A model generated the notes under the pieces. The model saw only the letters and a program-made list of their open reading frames with translations, had not been told where the DNA came from and did no database searches. This document shows, piece after piece, positions 1-60,000 of a stretch of DNA of 60,000 nucleotides. Position 1 is the stretch's first letter, and the number at the start of each line of letters is the position of its first letter. This DNA is from Komagataeibacter medellinensis NBRC 3288 (GTDB taxonomy: Bacteria > Pseudomonadota > Alphaproteobacteria > Acetobacterales > Acetobacteraceae), in assembly GCF_000182745.2 (NCBI RefSeq), contig NC_016027.1, positions 1-60,000 of the forward strand, read 5' to 3'. The position numbers and the translations under genes are program-made.

Positions 1-126
1 ATGGGCGCGGCCATCTGCCTGCCCAGTGCGGAACGGATGGTGCTGTGGAACGGGTTGGATGAGCAAAGGGTGGGTGATCCGCGCGGGGGCGCGTGGTTGC
101 CACACCCCATAGGGCCGGGAGCGGAC

Positions 127-1590
127 ATGACGGGTGGACTGGGAGGCTATGACGCTGTGGCGGAAGCCAATGCGCAGAAAAGTGTGCTCGCCATTCACTG
201 GTCGCGCATTTGCGAACGGCTGAAGGCCGAGGTGGGGGAAGTCGAATACCGCACATGGCTACGCCAGATCACGGTCGGCCCGGTGGAGGAGGACGAGATC
301 ACCCTCTACCTGCCGACCCGCTTCCTGCGTGATTGGGTGCGCGGACAGTATGGCGACCGGCTGGGCACGCTGTGGAATGCGGAAGTGCCCGCCATCCGCC
401 GTGTGGAACTGCAGGTTGCCCGCCCGGCAGCCGATGCCGCGCAGGCTGCGCCAGAAGAAGCCCCCGCCACCCCCTCAGCCCGGACAGCCCCGTCGGGAAA
501 ATCTGCCCCCCGCCCGGCGGTCGCTCCCGTGGCGGAAGAACCCCGCCCGGCCGAAGTCCGCACCGACCTGGCCGCCCCGCTTGATCAACGCTTTACGTTT
601 GACACCTTCGTCGTAGGCAAGCCGAACGAGTTCGCCTATGCGTGCGCCCGCCGTGTGGCCGAGCAGCCCTCCAGCCCCGGCTTCAACCCACTGTTCCTGT
701 ATGGCGGCGTCGGCCTGGGCAAGACACACCTCATGCATTCTATCGGTGCCGAACTGGTGCGCGAAGGGCGGGTGTCGGTTGCATACATGTCGGCCGAGAA
801 GTTCATGTACCGCTTCATCGCCGCCATCCGTTCCCAGTCCACCATGGAGTTCAAGGAGCAGTTGCGGTCTGTCGATGTGCTGATGATCGACGATCTGCAG
901 TTCCTGATCGGCAAGGACAACACGCAGGAAGAATTCTTCCATACCTTCAATGCGCTGGTGGATGCAGGGCGGCAGATCGTGGTCTCGGCCGACAAGTCGC
1001 CCTCTGACCTGTCGGGGCTGGAGGACAGACTGCGCACCCGCCTGGGTTGCGGCATGGTGGCCGATATCCACGCCACTACGTTTGAGTTGCGCATCTCCAT
1101 CCTTGAAGCCAAGGCCACGGCATCGGGTGTGGTGGTGCCGGCCAAGGTGCTGGAATTCCTCGCGCATAAGATCACATCGAACGTGCGTGAGCTTGAGGGC
1201 GCGCTCAACCGCCTGATCGCGCATGCCAACCTGTTTGGCCGCCCCGTGACGCTGGAAGCCACGCAGGATGTTCTGCACGATATCCTCAAGGCCCACGACC
1301 GTCGCGTAACCATTGAGGAAATCCAGCGCAAGGTGGCCGAACACTGGAATATCCGCCTGACCGACATGTCATCGGCACGCCGTGCGCGTGCGGTGGCGCG
1401 GCCCCGGCAGGTGGCAATGTACCTGGCCAAGCAGTTGACCAGTCGTTCCCTGCCCGAGATCGGGCGCAAATTCGGCAACCGTGACCACACCACCGTCATC
1501 CACGCCGTCTCCCGCGTGACGGGTCTGATGGCGGAAGACCCGGCCTTTGCCGAGGACGTGGAACTGCTGCGCCGTATGCTGGAAAGCTGA
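127..1590 (+). CDS. dnaA: chromosomal replication initiator DnaA
   Basis: DnaA is the AAA+ initiator that binds DnaA boxes, opens oriC and loads the helicase. From base 127 the protein has 487 residues. An N-terminal helicase-interaction domain (SRICERLKAEVGEVEYRTWL) is followed by a variable Ala/Pro-rich linker. The ATPase domain has a Walker A GGVGLGKTH (Lys199) and a Walker B MIDD (Asp255-256). The C-terminal helix-turn-helix carries the DnaA signature around RKFGNRDHTTVIHA. The frame is open back to an ATG at base 1. I prefer the ATG at 127, which has GGGAG five bases upstream; a GTG at 157 with GGGAGG ten bases upstream is also possible. It heads the dnaA-dnaN-recF-gyrB block. Identity is certain; the start is not. 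Confidence 0.97.
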   Translation: MTGGLGGYDAVAEANAQKSVLAIHWSRICERLKAEVGEVEYRTWLRQITVGPVEEDEITLYLPTRFLRDWVRGQYGDRLGTLWNAEVPAIRRVELQVARPAADAAQAAPEEAPATPSARTAPSGKSAPRPAVAPVAEEPRPAEVRTDLAAPLDQRFTFDTFVVGKPNEFAYACARRVAEQPSSPGFNPLFLYGGVGLGKTHLMHSIGAELVREGRVSVAYMSAEKFMYRFIAAIRSQSTMEFKEQLRSVDVLMIDDLQFLIGKDNTQEEFFHTFNALVDAGRQIVVSADKSPSDLSGLEDRLRTRLGCGMVADIHATTFELRISILEAKATASGVVVPAKVLEFLAHKITSNVRELEGALNRLIAHANLFGRPVTLEATQDVLHDILKAHDRRVTIEEIQRKVAEHWNIRLTDMSSARRARAVARPRQVAMYLAKQLTSRSLPEIGRKFGNRDHTTVIHAVSRVTGLMAEDPAFAEDVELLRRMLES

Positions 1591-1706
1591 ACCCGGTCCC
1601 CGCCGGGCGGCGGCACCCCTTTACCACTGCGCCACCCGCCTGCTAGACATGTCGGCCCGGCCATGGCGTTGCCCGATTGTGGCGGGGTGTGGAGGATATC
1701 ATACCG

Positions 1707-2831
1707 ATGAAGTTGAAGGCTGACCGCGTAACGCTGCTCAAGGCACTGGCCCATATCCAGAGCGTTGCCGAGAAGCGCAATACCATCCCCATTCTGGCTA
1801 ACGTGCTGATCAATGTCGTGAATGGCGCGATGACGCTGACTGCAACCGACATGGAAATTGCGGTGGTGGAAGGTATTGCGGCCGAAACGCAGCGCGATGG
1901 CGCGGTTACGGCGCCTGCATCGGTTCTGTATGAAATCGTGCGTAAGTTGCCCGATGGCGCGCAGGTCGAACTGGACCATGCGGGTGGCGATGCGCCGCTG
2001 GGCCTGCGGGCCGGACGGTTCGCCACCAGCCTGAATGTGCTGGATGTGGATGACTTCCCTTCCATGATGGCAGGCGCGCTGCCGCATGAATTCAGCATGC
2101 CGGCCCAGGTGCTGCGTGGTCTGATCGACCGCACGCGCTTTGCCATCTCCACCGAGGAGACGCGTTACTACCTCAACGGCATTTTCCTGCACGTGGCGGA
2201 AGGCGAGGCGGGGCCGGTCCTGCGCGCGGTCGCGACTGATGGCCATCGTCTGGCACGGGTCGAGACCGAACTGCCCCCTGGCAGTGCGGGCATGCCCGGC
2301 GTGATCGTACCGCGCAAGACGGTGGCCGAACTGCGCAAGCTGCTTGATGAAGGGCCGGAGCAGGTAGCTGTTGCCCTGTCCGATACGCGCATCCAGTTTT
2401 CGATCGGCAACATCACGCTGACTTCCAAGCTGATAGACGGTACGTTCCCTGAATATGAGCGCGTGATTCCGCATGGCAACAACAAGATCCTGCGCGTGGG
2501 CAAGAAGATCTTCTCCGATGCCGTATCGCGTGTGGCCGCGATCAGTCAGGAGCGTTCGCGCCCGGTCAAGCTGAGCATGGCGCATAACCTGCTCACTCTG
2601 TCCGCCGCCAGCCAGGACCAGGGCACGGCAACCGAAGAACTTGATGAAAACCATGTCTCCTACGATGCGCCCGCCATCGAGATTGGTTTTCAGGCCCGTT
2701 ACCTCAACGACATCACCGATCAGGTGGAGCGTGAGGTCGAGTTCGCATTTTCCGACAGTTCGGCCCCCACTATCGTGCGCGATGTGGATAGCCCTTCCGC
2801 GCTGTACGTGCTGATGCCGATGCGCGTGTAG
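1707..2831 (+). CDS. dnaN: DNA polymerase III beta sliding clamp
   Basis: This is the processivity clamp that encircles DNA and tethers polymerase III and other partners. The 374-residue product is the normal family length and contains the three repeated clamp domains, opening with MKLKADRVTLLKALAHIQSV and ending with the typical YVLMPMRV, the C-terminal strand of the partner-binding pocket. The frame also contains a TTG at 1677, but the ATG at 1707 has GGAGG at 1691-1695 and gives the conserved N-terminus. The 116-base gap after dnaA has only a weak hairpin (CCCGG/CCGGG arms at 1592-1607), so it may be co-transcribed with dnaA or have its own promoter. Confidence 0.97.
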   Translation: MKLKADRVTLLKALAHIQSVAEKRNTIPILANVLINVVNGAMTLTATDMEIAVVEGIAAETQRDGAVTAPASVLYEIVRKLPDGAQVELDHAGGDAPLGLRAGRFATSLNVLDVDDFPSMMAGALPHEFSMPAQVLRGLIDRTRFAISTEETRYYLNGIFLHVAEGEAGPVLRAVATDGHRLARVETELPPGSAGMPGVIVPRKTVAELRKLLDEGPEQVAVALSDTRIQFSIGNITLTSKLIDGTFPEYERVIPHGNNKILRVGKKIFSDAVSRVAAISQERSRPVKLSMAHNLLTLSAASQDQGTATEELDENHVSYDAPAIEIGFQARYLNDITDQVEREVEFAFSDSSAPTIVRDVDSPSALYVLMPMRV

Positions 2832-2857
2832 GCGGCAACCCGGCCAGGCTTGCCGGT

Positions 2858-3982
2858 ATGGCCTTCGTCAACCGGTTGGTTCTGACGGATTTCCGTAATT
2901 ACCGCCATCTTTCGTGGCGGCCACGGCAGCCGGTTTCTGTCATTACCGGGCCGAATGGCAGCGGCAAGACCAACCTGCTTGAGGCCGTGTCCCTGCTGGT
3001 ACCCGGCAGGGGGCTGCGCGGCGCGCGGATGGATGAACTGCCCCGGCATGGTGCGACCCTGTGGGGTGTGGCGGCCGATGTGGCGGATATGATGGGCCCG
3101 GAAGCCCAGCCTGTGCCGCTTGCCACGGGCGCGGACCCGCTCCGACCCGTACGCCGGGCGTTTCGGGTAGATGGCCAGACCCTACGTAGCCGTGATGGCA
3201 TTTCCGAATGTTTTGCCGCCGTGTGGCTGACGCCGCAGATGGACCGCCTGTTTCAGGAAGGGGCGACTGGACGCCGCCGTTTTCTGGACCGGTTGGTCCT
3301 TGCCCTTGAACCGGGCCACGCGCGTGAGGTTGCGGCGCATGACCGGGCCATGCAGCAGCGCAACCGTGTTCTGGCACAACATGCGGCTGATCCGCACTGG
3401 CTTGCCGCACTGGAGCGGACCATGGCGCGCCATGCCGTGGCGGCTACGGCGGCGCGCATGGAAATGGTCGCGCGTCTCAATACCGATGAACAGGCCGTGC
3501 TGGATGGCTTTCCCGCCGCCCGGCTGGCCATGGACTGCGTGATTGCGGCACAACTGGTCGATACTCCCGCCCTGGCGGTGGAGGACTGGTTGGCCGGATG
3601 TATTGCCAGCACGCGCGCGGTGGACCGGCAGCGCGGTGGCAGCCGTTTTGGCGCGCACCGGGCCGATCTGCACATGGCCGACCGACTGACATCCCGTCCT
3701 GCCGCCCAGTCCAGCACGGGGCAGCAAAAGGCGCTGCTGCTGGGTATCGTGCTCTCCCATGCCCGTATCCTGACCGACTGCCGGGGGCGGCCGCCGGTGC
3801 TGCTACTGGATGAGCCGCTTGTGCATCTGGATACAATGCGGCGTGATGCCCTGTTCCGTGCCCTCAGCCGCATGCATACTGGTGTGATGCTGACGGGAAC
3901 GGATATAGAACAATTTGCTCCGTTGCGCGGGAGCGCTGAATTCGTGACACCGGGCGAAGGTAATCTTGCCAGTGGCGCATGA
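2858..3982 (+). CDS. recF: DNA replication and repair protein RecF
   Basis: RecF is an SMC-like ATPase that helps RecO and RecR load RecA at gapped DNA. The 374-residue protein begins MAFVNRLVLTDFRNY, with Walker A GPNGSGKTN (Lys37), a Walker B LLLDEP near residue 315 and a D-loop LVHLD, in the RecF layout. It lies 26 bases downstream of dnaN, the classical dnaN-recF-gyrB order, and is probably co-transcribed with it. The C-terminus is short and ends soon after the MLTGTDIEQF segment, which is usual for the family. Confidence 0.95.
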   Translation: MAFVNRLVLTDFRNYRHLSWRPRQPVSVITGPNGSGKTNLLEAVSLLVPGRGLRGARMDELPRHGATLWGVAADVADMMGPEAQPVPLATGADPLRPVRRAFRVDGQTLRSRDGISECFAAVWLTPQMDRLFQEGATGRRRFLDRLVLALEPGHAREVAAHDRAMQQRNRVLAQHAADPHWLAALERTMARHAVAATAARMEMVARLNTDEQAVLDGFPAARLAMDCVIAAQLVDTPALAVEDWLAGCIASTRAVDRQRGGSRFGAHRADLHMADRLTSRPAAQSSTGQQKALLLGIVLSHARILTDCRGRPPVLLLDEPLVHLDTMRRDALFRALSRMHTGVMLTGTDIEQFAPLRGSAEFVTPGEGNLASGA

Positions 3983-6541
<2,559 letters not shown>

Positions 6542-6547
6542 GCGCAC

Positions 6548-7225
6548 TCAGGCAGGGATCAGTTCCCCTGCCAGCCGCGCCACTTCTGCAATGGAATCGG
6601 CTCCGACCGTGGCGCCGGCTTCCATTTCCGGGCGGCCGTAGCCCCAGCGGGCGAAAATGGCCGGTATGTGCGCGGCCATGGCGCAGGCTACATCGTTACG
6701 ATGGTCACCGGTCATGATGGCGCGGCGCGGGTCGCCACCTGCCAGTTCTATGGTGCCTAGCAGGTGGCACGGATCGGGTTTGCGGGCGCTGAAGCTGTCT
6801 CCCCCGCCAACGGCGACGAACCATTTTTCCAGATCAAGGGCCTGCAGGATATGGCGGGCTGCGGCAACAGGTTTGTTGGTGCATACTGCCATGTGCCAGC
6901 CATCCGCCCGCAGGCTTTCCAGCACCGCTTCCGTGCCGGGAAAGGGGCGGGAGAGATCGGTGGAATGGGGTGTGTAGTCGGCCATGTAGCGGGTGGTGGC
7001 CTCAGTCGGGTCGATCCCGGCAGCACTTGGCCCGGCATGGGCCAGCAGGCGGCGGACAAGCACCGCCACGCCATCACCGATCATGGGCCGGACAAGGTCA
7101 GGGGTGATGGGGGGCAGGCTGTAATGCACAAGCAGCCTGCTGGCACATGCGGCCAGATCGGGCAGGCTGTCGATCAGGGTGCCATCCATGTCGAACACGG
7201 CCAGGCGGGGCGGGGAAGCTGTCAT
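6548..7225 (-). CDS. gph: phosphoglycolate phosphatase (HAD family)
   Basis: This is a haloacid-dehalogenase-type phosphatase predicted to hydrolyse 2-phosphoglycolate, a by-product of DNA repair and oxygenase chemistry. Of the 225 residues, motif I DMDGTLIDS holds the nucleophile Asp12 and acid/base Asp14. Motif II is CTNKP and motif IV is MTGDHRNDV. The cap domain lies between motifs I and II. Two consecutive ATGs (7228 and 7225) follow AGGAG; the second has the better six-base spacing. The reading frame runs further upstream, but that part overlaps glmU and lacks family similarity. It is transcribed divergently from glmU. HAD substrate specificity is hard to read from sequence, so a related sugar-phosphate phosphatase remains possible. 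Confidence 0.85.
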   Translation of the reverse strand: MTASPPRLAVFDMDGTLIDSLPDLAACASRLLVHYSLPPITPDLVRPMIGDGVAVLVRRLLAHAGPSAAGIDPTEATTRYMADYTPHSTDLSRPFPGTEAVLESLRADGWHMAVCTNKPVAAARHILQALDLEKWFVAVGGGDSFSARKPDPCHLLGTIELAGGDPRRAIMTGDHRNDVACAMAAHIPAIFARWGYGRPEMEAGATVGADSIAEVARLAGELIPA

Positions 7226-7341
7226 CATGAACTCCTGTGATGGTCCCGGCAGAAAGGTAGCACTCAGACATTCTAAGTGAAGGGCGACGCATGCATAAGG
7301 GTTTGACACGATACACGGGTGCGGAGTACCCGCACACTGCC

Positions 7342-8709
7342 ATGAATACCAAGACCGATACCGTAGTATCCGCCCCCGCATCCCGCCTGTCGACCGCCAT
7401 CATTCTTGCGGCAGGGCGTGGTACCCGCATGAAGTCGGAGCGGCCCAAGGTCATGCACCTGCTGGCAGGCCGGCCCATGCTGCACTACCTGGTTGAGAAC
7501 GCTGGAAAGGTGTTTGACCGGATCGTGGTAGTGGTTGGTCCTGATATGGATGATGTGGCAGCCCTTGCCGCCCCGCACGCGGTGGTGGTGCAGCACGATC
7601 GCCTTGGCACGGGCCATGCCGCCCGTCAGGCGGAAGCGGCTTTTGGCGAGGGCGATGTGGCGGTCCTGTATGGTGATAACCCGCTGATTTCACCTGACAC
7701 GATGCGCGCGCTGCTGGCGCAGCGTAGGCAGGATGGCACCGGCCTTGCCCTGCTGGCCATGGAACCGGCGGACCCGGCGAAGTATGGCCGCGTGGTCATG
7801 TGCGACGGGCAGGTCGAACGCATTGTGGAATGGGCGGATGCCACCCCGGCCGAACGGGCCATCGGGCTATGCAATGCAGGTGTGCTGTGCGCCGATGCCG
7901 CCGATTTCCGCCGCTGGCTGGACGAGATCAACAACGACAATGCGCAGGGTGAGTACTATCTGGGCGATGTGGTGGCCCGTGCCGTGGCCGATGGTCGCAG
8001 TGTGCGCGCCGTGGTGGCGCCAGAGGACGAACTGCGCGGCATCAACTCCCGCGCCGAACTGGCGCAGGCGGAAGCATGCGTGCAGACCCGCCTGCGCCTT
8101 GCTGCAATGAATGGCGGCACCACGCTGGTTGCTCCCGATACGGTCTTCCTGTGCGCCGATACCGTGCTGGAACCCGATACGGTGGTGCACCCCCATGTGG
8201 TGTTCGGGCCGGGCGTGCATGTGCGGCGCGGCACGGAAATCCATGCTTTCTCGCATGTGGAAGGGGCCGTAGTTGGTCCCGATGCCCAGATCGGCCCCTA
8301 TGCCCGCCTGCGGCCCGGCACCGATGTGGGGGCAAAGGCGCGCGTGGGCAACTTTGTGGAACTGAAGGCCACGACCCTGGGCGCGGGAGCCAAGGCCAAC
8401 CACCTGACATATCTGGGAAATGCCACCGTGGGCGGTGGGGCCAATATTGGCGCGGGCACCATTACGTGCAATTATGACGGGGTGTTCAAGCATGCGACCG
8501 AAATTGGTGCAGACAGCTTCATCGGTTCGGACTCGGTGCTGGTGGCTCCTGTGCGGGTTGGCGCGCGTGCGCTGACAGCGGCAGGCAGTGTGATTACCCA
8601 TGACATACCCGATGGCGCCATGGCCGTAGGGCGTGCCCGGCAGGCCAACAAAGCAGGCTATGCCGACATGTTTCGCGACCGGCTGAAGAAAAAAAAGGAA
8701 CAGGGCTGA
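7342..8709 (+). CDS. glmU: bifunctional N-acetylglucosamine-1-phosphate uridyltransferase / glucosamine-1-phosphate acetyltransferase
   Basis: GlmU makes UDP-GlcNAc for peptidoglycan and lipid A: the C-terminal domain acetylates glucosamine-1-phosphate and the N-terminal domain uridylylates it. The 455-residue protein has the pyrophosphorylase signature LAAGRGTRMKSERPK at residues 22-36 and a C-terminal left-handed beta helix of hexapeptide repeats (for example VGPDAQIGPYARLRPG), with the acetyltransferase loop NYDGVFKHATEIG. ATG 7342 is preferred over an in-frame ATG at 7291. Its TGA shares one base with the ATG of glmS (TGATG), so the two consecutive hexosamine-pathway enzymes are translationally coupled. 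Confidence 0.95.
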   Translation: MNTKTDTVVSAPASRLSTAIILAAGRGTRMKSERPKVMHLLAGRPMLHYLVENAGKVFDRIVVVVGPDMDDVAALAAPHAVVVQHDRLGTGHAARQAEAAFGEGDVAVLYGDNPLISPDTMRALLAQRRQDGTGLALLAMEPADPAKYGRVVMCDGQVERIVEWADATPAERAIGLCNAGVLCADAADFRRWLDEINNDNAQGEYYLGDVVARAVADGRSVRAVVAPEDELRGINSRAELAQAEACVQTRLRLAAMNGGTTLVAPDTVFLCADTVLEPDTVVHPHVVFGPGVHVRRGTEIHAFSHVEGAVVGPDAQIGPYARLRPGTDVGAKARVGNFVELKATTLGAGAKANHLTYLGNATVGGGANIGAGTITCNYDGVFKHATEIGADSFIGSDSVLVAPVRVGARALTAAGSVITHDIPDGAMAVGRARQANKAGYADMFRDRLKKKKEQG

Positions 8710-10532
8710 TGTGCGGTATTGTTGGCGTTGTAGGAAGTAATCAGGCGACCCCGGTCATTCTGGACGCGCTGCGCAGGCTGGAATACCGCGGTTATGATTC
8801 CGCTGGCATTGCAACGCTCGAGCATGGTCTGGTCGAGCGCCGCCGTGCCGCTGGTAAGCTGGACCATCTGGCTTCCCTGCTTGCACGGGTGCCGCTGCCG
8901 GGTGTGACCGGCATTGGCCATACCCGATGGGCCACCCATGGCGCGCCAACCGAAAACAATGCCCACCCGCATGGCACGGAGCGCGTTTCGGTCGTACATA
9001 ATGGCATTATCGAGAACTTCGAGGTCCTGCGCCGAGAGCTTGAGGCGGCAGGACAGGTATTCTCGACCGATACGGATAGCGAGACTATTGCCCAACTGGT
9101 GGACTACCACCTGCAACGTGGCCTTTCCCCGCGTGAGGCCGCGCATGAATGCCTGAAGCGGCTGGAAGGTGCTTACGCGCTGGCCATGATCTTTGCCGGG
9201 CATGACGGCATGGTCATCGGTGCCCGCCATGGTGCGCCGCTGGTGGTAGGGTTTGGCGAGAACGAGATGTTCTTTGGTTCCGACAGCCTGGCGCTCGCTC
9301 CACTGACCCGCCGCATCGCCTATCTGGATGATGGCGATTGGGCCGTGATCACGCCGCAGGGCGCGGAATTCTTTGACATGGCGGGTAATCCGGTCGAACG
9401 CCCGGTGCGGCTGACCGCATTGATTGCGGCATCGGTGGGCAAGGACGGCTACCGCCATTACATGGAAAAGGAACTGCACGAGCACCCGGTGGTGATTGGC
9501 CAGACCCTGCAACGCCTGATCGACCCGGCCACCCGCCGCGTGGTCATGCCCGAACTGCCGTTTGACCTGGCCGCCATTCCCCGTGCCGTCGTGACCGCCT
9601 GCGGTTCGGCTTTCTATGCGGGCATGATCGGCCGCTACTGGATCGAGCAGTATGCCCGCCTTCCGGTTGATATCGATGTGGCAAGCGAGATGCGCTACCG
9701 CAACCCGCCGCTTGCGCAGGGGGGGCTGGGGCTGCTGATCTCCCAGTCGGGCGAAACGGCGGATACGCTGGCGGCCCTGCGCGGCATGCGGGCGGCGGGG
9801 CAGCACATCGTCTCGGTGCTCAATGTGGAGCAGAGCACCATGGCGCGCGAAAGTGATGCCGTGCTGGGCACGGTGGCGGGGCCGGAAATATCGGTGGCCA
9901 GCACCAAGGCGTTTACCGCGCAGCTTTCCGTGCTGGCCTGCCTGACCATTGCCCTGGCGCGTGCCCGTGGCCTGATGGACGGGACGATGGAAGAGGCGAT
10001 GGTGACCGCCCTGCTCGACCTGCCCAGCAAGGCCACGGAAGTGTTCGAGCGCCATGACGAGATCCGCCGCATGGCCACCATCGTGGCCGAAGCGCGCGAT
10101 GTCCTTTATCTTGGGCGCGGGGCGATGTTCCCCGTGGCGCTGGAGGGCGCGCTCAAGCTCAAGGAAATCACCTATATCCATGCCGAGGCCTATGCGGCAG
10201 GGGAAATGAAGCACGGCCCGATCTCGCTTATCGACAGCAGTGTGCCTGTGGTGGCAACTGTGCCTTCGGGGCCCCTGTTCGACAAAACCCTGTCCAACCT
10301 GCAGGAAGCCAGGGCGCGCGGCGGGCGACTGTTGGTGTTTACCGACATGGAAGGGGCACCGCGCCTGCGTGAAATCGCGGAATGCGTTGTGGCCATTCCC
10401 ACAGTGGATGAATTCGTCGCCCCGATCCTGCAGACTATCCCGGTGCAGATACTTGCCTATGAGGTCGCTCTGCTCAAGGGTACGGATGTGGACCAGCCTC
10501 GCAACCTCGCCAAGTCCGTTACTGTTGAATAG
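8709..10532 (+). CDS. glmS: glutamine--fructose-6-phosphate aminotransferase (isomerizing)
   Basis: GlmS converts fructose-6-phosphate and glutamine to glucosamine-6-phosphate, the first committed step to UDP-GlcNAc. The 607 residues are the usual length. The N-terminal nucleophile Cys2 sits in MCGIVGVVG, the glutaminase domain has GHTRWATHG, and two SIS domains follow (ACGSAFYAG, SQSGETADT). The C-terminus is the invariant LAKSVTVE. The start overlaps the glmU stop by one base. The last 36 bases of the gene also form the conserved Tn7 target sequence. No glmS ribozyme is expected or seen, because the gene is directly coupled to glmU. Confidence 0.97.
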   Translation: MCGIVGVVGSNQATPVILDALRRLEYRGYDSAGIATLEHGLVERRRAAGKLDHLASLLARVPLPGVTGIGHTRWATHGAPTENNAHPHGTERVSVVHNGIIENFEVLRRELEAAGQVFSTDTDSETIAQLVDYHLQRGLSPREAAHECLKRLEGAYALAMIFAGHDGMVIGARHGAPLVVGFGENEMFFGSDSLALAPLTRRIAYLDDGDWAVITPQGAEFFDMAGNPVERPVRLTALIAASVGKDGYRHYMEKELHEHPVVIGQTLQRLIDPATRRVVMPELPFDLAAIPRAVVTACGSAFYAGMIGRYWIEQYARLPVDIDVASEMRYRNPPLAQGGLGLLISQSGETADTLAALRGMRAAGQHIVSVLNVEQSTMARESDAVLGTVAGPEISVASTKAFTAQLSVLACLTIALARARGLMDGTMEEAMVTALLDLPSKATEVFERHDEIRRMATIVAEARDVLYLGRGAMFPVALEGALKLKEITYIHAEAYAAGEMKHGPISLIDSSVPVVATVPSGPLFDKTLSNLQEARARGGRLLVFTDMEGAPRLREIAECVVAIPTVDEFVAPILQTIPVQILAYEVALLKGTDVDQPRNLAKSVTVE

Positions 10533-10557
10533 ACAGATGGGCGCGGGTTGGCACAAT
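10497..10557 (+). other. putative attTn7 site, unoccupied
   Basis: The final codons of glmS (10497-10532) encode PRNLAKSVTVE and match the conserved sequence bound by TnsD of Tn7-like transposons. The usual insertion point, about 25 bases past the glmS stop, would fall near 10557, in the short leader before thiO. No transposon ends or tns genes are present, so the site is empty. The function is inferred from the conserved sequence only. Confidence 0.5.
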
Positions 10558-10589
10558 CGCCGCGAGCAGTCACGATAACAGGCAGGGAT

Positions 10590-11591
10590 ATGCAGCACAT
10601 GGCAGCACAAACGGCTTTACCCCCCGGCATGGGGCCGTCCGTCCTTGTGCGTGGTGCCGGTGTTTCTGGCCTGACCGCTGCGGTCACACTGGCTGAACGG
10701 GGCGCACGGGTCCATGTGCATGAAAGCGGACCACGGGTTGGCTCCGGGGCTTCATGGAAGGCAGGGGGCATGCTGGCCCCGTGGTGTGAGGCGGAATCCG
10801 CCACGACCGAAGTGACCGAGCAGTCCCTTTCCTCGCTTGGTTGGTGGGATGCCCATGTACCCGGTGTCGTGCGCAATGGCACGCTGGTCCTGGCCCCCGC
10901 GCGCGATGTGGGCGAGATTGCGCGTTTTGGTCGCAGGACGTCGCATTTCACCACCATAGGCGAGGATGAGATCGCAGCCCTTGAGCCCGATCTGGCAGAC
11001 CGCTTTTCGCGTGCGCTATTTTTTGCCGGTGAGGGTCATGTCGATCCGCGCCGGGCGCTGGCGGCACTGGCAGACAGGCTGGTCCGTCTTGGCGGGCGGA
11101 TCAGTTTCAACGTGCCAGTGGATACCCCTGCGGACGGATATGACTGGGTGGTGTCGTGCACCGGCATTGCCGCACGCGAACAGATGGCGGACATGCGCGG
11201 GGTGCGCGGCGAGATGCTGCTGCTGCGCTGCCCTGATATAGGTCTGCGCCGACCGGTGCGCATGTTGCACCCGCGCATACCCATTTACATAGTACCGCGT
11301 GCCGACCATGTGTACATGGTGGGAGCTACCATGATTGAAAGCGAAAACGCAGGCCCGATGACCCTGCGCTCCATGGTAGAGATGCTGGGCGCGGTCTATG
11401 CCCTGCATCCGGCCTTTGGTGAGGCGGAAATACTCGAAACCGGCACCGGCCTGCGCCCGTCCTATCCCGATAATATGCCCGCCGTGCGGCGTGAGGGGCG
11501 GCATATCCACATCAATGGCATGTATCGTCACGGTTTTCTGCTCTCGCCCGTAAGGGCGGCAGAGGCGGCCGATATTGTGTTTGGCGCGTGA
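10590..11591 (+). CDS. thiO: glycine oxidase ThiO (FAD-dependent)
   Basis: ThiO oxidises glycine to dehydroglycine (iminoacetate), one precursor of the thiamine thiazole ring. The 333-residue protein has an N-terminal dinucleotide-binding motif VRGAGVSGLTAAVTLAERGA and the DAO-family tail, with a HINGMYRHGFLLSP segment near the C-terminus typical of ThiO. The frame is open to a TTG at 10548. ATG 10590 follows GGCAGGG and is preferred; ATG 10599 is an alternative. It starts the thiOSGE operon 57 bases after glmS, which is too short for a TPP riboswitch between them. Identity rests mainly on neighbours thiS, thiG and thiE plus the fold. Confidence 0.9.
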   Translation: MQHMAAQTALPPGMGPSVLVRGAGVSGLTAAVTLAERGARVHVHESGPRVGSGASWKAGGMLAPWCEAESATTEVTEQSLSSLGWWDAHVPGVVRNGTLVLAPARDVGEIARFGRRTSHFTTIGEDEIAALEPDLADRFSRALFFAGEGHVDPRRALAALADRLVRLGGRISFNVPVDTPADGYDWVVSCTGIAAREQMADMRGVRGEMLLLRCPDIGLRRPVRMLHPRIPIYIVPRADHVYMVGATMIESENAGPMTLRSMVEMLGAVYALHPAFGEAEILETGTGLRPSYPDNMPAVRREGRHIHINGMYRHGFLLSPVRAAEAADIVFGA

Positions 11592-11619
11592 ACTGAACCC
11601 TCCCGCACAGGAGATGGAC

Positions 11620-11820
11620 ATGCAGATTATGGTGAATGACGAACGCCGCGATGTTGTCGCCGTAACGCTTGCGGCGGTGCTAACCGAACTGGGCTATGCC
11701 GCCACTTCCCGCGTTGCCACGGCGGTGGATGGTCGTTTCGTGCCCGCAGGCCAGCGCGCGGGCATGGCGCTGCACGAAGGGGCGCGAGTGGAAATTCTGG
11801 CCCCCATGCAGGGAGGATGA
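11620..11820 (+). CDS. thiS: sulfur carrier protein ThiS
   Basis: ThiS is a ubiquitin-like sulfur carrier whose C-terminal glycine is adenylated and thiocarboxylated to deliver sulfur for thiazole formation. The 66-residue product is of family length and ends in the required Gly-Gly (APMQGG). AGGAG at 11609-11613 lies six bases before ATG 11620; the in-frame ATG at 11614 abuts the AGGAG and is unlikely to be used. Its TGA overlaps the thiG ATG (ATGA), which fits one-to-one translation with ThiG, its partner. Confidence 0.93.
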
Positions 11821-12596
11821 CGGCAATGACCCTTTTCTACGGTACGGAACTGACGTCGCGGCTGATGCTGGGTACGGCCCAGTACCCATCGCCCGAAATC
11901 CTGAGTGATGCGGTCCGCCGCGCGGGGGCTGGGGTGGTGACCGTCTCGCTGCGGCGCGAGGCGGCGGGTTCACGCGCGGGGGAGGCGTTCTGGAACCTGA
12001 TCCGCGAACTGGACGTGCCTGTACTGCCCAATACGGCGGGCTGCCATAGTGCGCGTGAAGCCGTGACTACGGCGCAGATGGCGCGTGAGGTGTTCGGCAC
12101 GGACTGGATCAAGCTGGAGGTGATTGGCGAATCCGATACCCTGCAACCTGACATGTTTGCGCTGGTCGAGGCCGCGCGGATCCTGACGGAAGACGGTTTC
12201 AAGGTTTTTCCCTATATGACGGAGGACCTTGTTGGGGCCGAGCGCCTGCTGCGCGCGGGGTGTGAGGTGCTGATGCCTTGGGGCGCGCCAATCGGTTCGG
12301 GCAAGGGGCTGAATAACCTGTTTGGCCTGCGGGCTCTACGGGCGCATTTTCCCGATGTACCGCTGGTGGTGGATGCCGGGATTGGCGTGCCGTCGCACGC
12401 GGCGCAGGCCATGGAACTGGGATATGACGCGGTGCTGATCAACACGGCAGTGGCCAAGGCGGGCAACCCGGCGGAAATGGCGCGCGCCTTTGCCATGGCG
12501 GTTGAAGCCGGACGCATAGCCTATCAGGCTGACCCGATGGAAGAGCGCGACATGGCCGTGCCCTCTACCCCCGTTATCGGGCAGGCGATGCTATGA
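11817..12596 (+). CDS. thiG: thiazole synthase ThiG
   Basis: ThiG condenses deoxyxylulose-5-phosphate, dehydroglycine and ThiS thiocarboxylate to the thiazole phosphate. The 259-residue TIM barrel has the Schiff-base lysine in WIKLEVIGE, the conserved PNTAGC and [10 protein letters not shown] loops, and [12 protein letters not shown]. The start overlaps thiS by four bases; a second ATG at 11826 also fits. The gene ends with an ATGA overlap into thiE, so thiSGE are translationally coupled. Confidence 0.95.
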
Positions 12597-13213
12597 GCGC
12601 GCCACTGCCTTCACGCATCTATCCCGTAGTCGATTCCGCGCAGTGGGTGGCCCGTCTGGGGCAGGCGGGTGCCAGGTTGATCCAGTTGCGACTGAAGGAC
12701 AGGACGGCCGATGCCCTGCGCCATGAAATCCGTGAAGGCATCCGCCATGCGCGTGCCCATGGCGTAACACTCGTACTGAATGATTACTGGCAGGCGGCAA
12801 TCGAGGAAGGGATGGATTACATCCATCTGGGCCAGGAAGATCTGGACACGGCGGACCTGTCCGCCATCCGTGCGGCGGGGATTCGCCTTGGTGTCAGTAC
12901 GCATGACGAGCACGAACTCGAGCGCGCGCTATCAGTGGCCCCCGATTACGTGGCGCTGGGACCGGTCTGGCCCACCACGCTCAAGAAAATGCCATGGGCC
13001 CCGCAGGGTACCGCCCGGCTTACGGTCTGGAAGCAGCGCATTGGCGCCATTCCGCTTGTGGCGATTGGTGGTGTTACGCTTGCACGCGCGCCACTGTGCC
13101 TTGCCGCCGGGGCGGACTGTGTTTCCGCCGTATCCGACTTTATCCGCATGCCGGACCCGGCGGCACAAGTCCGGGCCTGGCTTGAGGCAACGGCAGGTCC
13201 GGCGACGGTGTGA
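12593..13213 (+). CDS. thiE: thiamine phosphate synthase ThiE
   Basis: ThiE joins the pyrimidine pyrophosphate and thiazole phosphate to give thiamine monophosphate. The 206-residue barrel shows the family features HLGQEDL, the [10 protein letters not shown] segment, the phosphate loop [14 protein letters not shown] and the late AIGGV. The start overlaps the thiG stop by four bases. It ends the thiOSGE unit. thiC and thiD are not in the window, so the pyrimidine branch must be encoded elsewhere. Confidence 0.93.
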
Positions 13214-13362
13214 AATACTGGAACATAATGTGATCTGGCCTGTGTTGTTCCTGCAACGGACATGTGGCATTATTGATACTTGATCACCGGGTCAGTGAGG
13301 GAATTTTTCCTTGTCGCCGGATATCGATCATATCAGGTCCCGTTTCGCTGATCCGTAATATA

Positions 13363-13381
13363 ATGAACATAATCTGTTCAT
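13363..13381. promoter_or_regulatory. inverted repeat, possible operator upstream of antiporter
   Basis: The arms ATGAACA (13363-13369) and TGTTCAT (13375-13381) are perfect complements around a 5-base TAATC spacer, 57 bases before the antiporter ATG. The size and spacing fit a dimeric repressor or activator site. No regulator gene is adjacent. The rest of 13214-13438 is AT-richer than its surroundings and holds no gene that I can see. Confidence 0.35.
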
Positions 13382-13438
13382 GGTCGGTCACTAGGATTGG
13401 ACTATAGTCGTCATCTGGCCGTGAATCGGGGATTTTGA

Positions 13439-16063
13439 ATGGAGATAGCGGGTCTGGCAGCAATCCTGATGGCAATTGCCGTACTGCTTGTCGTGGTCAG
13501 TGCGGTGCAACCGCTTGCCCGTCGTCTGGAACTGTCCGAAACTGTCCTGCTTGCCATTGTGGGCATCGTGATCGGTGGGGCGGCCGACCTTGTGCTGCGC
13601 AATTCCCATCTGGACATCTTCAGTGGCGCGGCCCAGACGCTGCTGGATTTTCCGCTCAACAGTGAAGCGTTCCTGCTGATCTTCCTGCCCATACTGGTGT
13701 TTCAAGGGGCCTTGGGCATTGACGTGCGCAGACTTGCGCACGAAACCGCCACCGTGCTGCTGCTGGCCGTTGTGGCGGTGGCCGTATCCACGGCCGCGAT
13801 CGGTTTCGCGCTCTATCCCTTTGCGGGCATGCCGCTGGCGGTGTGTCTGCTACTGGGTTCCATTGTAGCGACGACCGACCCGTCGGCAGTGGCGGGCATA
13901 TTCAAGGAAATTGGTGCCGCAAGCCGTCTGACCCGCCTGGTGGAAGGCGAGGCGCTGCTCAATGATGCCGCGGCCATTTCCATTTTCACCATCCTGCTCG
14001 GTTCCATCACCTCGCACCACAAGATCATGCTGGGCGGCGCGATGCTGGAGTTTTTCGTCTCCTTCATCGGCGCACTCATCATTGGCGTGGTGTTCGGGCG
14101 TCTGACGCTCATGCTCATTCCGGCACTGGGTGCGGCCCCTGCCGCCGAGGTCACGCTTACGGTCGCACTTCCATACCTGGCCTATATTGTCTGTGATGAA
14201 TTCCTGGGCTTCTCCGGCGTGGTGGCAACGGCGGCATCAGGGCTGACCATTTCCATTTATGGCCCTTCCACCTTCCGGCCACAGACATGGCGGTTCCTTA
14301 ACGAACTGTGGCAGCAGCTTGTGTTCTGGGCGGGGTCACTGGTGTTTGTGCTGGCTTCCATGCTGGTGCCGCGTCTGCTGGTGGGCATGACCAAATGGGA
14401 CTGCGTGCTGATCCTGCTGGCGGCAGGTGCCGGGTTGCTGGCCCGTGGGGCCGTGGTGTTCGGCATGCTGCCCGTGCTTGCCGCTACCAAGCTGTCCCCC
14501 CCGGTGCCCACGCCGTTCAAGGTAACAATGGTGTGGGGTGGCTTGCGGGGTGCGATTACGCTGGCGCTGGCGCTGGCAGTGACCGAGAACGAGCATGTCT
14601 CCAGCAGCATCGCCCATTTCATCGGCATCATCGCCACGGGCTTCGTGCTGATCACGCTGTTCGTCAACGGCCTGTCGCTGCGTTATCTCGTGCTGTTTCT
14701 CAAGCTTGACCAGTTGCCGCTGATCGATCAGGCGCTGCGTCACCAGATACTGGCCATCGGGCTTGGCGAAGTGCGCGACCAAACACGTGAAGTGGCGGGC
14801 GAGCTTGGTTTTTCGCCCAATGTCACCACGACTGTAGTCGATGTGCTTGATCGCCGCGTCCATTCCGAGGAACAGGCCAATACCTTTGATACCGCGCTGG
14901 GGGACCGGCAGCGTGTGACACTGGCGCTGATTGTGATCGCCAATCGCGAGCGTTCCATCCTGCTGGATATGTTTCGCATACAGGGGCTGTCGCGCCGGGT
15001 CATGGAAACGCTGCTGCGCTCGGCGGAAGCGATGGTGGATGGCGCGCGGCTGGAAGGGCGCTTTGGGTATGTGCGTGCCCTGCGGCGCAGGCTGCGGCCC
15101 TCGCTGCGTTTCCGTGTGGCGCAGGTCATCCATCATCGCTTCAATTTCGACATGCCTCTCATGTACTGCATGATGGAGCGTTTCGAGATGCTGATGATCG
15201 GCTATTTCGTCTCGCTGTCCCTCACACGGTTCATGCGCCAGCGCATGGAGCCGACGCTCGGTTCGCGTATCAGCGAGATCGTGGGTGAGGTGCTGGGTCG
15301 CCAGTGCAAGCTGCTTGATGAAGCGCTGCAGACCCTGCGGCTACATTACCATGGTTATTCCGAAGCGTTGGAAAACCGGATGCTGCGCCAGATAGCACTC
15401 AGACTGGAAGAAGAAAAATACGATACCCTGATGGCTGATTCGCTGCTGAGCGAGGAACTGCATCGCGAACTGCACAAAGATGTGGAACACCGACGGGAGC
15501 AGCTGGATTTCAGGCTGAAATTCAACATTCGCGCCGGGATCGAGAGCCGCATCCACAATTTCCCCCTGTTTGAGGGCGTGCCCGATGGTGTGTTGCATGA
15601 CGTGGCGATGAAGATGTCGATCCACTTCTCCTCCCCCGGTGAGCGGCTTTACCGCAAGGGCCAGAAGGTGCGTACGGTCTACTTCATCAGCGCGGGCCTG
15701 GCGGAGACGCATTATCCCAAGCATGATGTACGCTTTGGTGCGGGTGCTGTGCTGGGTGGGGAAGAGGCGCTGAAGGATGAGCGCGTCACGGCCACAAGCC
15801 GTTCGTTGCAGTTCGGGCATTTCATGACAATGAGCGCACGCAACTTCCGCAAGCTAGTGGAAGACTATCCGCGCATTGGTGAAAACCTGGAACGTCTGAC
15901 ACAGGCGCGGAACAAAGGTGAACTGCCCGATGCGCAGCTTCTGCCGCAGGATGGGCAGGATGCGCCGGAAAACCCACCATCCTACGATGCGATCGACCTG
16001 GCCATCGCCCCTGTTTCTCGTGCCCTTCCAGTGCGGCAGGACAATCAGGCAAGCGACGCCTGA
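13439..16063 (+). CDS. CPA1 family Na+(K+)/H+ antiporter with cyclic-nucleotide-binding-like domain
   Basis: This is a cation/proton antiporter of the inner membrane for pH and ion homeostasis. The 874-residue protein has about 12 hydrophobic segments in the first 420 residues. The CPA1 core motifs are VATTDPSAVAGIFKEIG and GEALLNDAAA, with the ion-binding Asn175-Asp176 pair. A long soluble, helical region follows. Residues about 720-820 (FPLFEGVPDGVL, GERLYRKGQ, VYFISAGLAE) match the cNMP-binding fold. That architecture recalls SOS1/NHE-type exchangers and suggests ligand gating, although the phosphate-binding cassette is not clearly canonical. It is transcribed alone after a 225-base gap. 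Which cation it moves cannot be read from sequence. Confidence 0.85.
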   Translation: MEIAGLAAILMAIAVLLVVVSAVQPLARRLELSETVLLAIVGIVIGGAADLVLRNSHLDIFSGAAQTLLDFPLNSEAFLLIFLPILVFQGALGIDVRRLAHETATVLLLAVVAVAVSTAAIGFALYPFAGMPLAVCLLLGSIVATTDPSAVAGIFKEIGAASRLTRLVEGEALLNDAAAISIFTILLGSITSHHKIMLGGAMLEFFVSFIGALIIGVVFGRLTLMLIPALGAAPAAEVTLTVALPYLAYIVCDEFLGFSGVVATAASGLTISIYGPSTFRPQTWRFLNELWQQLVFWAGSLVFVLASMLVPRLLVGMTKWDCVLILLAAGAGLLARGAVVFGMLPVLAATKLSPPVPTPFKVTMVWGGLRGAITLALALAVTENEHVSSSIAHFIGIIATGFVLITLFVNGLSLRYLVLFLKLDQLPLIDQALRHQILAIGLGEVRDQTREVAGELGFSPNVTTTVVDVLDRRVHSEEQANTFDTALGDRQRVTLALIVIANRERSILLDMFRIQGLSRRVMETLLRSAEAMVDGARLEGRFGYVRALRRRLRPSLRFRVAQVIHHRFNFDMPLMYCMMERFEMLMIGYFVSLSLTRFMRQRMEPTLGSRISEIVGEVLGRQCKLLDEALQTLRLHYHGYSEALENRMLRQIALRLEEEKYDTLMADSLLSEELHRELHKDVEHRREQLDFRLKFNIRAGIESRIHNFPLFEGVPDGVLHDVAMKMSIHFSSPGERLYRKGQKVRTVYFISAGLAETHYPKHDVRFGAGAVLGGEEALKDERVTATSRSLQFGHFMTMSARNFRKLVEDYPRIGENLERLTQARNKGELPDAQLLPQDGQDAPENPPSYDAIDLAIAPVSRALPVRQDNQASDA

Positions 16064-16478
16064 CCGGAGAGAAAAGAGGTATGTCGGTGGCAGGGACTCT
16101 CCACGCCTTGCCACGTTGCCCTGCCCGGTCACGTCGTGTCGCCAGCGCGAAGCCGTTTGAACTGCTTGTCCGGTAATGCACCGAACCATCTTCATGATGT
16201 ATGGGTGACTCAAGTCAGGGAGACGGCTTGAAAACAACCGATTGATAAAAAACAGTCAAAGTTTTCAAATGCTGGCATCTTTCAAAAAGACGACATTCTT
16301 CGACGCTTTACCAGAAAACCGTCTTGTGGTTCGAGAATATTTTCCGGGCTGGCCTTGCTGGCCGTCTGCCAGAGGGGACCGCAGGCACTTTTGAATGCAT
16401 GCACTCAAACGGGTGAAGATTTTCGTAAAAATAATAAACCAGAGCATTTTCACCGAACCGGTTTTCGGTGGAATCGCG
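16064..16478. other. 415-bp convergent intergenic region with degenerate repeats
   Basis: This stretch separates the antiporter from the minus-strand TIGR02302 gene. I see no gene in it. It holds one copy of a degenerate hairpin repeat (16258-16312), runs of A, a direct GGCTGGCC-like stretch near 16350, and part of a REP-like palindrome at its right edge. A short inverted repeat (TCAGGC 16045-16050 and GCCTGA 16058-16063) spans the end of the antiporter gene but lacks a T-tract. Confidence 0.5.
16258..16312 (+). repeat. degenerate intergenic hairpin repeat, copy 1
   Basis: It starts AAAGTTTTC, continues into a small hairpin TCTTT-CAA-AAAGA, and ends CGACATTCTTCGACGCTTTACC. The same order of elements (AAGTT, CTTT-type hairpin, CG(A/G)CATT, ACGCTTTMCC) appears at 21081-21134 and 31964-32019. 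This copy lies in a convergent intergenic space. Confidence 0.45.
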
Positions 16479-16487
16479 TTAGAAAGC
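16440..16487. repeat. REP-like palindrome overlapping the TIGR02302 stop codon
   Basis: CACCGAA and TTCGGTG arms flank CCGGTT, within the context AGAGCATTTT ... GGAATCGCGTTAGA. The TAA of the minus-strand TIGR02302 gene (16479-16481) lies inside it. From memory it resembles alphaproteobacterial REP-type intergenic palindromes. I saw one copy in the window. Confidence 0.35.
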
Positions 16488-19217
16488 GCGCAGCAGGCGG
16501 TCTAGATATTCCAGCTCCTCTGGCGGACGGGTGCGGTCGGCATCGCGGCGGCGTAATTCTTGCTCGATCTCGCGGGCGCGCTCGCGGCTGGCCTTGTCTG
16601 GCAGATGGGTGTCGTTATCCATGCCGGCATGGGTACCACCGGTCTTGCGACCCAGCGGGTCGCGGTCACCGCTGCCCTCGGCCTGCTGGTCGGTATCGTC
16701 CTCGTCATCCTCGCTGGCGGGATGGTTGCCGCCGCTGCCATGGCTGCCCTTGCCATTTTCGTGTGAAAGCATGGGCAGGAAAACGGTCATGGCTCCCTGC
16801 GCACTCTGGCTGCGCATGGATTTGCGCATCTGCTGGCTACCCTGTTGCAGGTCGGCCAGGACCTTCTTCTCGGCGCTTGCTGCATCGGGGTCCCTGCCTG
16901 CGCCAAGGGCTGCGCGCACGGCTTTCATGTCTGTCTGCGCCTTGTCCAGTGCGGGCATGTCCTTGCCGCCCAACTGCTTGAACTCGCGCTGCAGTTCATG
17001 CACAGCGCGGGCAAGGGCATGCTGCACCGCGCGGTCCGCGTGCTGCTGGGCGGTGCGGGCTTCCGGTGTCATGCTGGTGGCAGGTGGTGGTGCGGCGGAC
17101 TGGGGTTGGGGTGCGCCGCCAGGCTGGGAAATGCCCAGTTGCCGTAGCAGGTCTGCCGTGGACATGGTGGATAGGTCCGCGCCATCCGCATCCATGTCGG
17201 TCTGGTGGCTTGCCGCTTCCTGGTCACGCTGGCGCTGGTCCTGGTCCATGCGTAGCTGGGCATGGTCAAGCAGTTGTGCCTGGCGGCTGACAAGGTCACG
17301 CAGGGCGCGGCGCAGTTCCATTGCCTGCTGGCGGGCCTGCATCTGCCGGGCGAGTTCCACCATGTCCTGCGGAGTGGCGTTGCGCATGCCTTCTGCTATA
17401 TCCTCCATCTGCTGGAGTTTCTGCATGGCATCGGCGTTGTGACCGCCTGCCGCGTCTTCCTGCAACTGCTGCATCATCTGCGCGAGGTTCTGCTCCCCGC
17501 GTGATGTCATTTCTGGAATGGCGGGCATGGCGGAATGATCGCGCATGGCCTGCTGCGCCAGTGCCTGCATCTTGCGTGAAATCGCATCCTTGAGCGCCTG
17601 CATACGGTGCTGGAGTTCCGCCTGCTGGTCAGGACCCTGTCCCTTCGGGCCCATTTCACGCATGTGCTCAAGTTGCTGGCGTACGGCTTCCTGTGCCGTC
17701 TGTACGCCAAAATCGGCCTGTGCGTTATCCATGTCACGACGGTTATGTTCAATATCCAGCGCCAGGAACCACAGCCTCCCGGTAGCCTGATTTATGGCAT
17801 AGTCATCCGTCACGTCATCGCTGCCCAGAATGGCGGCAGTACTGGTCAGTGCCACCAGCAGGCCCACATGATGGGTCAGCATGGTATCGGCCTGCCCCAG
17901 CGACAGGAGTTCACGCCCGGCCTGTACGCGGTTTTCACGGTGCAGGGCCACGCGCTTGCGTATGTCCAGAATGGCCTTGGCCAGTGGGTTGTTGAACACG
18001 CGTGCGCCAATGCGCAGGTGCACAGGGGCGGATGTTGCACTCATGCCGCTGTTGCTGGTGGCGACCAGACGGGCGGTCACGTCCTCTCCCGCCCACGGGT
18101 TCTGTGACAGGTCGGGCGTTGCCATATCATCGGCCTTGCGCGGCTGGCCATTGAGCGCAATAGGCACATCCAGCACATCATGCGGGCTGTCGGGCATGAC
18201 CAGTTCGGCATGGAGGGAAGCGATGCCGTAAGGCTGGGCCACATGGTAGGGCAGGCGGGTCCGCCATTCCCCCTCCTGGCTGCCGGGGTCCTTGCCCCAT
18301 GCCACATCAGGGGCGGGATTGGGGGTGATGTGCAGGGTCCACCGCGCCAATGTCCGGCCCCGGCCGCGCAGGGTAATCTGGCCACTGGCAAGCAGGGTGG
18401 CCTGCGTGTTCCAACTGTCATTGCCCAGTGCGTGAAAGGCGTGCGGGCCGATGGCGGGCTGCTGCGCCCCGCGCATGCGCAGGGCTGGCTGACCGGCCAG
18501 CCCGTTCAGCGTGACACTCAGCTGTGCGCCTGCGGGTACGGTTGCGGTGCCATGCGTGGCGTCAAGGAAAACCGGGGCGCCGGGGGCATAATCGGGCAAG
18601 GTGATCCAGGCATTGATCTGGGGGGCAGGTGTGTCGGCATCATCCACGCCGGGAATGAAGGCGGCCAGAATACGGCTGGGGGCATGAGCACCATTCCAGG
18701 CCATGCCGCCTGCCAGCAGTAAGGCCAGTAGAGGGGTTGCGGCCCACCAGCGCCCATCCGGCAGGCCCAGGCGCGGCCATCCGCCACGCAGGTGGTCCAG
18801 TGCCGCCTTGGTGCGCTGGAGGTGAAGGTGCCACAGATAGGTGATTTCTGGTGTCGGGGCGTTGGCGGGATGGTCCTGCAATGTACGCAGGGGCTGGCCG
18901 GTCAGGCCGGATGCCTGCTCCACGCGGCGATCTGTTTCGGCAGGGGTGGGGGGACGCAGCCTGCGCCACAGCCGCCCCGTGATATAAACCGTACCCGCAA
19001 CACAGCCCCCCAGCAGCAGGGCATGCAGGCTGTCAGGCAGGTGCTGGGGCAGGCGTGTCAGGCCCAGCAGCGCAACACCCATGGCCGCATCGGCCGCAGG
19101 CAGCATGAGCGGCCACAACCGTTCCGCCCACAGGACACGGTGCGCCTGCTGGCGGGCACGGGCCAGGCGTTGCGGCAGGCCGCCACTTGTCTGGGGGCTG
19201 TTCTGCCCGACTGTCAT
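16479..19217 (-). CDS. TIGR02302 / DUF4175 family membrane protein
   Basis: This is a conserved alphaproteobacterial protein of unknown function, 912 residues. The N-terminal 190 residues contain two or three membrane segments (around MGVALLGL, LLLGGCVAGTVYI and PLLALLLAGGMAW). A periplasmic-looking beta-rich region with several PDYAPG-like strands follows. The C-terminal half is helical and Gln/Met-rich (MQARQQAMELRRALRDL), then a low-complexity Gly/Asp/Glu stretch, and ends LDRLLRAF. ATG 19217 overlaps the lysA stop (ATGA) and follows GGAGG; the frame is open to 19256 but the shorter start is better supported. Coupling to lysA suggests co-expression with diaminopimelate supply and a possible envelope role, which is inference. 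Confidence 0.8.
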   Translation of the reverse strand: MTVGQNSPQTSGGLPQRLARARQQAHRVLWAERLWPLMLPAADAAMGVALLGLTRLPQHLPDSLHALLLGGCVAGTVYITGRLWRRLRPPTPAETDRRVEQASGLTGQPLRTLQDHPANAPTPEITYLWHLHLQRTKAALDHLRGGWPRLGLPDGRWWAATPLLALLLAGGMAWNGAHAPSRILAAFIPGVDDADTPAPQINAWITLPDYAPGAPVFLDATHGTATVPAGAQLSVTLNGLAGQPALRMRGAQQPAIGPHAFHALGNDSWNTQATLLASGQITLRGRGRTLARWTLHITPNPAPDVAWGKDPGSQEGEWRTRLPYHVAQPYGIASLHAELVMPDSPHDVLDVPIALNGQPRKADDMATPDLSQNPWAGEDVTARLVATSNSGMSATSAPVHLRIGARVFNNPLAKAILDIRKRVALHRENRVQAGRELLSLGQADTMLTHHVGLLVALTSTAAILGSDDVTDDYAINQATGRLWFLALDIEHNRRDMDNAQADFGVQTAQEAVRQQLEHMREMGPKGQGPDQQAELQHRMQALKDAISRKMQALAQQAMRDHSAMPAIPEMTSRGEQNLAQMMQQLQEDAAGGHNADAMQKLQQMEDIAEGMRNATPQDMVELARQMQARQQAMELRRALRDLVSRQAQLLDHAQLRMDQDQRQRDQEAASHQTDMDADGADLSTMSTADLLRQLGISQPGGAPQPQSAAPPPATSMTPEARTAQQHADRAVQHALARAVHELQREFKQLGGKDMPALDKAQTDMKAVRAALGAGRDPDAASAEKKVLADLQQGSQQMRKSMRSQSAQGAMTVFLPMLSHENGKGSHGSGGNHPASEDDEDDTDQQAEGSGDRDPLGRKTGGTHAGMDNDTHLPDKASRERAREIEQELRRRDADRTRPPEELEYLDRLLRAF

Positions 19218-20584
19218 AGGCCTCCGCCAGATGGGAGAAGGGTCTGGTTCACCCATTGGGGAATGCTGTCGGCGGCCCAGAGTTCCTCGACCGTCTGCCG
19301 CTCACGGATCACGGCCCAGCGACTGCCATCCACCATGACCTGAGCCGCCAGCGGGCGGGCGTTATAGGTTGAACTCATCACCATGCCATACGCCCCGCAA
19401 TCCAGCAGGGCCACGCGCGCACCTGCCTCCATATGCGGCAGGGTGCGGTCATGGCCGAAGGTATCGCCACTTTCACACACTGGCCCTACCACATGCACCT
19501 GTTCTTCTTTGGCTGCCGCCGTGGTGGCGGCAAGCGGGATGATGCCATGCCATGCATCATACAGGCTAGGGCGCATGAGGTCGTTCATGGCCGCATCCAG
19601 CACGAGAAAGGGCGGCATGCCGTCATAGCCGCGTTTGCGCAGGATGACCGTGCTCAGCAGCACCCCGGCAGGACCGGCAAGCCACCGCCCCGGCTCGATG
19701 GCCAGATGTGTGTCCAGTCCACCCAGTTCGGTATGGATGGCTGCGGCCAGTGCCTCGGGCGCGCCTTCGGTTTCATCGCGGTAGGAAATGCCCAGGCCCC
19801 CGCCGCAATCCAGTACATCGACCTTCAGACCACGTGCGCGGATGGCGTGGACAAGGGCCGCCAGCCTTGCATAGGCCGTGCGATAGGGCTGCATGCGCAC
19901 GATCTGGCTGCCGATATGCATGGCCAGCCCCACGGGGCGAATGCCGGGCAGGCTTGCCGCATGGGCATACAGTTCGACCGCGCGATTATAGGGAATGCCA
20001 AATTTGTTGGTGGCAAGACCAGTGGTAATCTTGGCATGGGTGCCGGCATCCACATCGGGGTTGATGCGCAGGGCCACAGGTGCTTCCAGCCCTTCGGCCT
20101 GCGCCACGATGGAGAGGAGTTCCAGTTCCTCCGCACTTTCCACATTGATCTGGGCAATGCCGACGCGCAGGGCGGCCTGCATTTCGACTACGGTCTTGCC
20201 AACGCCGGAAAAGACGATGCGCCCCGCCGGTATGCCCGCCGCCATGGCGCGGCGCAGTTCGCCACCGCTGACCACATCCGCCCCGGCCCCTTCGGCGGCC
20301 AGCACGCGCAACACGGCCAGATGGTCGTTGGCCTTGACGGCGAAGTGAATGGAAACCGCCTGCCCGGTAGCCCTGAACGCCGCTGCAAGGTGCCGGTAGC
20401 GCGCGCGTAGCGTGCCGGCACTCATGACCCATGTGGGGGTGCCCAGCGCATCGGCTATGGCGTTCAGGGGCACGTCTTCCAGTACAAGTCCGTCCATGGC
20501 ATGCATGGACAGCGCCGGACGGACGGCCAGAAGGGCGGCAACGGAGGGATCCTGTCCGTGACAGGGAGGGGGAGCTTCAGCCAT
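19214..20584 (-). CDS. lysA: diaminopimelate decarboxylase
   Basis: LysA decarboxylates meso-diaminopimelate to lysine using PLP. The 456-residue protein has the PLP lysine in FAVKAND, the H-loop HIGSQI, the GGGLGISY phosphate loop and the active-site CESGDTFG. The C-terminal sheet domain ends shortly after YNARPLA. The minus-strand frame stays open for 180 codons further upstream, but that part is the antisense of cdd. ATG 20584 (MAEAPP) is the best start I see; ATG 20506 would also keep the whole fold. No strong ribosome-binding site precedes either. The gene sits between the LptM-like lipoprotein and TIGR02302 genes on the same strand, with cdd on the other strand in between. Confidence 0.93.
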   Translation of the reverse strand: MAEAPPPCHGQDPSVAALLAVRPALSMHAMDGLVLEDVPLNAIADALGTPTWVMSAGTLRARYRHLAAAFRATGQAVSIHFAVKANDHLAVLRVLAAEGAGADVVSGGELRRAMAAGIPAGRIVFSGVGKTVVEMQAALRVGIAQINVESAEELELLSIVAQAEGLEAPVALRINPDVDAGTHAKITTGLATNKFGIPYNRAVELYAHAASLPGIRPVGLAMHIGSQIVRMQPYRTAYARLAALVHAIRARGLKVDVLDCGGGLGISYRDETEGAPEALAAAIHTELGGLDTHLAIEPGRWLAGPAGVLLSTVILRKRGYDGMPPFLVLDAAMNDLMRPSLYDAWHGIIPLAATTAAAKEEQVHVVGPVCESGDTFGHDRTLPHMEAGARVALLDCGAYGMVMSSTYNARPLAAQVMVDGSRWAVIRERQTVEELWAADSIPQWVNQTLLPSGGGL

Positions 20585-20662
20585 GATGGAATGCACGATA
20601 CCGCCTTGCCCCCTCCCTTCCAAGGTGTCTGGCGCAGGAAAGAACGAGAAGGACAACCGGTT

Positions 20663-21061
20663 ATGGATATCACGCCCCTTGTAAAGTCTGCCATTGATGC
20701 GCGTGGGCGCGCCTATGCGCCCTATTCGCGCTTTCAGGTGGGGGCTGCACTGGAGACGGAAGATGGCCGTGTCTTTGCCGGGTGCAATGTGGAAAACGCG
20801 GCCTACCCCGAAGGTACCTGCGCCGAGGCCGGCGCCATAGCAGCCATGGTGATGGCGGGCGGACGCCAGATCCGCCGTATCGTGGTATGTGGTGGGGGGG
20901 ACACCGCGTGCACGCCCTGCGGAGGATGCAGGCAGAAGATCCGTGAGTTTGCGGTGCCGCAAACGCCGGTCACCATGGTTTCCGCCAACGGATCCGTACT
21001 CCTGGTGCGTACGCTGGCGGAACTGCTGCCGGATAGTTTCGGGCCGGAAAATCTGGCCTGA
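20663..21061 (+). CDS. cdd: cytidine deaminase
   Basis: Cytidine deaminase is a zinc enzyme of pyrimidine salvage that converts cytidine or deoxycytidine to uridine or deoxyuridine. The 132 residues match the short homotetrameric class. The zinc site is Cys53-Ala-Glu55 (with Glu55 as proton shuttle) plus Cys86 and Cys89 in CTPCGGC; the substrate loop is GCNVENAAYPEGT. ATG 20663 follows GAAGGA. The frame runs upstream to 20501, but that extension overlaps lysA and is not family sequence. It is the only plus-strand gene inside an otherwise minus-strand cluster, lying between lptM and lysA and divergent from lysA. Confidence 0.93.
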   Translation: MDITPLVKSAIDARGRAYAPYSRFQVGAALETEDGRVFAGCNVENAAYPEGTCAEAGAIAAMVMAGGRQIRRIVVCGGGDTACTPCGGCRQKIREFAVPQTPVTMVSANGSVLLVRTLAELLPDSFGPENLA

Positions 21062-21080
21062 GCGGTTATGGAGATAAAAG

Positions 21081-21134
21081 AAGTTCCCGGGTGCTGTCCT
21101 TTTGCAAAAAGGCGGCATTCCCACAAACTTCCCC
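21081..21134 (+). repeat. degenerate intergenic hairpin repeat, copy 2
   Basis: AAGTTCCC is followed by a hairpin CCTTTT-GCA-AAAAGG, then CGGCATTCCC and ACTTCCCC, in the same order as the copies at 16258 and 31964. It lies between the converging ends of cdd (plus) and the LptM-like gene (minus), so it may act as a two-way terminator. Confidence 0.45.
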
Positions 21135-21177
21135 AGAATTTCCAGTTATTTGCCCGATGGCGGCTGGAAGTGGCTTT

Positions 21178-21336
21178 TTAGCGGTCCGGACTGGGATAGG
21201 TCCGGTAATAGTCACGCGGGCTGGAGGACGGCTGGTGTGGCGGCCCGATGCGCCCGCACGCGCCAAGGGTCGTGGTTAGGACCAGCATGCCTGCCGCTAT
21301 CAGTACAAGCGCGCGTAGGCGGGTACGTGCCTTCAT
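21178..21336 (-). CDS. small lipoprotein, LptM-like (argH-lysA intergenic)
   Basis: This is a 52-residue reading frame whose ATG overlaps the argH stop (ATGA). The N-terminus is basic (MKARTRLR), then hydrophobic ([14 protein letters not shown]), then a good lipobox LGAC with Cys27. The mature part begins CGRIGPP and is short and Pro/Tyr-rich ([11 protein letters not shown]). The CGxxGP start and the position between argH and lysA match the LptM/YifL lipoprotein family, a small lipoprotein known to assist the LptD-LptE outer-membrane LPS translocon. The lipoprotein call is firm; the LptM role is inferred from motif and synteny. It is easily missed because of its size. Confidence 0.72.
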
Positions 21337-22763
21337 GATGCTGTCCCCAGCGTATCGAGCCAGCGCGTGGCCTGGGCGCGCACGTTATCAGCCGCCGTGC
21401 CGCCGTAACTGGTGCGCGAAGCAATGGAGGAATCGACCGTCAGCACCGAGAAGATATCGGCCGTGATGCCAGCTTCCTCCGCCTGCATTTCCTCCAGCGT
21501 CAGGTCAGCCAGACCAACGCCTTTTGCTTCCGCCTTGCCAACAAGCCGCCCCGTTACGTGGTGCGCGGTGCGGAAGGGTACCTTGAGCACGCGTACAAGC
21601 CAGTCGGCCAGGTCGGTGGCGGTGGAAAAGCCTGATCCGGCATAGGCGCGCATCTGCTGTGTGTTCACGCTCAGGTCACGGATCATGCCGTCCATCGCGG
21701 CCAGGCTGAGGCTTGCGGCATCGGTTGCGGCAAAGACGGGTTCCTTGTCCTCCTGCATGTCCTTGGCATAGGCCAGCGGCAGCCCCTTCATGACTGTAAG
21801 CAGACCCACCAGCGCGCCGGTAATGCGCCCGCCCTTGGCGCGGACCAGCTCGGCGGCATCGGGGTTGCGCTTTTGCGGCATGATGGAGGAGCCGGTGGTA
21901 AACGCATCGGACAGGCGGATAAAAGAGAAGGGGGCCGAGCACCAGATCACGATCTCTTCCGCCAGCCGTGAAAGGTGCATCGCCATGATGGACAGGGCAG
22001 AGAGGTATTCCAGCGCAAAGTCCCGGTCCGACACGGCATCGAGCGAATTGGCGGTGGGGCGGTCGAATCCCAGCGCATGCGCCGTCATGTCGCGGTCAAT
22101 GGGGAAGGACGTGCCCGCAAGTGCTGCCGAACCCAGGGGGGACTCATTAAGCCTGCGACGTGCATCGGCAAGCCTGCCCCGGTCACGGGCCAGCATTTCC
22201 ACATAGGCCATCAGGTGATGACCGAAGGTTACGGGTTGTGCGGTCTGCAGGTGGGTGAAGCCGGGCATGGGAGTGGCCGCGTGCTCCAGCGCCCGGCGCG
22301 CCAGCGCGCGTTGCAGCGAGGCCGCCTGCTGGTCCAGCCCGTCCATCGCATCGCGCACCCACAGGCGGAAATCGGTGGCGACCTGGTCATTGCGCGAGCG
22401 CGCCGTGTGCAGGCGCTTGCCTGCCTCACCAATCCGGTCGGACAGGCGGGCTTCGATATTCATGTGAATATCTTCAAGTGCGGTGCTGAATTCAAAGGTG
22501 CCCGCCGCGATCTCACTGCCGATCTGCTCCAGCCCTTCGGTAATGGCGGCGGCATCGGCTGCAGGAATGATACCGGTTTTCGCCAGCATGGCGGCATGGG
22601 CTTTCGAGCCTGCTATGTCCTGTCGCCATAGGGCCTTGTCAAAGCCGATCGAGGCGTTGATGTCCTGCATGATTGCCGCAGGCCCTCCGGCAAACCGGCC
22701 GCCCCACTGTGCATTGGCCTTGTGTGCGTCCTGATCCGTCGGCGTTTTTGCGTTCCCCGGCAT
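21333..22763 (-). CDS. argH: argininosuccinate lyase
   Basis: ArgH cleaves argininosuccinate to arginine and fumarate, the last step of arginine synthesis. The 476-residue protein has the fumarase/aspartase superfamily signature [12 protein letters not shown] and conserved GRFAGGP and THLQTAQP segments. It begins at ATG 22763. Its TGA overlaps the ATG of the following small lipoprotein gene, so the two are translationally coupled. Upstream (22764-22993) is a 230-base divergent region with no gene; it contains a hairpin GCACCC (22836-22841) and GGGTGC (22847-22852) of unknown role. Confidence 0.96.
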
Positions 22764-22993
22764 CCTGTATTCCAGCTACCCAAAGTGTGAAAATGATCGT
22801 CTCTTACCCACCGTGGCATCACGGCATGACGTGGCGCACCCTACCGGGGTGCCGCGCCAGATACAATCACCCTGCCCACGGTGTGCCATGCGGCAGACAG
22901 GGTAGGGTGCGTGGGCATGGGGTCTTTCGTTCCTGTCGCCGGGCCTGTAGGGTCGGCTTCCAACCCGCCCATGGCAGAGGACGCCCCGCTACA

Positions 22994-23827
22994 ATGCAAC
23001 ATGCAGCCCTTGCGCAGGAACCGTCACGTTTGCTGACGCGTGATGACCCGGCTCCTGTCATCCAGTTCGGCACATCGGTAATGGATGGTGGCTTTCCGCC
23101 GCCTGGTCTCCCCTTTGTTCTGGTCAGTGACCACGCGGGCTGCGCCATTCCCGCAGCATTGGGGGATATGGGGGTCAGCGCGCATGACCGGGCGCGCCAT
23201 ATCGCCTGCGACCTGGGCATGGCCGAGACCGGGCGACTGCTGGCGCAGCACCTGGACTGCCTGCTGATCGAGCAGACGTATTCCCGTCTTGTGATCGACT
23301 GCAACCGCGCGCCGGGCCACCCGACTTCTATCGTGCGGCACAGCGATGGCACATCCGTGCCCGCCAATACCGACATTTCCGCCGCGCAGGAAGGCTGCCG
23401 GGTAGAGGAGATATTTCTGCCCTACCACCAGCAGATCGGTGATGAGATCTCGATGCGGCTGGAAGCCGGGCTGCCGGTGGTGCTGGTCTCGCTGCACAGC
23501 TTTACCGATTGCATGAACGGGCAGGATCGCCCCTGGCATACCGGTGTGCTGCACAACCGCAATCCCGCCTTTGGCCTGCGCGTGCGTGACCTGTTGGCGG
23601 CGGAAGAGGGGCTGGTGGTCGGCAGTAACGAGCCTTATGCCCTGACCGATGCCAGCGACTATACCGTGCCGGTCCATGCCGAAGGGCGTGGCCTGCCCTA
23701 TCTTGAAATCGAGATACGCCAGGACTTGGTCGCAACCCCGCAGGGACAGGCGGAATGGGCGCAGCGTCTGGCCCGTATCCTGCCGCAGGCATGGCAGGAG
23801 TTCAGCCACCAGGTCCACGCCCGGTGA
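22994..23827 (+). CDS. N-formylglutamate amidohydrolase family protein
   Basis: This is a predicted zinc hydrolase of the PF05013 family, which removes formyl groups from N-formylglutamate in histidine catabolism, though many members act on other formylated or acylated substrates. The 277 residues carry DHAG near the N-terminus, DCNRAPG, the LVSLHSFTD strand and VLHNRN, all typical. The frame continues upstream to 22673, overlapping argH; ATG 22994 precedes the conserved part and has GAGGA 12 bases upstream. No hut genes are nearby. It lies just before aroE with a 30-base gap, so it may be co-transcribed with aroE-coaE-dnaQ. Confidence 0.82.
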   Translation: MQHAALAQEPSRLLTRDDPAPVIQFGTSVMDGGFPPPGLPFVLVSDHAGCAIPAALGDMGVSAHDRARHIACDLGMAETGRLLAQHLDCLLIEQTYSRLVIDCNRAPGHPTSIVRHSDGTSVPANTDISAAQEGCRVEEIFLPYHQQIGDEISMRLEAGLPVVLVSLHSFTDCMNGQDRPWHTGVLHNRNPAFGLRVRDLLAAEEGLVVGSNEPYALTDASDYTVPVHAEGRGLPYLEIEIRQDLVATPQGQAEWAQRLARILPQAWQEFSHQVHAR

Positions 23828-23857
23828 GCGCACGGAAAAGGCACGGATGAAGATGCG

Positions 23858-24760
23858 ATGGTAAATACAGGGGACACGGTGCCCGGCAGGGACAGGCCAC
23901 GGATTGACGGGCACACGCTTCTGGCCGGAGTGATCGGGTGGCCGGTGGCCCATTCGCGCTCGCCTCTCATGCATAACTGGTGGCTGGCGCAGTGTGGGGT
24001 CAACGGGGCTTATGTACCGCTGCCCGTTGCACCCGATCAGTTCGACACGGCGGTGCGGGGGCTGCAGGCAGCCGGGTTCCGGGGCGTCAATGTCACCATA
24101 CCGCATAAGGAATCCGCCTATCGGATCGTGGACCGGCTGCACCGTTCCGCCCAGCGTTCGGGATCGGTCAACACGCTGGTATTTTCCAGCGATGGCAGGA
24201 TCGAGGGCTATTCCACCGATGGCGATGGCTTTGTGGCCAACGTGGAGGCGCATGGCGTGGCCGTAAAAGGTGGCAGTGCCCTGTTGCTGGGCGCAGGCGG
24301 GGCCGCGCGCGCCATAGCTGCCAGCCTGTTGGACCGGGGTGTGCGGGTGGTGGTGGCGAACCGCACCCGTGCCCGTGCCGATGCGCTGGCTGCATCGCTG
24401 GCGGGGGTTGAGGCCATTGACTGGGCACAGGCGGGCAGTGCCCTGCCGGGCAGCACGATGCTCGTCAACACGACTTCAATCGGGATGGAGGGGGCAGCCC
24501 AGGCGCAGTTCCCGCTTGATCTGGCGCAGGCCGACCCTGAACTTGTGGTGTGCGATATCGTTTATGTCCCCCGCCAGACAGCCCTGCTGAAATGGGCGGC
24601 AGCCAACGGACTGCGCACGGTTGACGGGCTGGGCATGCTGATCCATCAGGCCGGACTCGGGTTTGAAAAATGGTTTGGCGTGGCTCCCGGCATCGGCCCG
24701 GATGTCGAGGCACTGCTGGATGCGGACCTGCACCGCCCGGCGGCAGGCGGCGCGGGCTGA
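23858..24760 (+). CDS. aroE: shikimate dehydrogenase (NADP+)
   Basis: AroE reduces 3-dehydroshikimate to shikimate in aromatic amino acid synthesis. The 300-residue protein has the substrate-binding SRSPLMHN, the catalytic lysine in NVTIPHK, the nucleotide loop LLGAGGAARA and NRTRARAD (NADP preference), and TTSIGM. The first 17 residues extend beyond the usual start, so an alternative start further in cannot be excluded. It is two bases from coaE, in the aroE-coaE-dnaQ order common in alphaproteobacteria. Confidence 0.94.
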   Translation: MVNTGDTVPGRDRPRIDGHTLLAGVIGWPVAHSRSPLMHNWWLAQCGVNGAYVPLPVAPDQFDTAVRGLQAAGFRGVNVTIPHKESAYRIVDRLHRSAQRSGSVNTLVFSSDGRIEGYSTDGDGFVANVEAHGVAVKGGSALLLGAGGAARAIAASLLDRGVRVVVANRTRARADALAASLAGVEAIDWAQAGSALPGSTMLVNTTSIGMEGAAQAQFPLDLAQADPELVVCDIVYVPRQTALLKWAAANGLRTVDGLGMLIHQAGLGFEKWFGVAPGIGPDVEALLDADLHRPAAGGAG

Positions 24761-24762
24761 GC

Positions 24763-25392
24763 ATGCGCGTGCTGGGGCTGACCGGCGGGATCGGCATGGG
24801 CAAGTCCACCACGGCGCAACTGCTTGTGCGGGCAGGTGTAAGGCTGTTTGATGCCGATGCTGCGGTGCGTGCCCTGCAGGCCCCCCATGGCGCGGCGCTG
24901 CCCGCCATTGGTCGGCTTGTGCCCGGCTGCGTGCGTGATGGCGTGCTGGACCGGGCGGCATTGCGAGCGGCAGCGCTGGCCAGCCCTGCGGTCATGCACG
25001 GGCTGGAGGCGATCATCCATCCGCTGGTGCGTCGCGCGCGCCAGCGTTTTCTTGAACGGGCGCGGCGGGATGGATGCCGCTGGGTCGTGCTGGACATCCC
25101 GCTCCTGTTCGAGACGGGGAGCGACCGGTTATGCAACCGTGTGGTAGTGGTCAGCGCGCCTGCTTCCATCCAGCGTATGCGCGTGCTGCGCCGTGGCACC
25201 ATGACACCGGCGCAGATCAATGCGGTGCTGGCCCGGCAAATGCCCGACGACCAGCGGCGGCGCAGGGCGGATGTGGTGATTGAAACCGGCCTGTCGCGGC
25301 ATGAAACAGTGCGGCAGATACAGCGTTTGCTGCGTGCAATGCGTGAGGGAAGTCCCGCCGCGTGGGCTGCAGCGGAAGGAATACGCGCATGA
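24763..25392 (+). CDS. coaE: dephospho-CoA kinase
   Basis: CoaE phosphorylates dephospho-CoA to CoA, the last step of the pathway. The 209-residue protein opens MRVLGLTGGIGMGKST, giving the P-loop GGIGMGKST, with DADAAVRAL and the LVR/DIPLLFE segments of the family. ATG 24763 lies two bases after the aroE stop; the longer frame to 24670 is aroE antiframe. The TGA overlaps the ATG of dnaQ (ATGA). Confidence 0.94.
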   Translation: MRVLGLTGGIGMGKSTTAQLLVRAGVRLFDADAAVRALQAPHGAALPAIGRLVPGCVRDGVLDRAALRAAALASPAVMHGLEAIIHPLVRRARQRFLERARRDGCRWVVLDIPLLFETGSDRLCNRVVVVSAPASIQRMRVLRRGTMTPAQINAVLARQMPDDQRRRRADVVIETGLSRHETVRQIQRLLRAMREGSPAAWAAAEGIRA

Positions 25393-26069
25393 AACGGACC
25401 ATCCTGTTCGATACGGAAACAACGGGCCTTGACCCGCTCAAGGGTGACCGGGTGATTGAAATCGCGGCGCTGGAACTGGTGGGTGACCTGCCCACGGGCC
25501 GCAATTTCCATGTCCTGATCGACCCCGAGCGCGATGTGCCCGAAGAAGCATCGCGCGTGCATGGCTTTACCCGTGCCGACCTTGAAGGAAAGCCGAAATT
25601 CGCTGAAGTGGCCGCCGGTTTCCTGGAATTCGTGGGTAATGACCCGCTGATCGCGCATAACGCGCGCTTCGACTTCGGATTCCTCAACGCGGAACTGGCG
25701 CGCGCAAAGCAGCCCGTGCTCGACATGGGGCGCATGGTTGATACGCTGGATATGGCGCGCGAGCGCTTTCCGGGCATGCCCAACAGCCTTGATGCGCTAT
25801 GCCGCCGTTTTTCGATCGACCTGTCGGAACGCACCACTCATAACGCCCTGCTGGACTGCAAGCTGCTGGCTGCGGTTTACCTTGAACTGACCGGGGGGCG
25901 TCAGCGTGGCCTGAGCCTTGCGGTGGAAGAAGGGGGCGGCGGCATCGCTACCTACGAATATACCCGCCCGGCAGGGCTGGCGGGTGTGTGCGTAAAACCC
26001 GATGCGGCTGAAATCGCGGCCCATCAGGCCTTTGTGGAAAAGCTGCCCGACGCACTCTGGGCAGACTGA
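25389..26069 (+). CDS. dnaQ: DNA polymerase III epsilon subunit (3'-5' proofreading exonuclease)
   Basis: DnaQ is the proofreading exonuclease of the replicative polymerase. The 226-residue protein has the DEDDh motifs: ExoI FDTETTG (Asp8, Glu10), ExoII HNARFDFGFLN and ExoIII HNALLDCKLL. A C-terminal extension of about 50 residues would contact the alpha subunit. ATG 25389 is inside the ATGA overlap with coaE. The gene ends 70 bases before the sensor gene that heads the next operon. Confidence 0.94.
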   Translation: MKRTILFDTETTGLDPLKGDRVIEIAALELVGDLPTGRNFHVLIDPERDVPEEASRVHGFTRADLEGKPKFAEVAAGFLEFVGNDPLIAHNARFDFGFLNAELARAKQPVLDMGRMVDTLDMARERFPGMPNSLDALCRRFSIDLSERTTHNALLDCKLLAAVYLELTGGRQRGLSLAVEEGGGGIATYEYTRPAGLAGVCVKPDAAEIAAHQAFVEKLPDALWAD

Positions 26070-26139
26070 ATGGGCGCTATGTAACAAAGACGGTGGTCGC
26101 GGTGGCCCGTTTCGGGTACACTTGGCTGCATTAAGAACA

Positions 26140-28509
26140 ATGGATGTCTTGAACAGGAAGAGAGCATTGTCCACGGACGAGATTGTCGATCCCTCGATTG
26201 CCCCTTCCGACCAGATCAGGCGTTTCCTGTTCCACATCGGTATTCCGGTGGCTGGTGTTGTGTCGGCCATTGCCATCATCGCGGGAGTGGGGTGGCATTC
26301 CTATCGCACTGTGCGTACCGGCGCGTTGACCCTTACGCATGACCTGCTGGTTAGCCAGCAGGACTATATTGCCAAGGAAGTCAGTTCCTTCCTCATGCCT
26401 GCATCCGCCGGGGCCATCGTTGCGCGTGATATGCTTGAACATGGCGTGCCGGAGGTGGAGCAGAAGATCTTCACTGGTTACAGCAGCACCATGCTGCGTA
26501 ACGTGCAGCAGATCCAGTCCTTCTATATCGCCGATAGCGACGGCAATTTCAGCACGCTCGAACATGGTGACAACAATCAGGACATCACCATAACCACCCT
26601 GCATGACGTGGGAACACCCAAGGCCAGCTTCACGCACCAACTGCGCGATCCGAATGGCAAGGTGCTCAAGCAGTGGGAGACGTCGGCGGGCACCTACGAC
26701 CCGCGTGCCCACGCCTGGTTTATTGATACGGTCAAGGCGGGACAACTGGCCTGGACCCACCCCTATGTGGTGGAAGTGACCAAGCAGATCACCATTACCG
26801 CCGCCGTGCCGTACAAGGGACTGAACGGCAAGACTTACGTCTATGCCATCAATATGTCGCTCAACCACCTGAACAACTTCCTGAATTCGCTCAGGATTGG
26901 TGAGAGCGGCAACGCGATCCTGCTGGACCAGAACGGCCATGTCGTGGCAGGCCATGGCATGGCCGAAACGCAGGCCAGGGCGCACGGCGATTCAGACAAG
27001 ATGACCCTTGACCCGGACCATTTCCCGGTCATGACCAAGGCGTTCGACCAGTATCGCGTGCATGGGTATGGTGCGCGTACCGTTACAGTCAAGAACAAGA
27101 AATACGTTACCATTACCGCACAGCTGCCCGTGGGCAAGGATAGCTGGGTGCTGCTGCTGGTTGCCCCCGAGGATGATTTCTCCCGCTTTGCCATGGCTGA
27201 CGGGCGGCAGAACCTTCTGTTCTTCGTGCTGGTCGTGCTGATGGCATCGGGGTTCGGGTTACTTCTGTTCCTGCAGGCCCGGCGTGCGGACCGCATGCGC
27301 GGGCAGATCGCGCAGTCACGTGCGGTGGCCAGTTATGAAAGCCATGCCCTGCAGTCGGTCGCAAGCTATCCCGACCTGTTCAACCCCGAAGACAACGCCC
27401 TTGTCCTGACCGAAAGCCTGGCCGAGCAGGCTCATGCCCGTCGTGCCGCGATATGGCGGATCCTGCATGACGGGCATACCCTGATGTGCATCGATTCGTA
27501 TGACCGGCAGCAGGATGTGCATTCCGGTGGGTTCGAGATGTCCACCACCGACATGAAAAGCTTTTTCGATTCCGTATCGCATGGCGATGCGCTGGTGGTG
27601 GATGATGCGGCGAAAGATGAGCGCGCGGTGGCCTTCTACCGCGTGTATATGCGCAGTTTTGGCAGCAAGGCGCTGTTTTGCAGTCCCATTCTGGGGAGTA
27701 GCGGTCCGGTCGGCGTGATCACGCTGGAAGATGCGCCACGGGCATCGCTGGTCTCGCATTTTGTGGACATGATCGCAGGTGTGACCGCTGCCCGCTTTTC
27801 GGCCCAGCACTACACTGCCGTCGCGGCAGCGAAGGAAGAACTGGAATCCGAACCTACAACGGAGGAGGCGCAGCGCGATCCTAGCCAGGGCTTCCTGCTT
27901 CGTCCCGGCGCACTGTCCATGCATGGGCAGGAAGGCGCGCCCGACCTGGCATCGGTCGAGGGATACTATCCTGCCGTCGCCATCATGGTGATCAGCCTGT
28001 CCGATGTGGTGATGACAGCCCAGAATGATCCCACGTCCAATATCAAGCTGCTCGATTCCATGGCGACCATGCTGCAGGATATCGCGCATCAGTGTGGCCT
28101 GTATTCCATCCGCATGCTGGGCCACCGTGTGGTCTGTGTGGCGGGATGGTCACGCACGCCGGACAAGGGGGCGGTCTACCGCATTGCCAATGCGGCGCTG
28201 ATGATGCGCGAGAACACCCTGGCCGCGCTTTCGCAAGCGGATCTCGATCCCGTCTTCCGTATCGGCATTGATGTGGGACCGGTTTATGGCGGCATGTTGG
28301 GCAAGGATCCGCAGGCGTTCAACCTGTGGGGCGATGCCATGGGCATGGCGGAAATGATGGCCCAGGGCGCGCCGGATGTCGGCACGATCCAGGTATCGGA
28401 GGATGTATATCTCGACCTGCGGCAGTATTTCCTGTTCCGTGAACGCGGGCGCTTCTTCATACCCGGTGCTGGGCTGACCCGCACCTACGTGCTGGCCGGG
28501 CGGCGATGA
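26140..28509 (+). CDS. membrane sensor: dCache + GAF + degenerate class III cyclase domain
   Basis: This 789-residue inner-membrane protein has a membrane segment at about 29-52 and a periplasmic dCache sensor at about 60-330, with the typical YDPRAHAWF. A second segment lies at about 357-380, a GAF domain at about 410-555 and a class III nucleotide-cyclase fold at about 610-789. The cyclase domain aligns well (YDVWG-type NLWGDAMGMAEMM) and keeps the first metal Asp622 (SLSD). The second metal Asp is His662 (MLGH), the transition-state Asn is Gly735, the Arg is Met739 and the purine-specifying Lys/Asp are lost. It is therefore probably catalytically inactive. The TGA overlaps the ATG of the MlaE-like permease (ATGA). 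A frame extension to 26002 overlaps dnaQ and is not used. Confidence 0.8.
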   Translation: MDVLNRKRALSTDEIVDPSIAPSDQIRRFLFHIGIPVAGVVSAIAIIAGVGWHSYRTVRTGALTLTHDLLVSQQDYIAKEVSSFLMPASAGAIVARDMLEHGVPEVEQKIFTGYSSTMLRNVQQIQSFYIADSDGNFSTLEHGDNNQDITITTLHDVGTPKASFTHQLRDPNGKVLKQWETSAGTYDPRAHAWFIDTVKAGQLAWTHPYVVEVTKQITITAAVPYKGLNGKTYVYAINMSLNHLNNFLNSLRIGESGNAILLDQNGHVVAGHGMAETQARAHGDSDKMTLDPDHFPVMTKAFDQYRVHGYGARTVTVKNKKYVTITAQLPVGKDSWVLLLVAPEDDFSRFAMADGRQNLLFFVLVVLMASGFGLLLFLQARRADRMRGQIAQSRAVASYESHALQSVASYPDLFNPEDNALVLTESLAEQAHARRAAIWRILHDGHTLMCIDSYDRQQDVHSGGFEMSTTDMKSFFDSVSHGDALVVDDAAKDERAVAFYRVYMRSFGSKALFCSPILGSSGPVGVITLEDAPRASLVSHFVDMIAGVTAARFSAQHYTAVAAAKEELESEPTTEEAQRDPSQGFLLRPGALSMHGQEGAPDLASVEGYYPAVAIMVISLSDVVMTAQNDPTSNIKLLDSMATMLQDIAHQCGLYSIRMLGHRVVCVAGWSRTPDKGAVYRIANAALMMRENTLAALSQADLDPVFRIGIDVGPVYGGMLGKDPQAFNLWGDAMGMAEMMAQGAPDVGTIQVSEDVYLDLRQYFLFRERGRFFIPGAGLTRTYVLAGRR

Positions 28510-29399
28510 CGGATACTCCCCCCATCATGGCAGGCGAGGACGCGGGGCAGGTCCGTGGTATGGCTCCGCCATCCGGGCCCGACCACACGGGGCGTCTGGC
28601 CGTGCTGCTGCAGCGCTTTGCGCCATGGCTTGCGGCCATCGGGCGCCTGATGCGCCATCAGGTCCGTTTCACGCTGCTGCTGGTTGGCGCGGGATGGGGT
28701 ACGCTGCGTGAAAGCCTGCGTCCCAATTCATGGCGTCGGCCGGTTATCTATGAATTCCGGGCCACATTGCGGCAGGTGGTCAGTGGCGGATTTCTCAGCA
28801 TTGTCATCACGGCAACCCTTACCGGGCTTATGGTGGTGTCGCAGGCGGCGTACTGGCTGGGTTATGCCGGCATGGCGCAGATGACAGGGTCCATACTGGT
28901 ATCCGTGCTGGTGCGTGAAATCGCGCCCATCCTTGTGGGGATCATCCTCATGGGGCGCAGCGGCATGCTGTCGTTGACCGAGATCGGGATGATGGTGCTG
29001 GGGGGGGAGGTGCGGGGGCTGCAGGCCCGTGGCATCGATCCTTTCCTGGCGCTGGTCATGCCGCGCACCTTTGCCTTTACGGTGGGCGGTTTCACACTGG
29101 GCATGATCTTTGCCGTGGTCTCGCTGCTCATGGGGTTTGTGGTGGCGCATGCCAACGGGGCCATCACCTCCTCGGTATGGACCTTCTTCTTCAATGTCCT
29201 TGTTGCCATGACGACGTGGGATTACCTGATCATCCCGCTTAAGTTCGTGCTGGTTGGCTTTTTCGTGGGACTTGGCGCGTGCATCTCGGGCCTGACCGTC
29301 AGCAGCACTGATACGATGGCCACCATCATGCCGCGCGGCTTTGCGCGGGGCATCATGCTGGTGCTTGTGGTCAACATCCTCTTCATGCTGGATTTCTGA
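28506..29399 (+). CDS. MlaE-type ABC transporter permease
   Basis: This is the inner-membrane permease of an MCE-type lipid transport system, which moves phospholipids or related lipids between inner and outer membranes. The 297-residue protein has a cytoplasmic N-terminus of about 70 residues, then five or six hydrophobic segments. The family signature is around TGLMVVSQAAYWLG, VREIAPILVGIILMGRSG and EVRGLQARGIDP. The start overlaps the sensor gene by four bases; the next gene begins two bases after its stop. The Glu-rich cytoplasmic loop EIGMMVLGGEVRGL is the usual ATPase-coupling loop, yet the adjacent ATPase homologue is degenerate. Confidence 0.9.
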   Translation: MTDTPPIMAGEDAGQVRGMAPPSGPDHTGRLAVLLQRFAPWLAAIGRLMRHQVRFTLLLVGAGWGTLRESLRPNSWRRPVIYEFRATLRQVVSGGFLSIVITATLTGLMVVSQAAYWLGYAGMAQMTGSILVSVLVREIAPILVGIILMGRSGMLSLTEIGMMVLGGEVRGLQARGIDPFLALVMPRTFAFTVGGFTLGMIFAVVSLLMGFVVAHANGAITSSVWTFFFNVLVAMTTWDYLIIPLKFVLVGFFVGLGACISGLTVSSTDTMATIMPRGFARGIMLVLVVNILFMLDF

Positions 29400-29401
29400 T
29401 C

Positions 29402-30097
29402 ATGACAGCAAACGCCCCCCTGCTGGAACTGCGTGATGTCATGCCCTCGTTCGAGGAAAGCGGCCTTATGCCCGCGCCCTACAACCTGCGGATCATGCCC
29501 GGTGAATGCGCGGTCATAGACTGTCGTGATGTGGAGCGTGCCGCCCTGTTCGCCGATCTGTGCACAGGCATGATCTCGCTTACGCAGGGGAGCGTGAAGT
29601 TCATGGGGCTGGACTGGAGCGCATTGCACGACAGGCAGCTCAATGCGCTGCGCGGGCGGATCGGGCGTATTTCGCGCCATGGCGGCTGGCTGGACATGTT
29701 TGGCACGCATCTCAACATCATGCTGCCGCATCTGTATCATACCACTGACCCGTTCGAGCATGTGGTGCAGCATGCGACCGAACTGGGGCACAGGTTTGGC
29801 CTGCCGGGCCTGCCCATTTCGGCACCGGACCGGCTTTCGGCGGCGGATCTGGCGCGTGCGGCCTGTGTGCGGGCCTTCATGGGGCGGCCTGCCCTGCTGG
29901 TGCTGGAGGATATATCGGACATGCTGCCCGAAGAGACGGTGCTGCCGTTCCTTGAAATGCTGACCACCGCGCGGGATCGGGGGTGCGGCGTATTATGGCT
30001 CGTCCGATCGGCGGCGGCATGGCGTGATTATCGCAAGGCGGTGAATATCCACATGCGCCTTCTTGACGAAGGTCTTTTTTCCATGCGGGTGGTGTAA
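29402..30097 (+). CDS. MlaF-like ABC ATPase homologue lacking Walker A (pseudo-ATPase)
   Basis: By position and layout this 231-residue protein is the nucleotide-binding subunit of the MCE transporter: LLELRDV, the NLRIMPGE strand, the TQGSVKFMGLD segment and LRGRIGRIS all align with MlaF. The motifs are gone, however. The Walker A position (residues 41-49) reads CRDVERAAL with no GxxGxGKS/T, and the Q-loop glutamine is absent. The LSGGQ signature is LSAAD (145-149), Walker B is ALLVLED (164-170) and the H-loop is WLVRS. The frame is intact, so this is a maintained pseudo-ATPase rather than a decaying gene. Its TAA shares a base with the next ATG. ATP-driven function would need another ATPase subunit. 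Confidence 0.8.
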   Translation: MTANAPLLELRDVMPSFEESGLMPAPYNLRIMPGECAVIDCRDVERAALFADLCTGMISLTQGSVKFMGLDWSALHDRQLNALRGRIGRISRHGGWLDMFGTHLNIMLPHLYHTTDPFEHVVQHATELGHRFGLPGLPISAPDRLSAADLARAACVRAFMGRPALLVLEDISDMLPEETVLPFLEMLTTARDRGCGVLWLVRSAAAWRDYRKAVNIHMRLLDEGLFSMRVV

Positions 30098-31047
30098 TGG
30101 TCCAGAAACAACAGTCTGATGGTATCCGGCAGCTCGTGCGGGTCCGTTATGCCGATGAATGGGTGGGCATTCTTGTCCTTCTGGCCCTTGTCATCCTGTT
30201 TGGCGCGGTCATTGAGGCCGGTGTGCTGCGTGACTGGCTTACGCCAGCGGGCAGGCTGCGGATCGTGCTGCCTGAAGACGGGGTCAGCGGCCTGTCGGTC
30301 GGCGATGACCTGGAGGTCATGGGCATCCATGCCGGCACTGTGCGCCGGGTGCGTATCAACCCCAGTGGGGGTATGTACGCCATTGCCGAAATCGATCCTG
30401 ACATCGAACCCTATATCCGCCATGACAGCACGGCGATCATCCGCAAGCGCTTTGTGGTGGCAGGGGCGAGTTACATCGACATCTCGCGTGGTGTGGGTGA
30501 AAAGCTTGACTGGAGCTATGCGGTGCTTGGTGCCACCAATGCCCCCAACCCGGCTGATACCATTACCCAGACCTTCAGCGATATCCGTGACCGGGTCATT
30601 CCTGTTCTGGACAATGCCCAGCACATGATGGCCATACTGGATGCCACCATTACGGACATGCATGCCGGCAAGGGTTCGATCGGGCGGCTTATGACCAATG
30701 ATGACCTGATCCGTCAGGCCGAGCAGATGATCACCTCCCTGAACGCTACGATTAGCCAGTTGACTCCCATCGAAAAGCAGCTTGGCACCGTAATGGAACG
30801 GGCCAATGCCAGCATGAGCAATGTGCAGAAGGCAACGGGTGACCTGAGCAATGCGACGCCTGCCATTACCCGGAACCTGAAGGATGCGACCCAGCAGCTT
30901 CCGGTCCTGATGGTGCAGGCCCAGACCACCGTGAGCAGCCTGCAGAAACTGGTCGACCAGATGCGCGGCCTGTGGATACTGGGGGGCAGCGGCAACAAGG
31001 TAAAGACAGGGCACGCACGCCTGTCGCCGCAGAAGGTGCAGCCATGA
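30097..31047 (+). CDS. MCE family lipid-binding protein (MlaD-type)
   Basis: This is the periplasmic substrate-binding subunit, anchored in the inner membrane, of an MCE lipid transporter. Of the 316 residues, one membrane segment at about 23-45 (WVGILVLLALVILFGAVIE) is followed by a single MCE domain (about 50-135) containing GLSVGDDLEVMGIHAGTV and VAGASYIDI. A long helical C-terminal region (DNAQHMM..., NATISQLTP, ATQQLPVL) of the kind that forms a tunnel in MCE oligomers completes it. The start overlaps the preceding gene by one base, and the end overlaps the next by four bases. Confidence 0.88.
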   Translation: MVQKQQSDGIRQLVRVRYADEWVGILVLLALVILFGAVIEAGVLRDWLTPAGRLRIVLPEDGVSGLSVGDDLEVMGIHAGTVRRVRINPSGGMYAIAEIDPDIEPYIRHDSTAIIRKRFVVAGASYIDISRGVGEKLDWSYAVLGATNAPNPADTITQTFSDIRDRVIPVLDNAQHMMAILDATITDMHAGKGSIGRLMTNDDLIRQAEQMITSLNATISQLTPIEKQLGTVMERANASMSNVQKATGDLSNATPAITRNLKDATQQLPVLMVQAQTTVSSLQKLVDQMRGLWILGGSGNKVKTGHARLSPQKVQP

Positions 31048-31931
31048 AAATGAAGAAAGAATATCTGGCGCTGGGTCTAGCGCTCACGCTGGCCGAATGC
31101 GGTGGGGGTGGCGGTCAGGCTGTCTCCCCCGGCGATACAACCCTGGCACAGGACATGGATACCGGGCGTGATGCCGTCGGACTGGAGCGGCTTGCCGTGG
31201 CGGAACAGCAGTACCGGGCGGCAGGCCAGCGTGCGCTGGCCCGTGATGATGTGACGGCAATTGGCGATGCAGGCTACAACCTTGCCACCGTACAGTTGAA
31301 CGAGAACAAGCCGACTGATGCACTCACCACGATCACGGCCACCCGTTCCGCTCTGGCTACGCGTGGGCAGACGGCAGATGATGCCGGGCTTGATCTGGTT
31401 CAGGCCGGGGCACTCCATCGCCTGGGGCGGGAGAATGAGGCCGCTGCCGCTGCCGTCCGTGCTGCGGCCGGTCAGGACACGGATGTTACGGAAAAGGCCC
31501 AGCTTGTGCGTGGCCTGATTGCCGATGATAGCGGAGACCACGCCACTCTGGCCTCCGTCGCAGCCTATTTTGCCACCCTGACGGGCAAGGTGCCCGATAG
31601 CTGGACCGCCGACGCCCGGGAGGTCGAGGCCCGTAACCTGTTGGCCACTGCCGGTAGCAGCCAGACAGCCTGGCAGGATGCCATGCAGGCCGCGACAATC
31701 CGTCAGACACATGTAGATTATCGTGATATGGCGCGTGCACTCGGTGTTGCAGCCCGCGCGGCCGACCGTTCTGGCAACACGCAGGCGGCTGCCCAGCTTT
31801 ATGTACGTGCCAGCCAGAGTGCCCGTCAGGCGGGTGATACGGTTGCGGCCGATCGCTGGGCAAAGCAGGCGGGTTCTGCGGCAGCGGTTGATCCGTTTGT
31901 GGAACCTGCGGCCCCCGCGCGCAAAAAATAA
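31044..31931 (+). CDS. putative lipoprotein with TPR-like helices, MCE operon partner
   Basis: This 295-residue exported protein begins MKMKKEYLALGLALTLAEC. A positively charged start, a hydrophobic core and a Cys at 19 fit a lipoprotein signal, but the residue before Cys is Glu (LAEC), not the usual small residue. The rest is Ala-rich and helical, with repeated units (AGYNLATVQLNENKPTDALTT, AGALHRLGRENEAAAA, RASQSARQAGDTVAADR) that look like tetratricopeptide repeats. The ATG overlaps the MCE stop. By position it may be the periplasmic or outer-membrane partner of the MCE transporter (MlaA, MlaC or PqiC place), but it shows no similarity to those that I recognise. Confidence 0.65.
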   Translation: MKMKKEYLALGLALTLAECGGGGGQAVSPGDTTLAQDMDTGRDAVGLERLAVAEQQYRAAGQRALARDDVTAIGDAGYNLATVQLNENKPTDALTTITATRSALATRGQTADDAGLDLVQAGALHRLGRENEAAAAAVRAAAGQDTDVTEKAQLVRGLIADDSGDHATLASVAAYFATLTGKVPDSWTADAREVEARNLLATAGSSQTAWQDAMQAATIRQTHVDYRDMARALGVAARAADRSGNTQAAAQLYVRASQSARQAGDTVAADRWAKQAGSAAAVDPFVEPAAPARKK

Positions 31932-31963
31932 AGCGGCCCGTTATAGGGGCCTGTAAATCAGGG

Positions 31964-32019
31964 AAAAGTTTTTAGACATCGCCTTCTGGCAAGAAGGCGG
32001 TGTTTCCTGACGCTTTCTG
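31964..32019 (+). repeat. degenerate intergenic hairpin repeat, copy 3
   Basis: AAAAGTTTTTAG is followed by a perfect 8-bp hairpin CGCCTTCT-GGCA-AGAAGGCG (31980-31999), then GTGTTTCCTGACGCTTTCTG. It shares order and partial sequence with the copies at 16258 and 21081 and is the best-formed hairpin of the three. Confidence 0.45.
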
Positions 32020-32145
32020 TACAAAGCTTTACCCAAGACGTTCTGAACGATTGCAGGGTCTTTTCCAGCTGGGCTTTTCAAACCCTTTCGAGGGGAATGC
32101 CACTTCTGGAAAAAACGACATCCGAGCCTTCTATTTTCATGAATG

Positions 32146-32168
32146 GACTGTTTTGAAACAGTCTTTTT
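32146..32168 (+). terminator. intrinsic terminator downstream of the MCE operon
   Basis: GACTGTTT (32146-32153) pairs with AAACAGTC (32156-32163), followed at once by TTTTT (32164-32168). It lies on the plus strand about 215 bases after the lipoprotein gene and before the converging sulP end. It fits a rho-independent terminator for the 26140-31931 operon. Confidence 0.7.
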
Positions 32169-32264
32169 CCAGATAGTCTCTGCTCCTGCCTTCGGCGGGA
32201 GCAGTCTGTGCAGGCTGGGTTGCCCGATGGAGTCTGGCTGTTCCGGTCGCCCTGCTGCCGTGCG

Positions 32265-33725
32265 TCAGGGCAGGCCTTGTAGCCTGGTATGGCGGCTGAG
32301 CAGGGTGCTGGTGGCACTGTTCAGGCCAATAATCTGGACCTGCATGCCTTGTATTTTCATTTTTTCCACCAGTTCCTCCAGCATACCGGCTGCCGTCATG
32401 TCCCACAGATGGGCGTGTGTGAGGTCGATGGTGATGTGGCGGGCCGTATCATGCAGGTCAAAGGCATCGGCAAAGCTGTCGGATGAGGCAAAGAAGACCT
32501 GTCCGTTCACTATGTAATTACGGGCGGTTCCATCGGCGGAGAGCGTGCAGGTGACCGTAAGCATGCTGGAGACCTGAAAGGCAAAGAACAGACCATTGAG
32601 CAGCACACCCACCGCAACCCCTGCCGCAAGGTCATGCGTACCGACAACCACGGCAACCGTGGCCAGCATGATGACGCTGGTGGTGCGCGGGTGGTGCGCA
32701 AGATCGCGCAGCGAGGACCATGAGAACGTACTGGCTGAGACCATGATCATGATCGCAACCAGGGCTGCCACCGGTACCTGCGCTACCCACGGGCGTAGTG
32801 CGACCATGAGCAGCAGCAGGAAGGTGCCCGCCATGAAGGTGGAAAGCCGTCCCCGCCCGCCATAGCGCAGGTTGCCCACCGTCTGGCCAATCATACCGCA
32901 ACCCGCGATGCCGCCAAACAGACCGACTGCGATATTGGCTACGCCAAGGCCCACGCATTCGCGTTGCTTGCTGCTGTGTGTCTCGGTCAGGTCATCTACC
33001 ACGCGGGCGGTCATCATGGATTCCAGCACGCCTACACTCGCCATGGCCAGTGCATAGGGGGCGATGATGCCCAGCGTTGCCGGCGAGAACGGCACATCGG
33101 GCCAGACCAGGTGCGGCAGGCTGTCAGGCAGGTGGCCAAGGTCGGCCACGGTATGCAACGGCATGGGATACAGTATGGACACCACCGTCAGCACCACAAT
33201 ACAGATTAGTGGCGAGGGAATGGTCGAGAAGAAACGTGGCACGGAATAGATGATCGCAAGCCCAAGCGCGATCATGGCGTAGGTATGCCATGTCACATGC
33301 AGCATATGCGGCATCTGTGCCGAAAAGATCAGGATGGCCAGCGCGTTGACAAAGCCGGTCCGCACGGGGCGCGAGACGTAGCGCATCAGCACATGCAGGC
33401 GCAGGATACCAAAAACCACCTGCAGCAGCCCGCACAGCAGGGTTGCCGCCAGCAGGTATTGTACGCCATGGGCGCGCACCAGCGCTGCCGCCACCAGCGC
33501 CACCGACCCGGCTGCCCCCGATATCATGCCCGGTCGGCCGCCGGTCAGCGCGATCACCACGCTGATGACGAAGGAGGCATACAATCCCACCGCCGGGTCC
33601 ACGCCTGCCACGAAGGAAAAGGCGATCACTTCGGGGATCAGCGCAAAAGTTCCGACCATGCCGGCCAATGTGTCGCGCGAGATGTTGCCGAACCATTCCT
33701 GGCGGTAACGGGTAAGGGCTGACAT
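32265..33725 (-). CDS. SulP/SLC26 family anion transporter with STAS domain
   Basis: This is an inner-membrane anion transporter or symporter (sulfate, bicarbonate or other anions). The 486-residue protein has about 10-12 hydrophobic segments and the SulP features FALIPEVIAFSFVAGVDPAVGLYA and the GGRPGMISGAAGSVALV loop. A C-terminal STAS domain starts near residue 390 (YIVNGQVFFASSDSF, ITIDLTHAHLWDMTA). It lies 31 bases downstream of queD on the same strand, so it may be the distal gene of the que operon, though its function is not obviously linked. The substrate cannot be told from sequence. Confidence 0.88.
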   Translation of the reverse strand: MSALTRYRQEWFGNISRDTLAGMVGTFALIPEVIAFSFVAGVDPAVGLYASFVISVVIALTGGRPGMISGAAGSVALVAAALVRAHGVQYLLAATLLCGLLQVVFGILRLHVLMRYVSRPVRTGFVNALAILIFSAQMPHMLHVTWHTYAMIALGLAIIYSVPRFFSTIPSPLICIVVLTVVSILYPMPLHTVADLGHLPDSLPHLVWPDVPFSPATLGIIAPYALAMASVGVLESMMTARVVDDLTETHSSKQRECVGLGVANIAVGLFGGIAGCGMIGQTVGNLRYGGRGRLSTFMAGTFLLLLMVALRPWVAQVPVAALVAIMIMVSASTFSWSSLRDLAHHPRTTSVIMLATVAVVVGTHDLAAGVAVGVLLNGLFFAFQVSSMLTVTCTLSADGTARNYIVNGQVFFASSDSFADAFDLHDTARHITIDLTHAHLWDMTAAGMLEELVEKMKIQGMQVQIIGLNSATSTLLSRHTRLQGLP

Positions 33726-33756
33726 AAGTAGGACGGAACCTTTCAGGACTTGATAT

Positions 33757-34284
33757 TCAGGTATCGGTGATGGTCATGTCCGCGCGGCGCCACCAGCACT
33801 GCCCGGCGGGGCGGGGTTGTGGCAGCATGGCAAGCGGGTCGCCGCTGTAGCGGATAGTGTTGGTGGGCGTTTCGTCAATTTCGATGAGTGCGCAGGTCAG
33901 CACCCCGCCATCAGCGGCCAGGAACGCATTGAGCTTGGCCATGAGCAGGCAGGCCAGCAGTTCCGTCGTGGGGTCGCCCGGCGTGACCAGTATGCGCCGG
34001 GCGCGCTGCGGCTCATGCTGCATGAACCAGCCCAGCAGCGGGTCATCCTGCGCCAGTTGCAGGGCATGGTCGACATGGTTGTCAATGAACTGGTGCCACA
34101 CACTTTTTGCGCGCTGGAAAGGCAGGACCATGTTCGTCCGGCCGTCAAGCGCGCCGGGTTGCGTGGCCCGCAGGCTCACACGGACATATTCGTTATGGCC
34201 ATGGGGCAGGGCGCAGCGTTCGCTCTCGCCCGCCAGCAGGCGGTGCGCCATGGAAAAGCGGCGGGTAAAGACCAGTTCAAACAT
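33757..34284 (-). CDS. queD: 6-carboxy-5,6,7,8-tetrahydropterin synthase QueD
   Basis: QueD converts dihydroneopterin triphosphate to 6-carboxytetrahydropterin, the second step to the queuosine precursor preQ0. Of the 175 residues, the zinc ligands are in FSMAHRLL and the HGH motif, and the catalytic Cys is in RCALPHGH. The conserved late Glu is in [13 protein letters not shown]. The ATG at 34284 overlaps the end of queC by 8 bases; the longer frame to 34410 is queC antiframe and not used. The family belongs to the PTPS/QueD fold; neighbours queC and queE settle the assignment. Confidence 0.9.
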
Positions 34285-35014
34285 GGCGGCTTTTCTCCGC
34301 AAAGCGCTCCCATCCCGCCTGGCGCAACTGGCAGGCGGGGCAGGTGCCGCAACCATGACCCCAGGCATGCAGCGTACCACGCGTGCCCAGGTAGCAACTG
34401 TGGCTTTCACGGTTGATCAGCCCGACCAGCGCTTCCCCCCCAAGTGTCTGGGCCAGTTCCCATGTCTGCGCCTTATCCAGCCACATGAGCGGGGTGTGCA
34501 GCACGTAATGGCTGGCCATGCCAAGGTTGAGGGTAACCTGTAGGGACTTGATCGTGTCGTCCCGGCAGTCGGGGTAGCCGGAATAATCCGTTTCGCACAC
34601 GCCGGTTATTATGTGGCGGATATTGCGCCGGGCTGCGAGGGCTGCGGCAAAGGTCAGGAATATCAGGTTACGACCGGGCACGAAGGTATTGGGTAGGCCG
34701 TTTTCATTAAGCGTGATCTCGGCCTCACGCGTCAGCGCCGTGTCCGACACATGGCCAAGAGCCGCAAGGTCCAGCGTATGGTCCGCCCCCAGGCGCTGCG
34801 CCCAGTGCGGTTTCTCGCTCGCCATGCCCCGGCGCAGGGTGTCGCGGCATTCCAGTTCCACCGCATGGCGTTGCCCGTAATCGAAGCCCAGCGTTTCCAC
34901 CCGGCCAAATCGCGCCAACGCCCATGCCAGGCAGGTGGCTGAATCCTGCCCGCCGGAGAACAGGACCAGTGCGGCTTCCCGCGCGGGGATGGAGGGAGGG
35001 GGGGAGACGCTCAT
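34277..35014 (-). CDS. queC: 7-cyano-7-deazaguanine synthase QueC
   Basis: QueC makes preQ0 from 7-carboxy-7-deazaguanine with ATP and ammonia. The 245-residue protein has the PP-loop SGGQDS (residues 20-25) and a C-terminal zinc cluster with cysteines in HSCYLG and [12 protein letters not shown]. The ATG at 35014 is one base from the end of queE; its 3' end overlaps queD. queE-queC-queD form one minus-strand unit. queF is not in the window. Confidence 0.95.
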
Positions 35015-35015
35015 G

Positions 35016-35651
35016 TCAGGGTATCCCGATCAGCTTGTGGGTCTGCAATGAAAGACGCCATTGCGGATGATGCAGGCAATAGTCAACTGTGGCACGTGTA
35101 TTGTAATCGCGCGCGGCGTTATCCATCGGCTGGAGCCAGAACTGCCTGAAGTCCAGCCCGGCCACCTGTTCGGGTAGCAGATCGGGCTGGGGGTAGACCA
35201 GCTTGAGTTCATGGCCATGGGTCTGCACCAGTGGCGTGCCCGCCTTGGGGCTGACGCAGATCCAGTCAATGCCGGCGGGGGCGGGCAGCGTACCGTTGGT
35301 TTCCACCGCAATCTCAAAACCACGCGCATGCATGGCCGCGACCAGTGCGCCATCAAGCTGGAGCAGGGGCTCACCGCCGGTAAAGACCACGAAGGCAGCT
35401 TTCCTGTCCGGTGCGGGCCAATGGGTGGCAATGGCATCGGCCAGTGTATCGGCGGTGGTAAACCGACCGCCACCGGGACCATCAGTGCCGATGAAATCCG
35501 TATCACAGAACCGGCAGGCTGCCTGTGCCCGGTCACGCTCCAGCCCCGACCACAGGTTGCACCCTGCAAAGCGGCAGAATACCGCCGTGCGGCCCGCATG
35601 GGCGCCCTCACCCTGCAGGGTGGGGAAGATTTCCTTTACGGTGTAGGACAT
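35016..35651 (-). CDS. queE: 7-carboxy-7-deazaguanine synthase QueE (radical SAM)
   Basis: QueE is a radical SAM enzyme that contracts 6-carboxytetrahydropterin to 7-carboxy-7-deazaguanine. The 211-residue protein starts [16 protein letters not shown], the usual N-terminus. The cluster cysteines are Cys31, Cys46 and Cys49 in the extended CX14CX2C spacing seen in many proteobacterial QueE proteins rather than CX3CX2C. FTGGEP is the SAM-binding glycine motif. An ATG at 35672 would add seven residues and is less likely. It heads the que operon 84 bases after bioB. Confidence 0.93.
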
Positions 35652-35735
35652 GTTCCAGATTTCATACTGCACGCGGCCATTACGGGCCAGCGTGGGAAAA
35701 TGTCCCAGCCGGTCCCGCGTCCGGCTGCGTCGGGT

Positions 35736-36752
35736 TCAGCCCTGTTGGTGGGAAGTATGCATGCCCAGCCGGTCCAGCAACTGCCGGTCGCGCAGGGCTG
35801 CGGGATTGGGGGTGGTCAGCAGCCGCTCGCCATAGAAAATGGAATTGGCACCGGCAAGGAAGCACAGTGTCTGCGCTTCATCCGTCATATCCTCGCGGCC
35901 TGCGGCAAGGCGCACACGGCTGGTGGGCATGGTGATGCGGGCGGCCGCAATGGTACGGACGAATTCGATCGGGTCGACCGTTTCCCCGGTTCGTTCGGCA
36001 AGGGGGGTACCCTCCACTCGGACCAGCATGTTGATCGGCACGCTCTCGGGGTGGCGGGGCAGACTGGCGAGTGTTGCGATCATGCCCGCGCGGTCGGTGC
36101 TGTCCTCGCCCATGCCGACAATGCCACCACAGCAGACATTGATGCCCGCATCGCGCACGTTTTCCAGCGTGTCGAGCCGGTCCTGGAAGGTGCGGGTGGA
36201 GATGATGTCCCCATAATATTCGGGCGAGGTATCGATGTTGTGGTTGTAGTAGTCCAGCCCGGCATCCTTGAGCCTGTGTGCCTGGGTGTTATCAAGCATG
36301 CCCAGTGTCACGCAGCTTTCCAGTCCCAGCGCCTTTACACCTTCGATCATGGCGCACACGGTTTCAAGGTCATGTTCCTTGGGGCTGCGCCATGCCGCTC
36401 CCATGCAGAAGCGTGCGGCGCCAGCGGCCTTTGCCGCACGGGCTTCCTTCAGCACTTCTTCCACAGCCATCAGGCGGCTGGCTTTCACGCCGCCGTCCTC
36501 GTGCATGGCACTCTGCGGGCAGTAGGCGCAGTCCTCGGGACAGCCGCCAGTCTTGATGGACAGCAGGGTGGAAATCTGCATTTCCGTGGGGTCGAAACGC
36601 GCACGGTGCACGGTCTGTGCGCGGTAGATCAGGTCGGGGAAGGGCAGGGCCATGAGGGCCGCGACTTCATCGCGCGTCCAGTCCGTCCTGACGGCAGGCA
36701 GGCTGGTGGGGCCGACATGCGGCAGGGTGTCCGGGCTGCTCCCATCGGGCAT
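35736..36752 (-). CDS. bioB: biotin synthase
   Basis: BioB inserts sulfur into dethiobiotin using a 4Fe-4S radical SAM cluster and a second iron-sulfur cluster. Of the 338 residues, the radical SAM motif is CPEDCAYC (Cys71, Cys75, Cys78). [12 protein letters not shown] and the [10 protein letters not shown] segment are typical. ATG 36752 has AGGAG eight bases upstream, which decides it over the upstream codon at 36806. The other biotin genes are not in the window. A 15-base dyad with GGCACAG and CTGTGCC arms lies 38 bases upstream and could be an operator. Confidence 0.95.
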
Positions 36753-36789
36753 CGGTCTGGCTCCTGTGGCGATGATAAAGGTAGAAAAC

Positions 36790-36804
36790 GGCACAGGCTG
36801 TGCC
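36790..36804. promoter_or_regulatory. short dyad upstream of bioB
   Basis: GGCACAG and CTGTGCC arms around a single G form a perfect dyad, 38 bases before the bioB ATG. It could bind a repressor, but no biotin regulator consensus that I can confirm is present. Confidence 0.25.
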
Positions 36805-36806
36805 AT

Positions 36807-36854
36807 AGAAAACCGGCAATGACCACATTTTTATCGTTATGGGGTCATTGCCGG
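36807..36854 (-). terminator. intrinsic terminator downstream of sucD
   Basis: A perfect 12-bp stem (CCGGCAATGACC at 36813-36824 and GGTCATTGCCGG at 36843-36854) with an 18-base loop is followed on the minus strand by TTTTC. It lies just past the sucD stop and before bioB, so it should end the sucC-sucD transcript and separate it from bioB. Confidence 0.7.
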
Positions 36855-36861
36855 GACGGGG

Positions 36862-36904
36862 GATCAGCGCCGGGTAGATCAGCGCCGACTGGATCAGCCC
36901 AGAA
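36862..36904 (-). repeat. 15-bp tandem repeat at the sucD 3' end
   Basis: GATCAGCGCCG at 36862 and 36877, and GATCAGCCC at 36892, are spaced exactly 15 bases apart. The last unit contains the sucD stop codon, so the two others repeat the stop region just after the gene. It looks like a small duplication rather than a regulatory element. Confidence 0.5.
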
Positions 36905-37766
36905 CGCGCGCCAATGTCACGCCCAGTTCGGCCGGGCTGTGGGAGATATGGATTCCGGCCTCGCGCATGGCCTCGATCTTGGCGCTGGCGGTCTCGTGGC
37001 CGCCGGTAATCACGGCACCGGCGTGACCCATGCGGCGCCCCGGGGGGGCGGTGGCACCGGCAATGAAGCCCACCACCGGCTTGCGCGTGCCGCTGGCGCG
37101 GATCAGTTCGGCGCCATCAATTTCGGACGTGCCACCGATTTCACCGATCATAACGATGGAATGGGTGTCGGGGTCCGCAATCATGCGTTCGAGCACATCG
37201 GTGAAGTCCATGCCCTTGACCGGATCGCCGCCAATGCCGACGCAGGTGCTCTGTCCCTGACCAATGGCGGAAGTCTGGGCCACGGCCTCATAGGTCAGGG
37301 TGCCCGAGCGCGAGACGATGCCCACATGCCCACGGCGGTGTATCGGGCCGGGCATGATGCCGATCTTGCATTCATCCGGCGTGATGATGCCGGGGCAGTT
37401 CGGGCCGATCAGCAGGCTGTCGGAACATTCAAGGGCCGCGCGCACACGCACCATGTCCTGCACCGGGATGCCTTCGGTAATGCATACGATCAGCGGGATG
37501 CCGGCGGCAATCGCCTCAAGGATCGCATCTGCGGCGCCTGCGGGCGGCACGTAGATGACGGAAGCCTCGGCCCCGGTGGCCTCACGCGCCTGCGCCACGG
37601 TATCGAACACTGGCAGGCCAAGGTGCTGGCTGCCGCCCTTGCCCGGTGTGACACCACCGACCATGCGGGTGCCGTAGGCAATGGCCTGTTCGGTATGAAA
37701 GGTGCCCTGCGCGCCGGTGAAACCCTGCGTGATGACCCGGGTGGACTTGTTGACGAGAATGGACAT
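36894..37766 (-). CDS. sucD: succinate--CoA ligase alpha subunit
   Basis: SucD is the alpha subunit of succinyl-CoA synthetase, making ATP or GTP from succinyl-CoA in the TCA cycle. Of the 290 residues, the CoA-binding Rossmann part begins with [10 protein letters not shown]. The phosphohistidine is His248 in [10 protein letters not shown], and the conserved GPNCPGII is present. It follows sucC by 4 bases on the same strand. A malate-CoA ligase is a homologous alternative; the sequence as a whole looks like SucD. Confidence 0.93.
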
Positions 37767-37770
37767 TCAA

Positions 37771-38970
37771 TCAGGCTCCCGCATGACGGACGGCGGATAC
37801 GATCTTGCGGGCGGCATCGCCCAGATCATCGGCGGGGATGATGGTCAGGCCGGATTCAGCCAGAAGCGCCTTGCCGCGTTCGACATTCGTGCCCGCCAGG
37901 CGCACCACCAGGGGCACATTCAGCCCCGTCTCGTGCGAGGCGGCGATGATGGCTTCCGCAATCACGTCGCAGCGCATGATTCCACCGAAGATGTTGACAA
38001 GGATGCCGCGCACCTTGGGGTCGCCGATCAGGATGCGGAAGGCCGCCGCCACGCGCTCTTTCGATGCGCCACCACCCACATCAAGGAAGTTGGCCGGCTC
38101 CTCGCCTTCCATCTTGATGATGTCCATCGTCGCCATGGCCAGACCCGCGCCATTGACCATACAGCCGATATTGCCGTCCAGGCCGACATAGGCCAGCCCG
38201 TATCCGGCGGCTTCGCGCTCACGCGGGTCTTCTTCGTGCTCATCACGCAGCTTTGCCAGTTCGGGGTGGCGGAACAGCGCGTTTTCATCGAACGACATCT
38301 TGGCGTCCAGCGCCAGCAGGTCGCCCGCCCCGGTCACCACCAGCGGATTGATCTCCACAATCGCGGCATCCAGGTCGGTAAAGGCGTTATAGGCGGAACG
38401 CACGATGTTCTGGAACGCTCTGATCTCGCGCCCTGTCAGGCCAAGACGCACGGCAAGGTCACGTGACTGGTAATCACACAGGCCCTTCGCAGGGTCGATA
38501 TATTCCTTGAGGATACGTTCGGGCGTGCGCGCCGCGACTTCCTCGATCTCCATGCCGCCATCAGGGGAGGCAACAATGACGATCTGGCCGCTTACCCGGT
38601 CCACCAGCATGGAGAAATACAGTTCGCGCGCGATGTCGCAGCCGGACTCGATATACAGCGTGCGGACCATGCGACCCGCGGGCCCGGTCTGTTTGGTGAC
38701 CAGTATTTCACCCAGCATGGCCCCGGCGGCCTCACTCACCTCATCAAGGCTGCGGGCCAGGCGCACGCCGCCCCTGCCTTCGGGGTTGCTGGCAAAATGC
38801 CCCGCACCACGTCCGCCCGCATGGATCTGAGCCTTGACCACCGTAACGGGCGCAGCAAGGCTACGGGCGGCATCCAGGGCTTGCGCTGCGGAGGTGGCGG
38901 CACGGCCTTCAGGCACGGGCATGCCGTAGGAGCGCAGCAGCGCCTTTGCCTGATATTCGTGAATATTCAT
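37771..38970 (-). CDS. sucC: succinate--CoA ligase beta subunit
   Basis: SucC is the ATP-grasp beta subunit of succinyl-CoA synthetase. The 399-residue protein begins [16 protein letters not shown], with the ATP-grasp lysine in [21 protein letters not shown], and the [10 protein letters not shown] loop that meets the alpha subunit. ATG 38970 is the conserved start; a codon at 38982 is also open. It is the first gene of sucCD and is divergent from the ferritin-like gene across 186 bases that hold a palindrome. Confidence 0.94.
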
Positions 38971-39030
38971 TTGGCGACCCAATCTGTCGTTCTTATTGGC
39001 GGTGTCGGGCTACGCCCCTAGCACGATTTG

Positions 39031-39047
39031 GCTTCGCAATGACAGGG
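39031..39047. repeat. GCTTCGCAATGACA-type dispersed element (remnant)
   Basis: GCTTCGCAATGACAGGG resembles a short motif that recurs as an intergenic repeat in many bacterial genomes. A single degenerate copy is present here. Nearby GGGCTACGCCCC forms a small hairpin. Confidence 0.25.
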
Positions 39048-39073
39048 GTGGGATACAGGCAGAATTGGCGTAA

Positions 39074-39093
39074 ACATGAAACATGTGTCATGT
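39074..39093. promoter_or_regulatory. 20-bp dyad in the sucC / ferritin-like divergent region
   Basis: ACATGA (39074-39079) and TCATGT (39088-39093) are complementary arms around a central ACATGT, with one mismatched pair. Its symmetry and place between two divergent genes suggest an operator. No regulator is encoded nearby. Confidence 0.35.
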
Positions 39094-39156
39094 CGTCGCC
39101 AGCAAGTGGCACGCGCGGCGCGCCGTCATGGAGAAAATGCAGAAGAACAGGTTGCG

Positions 39157-39981
39157 ATGAAACACTGGCGCATTGAACAGATGAACTGGGAACGTTTCGA
39201 CCCGCAGCGGGTGGACCCTGACACTGTCCCGCTGGTCAAGGCCGCATCGGTGGTGGAACGTAATGGCCTGGATTATGCCCGCTATCTCAAGAACGTCTTT
39301 GCCGATGACCCTGCCTTCCAGCAGGCGGTGGACAACTGGGCAGATGAGGAAGTGCAGCATGGCGACGCACTGGGTAGGTGGGCCATGCTGGCCGATCCCG
39401 CATGGGACTACATGGCGGCGTTTGAGCGCTACCGGCAGTCTTACCGGCTTGAACTGGATGTGGCGGCCTCCATCCGTGGTTCGCGCACGGGGGAACTGAT
39501 CGCGCGCTGCATGGTGGAAACGGGCACGTCATCCTTTTATACCGCCCTGGGCGATGCCACGGACGAACCGGTGCTCAAGGCGATATGTCGGCAGATCGCC
39601 GCCGATGAATACAGGCATTTCAAGCTGTTCTATGATCATATGAATCGCTATCTGCGCCGGGAGCGGCTGGGGGTGTGGCAGCGTGCCCGGATTGCTCTGG
39701 GACGGGTTACGGAAAGCGAGGATGACGAACTGGCCTCTGCCTACCACACCACAAACGATCCGGTGGGCCTGCCCTATGACCACCAGCGCTGTATCGCGGC
39801 CTATATGTCGCGCGCCCTGCGCTTCTACCAGCCACGGCATGCGGCCAGGGTTACGGGCATGATCCTCAAGACCATAGGCTGGACGCCTCATGGCCGTCTG
39901 CATGCGCTGATTGCGCGCGTGCTGTACCGGCTGCTCATGATGCGCCAGCGCCGGTTCGCACGGGTCATGACCACGGTCTGA
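39157..39981 (+). CDS. ferritin-like domain protein, probable diiron protein
   Basis: This 274-residue all-helical protein has two metal-binding EXXH-type motifs in the first half (DEEVQHG and DEYRHF) spaced as in four-helix ferritin-like diiron proteins, plus further conserved acidic residues (SVVERNG, METGTSSF). The C-terminal 70 residues are basic (LLMMRQRRFARV) and may lie at the membrane surface. The frame is open to 39076, but MKHWRIEQ at 39157 is the most likely start. No family function is known to me; hydroxylase, oxidase or metal storage are all possible. Confidence 0.65.
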   Translation: MKHWRIEQMNWERFDPQRVDPDTVPLVKAASVVERNGLDYARYLKNVFADDPAFQQAVDNWADEEVQHGDALGRWAMLADPAWDYMAAFERYRQSYRLELDVAASIRGSRTGELIARCMVETGTSSFYTALGDATDEPVLKAICRQIAADEYRHFKLFYDHMNRYLRRERLGVWQRARIALGRVTESEDDELASAYHTTNDPVGLPYDHQRCIAAYMSRALRFYQPRHAARVTGMILKTIGWTPHGRLHALIARVLYRLLMMRQRRFARVMTTV

Positions 39982-40052
39982 CCGGCATGCCCACGCAATA
40001 GCACCCGCAACAACATCAGGAAATGAAGATACACGGCATGATGGTTCAGGAT

Positions 40053-40682
40053 ATGAAAACGCGCGGCACCCTCCTTCTGGCAGCAGCGGGCTGCCTTGCG
40101 CTGGCGGGCACTGCACGGGCGGATGTGCCGGCAACGGCTGCGGCACCCGGCCCGGCCGGAGCGGATTCATCATCTGATGCCCAGATCAGTGACGCCACGC
40201 GCGCGGAGCGGCTCATGGCATCGCAGGTCGGGCTGCGTAACTTCACGGCAGCCGGGTTCCATCCGGGTATGGTGCGCCATATCGTGTTGTTGCGTTTCCT
40301 GCCCACCATTACTGACGCGCAGCGTGCCGAGGTAGTGCGCCGATTCATGGCGCTTGGTCTGGTTTCGCGCCGCGAGGACGGCTCTCCCGTGGTATCCGCC
40401 ATCGAGACCGGCGCGCAGATGAGTGGGGAAGGGGCTGATGAGGGGTTGCAGCAGGCCTTTATCGTGACCTTCCGTTCGGAAGGGGACCGGAATTACTATG
40501 TCGGCCGCCCCGTGGTGACCGATCCCGCTTATTTCGACCCGGCGCATGAAGCCTTCAAGAAATTCGCGGCCCCCTACCTCGTCTCGGTAGTCGTGTTCGA
40601 CTATGCCCTTTCCACCACCCATCCGAGGCGTGACGTGCCGGTCCGTACCGGCGGCACGCAGGTTCCCCGGCAGCAGGGCTGA
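40053..40682 (+). CDS. secreted Dabb (stress-responsive A/B barrel) domain protein
   Basis: This exported protein of 209 residues has a signal peptide MKTRGTLLLAAAGCLALAGTARA and an Ala/Pro-rich spacer of about 40 residues. A Dabb-type alpha/beta barrel follows from about residue 75 (VRHIVLLRFLPTITDAQRAEVVRRF, ending VVFDYAL). The Dabb fold occurs in small stress-related and cyclase-like proteins, and the exact role is unknown. The frame is open to ATG 40023 and 40038; 40053 gives the most compact signal peptide. It is monocistronic by spacing (33 bases before the next ATG, which has its own AGGAG). Confidence 0.7.
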   Translation: MKTRGTLLLAAAGCLALAGTARADVPATAAAPGPAGADSSSDAQISDATRAERLMASQVGLRNFTAAGFHPGMVRHIVLLRFLPTITDAQRAEVVRRFMALGLVSRREDGSPVVSAIETGAQMSGEGADEGLQQAFIVTFRSEGDRNYYVGRPVVTDPAYFDPAHEAFKKFAAPYLVSVVVFDYALSTTHPRRDVPVRTGGTQVPRQQG

Positions 40683-40715
40683 CGGCCGGATATCCCATCA
40701 AGGAGTGACCATATC

Positions 40716-41474
40716 ATGACAACCGTGACCCTCGGGCATCTGGACAATACCGTGCAACAGGCCAGCGCTGCCGCCGTGGCCCGTGTGCTGGAGGCATACG
40801 ATCTGGAGGTTGAATACGTCGCAGCCCCCCGTGACGCGATGGAAGAGCACATGCGCCGGGGCGATGTGGACCTGTTTGTCTCCGCCTGGCTGCCTGATGT
40901 CGATGCAGGTTTCGTCGCATCCGGTCTGGGCATGGAATCCTTCGGGCAACTCTACCGCCCCACTTTTGGTTTCTGTATCCCCGAAGCGGCTGCTACCGGC
41001 ATCACTTCCCTTGCCGAACTGGCTGCCGCTGGCTGCCCCGTGGGGCGTGAGATCGTGGCCCCGGACTCGGTCATCGACCTGGTGCGGCAGGTCGTTGCTG
41101 CCTACAATCTGACCGAAGCAGGCTATACCATCGCGACCCGTCCCGATGCACAGGCCAGCGACCACGCGGCCCATGTGCTTGAAAATAGCCTGCCTGAGAT
41201 CATTCCCGTCTGGCAGCCTTCCTTCGTGCATTACGGACAGCGCGTGATCACGCTGGAAGACCCCAAGGAGGCCTGCGGGCAAGAGCAGGAGGCGCGTATC
41301 CTGATCCGCTCCGCCATCCGTCCCGAGATGGATACCGACCTGCTTGATGAACTGGATGAACTGACACTGGGCAACAAGGTTGTCAGCGCGCTGGACCATG
41401 CCATGCGCACCGAAGGCATGAGTGCTGAAGATGCAGCCGAGGCGTGGCAGCGTGGCAAGCTGCTGCCACGCTGA
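40716..41474 (+). CDS. OpuAC-like substrate-binding domain protein without signal peptide
   Basis: This 252-residue protein has the type of periplasmic binding domain used for glycine betaine and related quaternary amines (VDLFVSAWLPDVDAGF, LAAAGCPVGREIVAPDSV, IIPVWQPSFVHYG, LDELDELTLGNKVVSALDHAM). It begins directly with the first strand (MTTVTLGHLDN) and has neither a signal sequence nor a lipobox. It has AGGAG 11 bases upstream. No permease or ATPase of an uptake system is next to it. It may be a cytoplasmic ligand-binding protein or enzyme derived from a binding protein. Confidence 0.72.
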   Translation: MTTVTLGHLDNTVQQASAAAVARVLEAYDLEVEYVAAPRDAMEEHMRRGDVDLFVSAWLPDVDAGFVASGLGMESFGQLYRPTFGFCIPEAAATGITSLAELAAAGCPVGREIVAPDSVIDLVRQVVAAYNLTEAGYTIATRPDAQASDHAAHVLENSLPEIIPVWQPSFVHYGQRVITLEDPKEACGQEQEARILIRSAIRPEMDTDLLDELDELTLGNKVVSALDHAMRTEGMSAEDAAEAWQRGKLLPR

Positions 41475-41483
41475 GGCCCGGCC

Positions 41484-42758
41484 ATGACCATGCATGAAGA
41501 CGATGGGCCACCCGCCCCGGACGCGCGTGATGCTGGACTGAAGGCCCAGTACGAACACTACCCCTATCCCGCCCGTGACCCGCGGGAGGAAAAAAGCAGG
41601 CTGCTGATCGGCAGCCCCAGCCACCTGCGTGAGATCGACTACTGGGTCTTCGGTGCCACCCGCCCGCAATCCACTGCGCTAAGGGTGCTGGTGGCCGGGT
41701 GTGGCACGGGTGATGGCGCGATCATGCTGGCCACGCATATGGCGCGCGCGGGCAGGGGGGGAGAGGTCCTGTGCCTCGACCGCTCATCTGTGGCACTGGG
41801 CATCGCGCGAGCACGGGCGGAGGTGCGTGGGTTGACCAACATGCGCTTCGTGCAGGGCGATCTGGCCAACCTTGCCGCCGTTGCGCCGGGTCCGTTCGAT
41901 TACATCGACTGCTGCGGCGTGCTGCACCACCTGCCCGACCCCGATGCCGGGCTTGCGGCGCTGGAAGGCGTTCTGGCGCCCGGTGGGGGCATGGGGATCA
42001 TGGTCTATGCCCCCTATGGCCGCACGGGGGTGTACATGCTGCAGGATGCGCTGGAGCGCCTGGCCCCGGTGGCGGATGCGCCAAAACAGCGGCTGGATGT
42101 GGCGCGCCGGGTCATGCGTCACCTGCCTGCCACTGCATGGCTGCGACAGAACGGCAATTTTGGAGACCACCTGAGCGGCGGCGAGGCTGGGCTGTATGAC
42201 CTGCTGCTCAATCCACGTGATCGCGCATATGACATAACCGCCTTCCATGCATTTCTGGAACGCGCGGGGCTTGCGGCGGCCTGCCTGATGGAACCCGCCC
42301 GTTACGACCCGGCCCTGCTGTTGCCTGACCCGCGCTTGCGCGAACGTATTGCGGCCCTGCCCGAACGGGTGCGCGAGGCGGTGGCGGAGGACGTGGCAGG
42401 CAATATGGCAACCCATGTCGCCTATGTGCGCCGCGCGAGCGAACCCGTTATGCGCGCCGATGCGCGTGCGCCGGATGCCGTGCCCATCATGCGTGAGATA
42501 CCCGGTATCGAACTGGCCCGCATGATGGGGCCGGATGACCGGCTGCCCTTCGCTTTTGGAACGCTGCAGGTGACGATTGCCCTGCCGCCCCAGGCGCGCG
42601 GCATCCTGCCGCTGATTGATGGTGAGCGTACGCTGGCCGATATCGCGGCGATCATGGAAACGCGCGGCCTGTCCGCCAGCCGGTTTGCCCGGGTATGGGA
42701 CCAGATGTTCACAACGCTGGAATCACTCAACCGGGTGCTGCTGCGCGCCCCCCGCTGA
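41484..42758 (+). CDS. class I SAM-dependent methyltransferase with C-terminal extension
   Basis: This 424-residue protein has an N-terminal QYEHYPYP motif (22-29) and a Rossmann methyltransferase domain with motif I VLVAGCGTGDG (68-78). Acidic loop VLCLDRS, motif IV-like DYIDCCGVLHHLPDP and post-motif VLAPGGGMGIMVYAPYG follow. The C-terminal 130 residues are not part of the catalytic fold. The substrate is unknown; the family includes proteins of small-molecule and protein methylation. It is nine bases after the OpuAC-like gene and is followed by the YdcF-like gene after five bases, suggesting one operon. Confidence 0.75.
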   Translation: MTMHEDDGPPAPDARDAGLKAQYEHYPYPARDPREEKSRLLIGSPSHLREIDYWVFGATRPQSTALRVLVAGCGTGDGAIMLATHMARAGRGGEVLCLDRSSVALGIARARAEVRGLTNMRFVQGDLANLAAVAPGPFDYIDCCGVLHHLPDPDAGLAALEGVLAPGGGMGIMVYAPYGRTGVYMLQDALERLAPVADAPKQRLDVARRVMRHLPATAWLRQNGNFGDHLSGGEAGLYDLLLNPRDRAYDITAFHAFLERAGLAAACLMEPARYDPALLLPDPRLRERIAALPERVREAVAEDVAGNMATHVAYVRRASEPVMRADARAPDAVPIMREIPGIELARMMGPDDRLPFAFGTLQVTIALPPQARGILPLIDGERTLADIAAIMETRGLSASRFARVWDQMFTTLESLNRVLLRAPR

Positions 42759-42763
42759 CCGCC

Positions 42764-43306
42764 GTGACGCAGCGGAGGGAGACCGGGCTGCCGGTTGTCA
42801 TATTCGGTGCGAAACTGCGGCCCGATGGCACGCCCGGCCGCACGGTAAGGTTGCGGGTGGCCGCAGCCCATGCCTTTGGCCTCCGGCAGGGCGGGGTTGT
42901 GTATGTGCCTACGGGTGGCCCGTCACGGCCATCAGGCATGACGGAGGCCAGCGTGATGGCCCGCCTGTTGCTTGATGGCGGGGCGGCGGCAGGCAGTGTG
43001 CTGGTAGAGGATACGGCCCCCGATACGCTGGCCTCTGTCATCGCCTGCACCCGGCTCCTGCGCGCGCGGGGGTATGGGGGTGTCGTGGCCGTGGCATCCA
43101 GCGCCTATCACCTGCCGCGCTGCCTTGTGCTGATGCGAATGATGGGTTGGCGGGTGCAGCGTGTGCCCCCGCCAAAGGTTGCCGCTGCACGCGGATGGCG
43201 CAAACGCTGGTTCTGGCGCCTGCGTGAGGGAGCGGCCCTACCGTGGGATATGCTGCTGCTGGCCATATGGCGGCTGCGCTACGGGCGCGGTGGTTTCGCG
43301 CCATGA
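42764..43306 (+). CDS. YdcF/DUF218 family protein
   Basis: This 180-residue protein of the YdcF (ElyC-like, DUF218) family shows VVIFGAKLRPDGTPG and VYVPTGGPSRPSGMTEASVM. A late VVAVASSAYHLPRCLVLMRMMGW is also typical. It is thought to bind nucleotides or act in envelope polysaccharide metabolism, but no reaction is established. The start is a GTG at 42764, five bases after the methyltransferase stop; there is no ATG at this end of the frame. The longer frame to 42695 overlaps the methyltransferase and is not used. Confidence 0.75.
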   Translation: MTQRRETGLPVVIFGAKLRPDGTPGRTVRLRVAAAHAFGLRQGGVVYVPTGGPSRPSGMTEASVMARLLLDGGAAAGSVLVEDTAPDTLASVIACTRLLRARGYGGVVAVASSAYHLPRCLVLMRMMGWRVQRVPPPKVAAARGWRKRWFWRLREGAALPWDMLLLAIWRLRYGRGGFAP

Positions 43307-43327
43307 TGATTGACACTGACAGCCCAA

Positions 43328-43344
43328 CCCCGCATCACGCGGGG
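43328..43344 (+). terminator. hairpin between the ydcF-like gene and fabD
   Basis: CCCCGC (43328-43333) pairs with GCGGGG (43339-43344) across ATCAC, followed by ATATTT. It is a GC-rich terminator-like hairpin that may separate the accessory operon from fabD. Confidence 0.5.
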
Positions 43345-43378
43345 ATATTTAAAGACAACATGAGTGTGGATGGAAGAC

Positions 43379-44356
43379 ATGCCTGTGCAAGCCTTTGTTT
43401 TTCCCGGTCAGGGAAGCCAGTCAGTTGGAATGGGCCGCGATCTGGCCGAAGCCTTTGCCCCCGCGCGTGAAGTGTTTCAGGAAGTCGATGATGCACTGGA
43501 GCAACATCTCTCCACGCTCATGTTCGAAGGGCCGATGGAGGACCTGACTCGCACCGATAACGCCCAGCCAGCGCTGATGGCCGTCTCGCTGGCCGTGCTG
43601 CGGGTGCTGGAGCGTGAGGGCGGACTTGACCTGAAGCGCGACGTGGCGTTGGTGGCCGGGCACTCGCTGGGTGAATACTCCGCCCTTGCGGCAGCCGGTG
43701 CGCTGGGCATTGCCCAGACCGCGCGCCTGCTGCGTCTGCGTGGCAATGCCATGCAGAAGGCCGTTCCCCCCGGCGAGGGCGGCATGGCGGCGTTAATCGG
43801 CGCCGATATGGACATGGAACGCGCGGCCAGCCTGTGCGCTGAAGCCGCGACCTTTACTGACGAGACCGGTAAAACCTGCAAGGAAGTGCTGGAAGTCGCT
43901 AACGACAATGGCGGTGGCCAGGTGGTCGTGGCGGGGCAGATGGCGGCGATTGACCGCGTGATCGCCCTCGCCAAGGCGCAGGGTGTCAAGCGTGCGCTCA
44001 AGCTGCCGGTCTCGGCGCCTTTCCACTGCTCCATGATGGCGTCGGCAGCGGACGCCATGCGCGCGGCGCTAGCCGATACGGACATTGCGCCCCCCGTCGT
44101 GCCCGTGGTGGCGAACGTGACGGCGGCCAAGGTATCTGACCCCGCCACCATTCGTGATCTGCTGGTCCGGCAGGTCACCGGTACCGTGCGCTGGCGCGAA
44201 AGTGTCGATGCCATGGTGGCCATGGGAGCCGACAGCTTTGTCGAGATCGGGTCGGGCAAGGTGCTGGCAGGGCTGGTGCGTCGCATCAATGGCGACGTGG
44301 CCACCCGTTCGGTCGGCACGCCCGCCGATATCGAGGCCTATCTGGCTGCACGCTGA
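43379..44356 (+). CDS. fabD: malonyl-CoA:ACP transacylase
   Basis: FabD loads malonate onto acyl carrier protein to start fatty acid elongation. The 325-residue protein begins MPVQAFVFPGQGSQ, with the nucleophile Ser96 in GHSLGEYSA, a catalytic His in APFHCSM and the GxGxxG-like NDNGGGQVVVAG. GGAAG lies two bases before ATG 43379; the ATG at 43370 and the GTG at 43364 are less likely. First gene of the fabD-fabG-acpP-fabF-mltG cluster. Confidence 0.95.
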   Translation: MPVQAFVFPGQGSQSVGMGRDLAEAFAPAREVFQEVDDALEQHLSTLMFEGPMEDLTRTDNAQPALMAVSLAVLRVLEREGGLDLKRDVALVAGHSLGEYSALAAAGALGIAQTARLLRLRGNAMQKAVPPGEGGMAALIGADMDMERAASLCAEAATFTDETGKTCKEVLEVANDNGGGQVVVAGQMAAIDRVIALAKAQGVKRALKLPVSAPFHCSMMASAADAMRAALADTDIAPPVVPVVANVTAAKVSDPATIRDLLVRQVTGTVRWRESVDAMVAMGADSFVEIGSGKVLAGLVRRINGDVATRSVGTPADIEAYLAAR

Positions 44357-44432
44357 CAATATGCCCATGCTCCGTAGCGGACGGGTCACGGAGTGTATCT
44401 GGTTTATGAATACCGAAGGGAACGGACAGCTC

Positions 44433-45188
44433 ATGTTCAGGCTGGATGGAAAAGTGGCGCTGGTAACCGGCGCATCGGGTGGAATCGGGCGCGAGATCGC
44501 TCGCGCGCTGCATGCGCAGGGAGCCAGTGTCGTGCTGTCGGGTACCCGACAGGGTGTGCTGGAGGACGTGGCGGCCGAAATTGGCGCACAGGATGGGGCT
44601 GGGCGGGTGCATGTGTGTGCGGCCGACCTGTCAGACCCAGCGGCGGCCGATGCGCTGGTCGCCAGTGCCGAGGAAAAGGCGGGTGCCCCACTGGCCATTC
44701 TGGTCAACAACGCGGGCCTGACACGCGACACGCTTGCGATTCGCATGAAGGATGAGGACTGGAGCCGCGTGCTGGACGTGGACCTTGCCGCCCCCTTCCG
44801 TCTGTGCCGCGCTGCACTGAAGGGCATGTTGCGCCGCAGGGCGGGGCGGATTGTCAACATCGCCTCAGTTGTGGGGGTTACGGGCAATGCGGGGCAGGCC
44901 AATTATGCCGCCGCCAAGGCCGGTATGATTGGCATGGGCAAGTCGCTGGCGCAGGAAGCAGGCAGTCGGGGTGTTACCGTGAATACCGTGGCGCCGGGCT
45001 TTGTCCAGACCGCCATGACCGATGTACTGCCAGATGCGCAGAAGGAAAAGCTGGTGGGCGCCATCCCGCTGGGCCGCATGGGCCAGCCGCAGGATATCGC
45101 ACCCGCCGTGGTGTATCTTGCATCGGACGAGGCAGGATGGATTACGGGTACTACAATTCATGTCAATGGTGGCATGGCGATGCCCTGA
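44433..45188 (+). CDS. fabG: 3-oxoacyl-ACP reductase
   Basis: FabG reduces 3-oxoacyl-ACP with NADPH in fatty acid synthesis. The 251-residue short-chain dehydrogenase has the cofactor loop GASGGIG (13-19), NNAG, and the catalytic Tyr158-X3-Lys162 (NYAAAK). The start ATG 44433 has a weak ribosome-binding site; an ATG 27 bases earlier is possible. A G-rich hairpin follows the gene at about 45237-45254. Confidence 0.94.
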
Positions 45189-45236
45189 CAGATGTGGTAT
45201 CCTGCCGCCCAGCAGACTTGCAAATAACGGAAAAGA

Positions 45237-45254
45237 GGGGGGTCTGTGGCCCCC
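45237..45254 (+). terminator. weak hairpin after fabG
   Basis: GGGGG (45238-45242) and CCCCC (45250-45254) flank TCTGTGG. It has no T-tract, so it may be partial or a leader structure for acpP. The rest of 45189-45448 (the acpP leader) also has a hairpin GCTTCG/CGAAGC at 45340-45353 and no gene. Confidence 0.3.
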
Positions 45255-45448
45255 GGCTGTCCCTTGATTGCAGGCCGCGCGGACAGGAAATGCAATCGCT
45301 GCCTTGGCGATCACATCAAAACCGTGCTAATCGCCCGCAGCTTCGTCCGAAGCGGGCCGGTATGCAATGCCGGTTTGCAGGGACGTTACAGGACGAACAC
45401 GTTTCGAACCGCCCGTTTCTTTCAGGGGCAGACAGGAAGCAGAGACAG

Positions 45449-45688
45449 ATGAGCGAAATCGCTGATAAGGTTAAGAAGATCGTAGTCGAGCACCTCGGTG
45501 TGGACGAAAGCAAGGTCACCCCCGATGCATCGTTCATCGACGATCTGGGTGCGGACAGCCTCGATACGGTTGAGCTGGTTATGGCTTTCGAAGAAGCGTT
45601 CAGCGTCGAGATCCCCGAAGATGCAGCTGAAAAGATCACGACCGTGAAGGACGCGATCGACTACATCGAGAAGCAGAAGGCTGCCTGA
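45449..45688 (+). CDS. acpP: acyl carrier protein
   Basis: AcpP is the central acyl carrier of fatty acid synthesis. The 79-residue acidic helical protein ([12 protein letters not shown]...) has the phosphopantetheine serine Ser37 in the invariant DSLDTVELV. The conserved [11 protein letters not shown] follows. AGGAAG precedes the ATG at 45449. A long 260-base leader and a following terminator suggest it is expressed separately and at a high level. A second, different acyl carrier protein is encoded at 58538-58789. Confidence 0.96.
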
Positions 45689-45714
45689 TCGGTCTTTTAT
45701 CCGATCATGTTTTT
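45686..45714 (+). terminator. intrinsic terminator between acpP and fabF
   Basis: TGATCGG (45686-45692), beginning with the acpP stop codon, pairs with CCGATCA (45701-45707) across an eight-base loop, then TGTTTTT (45708-45714). It explains how acpP can be made at far higher levels than the downstream fabF. Confidence 0.75.
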
Positions 45715-45759
45715 ACGAATTCAGTCAGGTATCGTTACTTTCAGGAGCAGGGCGGGTTG

Positions 45760-47043
45760 ATGCAGTCTACCGGATTGACATCTGGACAGCGGCGCGTTGT
45801 CGTGACCGGTATGGGTATTGTCAGCCCTCTCGGACTGGGTGTGGAGCGTAACTGGTCACGCCTTGTGGCCGGTGAAAACGGCTTTGGCCGTATTGCCTCG
45901 TTCGACGCGTCCGACCTGCCGGCACAGGTTGCAGGTGAAGTGCCTGCAGGGCCGACGGAAAGTGGCGGCCTGACTCTTTCGGACTGGATACCGGTCAAGG
46001 ACCAGAAAAAGATGGACCGCTTCATCCATCTTGGTCTTGTGGCCGCGACCGAAGCGGTCGAGGATTCCGGCTGGAAGCCGGAATCGGAGGAAGATCGCTG
46101 CCGCACCGGTGTGATGATCGGTGCCGGTATCGGTGGCCTCCAGACCATCTACGAGGCATCGGTCACGGTAAAGGAAGGACGTGCGCGCAGGCTTTCGCCC
46201 TTCTTCATCCCGTCCGCCCTGATCAACCTGGTCTCGGGCCATGTCTCGATCAAATACGGATTCAAGGGGCCAAACCACTCGGTCGTCACGGCGTGCGCCA
46301 CCGGCGTACATGCGATTGGCGATGCCGCCCGCATGATCATGCTGGGTGATGCCGACGTGATGGTGGCCGGTGGGGCAGAAGCTGCGGTGTGCCCATTGGG
46401 CATTGCGGGCTTCTGCTCGGCCAAGGCGCTGTCCACCCATTTCAACGACACGCCTGAAAAGGCATCCCGCCCATGGGACCGCGACCGTGATGGTTTTGTG
46501 ATGGGTGAGGGGGCCGGTATTGTCGTGCTGGAAGAATACGAGCATGCCAAGGCACGTGGTGCCAAGATCTATGCCGAGGTGATAGGCTATGGCATGTCGG
46601 GCGATGCACATCATATCACGGCACCGGCAGCAGGGCATGAAGGTGCATTCCGCGCCATGCAGAATGCCGTGCGCAGCGCGGGCCTGACTACGGCGGACAT
46701 CCAGTACGTCAACGCTCATGGCACCTCCACCATGGCCGATGACCTGGAACTGGAAGCTGTAGAACGCCTGTTCGGCGACGATGCGCGCAAGCTGGCCATG
46801 TCCTCCACCAAATCGGCCACGGGACATCTGCTTGGGGCGGCAGGGGCGGTGGAGGCGATCTACTCCATCCTTGCCATTCGTGATAACGTGGCACCGCCCA
46901 CGCTCAATCTGGACAATCCATCGCGTGAGAGCGTGATCGACCGGGTGGCGCATACGGCGCAAGAGCGCAAGATCGACACGATCCTGTCCAACAGCTTCGG
47001 CTTTGGCGGGACCAATGCCAGCGTGATCCTGCGCGGCGTATGA
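45760..47043 (+). CDS. fabF: 3-oxoacyl-ACP synthase II
   Basis: FabF condenses acyl-ACP with malonyl-ACP in fatty acid elongation. The 427-residue thiolase-fold protein has the catalytic triad Cys179 (TACATG), His320 (NAHGTST) and His356 (TGHLLGAAG). GGAEAAVCPLGIAGF lies between. ATG 45760 is chosen; a TTG directly upstream at 45757 and the AGGAG at 45742 also fit. A strong terminator follows at 47049-47069. Confidence 0.95.
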   Translation: MQSTGLTSGQRRVVVTGMGIVSPLGLGVERNWSRLVAGENGFGRIASFDASDLPAQVAGEVPAGPTESGGLTLSDWIPVKDQKKMDRFIHLGLVAATEAVEDSGWKPESEEDRCRTGVMIGAGIGGLQTIYEASVTVKEGRARRLSPFFIPSALINLVSGHVSIKYGFKGPNHSVVTACATGVHAIGDAARMIMLGDADVMVAGGAEAAVCPLGIAGFCSAKALSTHFNDTPEKASRPWDRDRDGFVMGEGAGIVVLEEYEHAKARGAKIYAEVIGYGMSGDAHHITAPAAGHEGAFRAMQNAVRSAGLTTADIQYVNAHGTSTMADDLELEAVERLFGDDARKLAMSSTKSATGHLLGAAGAVEAIYSILAIRDNVAPPTLNLDNPSRESVIDRVAHTAQERKIDTILSNSFGFGGTNASVILRGV

Positions 47044-47048
47044 GACCG

Positions 47049-47069
47049 GGGCGCCTGCGGGCGCCCTTT
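47049..47069 (+). terminator. intrinsic terminator after fabF
   Basis: GGGCGCC (47049-47055) pairs with GGCGCCC (47060-47066) across TGCG, followed by TTT at 47067-47069. It starts six bases after the fabF stop and precedes the ribosome-binding site of mltG, so some readthrough or a separate mltG promoter is needed. Confidence 0.65.
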
Positions 47070-47100
47070 CCATTTCCAGTAAAAAGAATGGGGAGACGGC

Positions 47101-48099
47101 GTGCGCAGGGTTCTGGCGGCACTGGGGGGGGCATTCCTGCTGCTTGTCCTGTCAGGTCTAGGCATCGGTTTTCTGGGCCTGAAGCATTACGATGCGCCCG
47201 GCCCATTGACCGAAGGGCGCGCGGTTGTCATCCCGCATGGGGGAACGACACAGGTAATGGCCACGCTGCAGGATGCGGGCGTGCTGGAGCGTGACTGGTC
47301 CACGCAAAAAGTATTCGATGTCGCAACCGCCCTGACACGGGTGGATGGTGCGTTCCATGCAGCGGAATTGGTATTTCCCGCTCACGGGTCCATCCATCAG
47401 GTTCTGCTGGTATTACGCCATGGCAAGCCGGTCATACACAGGTTGACCATCCCTGAAGGTCTGTCTTCCATCCAGATCGCGGCCCTGCTGGAACAGGCGC
47501 CCTATATGGACGGTACGTTTCCCTTCCCCGATGAGGGGTCAGTCATGCCGTTGACTTATGATTACGAATGGGGGATGCCGCGCGCGCAAATGCTGGCGCG
47601 CATGCAGCATGCCATGGATCGTGCCCTGGACCATGCATGGGAAGGGCGCGTGGCTGATCCCGCTATCCTGAACCGTCATGACCTGCTGGTGCTGGCCTCC
47701 ATGATCGAGCGTGAGACAGGCAGCGCGGATGAACGGCCGATGGTGGCGCGCGTATTCCTCAACCGCCTGCATCAGGGTATGCGACTACAGTCCGACCCGA
47801 CCGTGGTATATGGCCTGAACCATGGGGTGGGACCGCTGGGGCATGCGCTGTCTCACGCCGACCTTCTGCAGCCGACACCCTATAACACCTATATCATCCT
47901 TGGCCTGCCGCCCGGTCCGATCTGCTCGCCGGGTATGGCAGCGCTTGAGGCCGCTGCCCACCCGGCGCAGGGGGACCAGCTTTATTTTGTGGCCAATGGC
48001 CATGGTGGCCATAATTTTGCGACCACGCTGGGTGACCATAACCATAATGTCTCGGCCTTCAGGGCCGCGAAGCGGGCACAGTCTTCTGTCGCGCAATAG
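47101..48099 (+). CDS. mltG: endolytic murein transglycosylase MltG
   Basis: MltG (YceG family) cuts nascent peptidoglycan near the growing end and sets glycan length. The 332-residue protein starts at GTG with GGGAG seven bases upstream, has an N-terminal membrane anchor (LAALGGAFLLLVLSGLGIGFLGL), a LysM-like middle domain and the YceG catalytic domain. The catalytic Glu203 is in ASMIERETG, with ARVFLNRLHQGMRLQSDPTVVYG and GLPPGPICSPG. It follows fabF as in many alphaproteobacteria. Confidence 0.93.
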   Translation: MRRVLAALGGAFLLLVLSGLGIGFLGLKHYDAPGPLTEGRAVVIPHGGTTQVMATLQDAGVLERDWSTQKVFDVATALTRVDGAFHAAELVFPAHGSIHQVLLVLRHGKPVIHRLTIPEGLSSIQIAALLEQAPYMDGTFPFPDEGSVMPLTYDYEWGMPRAQMLARMQHAMDRALDHAWEGRVADPAILNRHDLLVLASMIERETGSADERPMVARVFLNRLHQGMRLQSDPTVVYGLNHGVGPLGHALSHADLLQPTPYNTYIILGLPPGPICSPGMAALEAAAHPAQGDQLYFVANGHGGHNFATTLGDHNHNVSAFRAAKRAQSSVAQ

Positions 48100-48116
48100 G
48101 GACCGTGACTGCCTCT

Positions 48117-48132
48117 GCGCATAATGATGCGC
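48117..48132. terminator. shared hairpin between converging mltG and SYLF genes
   Basis: GCGCAT and ATGCGC flank AATG, 17 bases after mltG and 2 bases past the end of the SYLF gene on the other strand. A TCTT follows on the plus strand. It may serve as a weak bidirectional terminator. Confidence 0.35.
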
Positions 48133-48134
48133 TC

Positions 48135-48950
48135 TTACTGGGCCGGCAGGTTCTGACTGCTGACTGACCCGGACGGTGCCGTAGCCATGGGCTGCTGGAA
48201 GGCCGGGCTGGCCTGTGTGGTGGTGGCCGGACCGTTCTTGTCAGCTTTACTCTGGGCGGTGGTCAGCACTTCGCTCAGGGCAGAACGCAGGGGGTCCGCA
48301 CCGGAATTGTTGACCCGCATGGACACCACAATATCTTCCGGGCCCACGATCTGGTTGTAATAGGCCCGGTTGGCTGCGCTGTTGACCCGCATCTTGGAGC
48401 CACCCAGGGCGGCACCGGCAAACAGTCCCTTGGATTTCTGTACGCCCTTGATGCTGGTGTTATGTTCCCCTGCCGTGCCGCTTTCCAGCCCTGAGCCGGA
48501 TGAGGCGAAGGAGGTGCCTACATCGGCGCTCAGCTTGAACTGGCTGTCCAGCAGCGACTGCACCCCCTGGTCGGTCATGACGAACAGCATGACCTCCACG
48601 TCCTGCATGCCGAGCTGCAATCCGAAATTGGCCGAGGACATACGGTAGAACGCCGGGTCCGACCACGAGCCATGGGCATCGCGCGTCAGGAACACACAGC
48701 CGCCGCCGCCGCCGCCAAAGGCGATGGACATGCGAAAGACGGAGGGGCAGATAATCACGCCGCGTGACTGGGCAAGGTAACGGGTAACCTTGCTGTTCGC
48801 GGTGGCGGTGGAGAACATGTCCCGCACGGTCAGGGTGGCACGGTCCACCAGATTCTGTTCTTCTTCCATGCTTGCCGCAAGGGCACCGTGGAGCGGCATC
48901 ATCAGGGCCAAGGTGGCAAGTGATGTCCTGATGAAATGAAATGTGCGCAA
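48135..48950 (-). CDS. exported SYLF-domain (lipid-binding, Ysc84-like) protein
   Basis: This 271-residue secreted protein has a signal peptide (MRTFHFIRTSLATLALMMPLHGALAA) and a SYLF domain with FGGGGGGCVFLTR and DPAFYRMSSANFGLQLGMQDVEVMLFVMT. GVQKSKGLFAGAALGGS, typical of the lipid-binding SYLF/Ysc84 fold, follows. A Ser/Ala/Gln-rich tail ends it. It is separated by 132 bases from the upstream phosphatase gene. Role in the envelope unknown. Confidence 0.85.
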   Translation of the reverse strand: MRTFHFIRTSLATLALMMPLHGALAASMEEEQNLVDRATLTVRDMFSTATANSKVTRYLAQSRGVIICPSVFRMSIAFGGGGGGCVFLTRDAHGSWSDPAFYRMSSANFGLQLGMQDVEVMLFVMTDQGVQSLLDSQFKLSADVGTSFASSGSGLESGTAGEHNTSIKGVQKSKGLFAGAALGGSKMRVNSAANRAYYNQIVGPEDIVVSMRVNNSGADPLRSALSEVLTTAQSKADKNGPATTTQASPAFQQPMATAPSGSVSSQNLPAQ

Positions 48951-49082
48951 AACCGTGCTCCCTTTCCGATTCGTAACGGCAGATCCACCAAAACGGCCCG
49001 TGCCATGGAGTGGTGTGTTTTCATGGCTGAATCATGACCCGCAAGGCAAGCCCGTCCGGTGGTCTATCGTCCTATATTGCCG

Positions 49083-49871
49083 TTATTTAAGGGAGACCCC
49101 AACCGCACTGGAAAATGCATTGGCAATACCGGGAGCTGCGGCCAGGATGCTGATGCCGTCGTTCAATCCGCCATCACGCAGGAAGGGGGAGACGCATGCG
49201 CCCGCTTCTTCCAGCAACACCAGTGCGGCGGCTACGTCCCAAAGATTGATACGGATTTCCAGGTAGCCGTCCTGCCGCCCGCAGGCGACTTCTGCCAGCG
49301 CAATCGCACCTGACCCGCCCGAGCGCGGCATGGCGCCCAGATTCAGGATGGCATCAATCTTTTGCTGGAATACGCCAGGCGGTACGCGGTTGCTCCATCC
49401 CATCTCGATCAGGGACGCGGCCGTATCGGTCACGGGAGATGCCTTGATACGTTTACCATTGAGAAAGGCCCCATGGCCGCGCACGGCGGTATAGGTCTCG
49501 CCCAGGGCGGGGGCCTCAATGATGCCCGCAACCGGCGTGTCGCCATCCATCAGGCCAAGCGAGACACACCAGCGGTTGCGGCCGCGGGCGTAGTTTGACG
49601 TGCCATCAATGGGGTCCACCACCCAGCGCAGGCTGCCGGTACGGGTGCGTCCTTCTTCCTCACCCTGAAAGCCGTCTTCGGGGAACAGTGTGCCGATTCG
49701 CTCCGAGATGAAGGATTCCACCGCGCCATCGGCTTCCGTCAGCCAGTCCTGTGCGCTTTTTTGGGTGCCCTGCGGGCCGCCGGGGGCCGGGCGCATCTTC
49801 ATGGCAAGGGCTGCTGCATCGCGCACGATGGAGCGCGCGGCTTCAAAGCGGGTCAGGATGGCCTGGGTCAT
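49083..49871 (-). CDS. inositol monophosphatase family protein
   Basis: This is a Mg2+-dependent phosphatase of the inositol monophosphatase/SuhB/HisN/CysQ superfamily. The 262-residue protein has the metal ligands in GEEEGR and DPIDGTSNYARG, and the late motif WDVAAALVLLEEAGA. The substrate is not fixed by the sequence; inositol phosphate, histidinol phosphate or 3'-phosphoadenosine phosphate are all possible. It lies 28 bases downstream of mmcB on the minus strand. Confidence 0.85.
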   Translation of the reverse strand: MTQAILTRFEAARSIVRDAAALAMKMRPAPGGPQGTQKSAQDWLTEADGAVESFISERIGTLFPEDGFQGEEEGRTRTGSLRWVVDPIDGTSNYARGRNRWCVSLGLMDGDTPVAGIIEAPALGETYTAVRGHGAFLNGKRIKASPVTDTAASLIEMGWSNRVPPGVFQQKIDAILNLGAMPRSGGSGAIALAEVACGRQDGYLEIRINLWDVAAALVLLEEAGACVSPFLRDGGLNDGISILAAAPGIANAFSSAVGVSLK

Positions 49872-49899
49872 CGGTTAGCCTTTCGTATGTCGGGAAACA

Positions 49900-50403
49900 T
49901 TATTCTACACGTAATGCCGTTCTGAGCGTCTGGTCCAGTTGTGGCATTTCCATCCGGCCCAGACGTTCCGCTGCCTGCAGGGCAAATTGCAAGGTCAGCT
50001 TTCGCCTGCGTGCGGGGGCGAGTGCGGTGTGGGGTGGATGGTGGATGATCGCGCAGTCCACGCAGGTTGGTCTGCCATCGGCGCCCCTGTCGGTTGCGGC
50101 GACGATCAGGCCGGTGGTGTCGGGCAGTACGGTCCGGGGAAAATCCTGATTGACTGCAAAATACATCCGGTCGCACCACGGCAGGTAATCGGACCATTTA
50201 CGGTCAGCCCGGAAATCGGGCAGGCCGGACTTGATCTCGATGCAGACAAGATGCCCCTGCGGCGTCAGGGCCATGATATCGGCCCGTCTGCGATCGGGCA
50301 GTGAGAATTCATGCAGCACCGCCCACCCATGCTGTCGACACATCTGGCTCACGCCCATGCGTATGGCGGTCTGGGTATGGGGGGCAGGCAGGGGGTCTGG
50401 CAT
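49900..50403 (-). CDS. mmcB: MmcB family DNA-repair-associated protein
   Basis: This 167-residue protein belongs to the MmcB family, reported in alphaproteobacteria as a mitomycin-C-resistance protein and proposed to act in DNA repair. It contains a PD-(D/E)XK-like core: RADIMALT, then the CIEIKSGLPDF strand, and a YLPWCDRMYFAV segment. ATG 50403 is the first codon of the frame. It is 17 bases downstream of the MobA-like gene of the sphingolipid locus and could be read through from it, although the function looks unrelated. Confidence 0.82.
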   Translation of the reverse strand: MPDPLPAPHTQTAIRMGVSQMCRQHGWAVLHEFSLPDRRRADIMALTPQGHLVCIEIKSGLPDFRADRKWSDYLPWCDRMYFAVNQDFPRTVLPDTTGLIVAATDRGADGRPTCVDCAIIHHPPHTALAPARRRKLTLQFALQAAERLGRMEMPQLDQTLRTALRVE

Positions 50404-50420
50404 CGGACAGTAACGAGCTG

Positions 50421-51194
50421 TCAGGTGGCAGATGCCGTGGAAAGCAGGTGAGTTACCAGTTCCAGATCTGCTGGCTTGTCCACATCCACAGCGGCCCGGC
50501 CATCAGCCAGCGGGATCAGGGCAACACGGGCATGCGCAAGCTGGCCGATACGGCGACAGACATCCGCGCGGGTCAACCGCCTGAACACGAAGCGCAGCAG
50601 GATGCTCAGGCCCAGAATACGCGCCATCCGGAACGGGTGTTTGCGCTCGGTTTCCAGCTTCTGCCACAGCCGGATCACGCCGGCCGCAGCAGGTGTACGG
50701 AAAAGGAACATGTTACAGCCCGAGAACGCACCATCGGCCAGCCGGATCATGGTGCGCTTCGTGCCCGGCACGTCGCGCATGATCGACTCTTCCATGGCGA
50801 CGGCTGCTGCAACATCACTCCCGCTTTCCAGTGCCGCTTGCACAAAGCTGCGGACCCAGCCCGGCTCCAGCAGGGCATGGTCCGCTGTCGTGACCAGTAG
50901 CGGCGTACCAAGCGTGTCGAGTGCCTTCATGACACTGGCGCTCGGCCCGGCGGCAGGCGGGATGAAAGTCACGCCCGCTGGCACAATGCCTTCCAGCACG
51001 TCGGGTTGTTCGATGCAGATGGCGATCGTGTCGATGTCCCCTACTGATTGTAGTGCCGTGATGACCCGACTGATCATGGGCGTGCCACAGACCGGCAGCA
51101 GCGCCTTGTGCGAAATGCCGGCGGCCTGTGCCATGGGATCAACCCGGCCCGCCCGGCTTCCCGCCAGAATGAGGACATGGATCCCCATGCTCAT
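50421..51194 (-). CDS. MobA-like NTP transferase in the sphingolipid locus
   Basis: This 257-residue nucleotidyltransferase-fold protein (NTP_transf_3 type) is related to MobA and sugar- or polyol-phosphate cytidylyltransferases. It has a VLILAGSRAGR N-terminus, the conserved Lys in SHKALLPVCGTPMI, VTTADHALLE for the metal Asp and the late DVDKPADLELV. A likely role is to activate a head-group precursor as an NDP derivative, which is inference. Its ATG overlaps the stop of the fatty-acid hydroxylase gene (ATGA). It is the last gene of the five-gene minus-strand unit. Confidence 0.72.
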   Translation of the reverse strand: MSMGIHVLILAGSRAGRVDPMAQAAGISHKALLPVCGTPMISRVITALQSVGDIDTIAICIEQPDVLEGIVPAGVTFIPPAAGPSASVMKALDTLGTPLLVTTADHALLEPGWVRSFVQAALESGSDVAAAVAMEESIMRDVPGTKRTMIRLADGAFSGCNMFLFRTPAAAGVIRLWQKLETERKHPFRMARILGLSILLRFVFRRLTRADVCRRIGQLAHARVALIPLADGRAAVDVDKPADLELVTHLLSTASAT

Positions 51195-51973
51195 GCTGCG
51201 TTGCGCGTGGTGTTGGCACCATCGGGCCGGTCACGCGGGGGGGAGCCGGTTTCTTCCATAACCCAGGGGTAATGCTGCGCTTCCTTGATGTCGTAGCCAA
51301 GGTTGAACACCGTGGGGCTGCGCGGGCAGCCACGGGCATCGCGGTAATAGCTGCGGAACAGGCGGTCAGCCACGAAGCTGGTGATGCCGTAATTGCCATT
51401 TTCGTTATGGAAATGATGCAGGACGTGGCGCTGCTTCATGCGCTGAATCCAGTTCATGCGCGGCTTGTAATTAAGGTGCTGGATACAGTGAAAGAATTCA
51501 TAAATGCAGGTAATGGTCAGTCCTGCACCGAAGGCTGCTGCCGATGCCGGCATGCCGCCAATGGCGTAGCCGATGGGAATGGTCACGACGGCGATGGTGG
51601 GAATGGTGTTGAGCGGTGAACCGAACAGCACATCCAGCAGGTGCGGATCCTGGTGATGGTCAAAATGGATGCGTTTCCACAGCGATGCGCTCCATTTCAT
51701 GCGGTACAGGAAGCGCCCATGCAGGATGAAGCGATGGATGGCATACCATACCATCGGATAGACCAGCATGACCGCCCCGATGCTGACAGCTACCGGAACA
51801 AAAGCGGCATAAGTATATGCCATTACGGTAAAGCTGCACAGAATCAGGGCAAAATAGAGCAGGATGGTGGGATAGGTCAGGTAGGCAATCCAGAGCTGGG
51901 ATAGGTTCATTTTGCCCAGGTCGAAACTCCGGCCCGTGCGGATTGAACTGTTCTTCAGGGTGTTGGTAATCAT
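51191..51973 (-). CDS. fatty acid hydroxylase / sterol desaturase superfamily, probable ceramide hydroxylase
   Basis: This 260-residue membrane diiron enzyme has about four hydrophobic segments (LLYFALILCSFTVMAYTYAA, FVPVAVSIGAVMLVYPMVW and others). Its histidine boxes are HRFILH, HFDHH, HCIQH and HVLHHFH, the eight-histidine pattern of alkane/fatty-acid hydroxylases. In a sphingolipid locus it probably hydroxylates the fatty acyl chain or sphingoid base of the ceramide; 2-hydroxy acyl ceramides are known in acetic acid bacteria. ATG 51973 overlaps the lptG-like stop; the frame further upstream to 52129 is lptG antiframe. It ends with an ATGA overlap. Confidence 0.8.
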   Translation of the reverse strand: MITNTLKNSSIRTGRSFDLGKMNLSQLWIAYLTYPTILLYFALILCSFTVMAYTYAAFVPVAVSIGAVMLVYPMVWYAIHRFILHGRFLYRMKWSASLWKRIHFDHHQDPHLLDVLFGSPLNTIPTIAVVTIPIGYAIGGMPASAAAFGAGLTITCIYEFFHCIQHLNYKPRMNWIQRMKQRHVLHHFHNENGNYGITSFVADRLFRSYYRDARGCPRSPTVFNLGYDIKEAQHYPWVMEETGSPPRDRPDGANTTRNAA

Positions 51974-53079
51974 CGCTCTTCGATCCTCAGTAGCACGGTG
52001 ATGACGCCAAGGATAAAAATAAGGATCCCGACGAATATCGCCATAAGCGAGGGCAGCGTTCCTGCATTTCCCAGCGCACGCAGCAGCCCCTGGAATACAA
52101 CAAACAGCAGGCCGGCGCCCAGACACCATACCGGTAGCCAGCTGCGGATGCCAGCCCGGGGGGGGATATAGACCACCGGCACGGCCAGTAACAGCATTAC
52201 CGTGAATGTCACGGGTAACATGATGCGTCCCAGTATTTCGGTCAGGAAGAAGGACGGGGACTGGCTGGAAGGCAGGCTGCCGTTTTCTTCAGCCAGCATC
52301 GTGCTGATGGACTGGGTAAAGCTTGTGGTCAGTTGGGTGATGTAACCGGGGGTCAGCGTAATGGGCCAGTCAAGCCGCGTGCTTTGACCGGGCGGGATAT
52401 CGAGCAGGTCGACACGGGTGGGGCTGACAACGTCAAGCACCCGGGCAGGCGTACCATACCAGTGACCATGTACATAGCGCGCCGAGTCCAGAGTCGTGAC
52501 CTTCTGTAGCAGGCTCTGGCGGTCGCGGTGATAGACCATTACATCCTTGAGTACGCTTCCCCCGTTGCCAAGGAAGTGGATGCTGATCAGGTCATTGCCC
52601 GAACGGATCCAGTAATTGTGGGGGTCAGCAAGGGCATCTGGCGCGGTGAGGTTCCACCACTGGGCCAGAGCCTGTTCGGTGCGCGGGGTAACCTGATCAT
52701 TCACCACTCCGCATAATATGCCCAGCACGATGGTGGTAGGCAGGAACAGCTTGATCAGTCCCGGCGTAGACAGTCCCGCCGCGCGCATGATCGCGATCTC
52801 GTTGGATGTTGTCATCTGCATCAGCGCCAGCAGGGCACCGATCAACATGGCAATCGGCATGGCGTTGCAGAACAGGAGTGGCAGGCGCATCACCGCATAA
52901 TACAGCACCCCGCTCATACCCAGATGGCGGTGCATGATTTCCGTTACCTGTTCCAGCAGGGCCAGGATTTCCATGAGCGATACGACGATAATGGCGGTGG
53001 CGAACACCTTGCCCATCATCTCGCGCGACAGGTAGCCCAGCAGGACCGTGCCGCTGGCCAGGCGCAGCCGGTGCTTCAT
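51970..53079 (-). CDS. LptG-like permease in the sphingolipid locus
   Basis: This 369-residue LptF/LptG-family permease has three N-terminal membrane segments (FATAIIVVSLMEILALLEQV, MRLPLLFCNAMPIAMLIGALLAL and others). A periplasmic beta-jellyroll of about 150 residues and three C-terminal segments follow. LptFG with LptB normally extracts LPS from the inner membrane. Here the pair sits inside a sphingolipid locus and is translationally coupled to the LptF-like gene (ATGA) and the hydroxylase (ATGA), so it may be a dedicated lipid extractor. It may instead be the only LPS permease pair of the cell; copies elsewhere in the genome would decide. Confidence 0.78.
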   Translation of the reverse strand: MKHRLRLASGTVLLGYLSREMMGKVFATAIIVVSLMEILALLEQVTEIMHRHLGMSGVLYYAVMRLPLLFCNAMPIAMLIGALLALMQMTTSNEIAIMRAAGLSTPGLIKLFLPTTIVLGILCGVVNDQVTPRTEQALAQWWNLTAPDALADPHNYWIRSGNDLISIHFLGNGGSVLKDVMVYHRDRQSLLQKVTTLDSARYVHGHWYGTPARVLDVVSPTRVDLLDIPPGQSTRLDWPITLTPGYITQLTTSFTQSISTMLAEENGSLPSSQSPSFFLTEILGRIMLPVTFTVMLLLAVPVVYIPPRAGIRSWLPVWCLGAGLLFVVFQGLLRALGNAGTLPSLMAIFVGILIFILGVITVLLRIEER

Positions 53080-54308
53080 GCCTGACGTTCCGTCATGTGG
53101 CGGGGCAGACCATCAGCGGAAAGCTGGCGCGAAGCCATGCTCGGCCCACGTTCGAGCAGGATACGCAATCCACCCGCCTGCCGGATCAGAACACCTACGC
53201 AGATAAGGCAGAATACCAGTGTGGGCAGCCAGATCACCAGCAGCGGCGACATATGCATGTTGGCGACAAAGCTCATGCCCATCTGTAGCGTATGGTCGAA
53301 CCCGACCAGTGTTATGGCGGCAATGGCCAGGCCGGGGTTATTTTTCTGCCGCTTGCGCACACCTGCTAGGGCACAGGCCAGAATAGGGATGAAGGGAATG
53401 GCCGTTGTGCGCGCCAGACGGAAATTCAGCTCCGCAATCATATAGGAATGGCTAATGGCGGGATTGCCGTGCCTGATGCCGTAATACAGTTCGGGTACGG
53501 TCAGTTCGCGCTCGGTCTCGCCACGTTTGCGGTAGGCTTCGTCATCGAGTTTGCTTCGACCCGAGATCAGGCGGGTGGTGCGTGTAAAGCCGGTTACCGA
53601 GGGCTGTTTGTCCTGGCTGTCGGTCACAATGGTGCCATCAACCAGGTCAAGGCGGATGTCCGATCCGTCTGCCGGGTTGAAGATATATCCCTTCTGGGCC
53701 GTTATGAAGCGGATATGCGCCTTGTCCGTTGCGTCACGGATAAAGATGTTCCACATGCGTGATCCGGCATGGTCAACATTTTCCGCAGTCAGCACGATGT
53801 CGTCCGATATGGCGAACATCTTGGACTGCAGGTGTGGCGTCCAGCCCGCATGACTGGCGAAATAGAAGGCCGAACGGTAATCATAACGCGCATAGGGCTG
53901 TATGAAGCCGTACAGCGAGAACGCCAGAAAGCCGAATATCGCCCCTGTCACCACAAAGGGCCGACATATGCGAAAGAGCGAGACCCCGCTTGCCATCAGG
54001 GCATCGATCTCATGGTTGGTACTCATGCGCCGGATGACAGAAAACACGCTCACGCACATCGCCGCAGGCAGGGCCAGCCCCAGATAATGGGGGATCAGGT
54101 CACTTAGCAGCGCGAAGAAGGTTTTCATCGAACTGCCATTGGCAGCGAGCAGGTTGAACAGCACCAGCAGGCGTTCGAGCAGGAGCGCCGACATGACAAC
54201 GCCCAGTGCGATGGAAAACGGCGGCACGACCTGGCGCAGCAGGTAGCGGTCCAGGGTGCTTGGAGCAAGCCTGTCCAGTATCCGGTGCTGAAGCGACGTG
54301 CGATTCAT
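53076..54308 (-). CDS. LptF-like permease in the sphingolipid locus
   Basis: This 410-residue LptF/LptG-family permease has an N-terminal cytoplasmic helix DRYLLRQVVPPF and three membrane segments (IALGVVMSALLLERLLVLF, YLGLALPAAMCVSVFSVI and others). A periplasmic domain with RRMSTNHEIDALMASG and three C-terminal segments follow. LptF family membership is clear; the assignment to LPS rather than another lipid is not. The ATG at 54308 overlaps the end of the metallophosphoesterase gene (ATGA), and the stop overlaps the LptG-like start (ATGA). Confidence 0.78.
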   Translation of the reverse strand: MNRTSLQHRILDRLAPSTLDRYLLRQVVPPFSIALGVVMSALLLERLLVLFNLLAANGSSMKTFFALLSDLIPHYLGLALPAAMCVSVFSVIRRMSTNHEIDALMASGVSLFRICRPFVVTGAIFGFLAFSLYGFIQPYARYDYRSAFYFASHAGWTPHLQSKMFAISDDIVLTAENVDHAGSRMWNIFIRDATDKAHIRFITAQKGYIFNPADGSDIRLDLVDGTIVTDSQDKQPSVTGFTRTTRLISGRSKLDDEAYRKRGETERELTVPELYYGIRHGNPAISHSYMIAELNFRLARTTAIPFIPILACALAGVRKRQKNNPGLAIAAITLVGFDHTLQMGMSFVANMHMSPLLVIWLPTLVFCLICVGVLIRQAGGLRILLERGPSMASRQLSADGLPRHMTERQA

Positions 54309-55222
54309 GAGTCGGTGCTTATACCCGGAAAGGAGCGGGAGGGTGAAAGAAGTTCGAAAACGGTTTCCTGCGTGGTAACAGCCTCTCCATCTTCAGGAAA
54401 GAAACGCCGTGTAACAGCCAATGTGTACCCTTTGTCTCCGCTGCTGACCGTAATGCGATTCCATCCCGCCGCGCGCAGCGGGTCGTGCGCGCGGGCGGAA
54501 GCCGAGGCTACGCCCAGAACCGGCACGGCGCCCAGTGGGCCGGGAAGGGAGGAAATGGTCGCGGTATGAATATGGCCATGCAGTACCATTTCCGCCCCTT
54601 CGTGTGCAATACAGTCAGCGAAATTATCCGGGTCTCGGAGTGCCTTGCGGGGGATGGCAAGCCCGGGTACCGGCGGGTGGTGGATCATGACGATCCGGCA
54701 CAGGCCTTGCCGTCCGGTTTCGTTCAGGATCGTGCGCAGGCGCGCCGCCTGCCGCGCGCCCATGGTGCCGGTTGCCCGAAACCATGGCGTTGGCACCGCC
54801 GAACTGACCCCGATCAGCGCAACAGGCCCCATCCGGCGTACAAAGGGAAAGGGCAGCTTACCCATCCATGGTTGCCATAGGCCCACAGTCTGCTGCCAGT
54901 CGGCATGCACAAGGGTGTCATGATTGCCGGGTATGACTGTACAAGAGGCGGGCATGCCTTCCAGCCAGCGCAGGGCATTGCGACACTCGCCCGGCAGACC
55001 CATGTTGGTCAGATCGCCCGTCACGGCAATCATGTTCACATGATTTGCCGTTATGTCGGCCATGACACGGGCCAGGATCTCGGGTCGATGCACGAAACGG
55101 CGGTGCCCACGCCATGAAAAATAGCTGAACATGCGTTTGTTCAGGCGGTCTGCAAGGCGGGGAGGTGCCATTTCCGTCGGCAGGTGAGGGTCCGAAAGAT
55201 GTGCAATAGTAATGGGATTCAA
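54305..55222 (-). CDS. calcineurin-like metallophosphoesterase in the sphingolipid locus
   Basis: This 305-residue phosphoesterase has all five metallophosphatase motifs: HLSDPHLP, VTGDLTNMG, IPGNHDTLV, VMIHHPPV and LHGHIHT. It could remove a phosphate from a lipid or head-group intermediate. The frame begins at 55321, but the conserved fold starts only at LNPITIAHLSD; TTG 55222 with AGAGG five bases before it is my choice and ATG 55255 is a second option. It heads the five-gene minus-strand unit and is divergent from the lipid kinase gene. Confidence 0.75.
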   Translation of the reverse strand: MNPITIAHLSDPHLPTEMAPPRLADRLNKRMFSYFSWRGHRRFVHRPEILARVMADITANHVNMIAVTGDLTNMGLPGECRNALRWLEGMPASCTVIPGNHDTLVHADWQQTVGLWQPWMGKLPFPFVRRMGPVALIGVSSAVPTPWFRATGTMGARQAARLRTILNETGRQGLCRIVMIHHPPVPGLAIPRKALRDPDNFADCIAHEGAEMVLHGHIHTATISSLPGPLGAVPVLGVASASARAHDPLRAAGWNRITVSSGDKGYTLAVTRRFFPEDGEAVTTQETVFELLSPSRSFPGISTDS

Positions 55223-55382
55223 GATCGCCTCTTTCCTTCCGGCATGCCTGCGCATCAGGGTTATGCGCATGTGTTGTGCCAGACCCCTGTAGGGGGGGCA
55301 CCTGCTTTTCGTGCCTTGCAATAGAAGGCAGATGGTTGCTTATGACCTGTAAGTCAAATTTCAGACAGGGATGGGATGATTG

Positions 55383-56363
55383 GTGACCGGATGTTTTGCG
55401 CTTGTTTACAACCCGCGCAGCCGACGGAACATGAGCGACACGAGCGCCTATGCCCCGACTGCCCGTGCGCTGCTTGGAGGCAATTTCATCGATCCGGCTG
55501 ACCGCTCCCGTCTGGATGCTCATATCGCGGACCTGGCTTCGCGCAATATGGAGTGTATTGTCATAGATGGAGGAGACGGCACGGTAAGCGACGTACTGAG
55601 CGCCGTGCACCGCCACTATGCCCCTGACCGCCTACCCGCGATTGCTGTGCTGCCATCGGGCAATACCAACCTTATAGCAGGTGATGTGGGCTTTGGCCTG
55701 CGCGGGACCAAAGCGCTGGAGCGCCTGCAGCAGCTTGCCGTATCCAACCGGTTGCGGCGCAACGTGCGTCGGCGCTGCGGGTTGGTGGTGCAATGGCCAG
55801 ACAGTGAGGACAGGCCCCCCGTTGTTGGCATGTTCCATGGGGCGGCGGCCTTTACGCGCGGGATCGAACTGGCCCACCAGCCCGCGATCCTGAACAATTA
55901 TTCGCATGAGATGGCGGTGATCGTCTCCTTCCTGTCATCCGTGGGGCGCCTGCTTACGCGGCGTTCGCGGCAGGAATGGATGCAGGGCGACCCAATGACG
56001 ATTCTGGCGGGCGCGCAGACCCGGCTGGAGGGCAACTGCTTCTTGTTCCTGTCTACTACGCTCCAGCGCCTGCCTTATCGCATATGGCCGTTCTGGACGG
56101 GGCAGGACATGCGCGACGATACCATTAATTTCCTGTACGTGACGGGCCGGCCCTCGCAGCTGGCGGCGGCGGCGTGGGCGCTGCTGCGCGGCCGGCAGCC
56201 TGCGTGGCTGCGCCACAATCCCGATTACAGTAGTGGGTGTGAGGAGCAGATCGAAATGCACCTTAATTCCGATTTCGTGCTGGATGGAGAAGTCTTTTCC
56301 CCCGGTGCGACCGGGCGGATCATCCTTTCCGCCACCGCGCCCATAGATTTTATCCATGCATGA
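55383..56363 (+). CDS. DAGK-family lipid kinase, candidate ceramide kinase
   Basis: This 326-residue protein has the diacylglycerol-kinase catalytic motif GGDGT (63-67) in VIDGGDGTVSD and the LPSGNTNLIAG nucleotide loop. The family phosphorylates diacylglycerol, sphingosine, ceramide or other lipid alcohols. In Caulobacter a kinase of a sphingolipid cluster (CpgB) phosphorylates ceramide, which is a natural assignment here but unproven. The start is GTG 55383 (or TTG 55380) after GGATGGGATG. The stop overlaps ATG 56356, but the next gene more likely starts at 56377. Confidence 0.75.
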   Translation: MTGCFALVYNPRSRRNMSDTSAYAPTARALLGGNFIDPADRSRLDAHIADLASRNMECIVIDGGDGTVSDVLSAVHRHYAPDRLPAIAVLPSGNTNLIAGDVGFGLRGTKALERLQQLAVSNRLRRNVRRRCGLVVQWPDSEDRPPVVGMFHGAAAFTRGIELAHQPAILNNYSHEMAVIVSFLSSVGRLLTRRSRQEWMQGDPMTILAGAQTRLEGNCFLFLSTTLQRLPYRIWPFWTGQDMRDDTINFLYVTGRPSQLAAAAWALLRGRQPAWLRHNPDYSSGCEEQIEMHLNSDFVLDGEVFSPGATGRIILSATAPIDFIHA

Positions 56364-56376
56364 GGAAGGGACATAC

Positions 56377-57345
56377 ATGCCCCAGCCTGATCCAAACAGC
56401 CGCCTTGCCGCCGCAGGCCGTATCGCCCACCTGCTGGCGGACGAACTGGTCCAGCCGGTCGCTCCCTTCGTTACTGACTTTGTCACGCAGCTTGTGGGCG
56501 GGGTACAGCCGCTGGGCGTGGTCTTCTACGGTTCGGTCCTGCGCGAGATGGACCCCGAAGGCATCCTGGATTTCTATGTCATCGTTGAACATCTGAAGGA
56601 CTGGAGGGCAGGCCCTGTGGCGCGTGAGGCCAATCGCCTCCTGCCTCCCAATGTCGAATATCACGAAATCCTGGTTGATGATCGTCTCATCCGGGCCAAG
56701 GTTGCCATCCTGTCCATTGACCAGTTTCGGCGCATGACGGGGCCGGCATCGCTTGATACGACGGTCTGGGCGCGCTTCTGCCAGCCTGTGCGACTGGTAT
56801 GGATACGCGGATCGGAGGCGGCCGATGCCATCCTGTCGTGCATTGTGCGGGCCGTGGGGCAGGCAGGGCGATGGGCTGCCGCACTCGGGCCGGAATCGGG
56901 CACGGCGGATGAGTACTGGCGTGCCCTGTTCGCCCATACCTACGGTGCGGAGTTACGTGTGGAGAACGGGCGCAGGCCTCGCACTCTGCTGGCAGGACGG
57001 GAAGAACGTTACAGGGCGCTGCTGCCAGATATCTGGATTGCCGATGGCCTACCGTTCGAGCGCAGTGCAGACATGCTCACTCCTCGCCTGACGCCGGGCC
57101 TGCGGAGCAGGATGCGCGAAGGCTGGTGGTTGCGCGGGCGGGTGGGGCGTGTGCTGAATATCAGCAGATTGGCCAAGGGTGCCTTCACGTTTGAAGGGGG
57201 CGCGCGCTACATCGCTTGGAAAATACAGCGTCATTCCGGCATTATACTGCCGCTTGGCCCGTTTTCGGAACGGCATCCACTGATCTGCCTGCCGTATCTC
57301 CTATGGAAGTTACGACAGGCCGGTTTTTTCAGGCGACGCGGCTGA
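56377..57345 (+). CDS. Tam41-like nucleotidyltransferase, candidate lipid-CMP transferase
   Basis: This 322-residue protein of a nucleotidyltransferase fold has the motif YGS (51-53) with Asp65 in GILDFYVIVE, then EHLKDW and VEYHEILVDD. This pattern resembles the Tam41 family, which makes CDP-diacylglycerol. Next to a lipid kinase, it may convert a phosphorylated lipid to its CDP form, for later head-group addition. AGGAAGGG lies seven bases before ATG 56377. It runs 17 bases into the 3' end of the convergent spt gene. The Tam41 link is a motif-level reading. Confidence 0.6.
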   Translation: MPQPDPNSRLAAAGRIAHLLADELVQPVAPFVTDFVTQLVGGVQPLGVVFYGSVLREMDPEGILDFYVIVEHLKDWRAGPVAREANRLLPPNVEYHEILVDDRLIRAKVAILSIDQFRRMTGPASLDTTVWARFCQPVRLVWIRGSEAADAILSCIVRAVGQAGRWAAALGPESGTADEYWRALFAHTYGAELRVENGRRPRTLLAGREERYRALLPDIWIADGLPFERSADMLTPRLTPGLRSRMREGWWLRGRVGRVLNISRLAKGAFTFEGGARYIAWKIQRHSGIILPLGPFSERHPLICLPYLLWKLRQAGFFRRRG

Positions 57346-58531
57346 GACCCATTTCGGTTGCGACGGTAGCGAAGATTTCCACGGCCCTGTCAATCTGTTC
57401 CGGCGTATGGGTCGCCATGACGGAGGTCCGCAGCAGGGGGTGCTGGTCTGGCGTTGCGGGCGGCAGGCTGAGGTTGACGTAAACTCCTAGGTCAAGCAGC
57501 CGGTTCCAGAAGGCCACCGCGACTGGGATTTCATCCAGAATGACTGACACGACCGGGCTGGCCTGCGGGCCGGTGCGTAGGCCAGCCGCCTGTAGCCCCG
57601 CATGCAGCCTGCGTGCGTTATCCATAAGGCGTACACGCAGTTCGGGCCGGTTTTCCAGTTCATCCAGCGCCGCCATGGTCGCGGCGATGACTTCGGGCGG
57701 CAGGGACGCGGTGAACATGTAGGGGCGTGAGCACAGGCGGATCAGATCCAGCCCATCATGGTTGGACACACAGTAGCCACCGACCGTGCCAAGGCTCTTG
57801 GAGAAAGTGCCGACAACAAAGTCCACATCATCTTCCACGCCATCGGCTTCCGCCACGCCACGGCCATGCTTACCCATCACGCCAACGGAATGGGCTTCAT
57901 CAGCCAGCAGCCAAGCGCCCGTCTCGCGTTTGACGGCAGCGAATTCCGCCATGGGCACCACATCGCCCATCATGGAATAGATACCCTCGACCACAACCAG
58001 CTTCGCACCTGGCGTACCATCCAGACGGCGCAGGCGCTTGTGCAGGTCATCGGCATCATTATGGCGGAAACGGATCACCTGCGCATGGCCAAGGCGGCTA
58101 CCGTCATAGATGCTGGCATGGCTGTCTGCATCCAGAAGCAGATAGTCATCCTTGCCTGCCAGCGCCGAGATGGTGCCCAGATTGGCCTGGTAGCCAGTGG
58201 AAAACACCATGCAGTGTTTGCGCCTGAAGAACGCGGACAGCCGCTCCTCCAACTGGCGGTGCAGCCCCTGCGTACCATTGGCGATGCGTGAGCCTGTGGT
58301 GCCTACGCCATAGGCTTTCGCTGCGGCAACGGCGGCTTCAATCGCGGCGGGGGACTGGCTCAGGCCCAGATAGTTATTGGTGCCGAACAGAAGCGTCTCG
58401 CGCCCCTCGATCAGCCCGACCGTCGAGGAAATCGGCTTTTCGATGACCACGTTGAAAGGATTGCGGCCACCACCGGCGGTAACGGACTTCAGTGCCGATG
58501 CCAAGCCTTCATATTTCGAGAAAATTGACAT
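57329..58531 (-). CDS. spt: serine palmitoyltransferase
   Basis: Serine palmitoyltransferase condenses serine and an acyl thioester to 3-ketosphinganine with PLP, the first step of sphingolipid synthesis. The 400-residue alpha-oxoamine synthase has the PLP lysine Lys245 (GTFSKSLGTVGGY), His138 (DADSHASIYDG, which stacks on PLP), Asp211 (LLADEAHSVGV) and a late LLRTSVMATHT. Other alpha-oxoamine synthases (KBL, AONS) share these motifs. The neighbouring acyl carrier protein and acyl-AMP ligase point to the SPT identity. The stop overlaps the convergent Tam41-like gene. Confidence 0.9.
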   Translation of the reverse strand: MSIFSKYEGLASALKSVTAGGGRNPFNVVIEKPISSTVGLIEGRETLLFGTNNYLGLSQSPAAIEAAVAAAKAYGVGTTGSRIANGTQGLHRQLEERLSAFFRRKHCMVFSTGYQANLGTISALAGKDDYLLLDADSHASIYDGSRLGHAQVIRFRHNDADDLHKRLRRLDGTPGAKLVVVEGIYSMMGDVVPMAEFAAVKRETGAWLLADEAHSVGVMGKHGRGVAEADGVEDDVDFVVGTFSKSLGTVGGYCVSNHDGLDLIRLCSRPYMFTASLPPEVIAATMAALDELENRPELRVRLMDNARRLHAGLQAAGLRTGPQASPVVSVILDEIPVAVAFWNRLLDLGVYVNLSLPPATPDQHPLLRTSVMATHTPEQIDRAVEIFATVATEMGLSRVA

Positions 58532-58537
58532 GATGCG

Positions 58538-58789
58538 TCAGGATGCCTGCTTGAGGGAGACGATGCAGACCGCCAGATCATCAATGGTGCGAATATCAGC
58601 CAGCCGGTCAAGCGGCACGGAAACATCAAGGGTATCCTCGATTTCCATGACAAAATTCATGACGGCCAGTGAATCAAAGGCCAGATCTTCAACGATCTTG
58701 CTGCTGCCATTGATATCACGGGGAACCTTAGGGTTCGCCAGCAGCGTCTTCACGATCAGTGCGGAGACGCTCGCTACCGTTTCACTCAT
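58538..58789 (-). CDS. specialised acyl carrier protein for sphingolipid synthesis
   Basis: This 83-residue acyl carrier protein has Ser40 as the phosphopantetheine site in AFDSLAVMN. It differs from AcpP (45449-45688): it has a SKIVEDL loop and a VSVPLDRL segment. Such a protein (AcpR) lies next to spt in the Caulobacter sphingolipid cluster and presents the acyl chain to serine palmitoyltransferase. It is six bases upstream of spt on the same strand. The frame continues upstream to 58861, but MSETVA at 58789 is the true start. Confidence 0.85.
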   Translation of the reverse strand: MSETVASVSALIVKTLLANPKVPRDINGSSKIVEDLAFDSLAVMNFVMEIEDTLDVSVPLDRLADIRTIDDLAVCIVSLKQAS

Positions 58790-58810
58790 TCCAACATCCT
58801 TATGGCACGT

Positions 58811-58891
58811 CCTGCCTGCCGCAGGCAGGGGAACAGCATGAATGACCAGACCACGATCCATGGATCGTGGGTGGGGACTGTATTTGTCCCC
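58811..58891. promoter_or_regulatory. three consecutive perfect inverted repeats upstream of the ACP gene
   Basis: The first has arms CCTGCCTGC (58811-58819) and GCAGGCAGG (58821-58829). The second is a 20-base perfect palindrome, CCACGATCCA (58851-58860) and TGGATCGTGG (58861-58870). The third has GGGGAC (58873-58878) and GTCCCC (58886-58891) around TGTATTT. All lie in the 184-base gap between the acyl-AMP ligase and the ACP gene (58790-58973), which has no gene. They may be operators or mRNA structures that set the amounts of the downstream genes. Confidence 0.5.
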
Positions 58892-58973
58892 TGATCGGAA
58901 GCCTTATGGGCGAAAAACAGCTTTTTGACCAGTACTGCTTTCCGCCAGTTGGCAGCGGTAATTGCCCTGACCT

Positions 58974-60000
58974 TCAGACCACGGATACGGATGATGCTTC
59001 CAGTGGCTGAAAAGCCCCGGAAAGCAGCATGGCCTTGGCCCGTGCCCGCGTCAGCTTGCCCGATGAGGTCTGGGGAAGCGTATGGGGCGGTACCAGAATG
59101 ATGGATACATCCACGCCGTGCTGCCGACGGAACAGGTTGGCGGTGTCAGTCTTCAGCGTCTCGCGTGCTTCGGGGGAAGATGCGCGGCACTGCACAAGAG
59201 CCACGATCTTCTCGCCTTCATCCTCATCAACCGAAAATACGGCCACGTCACGGCTGCGCAGAGTGCTGATTTCCGTCTCGGCCGACCATTCCAGGTCCTG
59301 CGGCCAGATGTTACGACCGTTGATAATGATCAGGTCTTTGGCGCGGCCAGTCACGACGACCTGCCCATCCAGCATGTACCCCAGGTCACCGGTATTAAGC
59401 CACCCATCGGCATCCATTACGCGTGCGGTCTCATGCGGGCGGCGGAAATAGCCCTGCATCAGGCTGGGGCCGCGCACGAACACGGTGCCGATCTTGCGGT
59501 CTGTCAACACATTGCCTTCGCTGTCGCGCACTTCAAGTTCATGCTGGGGCAGGACCTCGCCACAGATGACAAAAGTGCGCAGTGCCCGAGCCGGATCGTT
59601 GGAAGGTACGGCCTCGCCGCGCGTCTCAAGCGCACGCAGGTCGATCGTATCGGTACGGATGCCAGAACCCAGTGGTGCGAAGCTTATGGCCAGGGTTGCT
59701 TCCGCCATGCCGTAGCTGGCGGTAAAGGCCCCGCTGTCAAAGCCGGCTGAGGCAAAGCGCTGCGCGAAATCCTCAAGAATATGGTAGCGGATCATGTCTC
59801 CGCCGATACCCGCAACCCGCCATGACGAGAGGTCGAGTTCGATCGAGGTTGCGCGCCGGGCGCACAGTTCATAGCCAAAGGACGGACTGTAGGAAATTGT
59901 GCCACGGTTACGGCTGATCAGGTCCAGCCATACATGCGGGCGCCGCGCGAACTCGCGCGTGGGCAGCATGTCCACGCTCAACTGACAGGTCAGGGGAGTC
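58974..60000 (-). CDS. fatty acyl-AMP ligase / acyl-ACP synthetase (partial, 5' end outside window)
   Basis: This ANL-superfamily ligase activates a fatty acid with ATP and loads it onto the acyl carrier protein. The 3' part, 342 codons, is inside the window. It shows LDLISRNRGTISYSPSFGYELC, the core TGDLGYMLDGQVVVTGRAKDLIIINGRNIWPQDLEW and a C-terminal region ending SSGKLTRARAKAML. The frame stays open to base 60000, so the N-terminal 200 or more residues, with the ATP-binding P-loop, lie beyond it. In Caulobacter an acyl-ACP synthetase next to acpR feeds serine palmitoyltransferase. The 58974 stop is real. Confidence 0.85.
   Translation of the reverse strand, partial: TPLTCQLSVDMLPTREFARRPHVWLDLISRNRGTISYSPSFGYELCARRATSIELDLSSWRVAGIGGDMIRYHILEDFAQRFASAGFDSGAFTASYGMAEATLAISFAPLGSGIRTDTIDLRALETRGEAVPSNDPARALRTFVICGEVLPQHELEVRDSEGNVLTDRKIGTVFVRGPSLMQGYFRRPHETARVMDADGWLNTGDLGYMLDGQVVVTGRAKDLIIINGRNIWPQDLEWSAETEISTLRSRDVAVFSVDEDEGEKIVALVQCRASSPEARETLKTDTANLFRRQHGVDVSIILVPPHTLPQTSSGKLTRARAKAMLLSGAFQPLEASSVSVV

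Follow-up and report, generated by a model that had tools for sequence, protein, structure and literature searches.

A second LptF-LptG pair in a sphingolipid gene cluster of Komagataeibacter medellinensis and its probable role in sphingolipid export to the outer membrane

The window analysed here, a 60,000-nucleotide stretch of the Komagataeibacter medellinensis NBRC 3288 genome (NC_016027.1), ends in a cluster of ten genes (Table 1) in which an initial annotation, made from the sequence alone, had recognised a sphingolipid locus. This reading was borne out: each of the ten genes is an open frame at the annotated position, nine carry a Pfam domain in keeping with the name first given, and the serine palmitoyltransferase (SPT) scores above its NF047599 cut-off. 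Four 4-base ATGA overlaps join the metallophosphoesterase, LptF, LptG, hydroxylase and NTP transferase genes, and the hydroxylase probably starts at 51973 rather than at 52129. The fatty acyl-AMP ligase is 598 aa long in a relative (L042). Among 32 other Acetobacteraceae SPT loci that were fetched, 18 showed the full set of ten genes and 22 the LptF/LptG permeases.

Table 1. Genes of the K. medellinensis sphingolipid cluster, with their assignments and the evidence for them
Assignment	Position	Strand	Evidence
MobA-like NTP transferase; by position like Caulobacter CC_1153 (in part of PMC11324152)	50421..51194	-	PF12804 67.8 bits
Fatty acid hydroxylase, likely an acyl 2-hydroxylase	51191..51973	-	PF04116 73 bits; ATGA overlap with LptG stop
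LptG2, sphingolipid-type (S clade) permease	51970..53079	-	PF03739 188 bits; TIGR04408 190 bits, cut-off 240; tree
LptF2, sphingolipid-type (S clade) permease	53076..54308	-	PF03739 189 bits; TIGR04407 181 bits, cut-off 230; tree
Metallophosphoesterase; by position like CC_1158; start uncertain	54305..55321	-	PF00149 39 bits
Lipid kinase; by position like CC_1160/CpgB, ceramide kinase	55380..56363	+	PF00781 43 bits; CpgB from part of PMC12275187
Tam41-fold protein; by position like CC_1161/CpgC	56356..57345	+	predicted structure, top five matches are Tam41
Serine palmitoyltransferase (SPT)	57329..58531	-	NF047599 643 bits, cut-off 500
Dedicated acyl carrier protein (ACP); true start probably internal	58538..58861	-	PF00550 37 bits
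Fatty acyl-AMP ligase, cut by window end	58974..60000	-	NF006624 532 bits, partial

The closest described counterpart is the sphingolipid locus of Caulobacter crescentus (CC_1168-CC_1152; described in part of PMC11324152). Both have SPT, ACP, acyl ligase, kinase, a CpgC-like gene, phosphoesterase, NTP transferase and LptF2-LptG2, and the order of the K. medellinensis genes is the relative order in the named Caulobacter loci. The two differ in that C. crescentus has a ceramide synthase where the K. medellinensis cluster has the fatty acid hydroxylase, and in that CpgA and CpgD were not recognised in the part of the cluster inside the window. Neither ceramide synthase nor reductase genes were recognised there, and the genome holds a single LptB, LptC, LptA and LptD; the view that the locus is one complete module from acyl activation to export was thus too broad. 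The Caulobacter locus also bears on the supposition that a dedicated sphingolipid extractor had not been described. A passage of PMC11324152 (2024) names LptC2/F2/G2 and suggests sphingolipid transport as their role, which means that the idea has a precedent; the same source describes the way in which bacterial sphingolipids reach the outer membrane from the inner one as unknown. Our additions to that proposal are a copy-number rule, a tree, residue comparisons and a case in Escherichia coli.

The protein annotated as Tam41-like gave no match in Pfam, NCBIfam or PDB sequences, and the name holds by predicted fold. Its predicted structure (mean pLDDT 92) had Tam41 structures as its top five Foldseek matches, over 276-285 alignment columns, with TM-scores by target length of 0.50-0.60 and 12-15% identity. 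It thus appears to share the fold of the CDP-DAG synthase Tam41 but differs from it in this low identity, in the missing Pfam match and in being adjoined by a lipid kinase and SPT. Because of these neighbours, ceramide 1-phosphate is the likelier substrate, and the protein is probably a nucleotidyltransferase acting on it. The kinase, which by position resembles the enzyme that part of PMC12275187 describes as the Caulobacter ceramide kinase CpgB, may together with the Tam41-fold enzyme add a phospho head group to the lipid.

A second LptF/LptG pair, whose existence the initial annotation would have taken to mark the cluster pair as a dedicated sphingolipid extractor, was found elsewhere in the genome beside lptD and is of the LPS type. 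The cluster pair is 18-20% identical to this LPS pair and falls in another clade, so a recent duplication of the organism's own LPS pair is not supported. In the tree the cluster pair belongs to a clade, here called S, together with SPT-linked pairs of the Caulobacter type and apart from the LPS pairs, as had been anticipated. The cluster LptG and LptF score above the Pfam gathering cut-off of PF03739 (27.9 bits) and miss the equivalog cut-offs for LPS export (Table 1).

Another close known system is LptB2FG, the LPS extraction ABC transporter treated in parts of PMC5548808 and PMC6744409, with which the cluster pair shares the PF03739 fold family and the glutamates that contact LptB. Both of these residues, LptF E84 and LptG E88 (their contacts are given in part of PMC5548808), are present in the cluster pair, and they are kept in 58/58 and 56/58 S-clade proteins, respectively. 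The pair differs from LptB2FG in its separate clade, in its low identity to the genome's own LPS pair and in lacking the lysine LptG K40, which contacts the lipid A 4'-phosphate according to part of PMC6744409. The cluster protein has T at this position, and a basic residue is found in 0/58 S pairs versus 51/55 LPS types. E. coli K40E/K41E is described in a published excerpt as growing normally; therefore the loss of K40 need not matter.

We found that the pair follows SPT closely within the family, as the initial annotation had predicted. Among 100 Acetobacteraceae genomes, at least four LptF/G genes occur in 32 of the 33 with SPT and in 1 of the 67 without it; in this sole exception (G051) the permease-kinase cluster is present and is accompanied by a divergent homologue of SPT. 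A phylogeny-aware test of the co-occurrence, which was underpowered, was not significant (median p 0.25). Across the named S-type LptF loci of at least 20 kb, SPT lies inside the locus in 43 of 48. Two genomes with SPT and LpxC (G019 and G408) yet have one LptFG pair. Nothing was found of what the initial annotation had named as speaking against it, namely the absence of another pair from the genome, grouping with ordinary LPS permeases, or poor co-occurrence with SPT in relatives.

Outside the family, an LptFG pair persists in 28 of 29 SPT genomes that lack LpxC; 27 of these pairs fall in the S clade, one in a second SPT-linked clade, S2, and none in the LPS clade. The pair lies within 8.5 kb of SPT in 17 of the 28, and some pairs of the sphingomonad type lie far from it (11/28). 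One genome (G223) has a third, lone LptF/G match besides its pair. These genomes bear on the possibility that the cluster encodes a further LPS permease, an isoform suited to a modified LPS or to a growth condition, whose place in a sphingolipid operon would reflect the outer-leaflet role of both lipids. The common Pfam family and the kept LptB-contact glutamates agree with such an isoform, as do the best NCBIfam models, which are named for LPS export LptG/LptF though the scores fall below cut-off, and a genome (G418) with an S-type pair and LPS and without SPT. Against it, in 27 LpxC-less SPT genomes the pair is of the S type and one of the LPS type is missing, and K. medellinensis still has its LPS-type pair beside LptD. 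We regard an LPS isoform as very unlikely.

Another candidate cargo is some other lipid of the outer membrane, or a precursor linked to a lipid, that would do no more than go along with sphingolipid synthesis. Our literature search found no experiment identifying the cargo of an S pair, which leaves room for this reading, but the pair stays with the backbone genes while the head-group genes vary: LpxC-less loci L080, L082 and L085-L088 have SPT, ACP and the pair, with no kinase or Tam41-like gene recognised. A cargo other than sphingolipid thus seems unlikely.

A second pair next to SPT is also seen in E. coli BL21(DE3) (NC_012971.2), where lptG-lptF adjoins spt in an operon that further includes genes for ACP, acyl ligase and a reductase. 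The stretch contained no recognisable kinase or Tam41-like gene, and the pair belongs to S2, unlike the S pair of K. medellinensis. Clade S2 is SPT-linked and of separate origin from S; a single origin of all SPT-linked pairs was rejected by an AU test (p 3.7e-5) in which the groups had been defined with the first tree already known. Matches to the second pair of BL21(DE3) were present in 4086 of 5426 complete E. coli genomes.

We consider it likely, from comparison of genomes, that LptF2-LptG2 is a sphingolipid-specific extraction head on an Lpt bridge common with LPS. The pair would stand in for LptF-LptG within an LptB2FG-type ABC transporter, would draw the finished sphingolipid out of the inner membrane and would hand it to the same LptC-LptA-LptD bridge as LPS. 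With one LptB (counted at E 1e-75), LptC, LptA and LptD in the K. medellinensis genome, a second dedicated bridge is not supported there, and the cluster pair would therefore have to share these components. Caulobacter has LptC2; in K. medellinensis it was not found, the single LptC of the genome lying far from the sphingolipid cluster, and among 48 genomes examined LptC2 beside the cluster is clear only in one (G393). Sphingolipid moved by the pair could instead cross the periplasm by another path that dispenses with LptC or with the LptA-LptD bridge. In E. coli, G/S mutants of LptF R212 suppress the loss of LptC (part of PMC5548808), and this residue is basic in 4/58 S and 0/11 S2 types compared with 46/55 LPS types, as such a route might predict. 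However, LptD and LptB are kept in all 28 LpxC-less SPT genomes with a pair, and LptC has a match in 27 of these 28, three of them below cut-off; moreover, in an SPT genome where no LptFG was found (G232), none of LptB, LptC and LptD was found either. We judge a separate route the least probable of the alternatives; sphingolipid as the cargo of a shared bridge is what we infer.

Many other sphingolipid-making bacteria likewise carry a second pair in their sphingolipid cluster, probably for sphingolipid export to the outer membrane. More broadly, we lean slightly towards a view of Lpt as a modular exporter of outer-leaflet lipids, in which the LptF-LptG head would set the cargo and one set of LptB, LptC, LptA and LptD would serve interchangeable heads. 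Makers of both LPS and sphingolipid would carry two heads and makers of a single lipid one; sphingolipid heads would have arisen at least twice, and about three quarters of complete E. coli genomes would carry one that was lost in K-12-type strains. If LptF2-LptG2 is such a sphingolipid head, a duplicated Lpt head would be the answer to how sphingolipids are transported to the outer membrane and would explain why LpxC-less genomes with SPT keep LptFG, LptB and LptD. The LptD route would then be able to carry a lipid other than LPS, and the question is testable in E. coli BL21(DE3), a strain in common laboratory use.

All ten genes that the initial annotation had named in the sphingolipid cluster are present, nine of them with a fitting Pfam domain, and its basic observation, a cluster with its own LptF-LptG pair, stands. 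The serine palmitoyltransferase (SPT) scored 643 bits against an equivalog cut-off of 500. Four ATGA overlaps link the metallophosphoesterase, LptF, LptG, hydroxylase and NTP transferase genes, and the kinase and Tam41-like genes overlap by 8 bases; because of these overlaps, the permeases are probably co-translated with neighbouring enzymes. The remaining SPT loci that exceeded the cut-off in the sample of the family (probably Acetobacteraceae), 32 stretches of 8 to 20 kb, served for comparison. Searches with the window proteins recognised the permeases in 22 of the 32 and all ten genes in 18, in the order FAAL (acyl-AMP ligase)-ACP-SPT / Tam41-like-kinase / phosphoesterase-LptF-LptG-hydroxylase-NTP transferase. 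A profile search added a divergent permease pair in locus L040, and found none within the fetched 8 to 20 kb of 9/32 loci. Separately, locus L005 has an arrangement that resembles a composite transposon: two large frames, of 604 and 826 aa, lie between a pair of 364-aa transposase-like frames that are identical and oppositely oriented.

Coordinates of the loci discussed
Feature	Sequence or locus	Position	Strand
LptF of the window cluster	NC_016027.1	53076..54308	-
LptG of the window cluster	NC_016027.1	51970..53079	-
Second LptF-LptG pair of the window genome	C3	1135339-1137542	
Second lptG-lptF of E. coli BL21(DE3), after the sphingolipid genes	NC_012971.2 (L172)	2994920-2997066 (whole stretch with spt, acp, reductase and acyl ligase genes: 20835-29843 of L172)	
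IS5 site of a K-12-like E. coli strain	L267	3455-5649	
Broken genes of E. coli THO-008	L265	831-6018	
Transposon-like arrangement	L005	8103-15559	

Another LptF-LptG pair, whose existence the initial annotation had made the key to a dedicated role, does lie elsewhere in the genome and adjoins LptD. A search for the LptF/LptG family (PF03739) returned four proteins, namely the two pairs, while LptC, LptD and LptA (the other PF03968 match being LptD) were each found once, as was LptB, which adjoins LptA and LptC. The window genome therefore has two heads (LptF-LptG) and one bridge (LptC-LptA-LptD), as far as the models used can see.

The two pairs also separate by descent. In a quick LG+G4 tree of 125 concatenated LptF-LptG pairs, the window pair fell in clade S (58 rows, SH-aLRT 98) together with SPT-linked pairs of the Caulobacter type. 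Of the 28 pairs from SPT genomes lacking LpxC, our marker for LPS synthesis, 27 also belonged to S and one (genome G200) to another clade, S2. The alpha LPS clade (46 rows, support 100) contains the other pair of the window genome, and the cluster pair is thus apart from ordinary LPS permeases, as had been proposed. In a mixture-model tree of 56 chosen rows, S, S2 and alpha LPS were each a single clade with support 100, and S2 grouped with gamma LPS pairs, E. coli's own included. Joining S and S2 as one group was rejected (AU test p 3.7e-5, the groups having been named after the first tree was seen). The position of some long-branched rows (genomes G408 and G212) is unsure. In the family sample, SPT and an extra pair occur together in 32 genomes; an S pair is present in 26 of them, and the other 6 have an S2 pair only. 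The extra pairs of genomes G034, G071 and G165 (loci L143, L145 and L148) form a separate long-branch group, and an LptB-like gene adjoins that of G034.

Co-occurrence of the extra pair with SPT, predicted for relatives, was found in the family sample of 100 genomes: four or more LptF/G matches were present in 32 of the 33 genomes with SPT over the cut-off (G019 had two) versus 1 of the 67 without (Fisher p 7.5e-24, with genomes that are not independent of each other). Among the latter, 62 had one or two matches; the four with three (G015, G024, G029 and G037) are assemblies that comprise some 350 contigs or more. The single SPT-less genome with four, G051, has a cluster of NTP transferase, hydroxylase, both permeases, phosphoesterase, kinase and Tam41-like genes. 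This locus also holds homologues of ceramide synthase and of SPT (270 bits, own profile), and no acyl ligase, ACP or reductase gene was recognised in it. Three within-genus contrasts that we noticed agree with the association: G003 (no SPT) has two matches and G091 (SPT) four in genus g4, G309 two and G393 five in g136, and G355 two and G311 four in g137. An independent-pairs test on 46 LPS-clade rows, in which exceptions were over-represented by choice, was not significant (mean 3 for, 0 against, 3 ties; median p 0.25).

In the phylum sample (397 genomes, with scoring limited to four SPT candidates and five LptFG candidates per genome), LpxC absence served as a stand-in, by gene content alone, for LPS absence. 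SPT was found in 39 genomes. Five of these belong to the same family as the window genome, and each has four LptF/G matches. LpxC was found in five of the 34 others (G193, G311, G393, G212 and G408), four of which had at least four matches and G408 two. In the remaining 29, where LpxC was not found, 27 had exactly two matches, G223 three and G232 none. The pair lay within 8.5 kb of SPT in 17 of the 28 LpxC-less genomes that have one, and far from it or on another contig in 11. All 28 keep LptD and LptB, and 27 have an LptC match, three of these below cut-off. In G232, no LpxC, LptFG, LptC, LptD or LptB was found; its locus L257 holds homologues of SPT, acyl ligase, reductase, ACP and ceramide synthase. 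At least four matches occurred in 4 of the 358 SPT-less genomes (G051, G165, G313 and G418), a set in which LpxC was searched in only a minority. G418 has LpxC and an S-type pair (L255), with no SPT over cut-off and no sphingolipid gene recognised in the surrounding 19.5 kb.

In the opposite direction, named genomes were scanned with an alignment of 12 LptF proteins of S type, each taken from an SPT-linked locus, and the best 80 of at least 583 relatives, many from Caulobacteraceae, were kept. Within these best 80, SPT exceeded 500 bits (own profile) in 59 loci, and in 43 of the 48 loci of at least 20 kb. At least one of SPT, acyl ligase, reductase, ceramide synthase, kinase and Tam41-like gene was recognised in 78, and none of the six in L192 and L220. 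Since the query set is itself SPT-linked, this result is consistency rather than proof.

A similar arrangement occurs in the widely used laboratory strain E. coli BL21(DE3), where acyl ligase, reductase, ACP and spt are followed by a second lptG-lptF, and the ordinary lptF-lptG adjoining pepA is also present. YghO scored 476 bits with our ceramide synthase profile, the assignment also given in PMC9386255, whose text nowhere mentions the term Lpt. Of 5426 complete E. coli genomes, megablast matched spt in 4088 and the second pair in 4086, or in 4047 and 4060 when coverage of at least 80% was required; as the two are adjacent, joint loss is expected and their co-presence is not an independent association. 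Low dN/dS (permeases 0.04-0.11, spt 0.03-0.06) in comparisons of BL21 with two further strains whose copies are intact suggests that both are under constraint. At the BL21 site of these genes, a K-12-like strain has IS5 between yghO and a truncated yghQ. In strain THO-008, acyl ligase and second lptG are both annotated as broken, as if by joint decay.

Contact residues were compared in E. coli numbering across 58 S, 11 S2, 46 alpha LPS and 9 gamma LPS rows. LptF E84 and LptG E88, both reported to contact LptB (PMC5548808), are kept in 124/124 and 122/124 pairs. LptG K40, which contacts the lipid A 4'-phosphate, and K41, which contacts the inner core (PMC6744409), are basic in 44/46 and 42/46 alpha LPS, 7/9 and 6/9 gamma LPS, 0/58 and 14/58 S, and 2/11 and 0/11 S2 proteins. 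The loss in S heads should not be over-read, given that K40E/K41E is reported to leave E. coli growth unaffected and that K34 and R136, whose charge reversal is reported to be lethal in E. coli, are basic in only 0/46 and 3/46 alpha LPS proteins. LptF R212 is basic in 38/46 alpha LPS, 8/9 gamma LPS, 4/58 S and 0/11 S2 proteins; because R212G/S is described as suppressing LptC loss in E. coli (PMC5548808), S heads may depend less on LptC, although the Caulobacter-like L072 keeps R at this position.

Acetic acid bacteria make 2-hydroxy ceramides. In the Caulobacter sphingolipid locus, CpgB is described as a ceramide kinase and CpgC as acting by an as yet unidentified mechanism (PMC12275187). By position, the window kinase and Tam41-like protein correspond to CpgB and CpgC; no counterpart of CpgA or CpgD was recognised in the window cluster. 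The Tam41-like label fits by fold, the top five matches to the predicted structure being Tam41 CDP-DAG synthases, and this predicted fold agrees with the speculation in PMC11324152 that CC_1161 makes nucleotide-activated ceramide. In the second-type SPT loci L040 and L045, genes resembling inositol-phosphate synthase and CDP-alcohol transferase were identified by eye, suggesting a possible inositol head group there.

PMC11324152 names LptC2/F2/G2 in Caulobacter and reports cluster orthologues in six other bacteria; it does not put transport by these proteins to experiment. Among the open-access papers that our literature searches listed, none was seen to describe the doubling of LptFG in SPT genomes, the retention of a pair in SPT genomes without LPS, or the second lptG-lptF of E. 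coli. From genome data alone, the best reading, and one we hold to be quite probable, is that the window pair is a head dedicated to sphingolipids that uses the same Lpt bridge as the LPS pair. Such a head would be seen as a variant of an already known machine.
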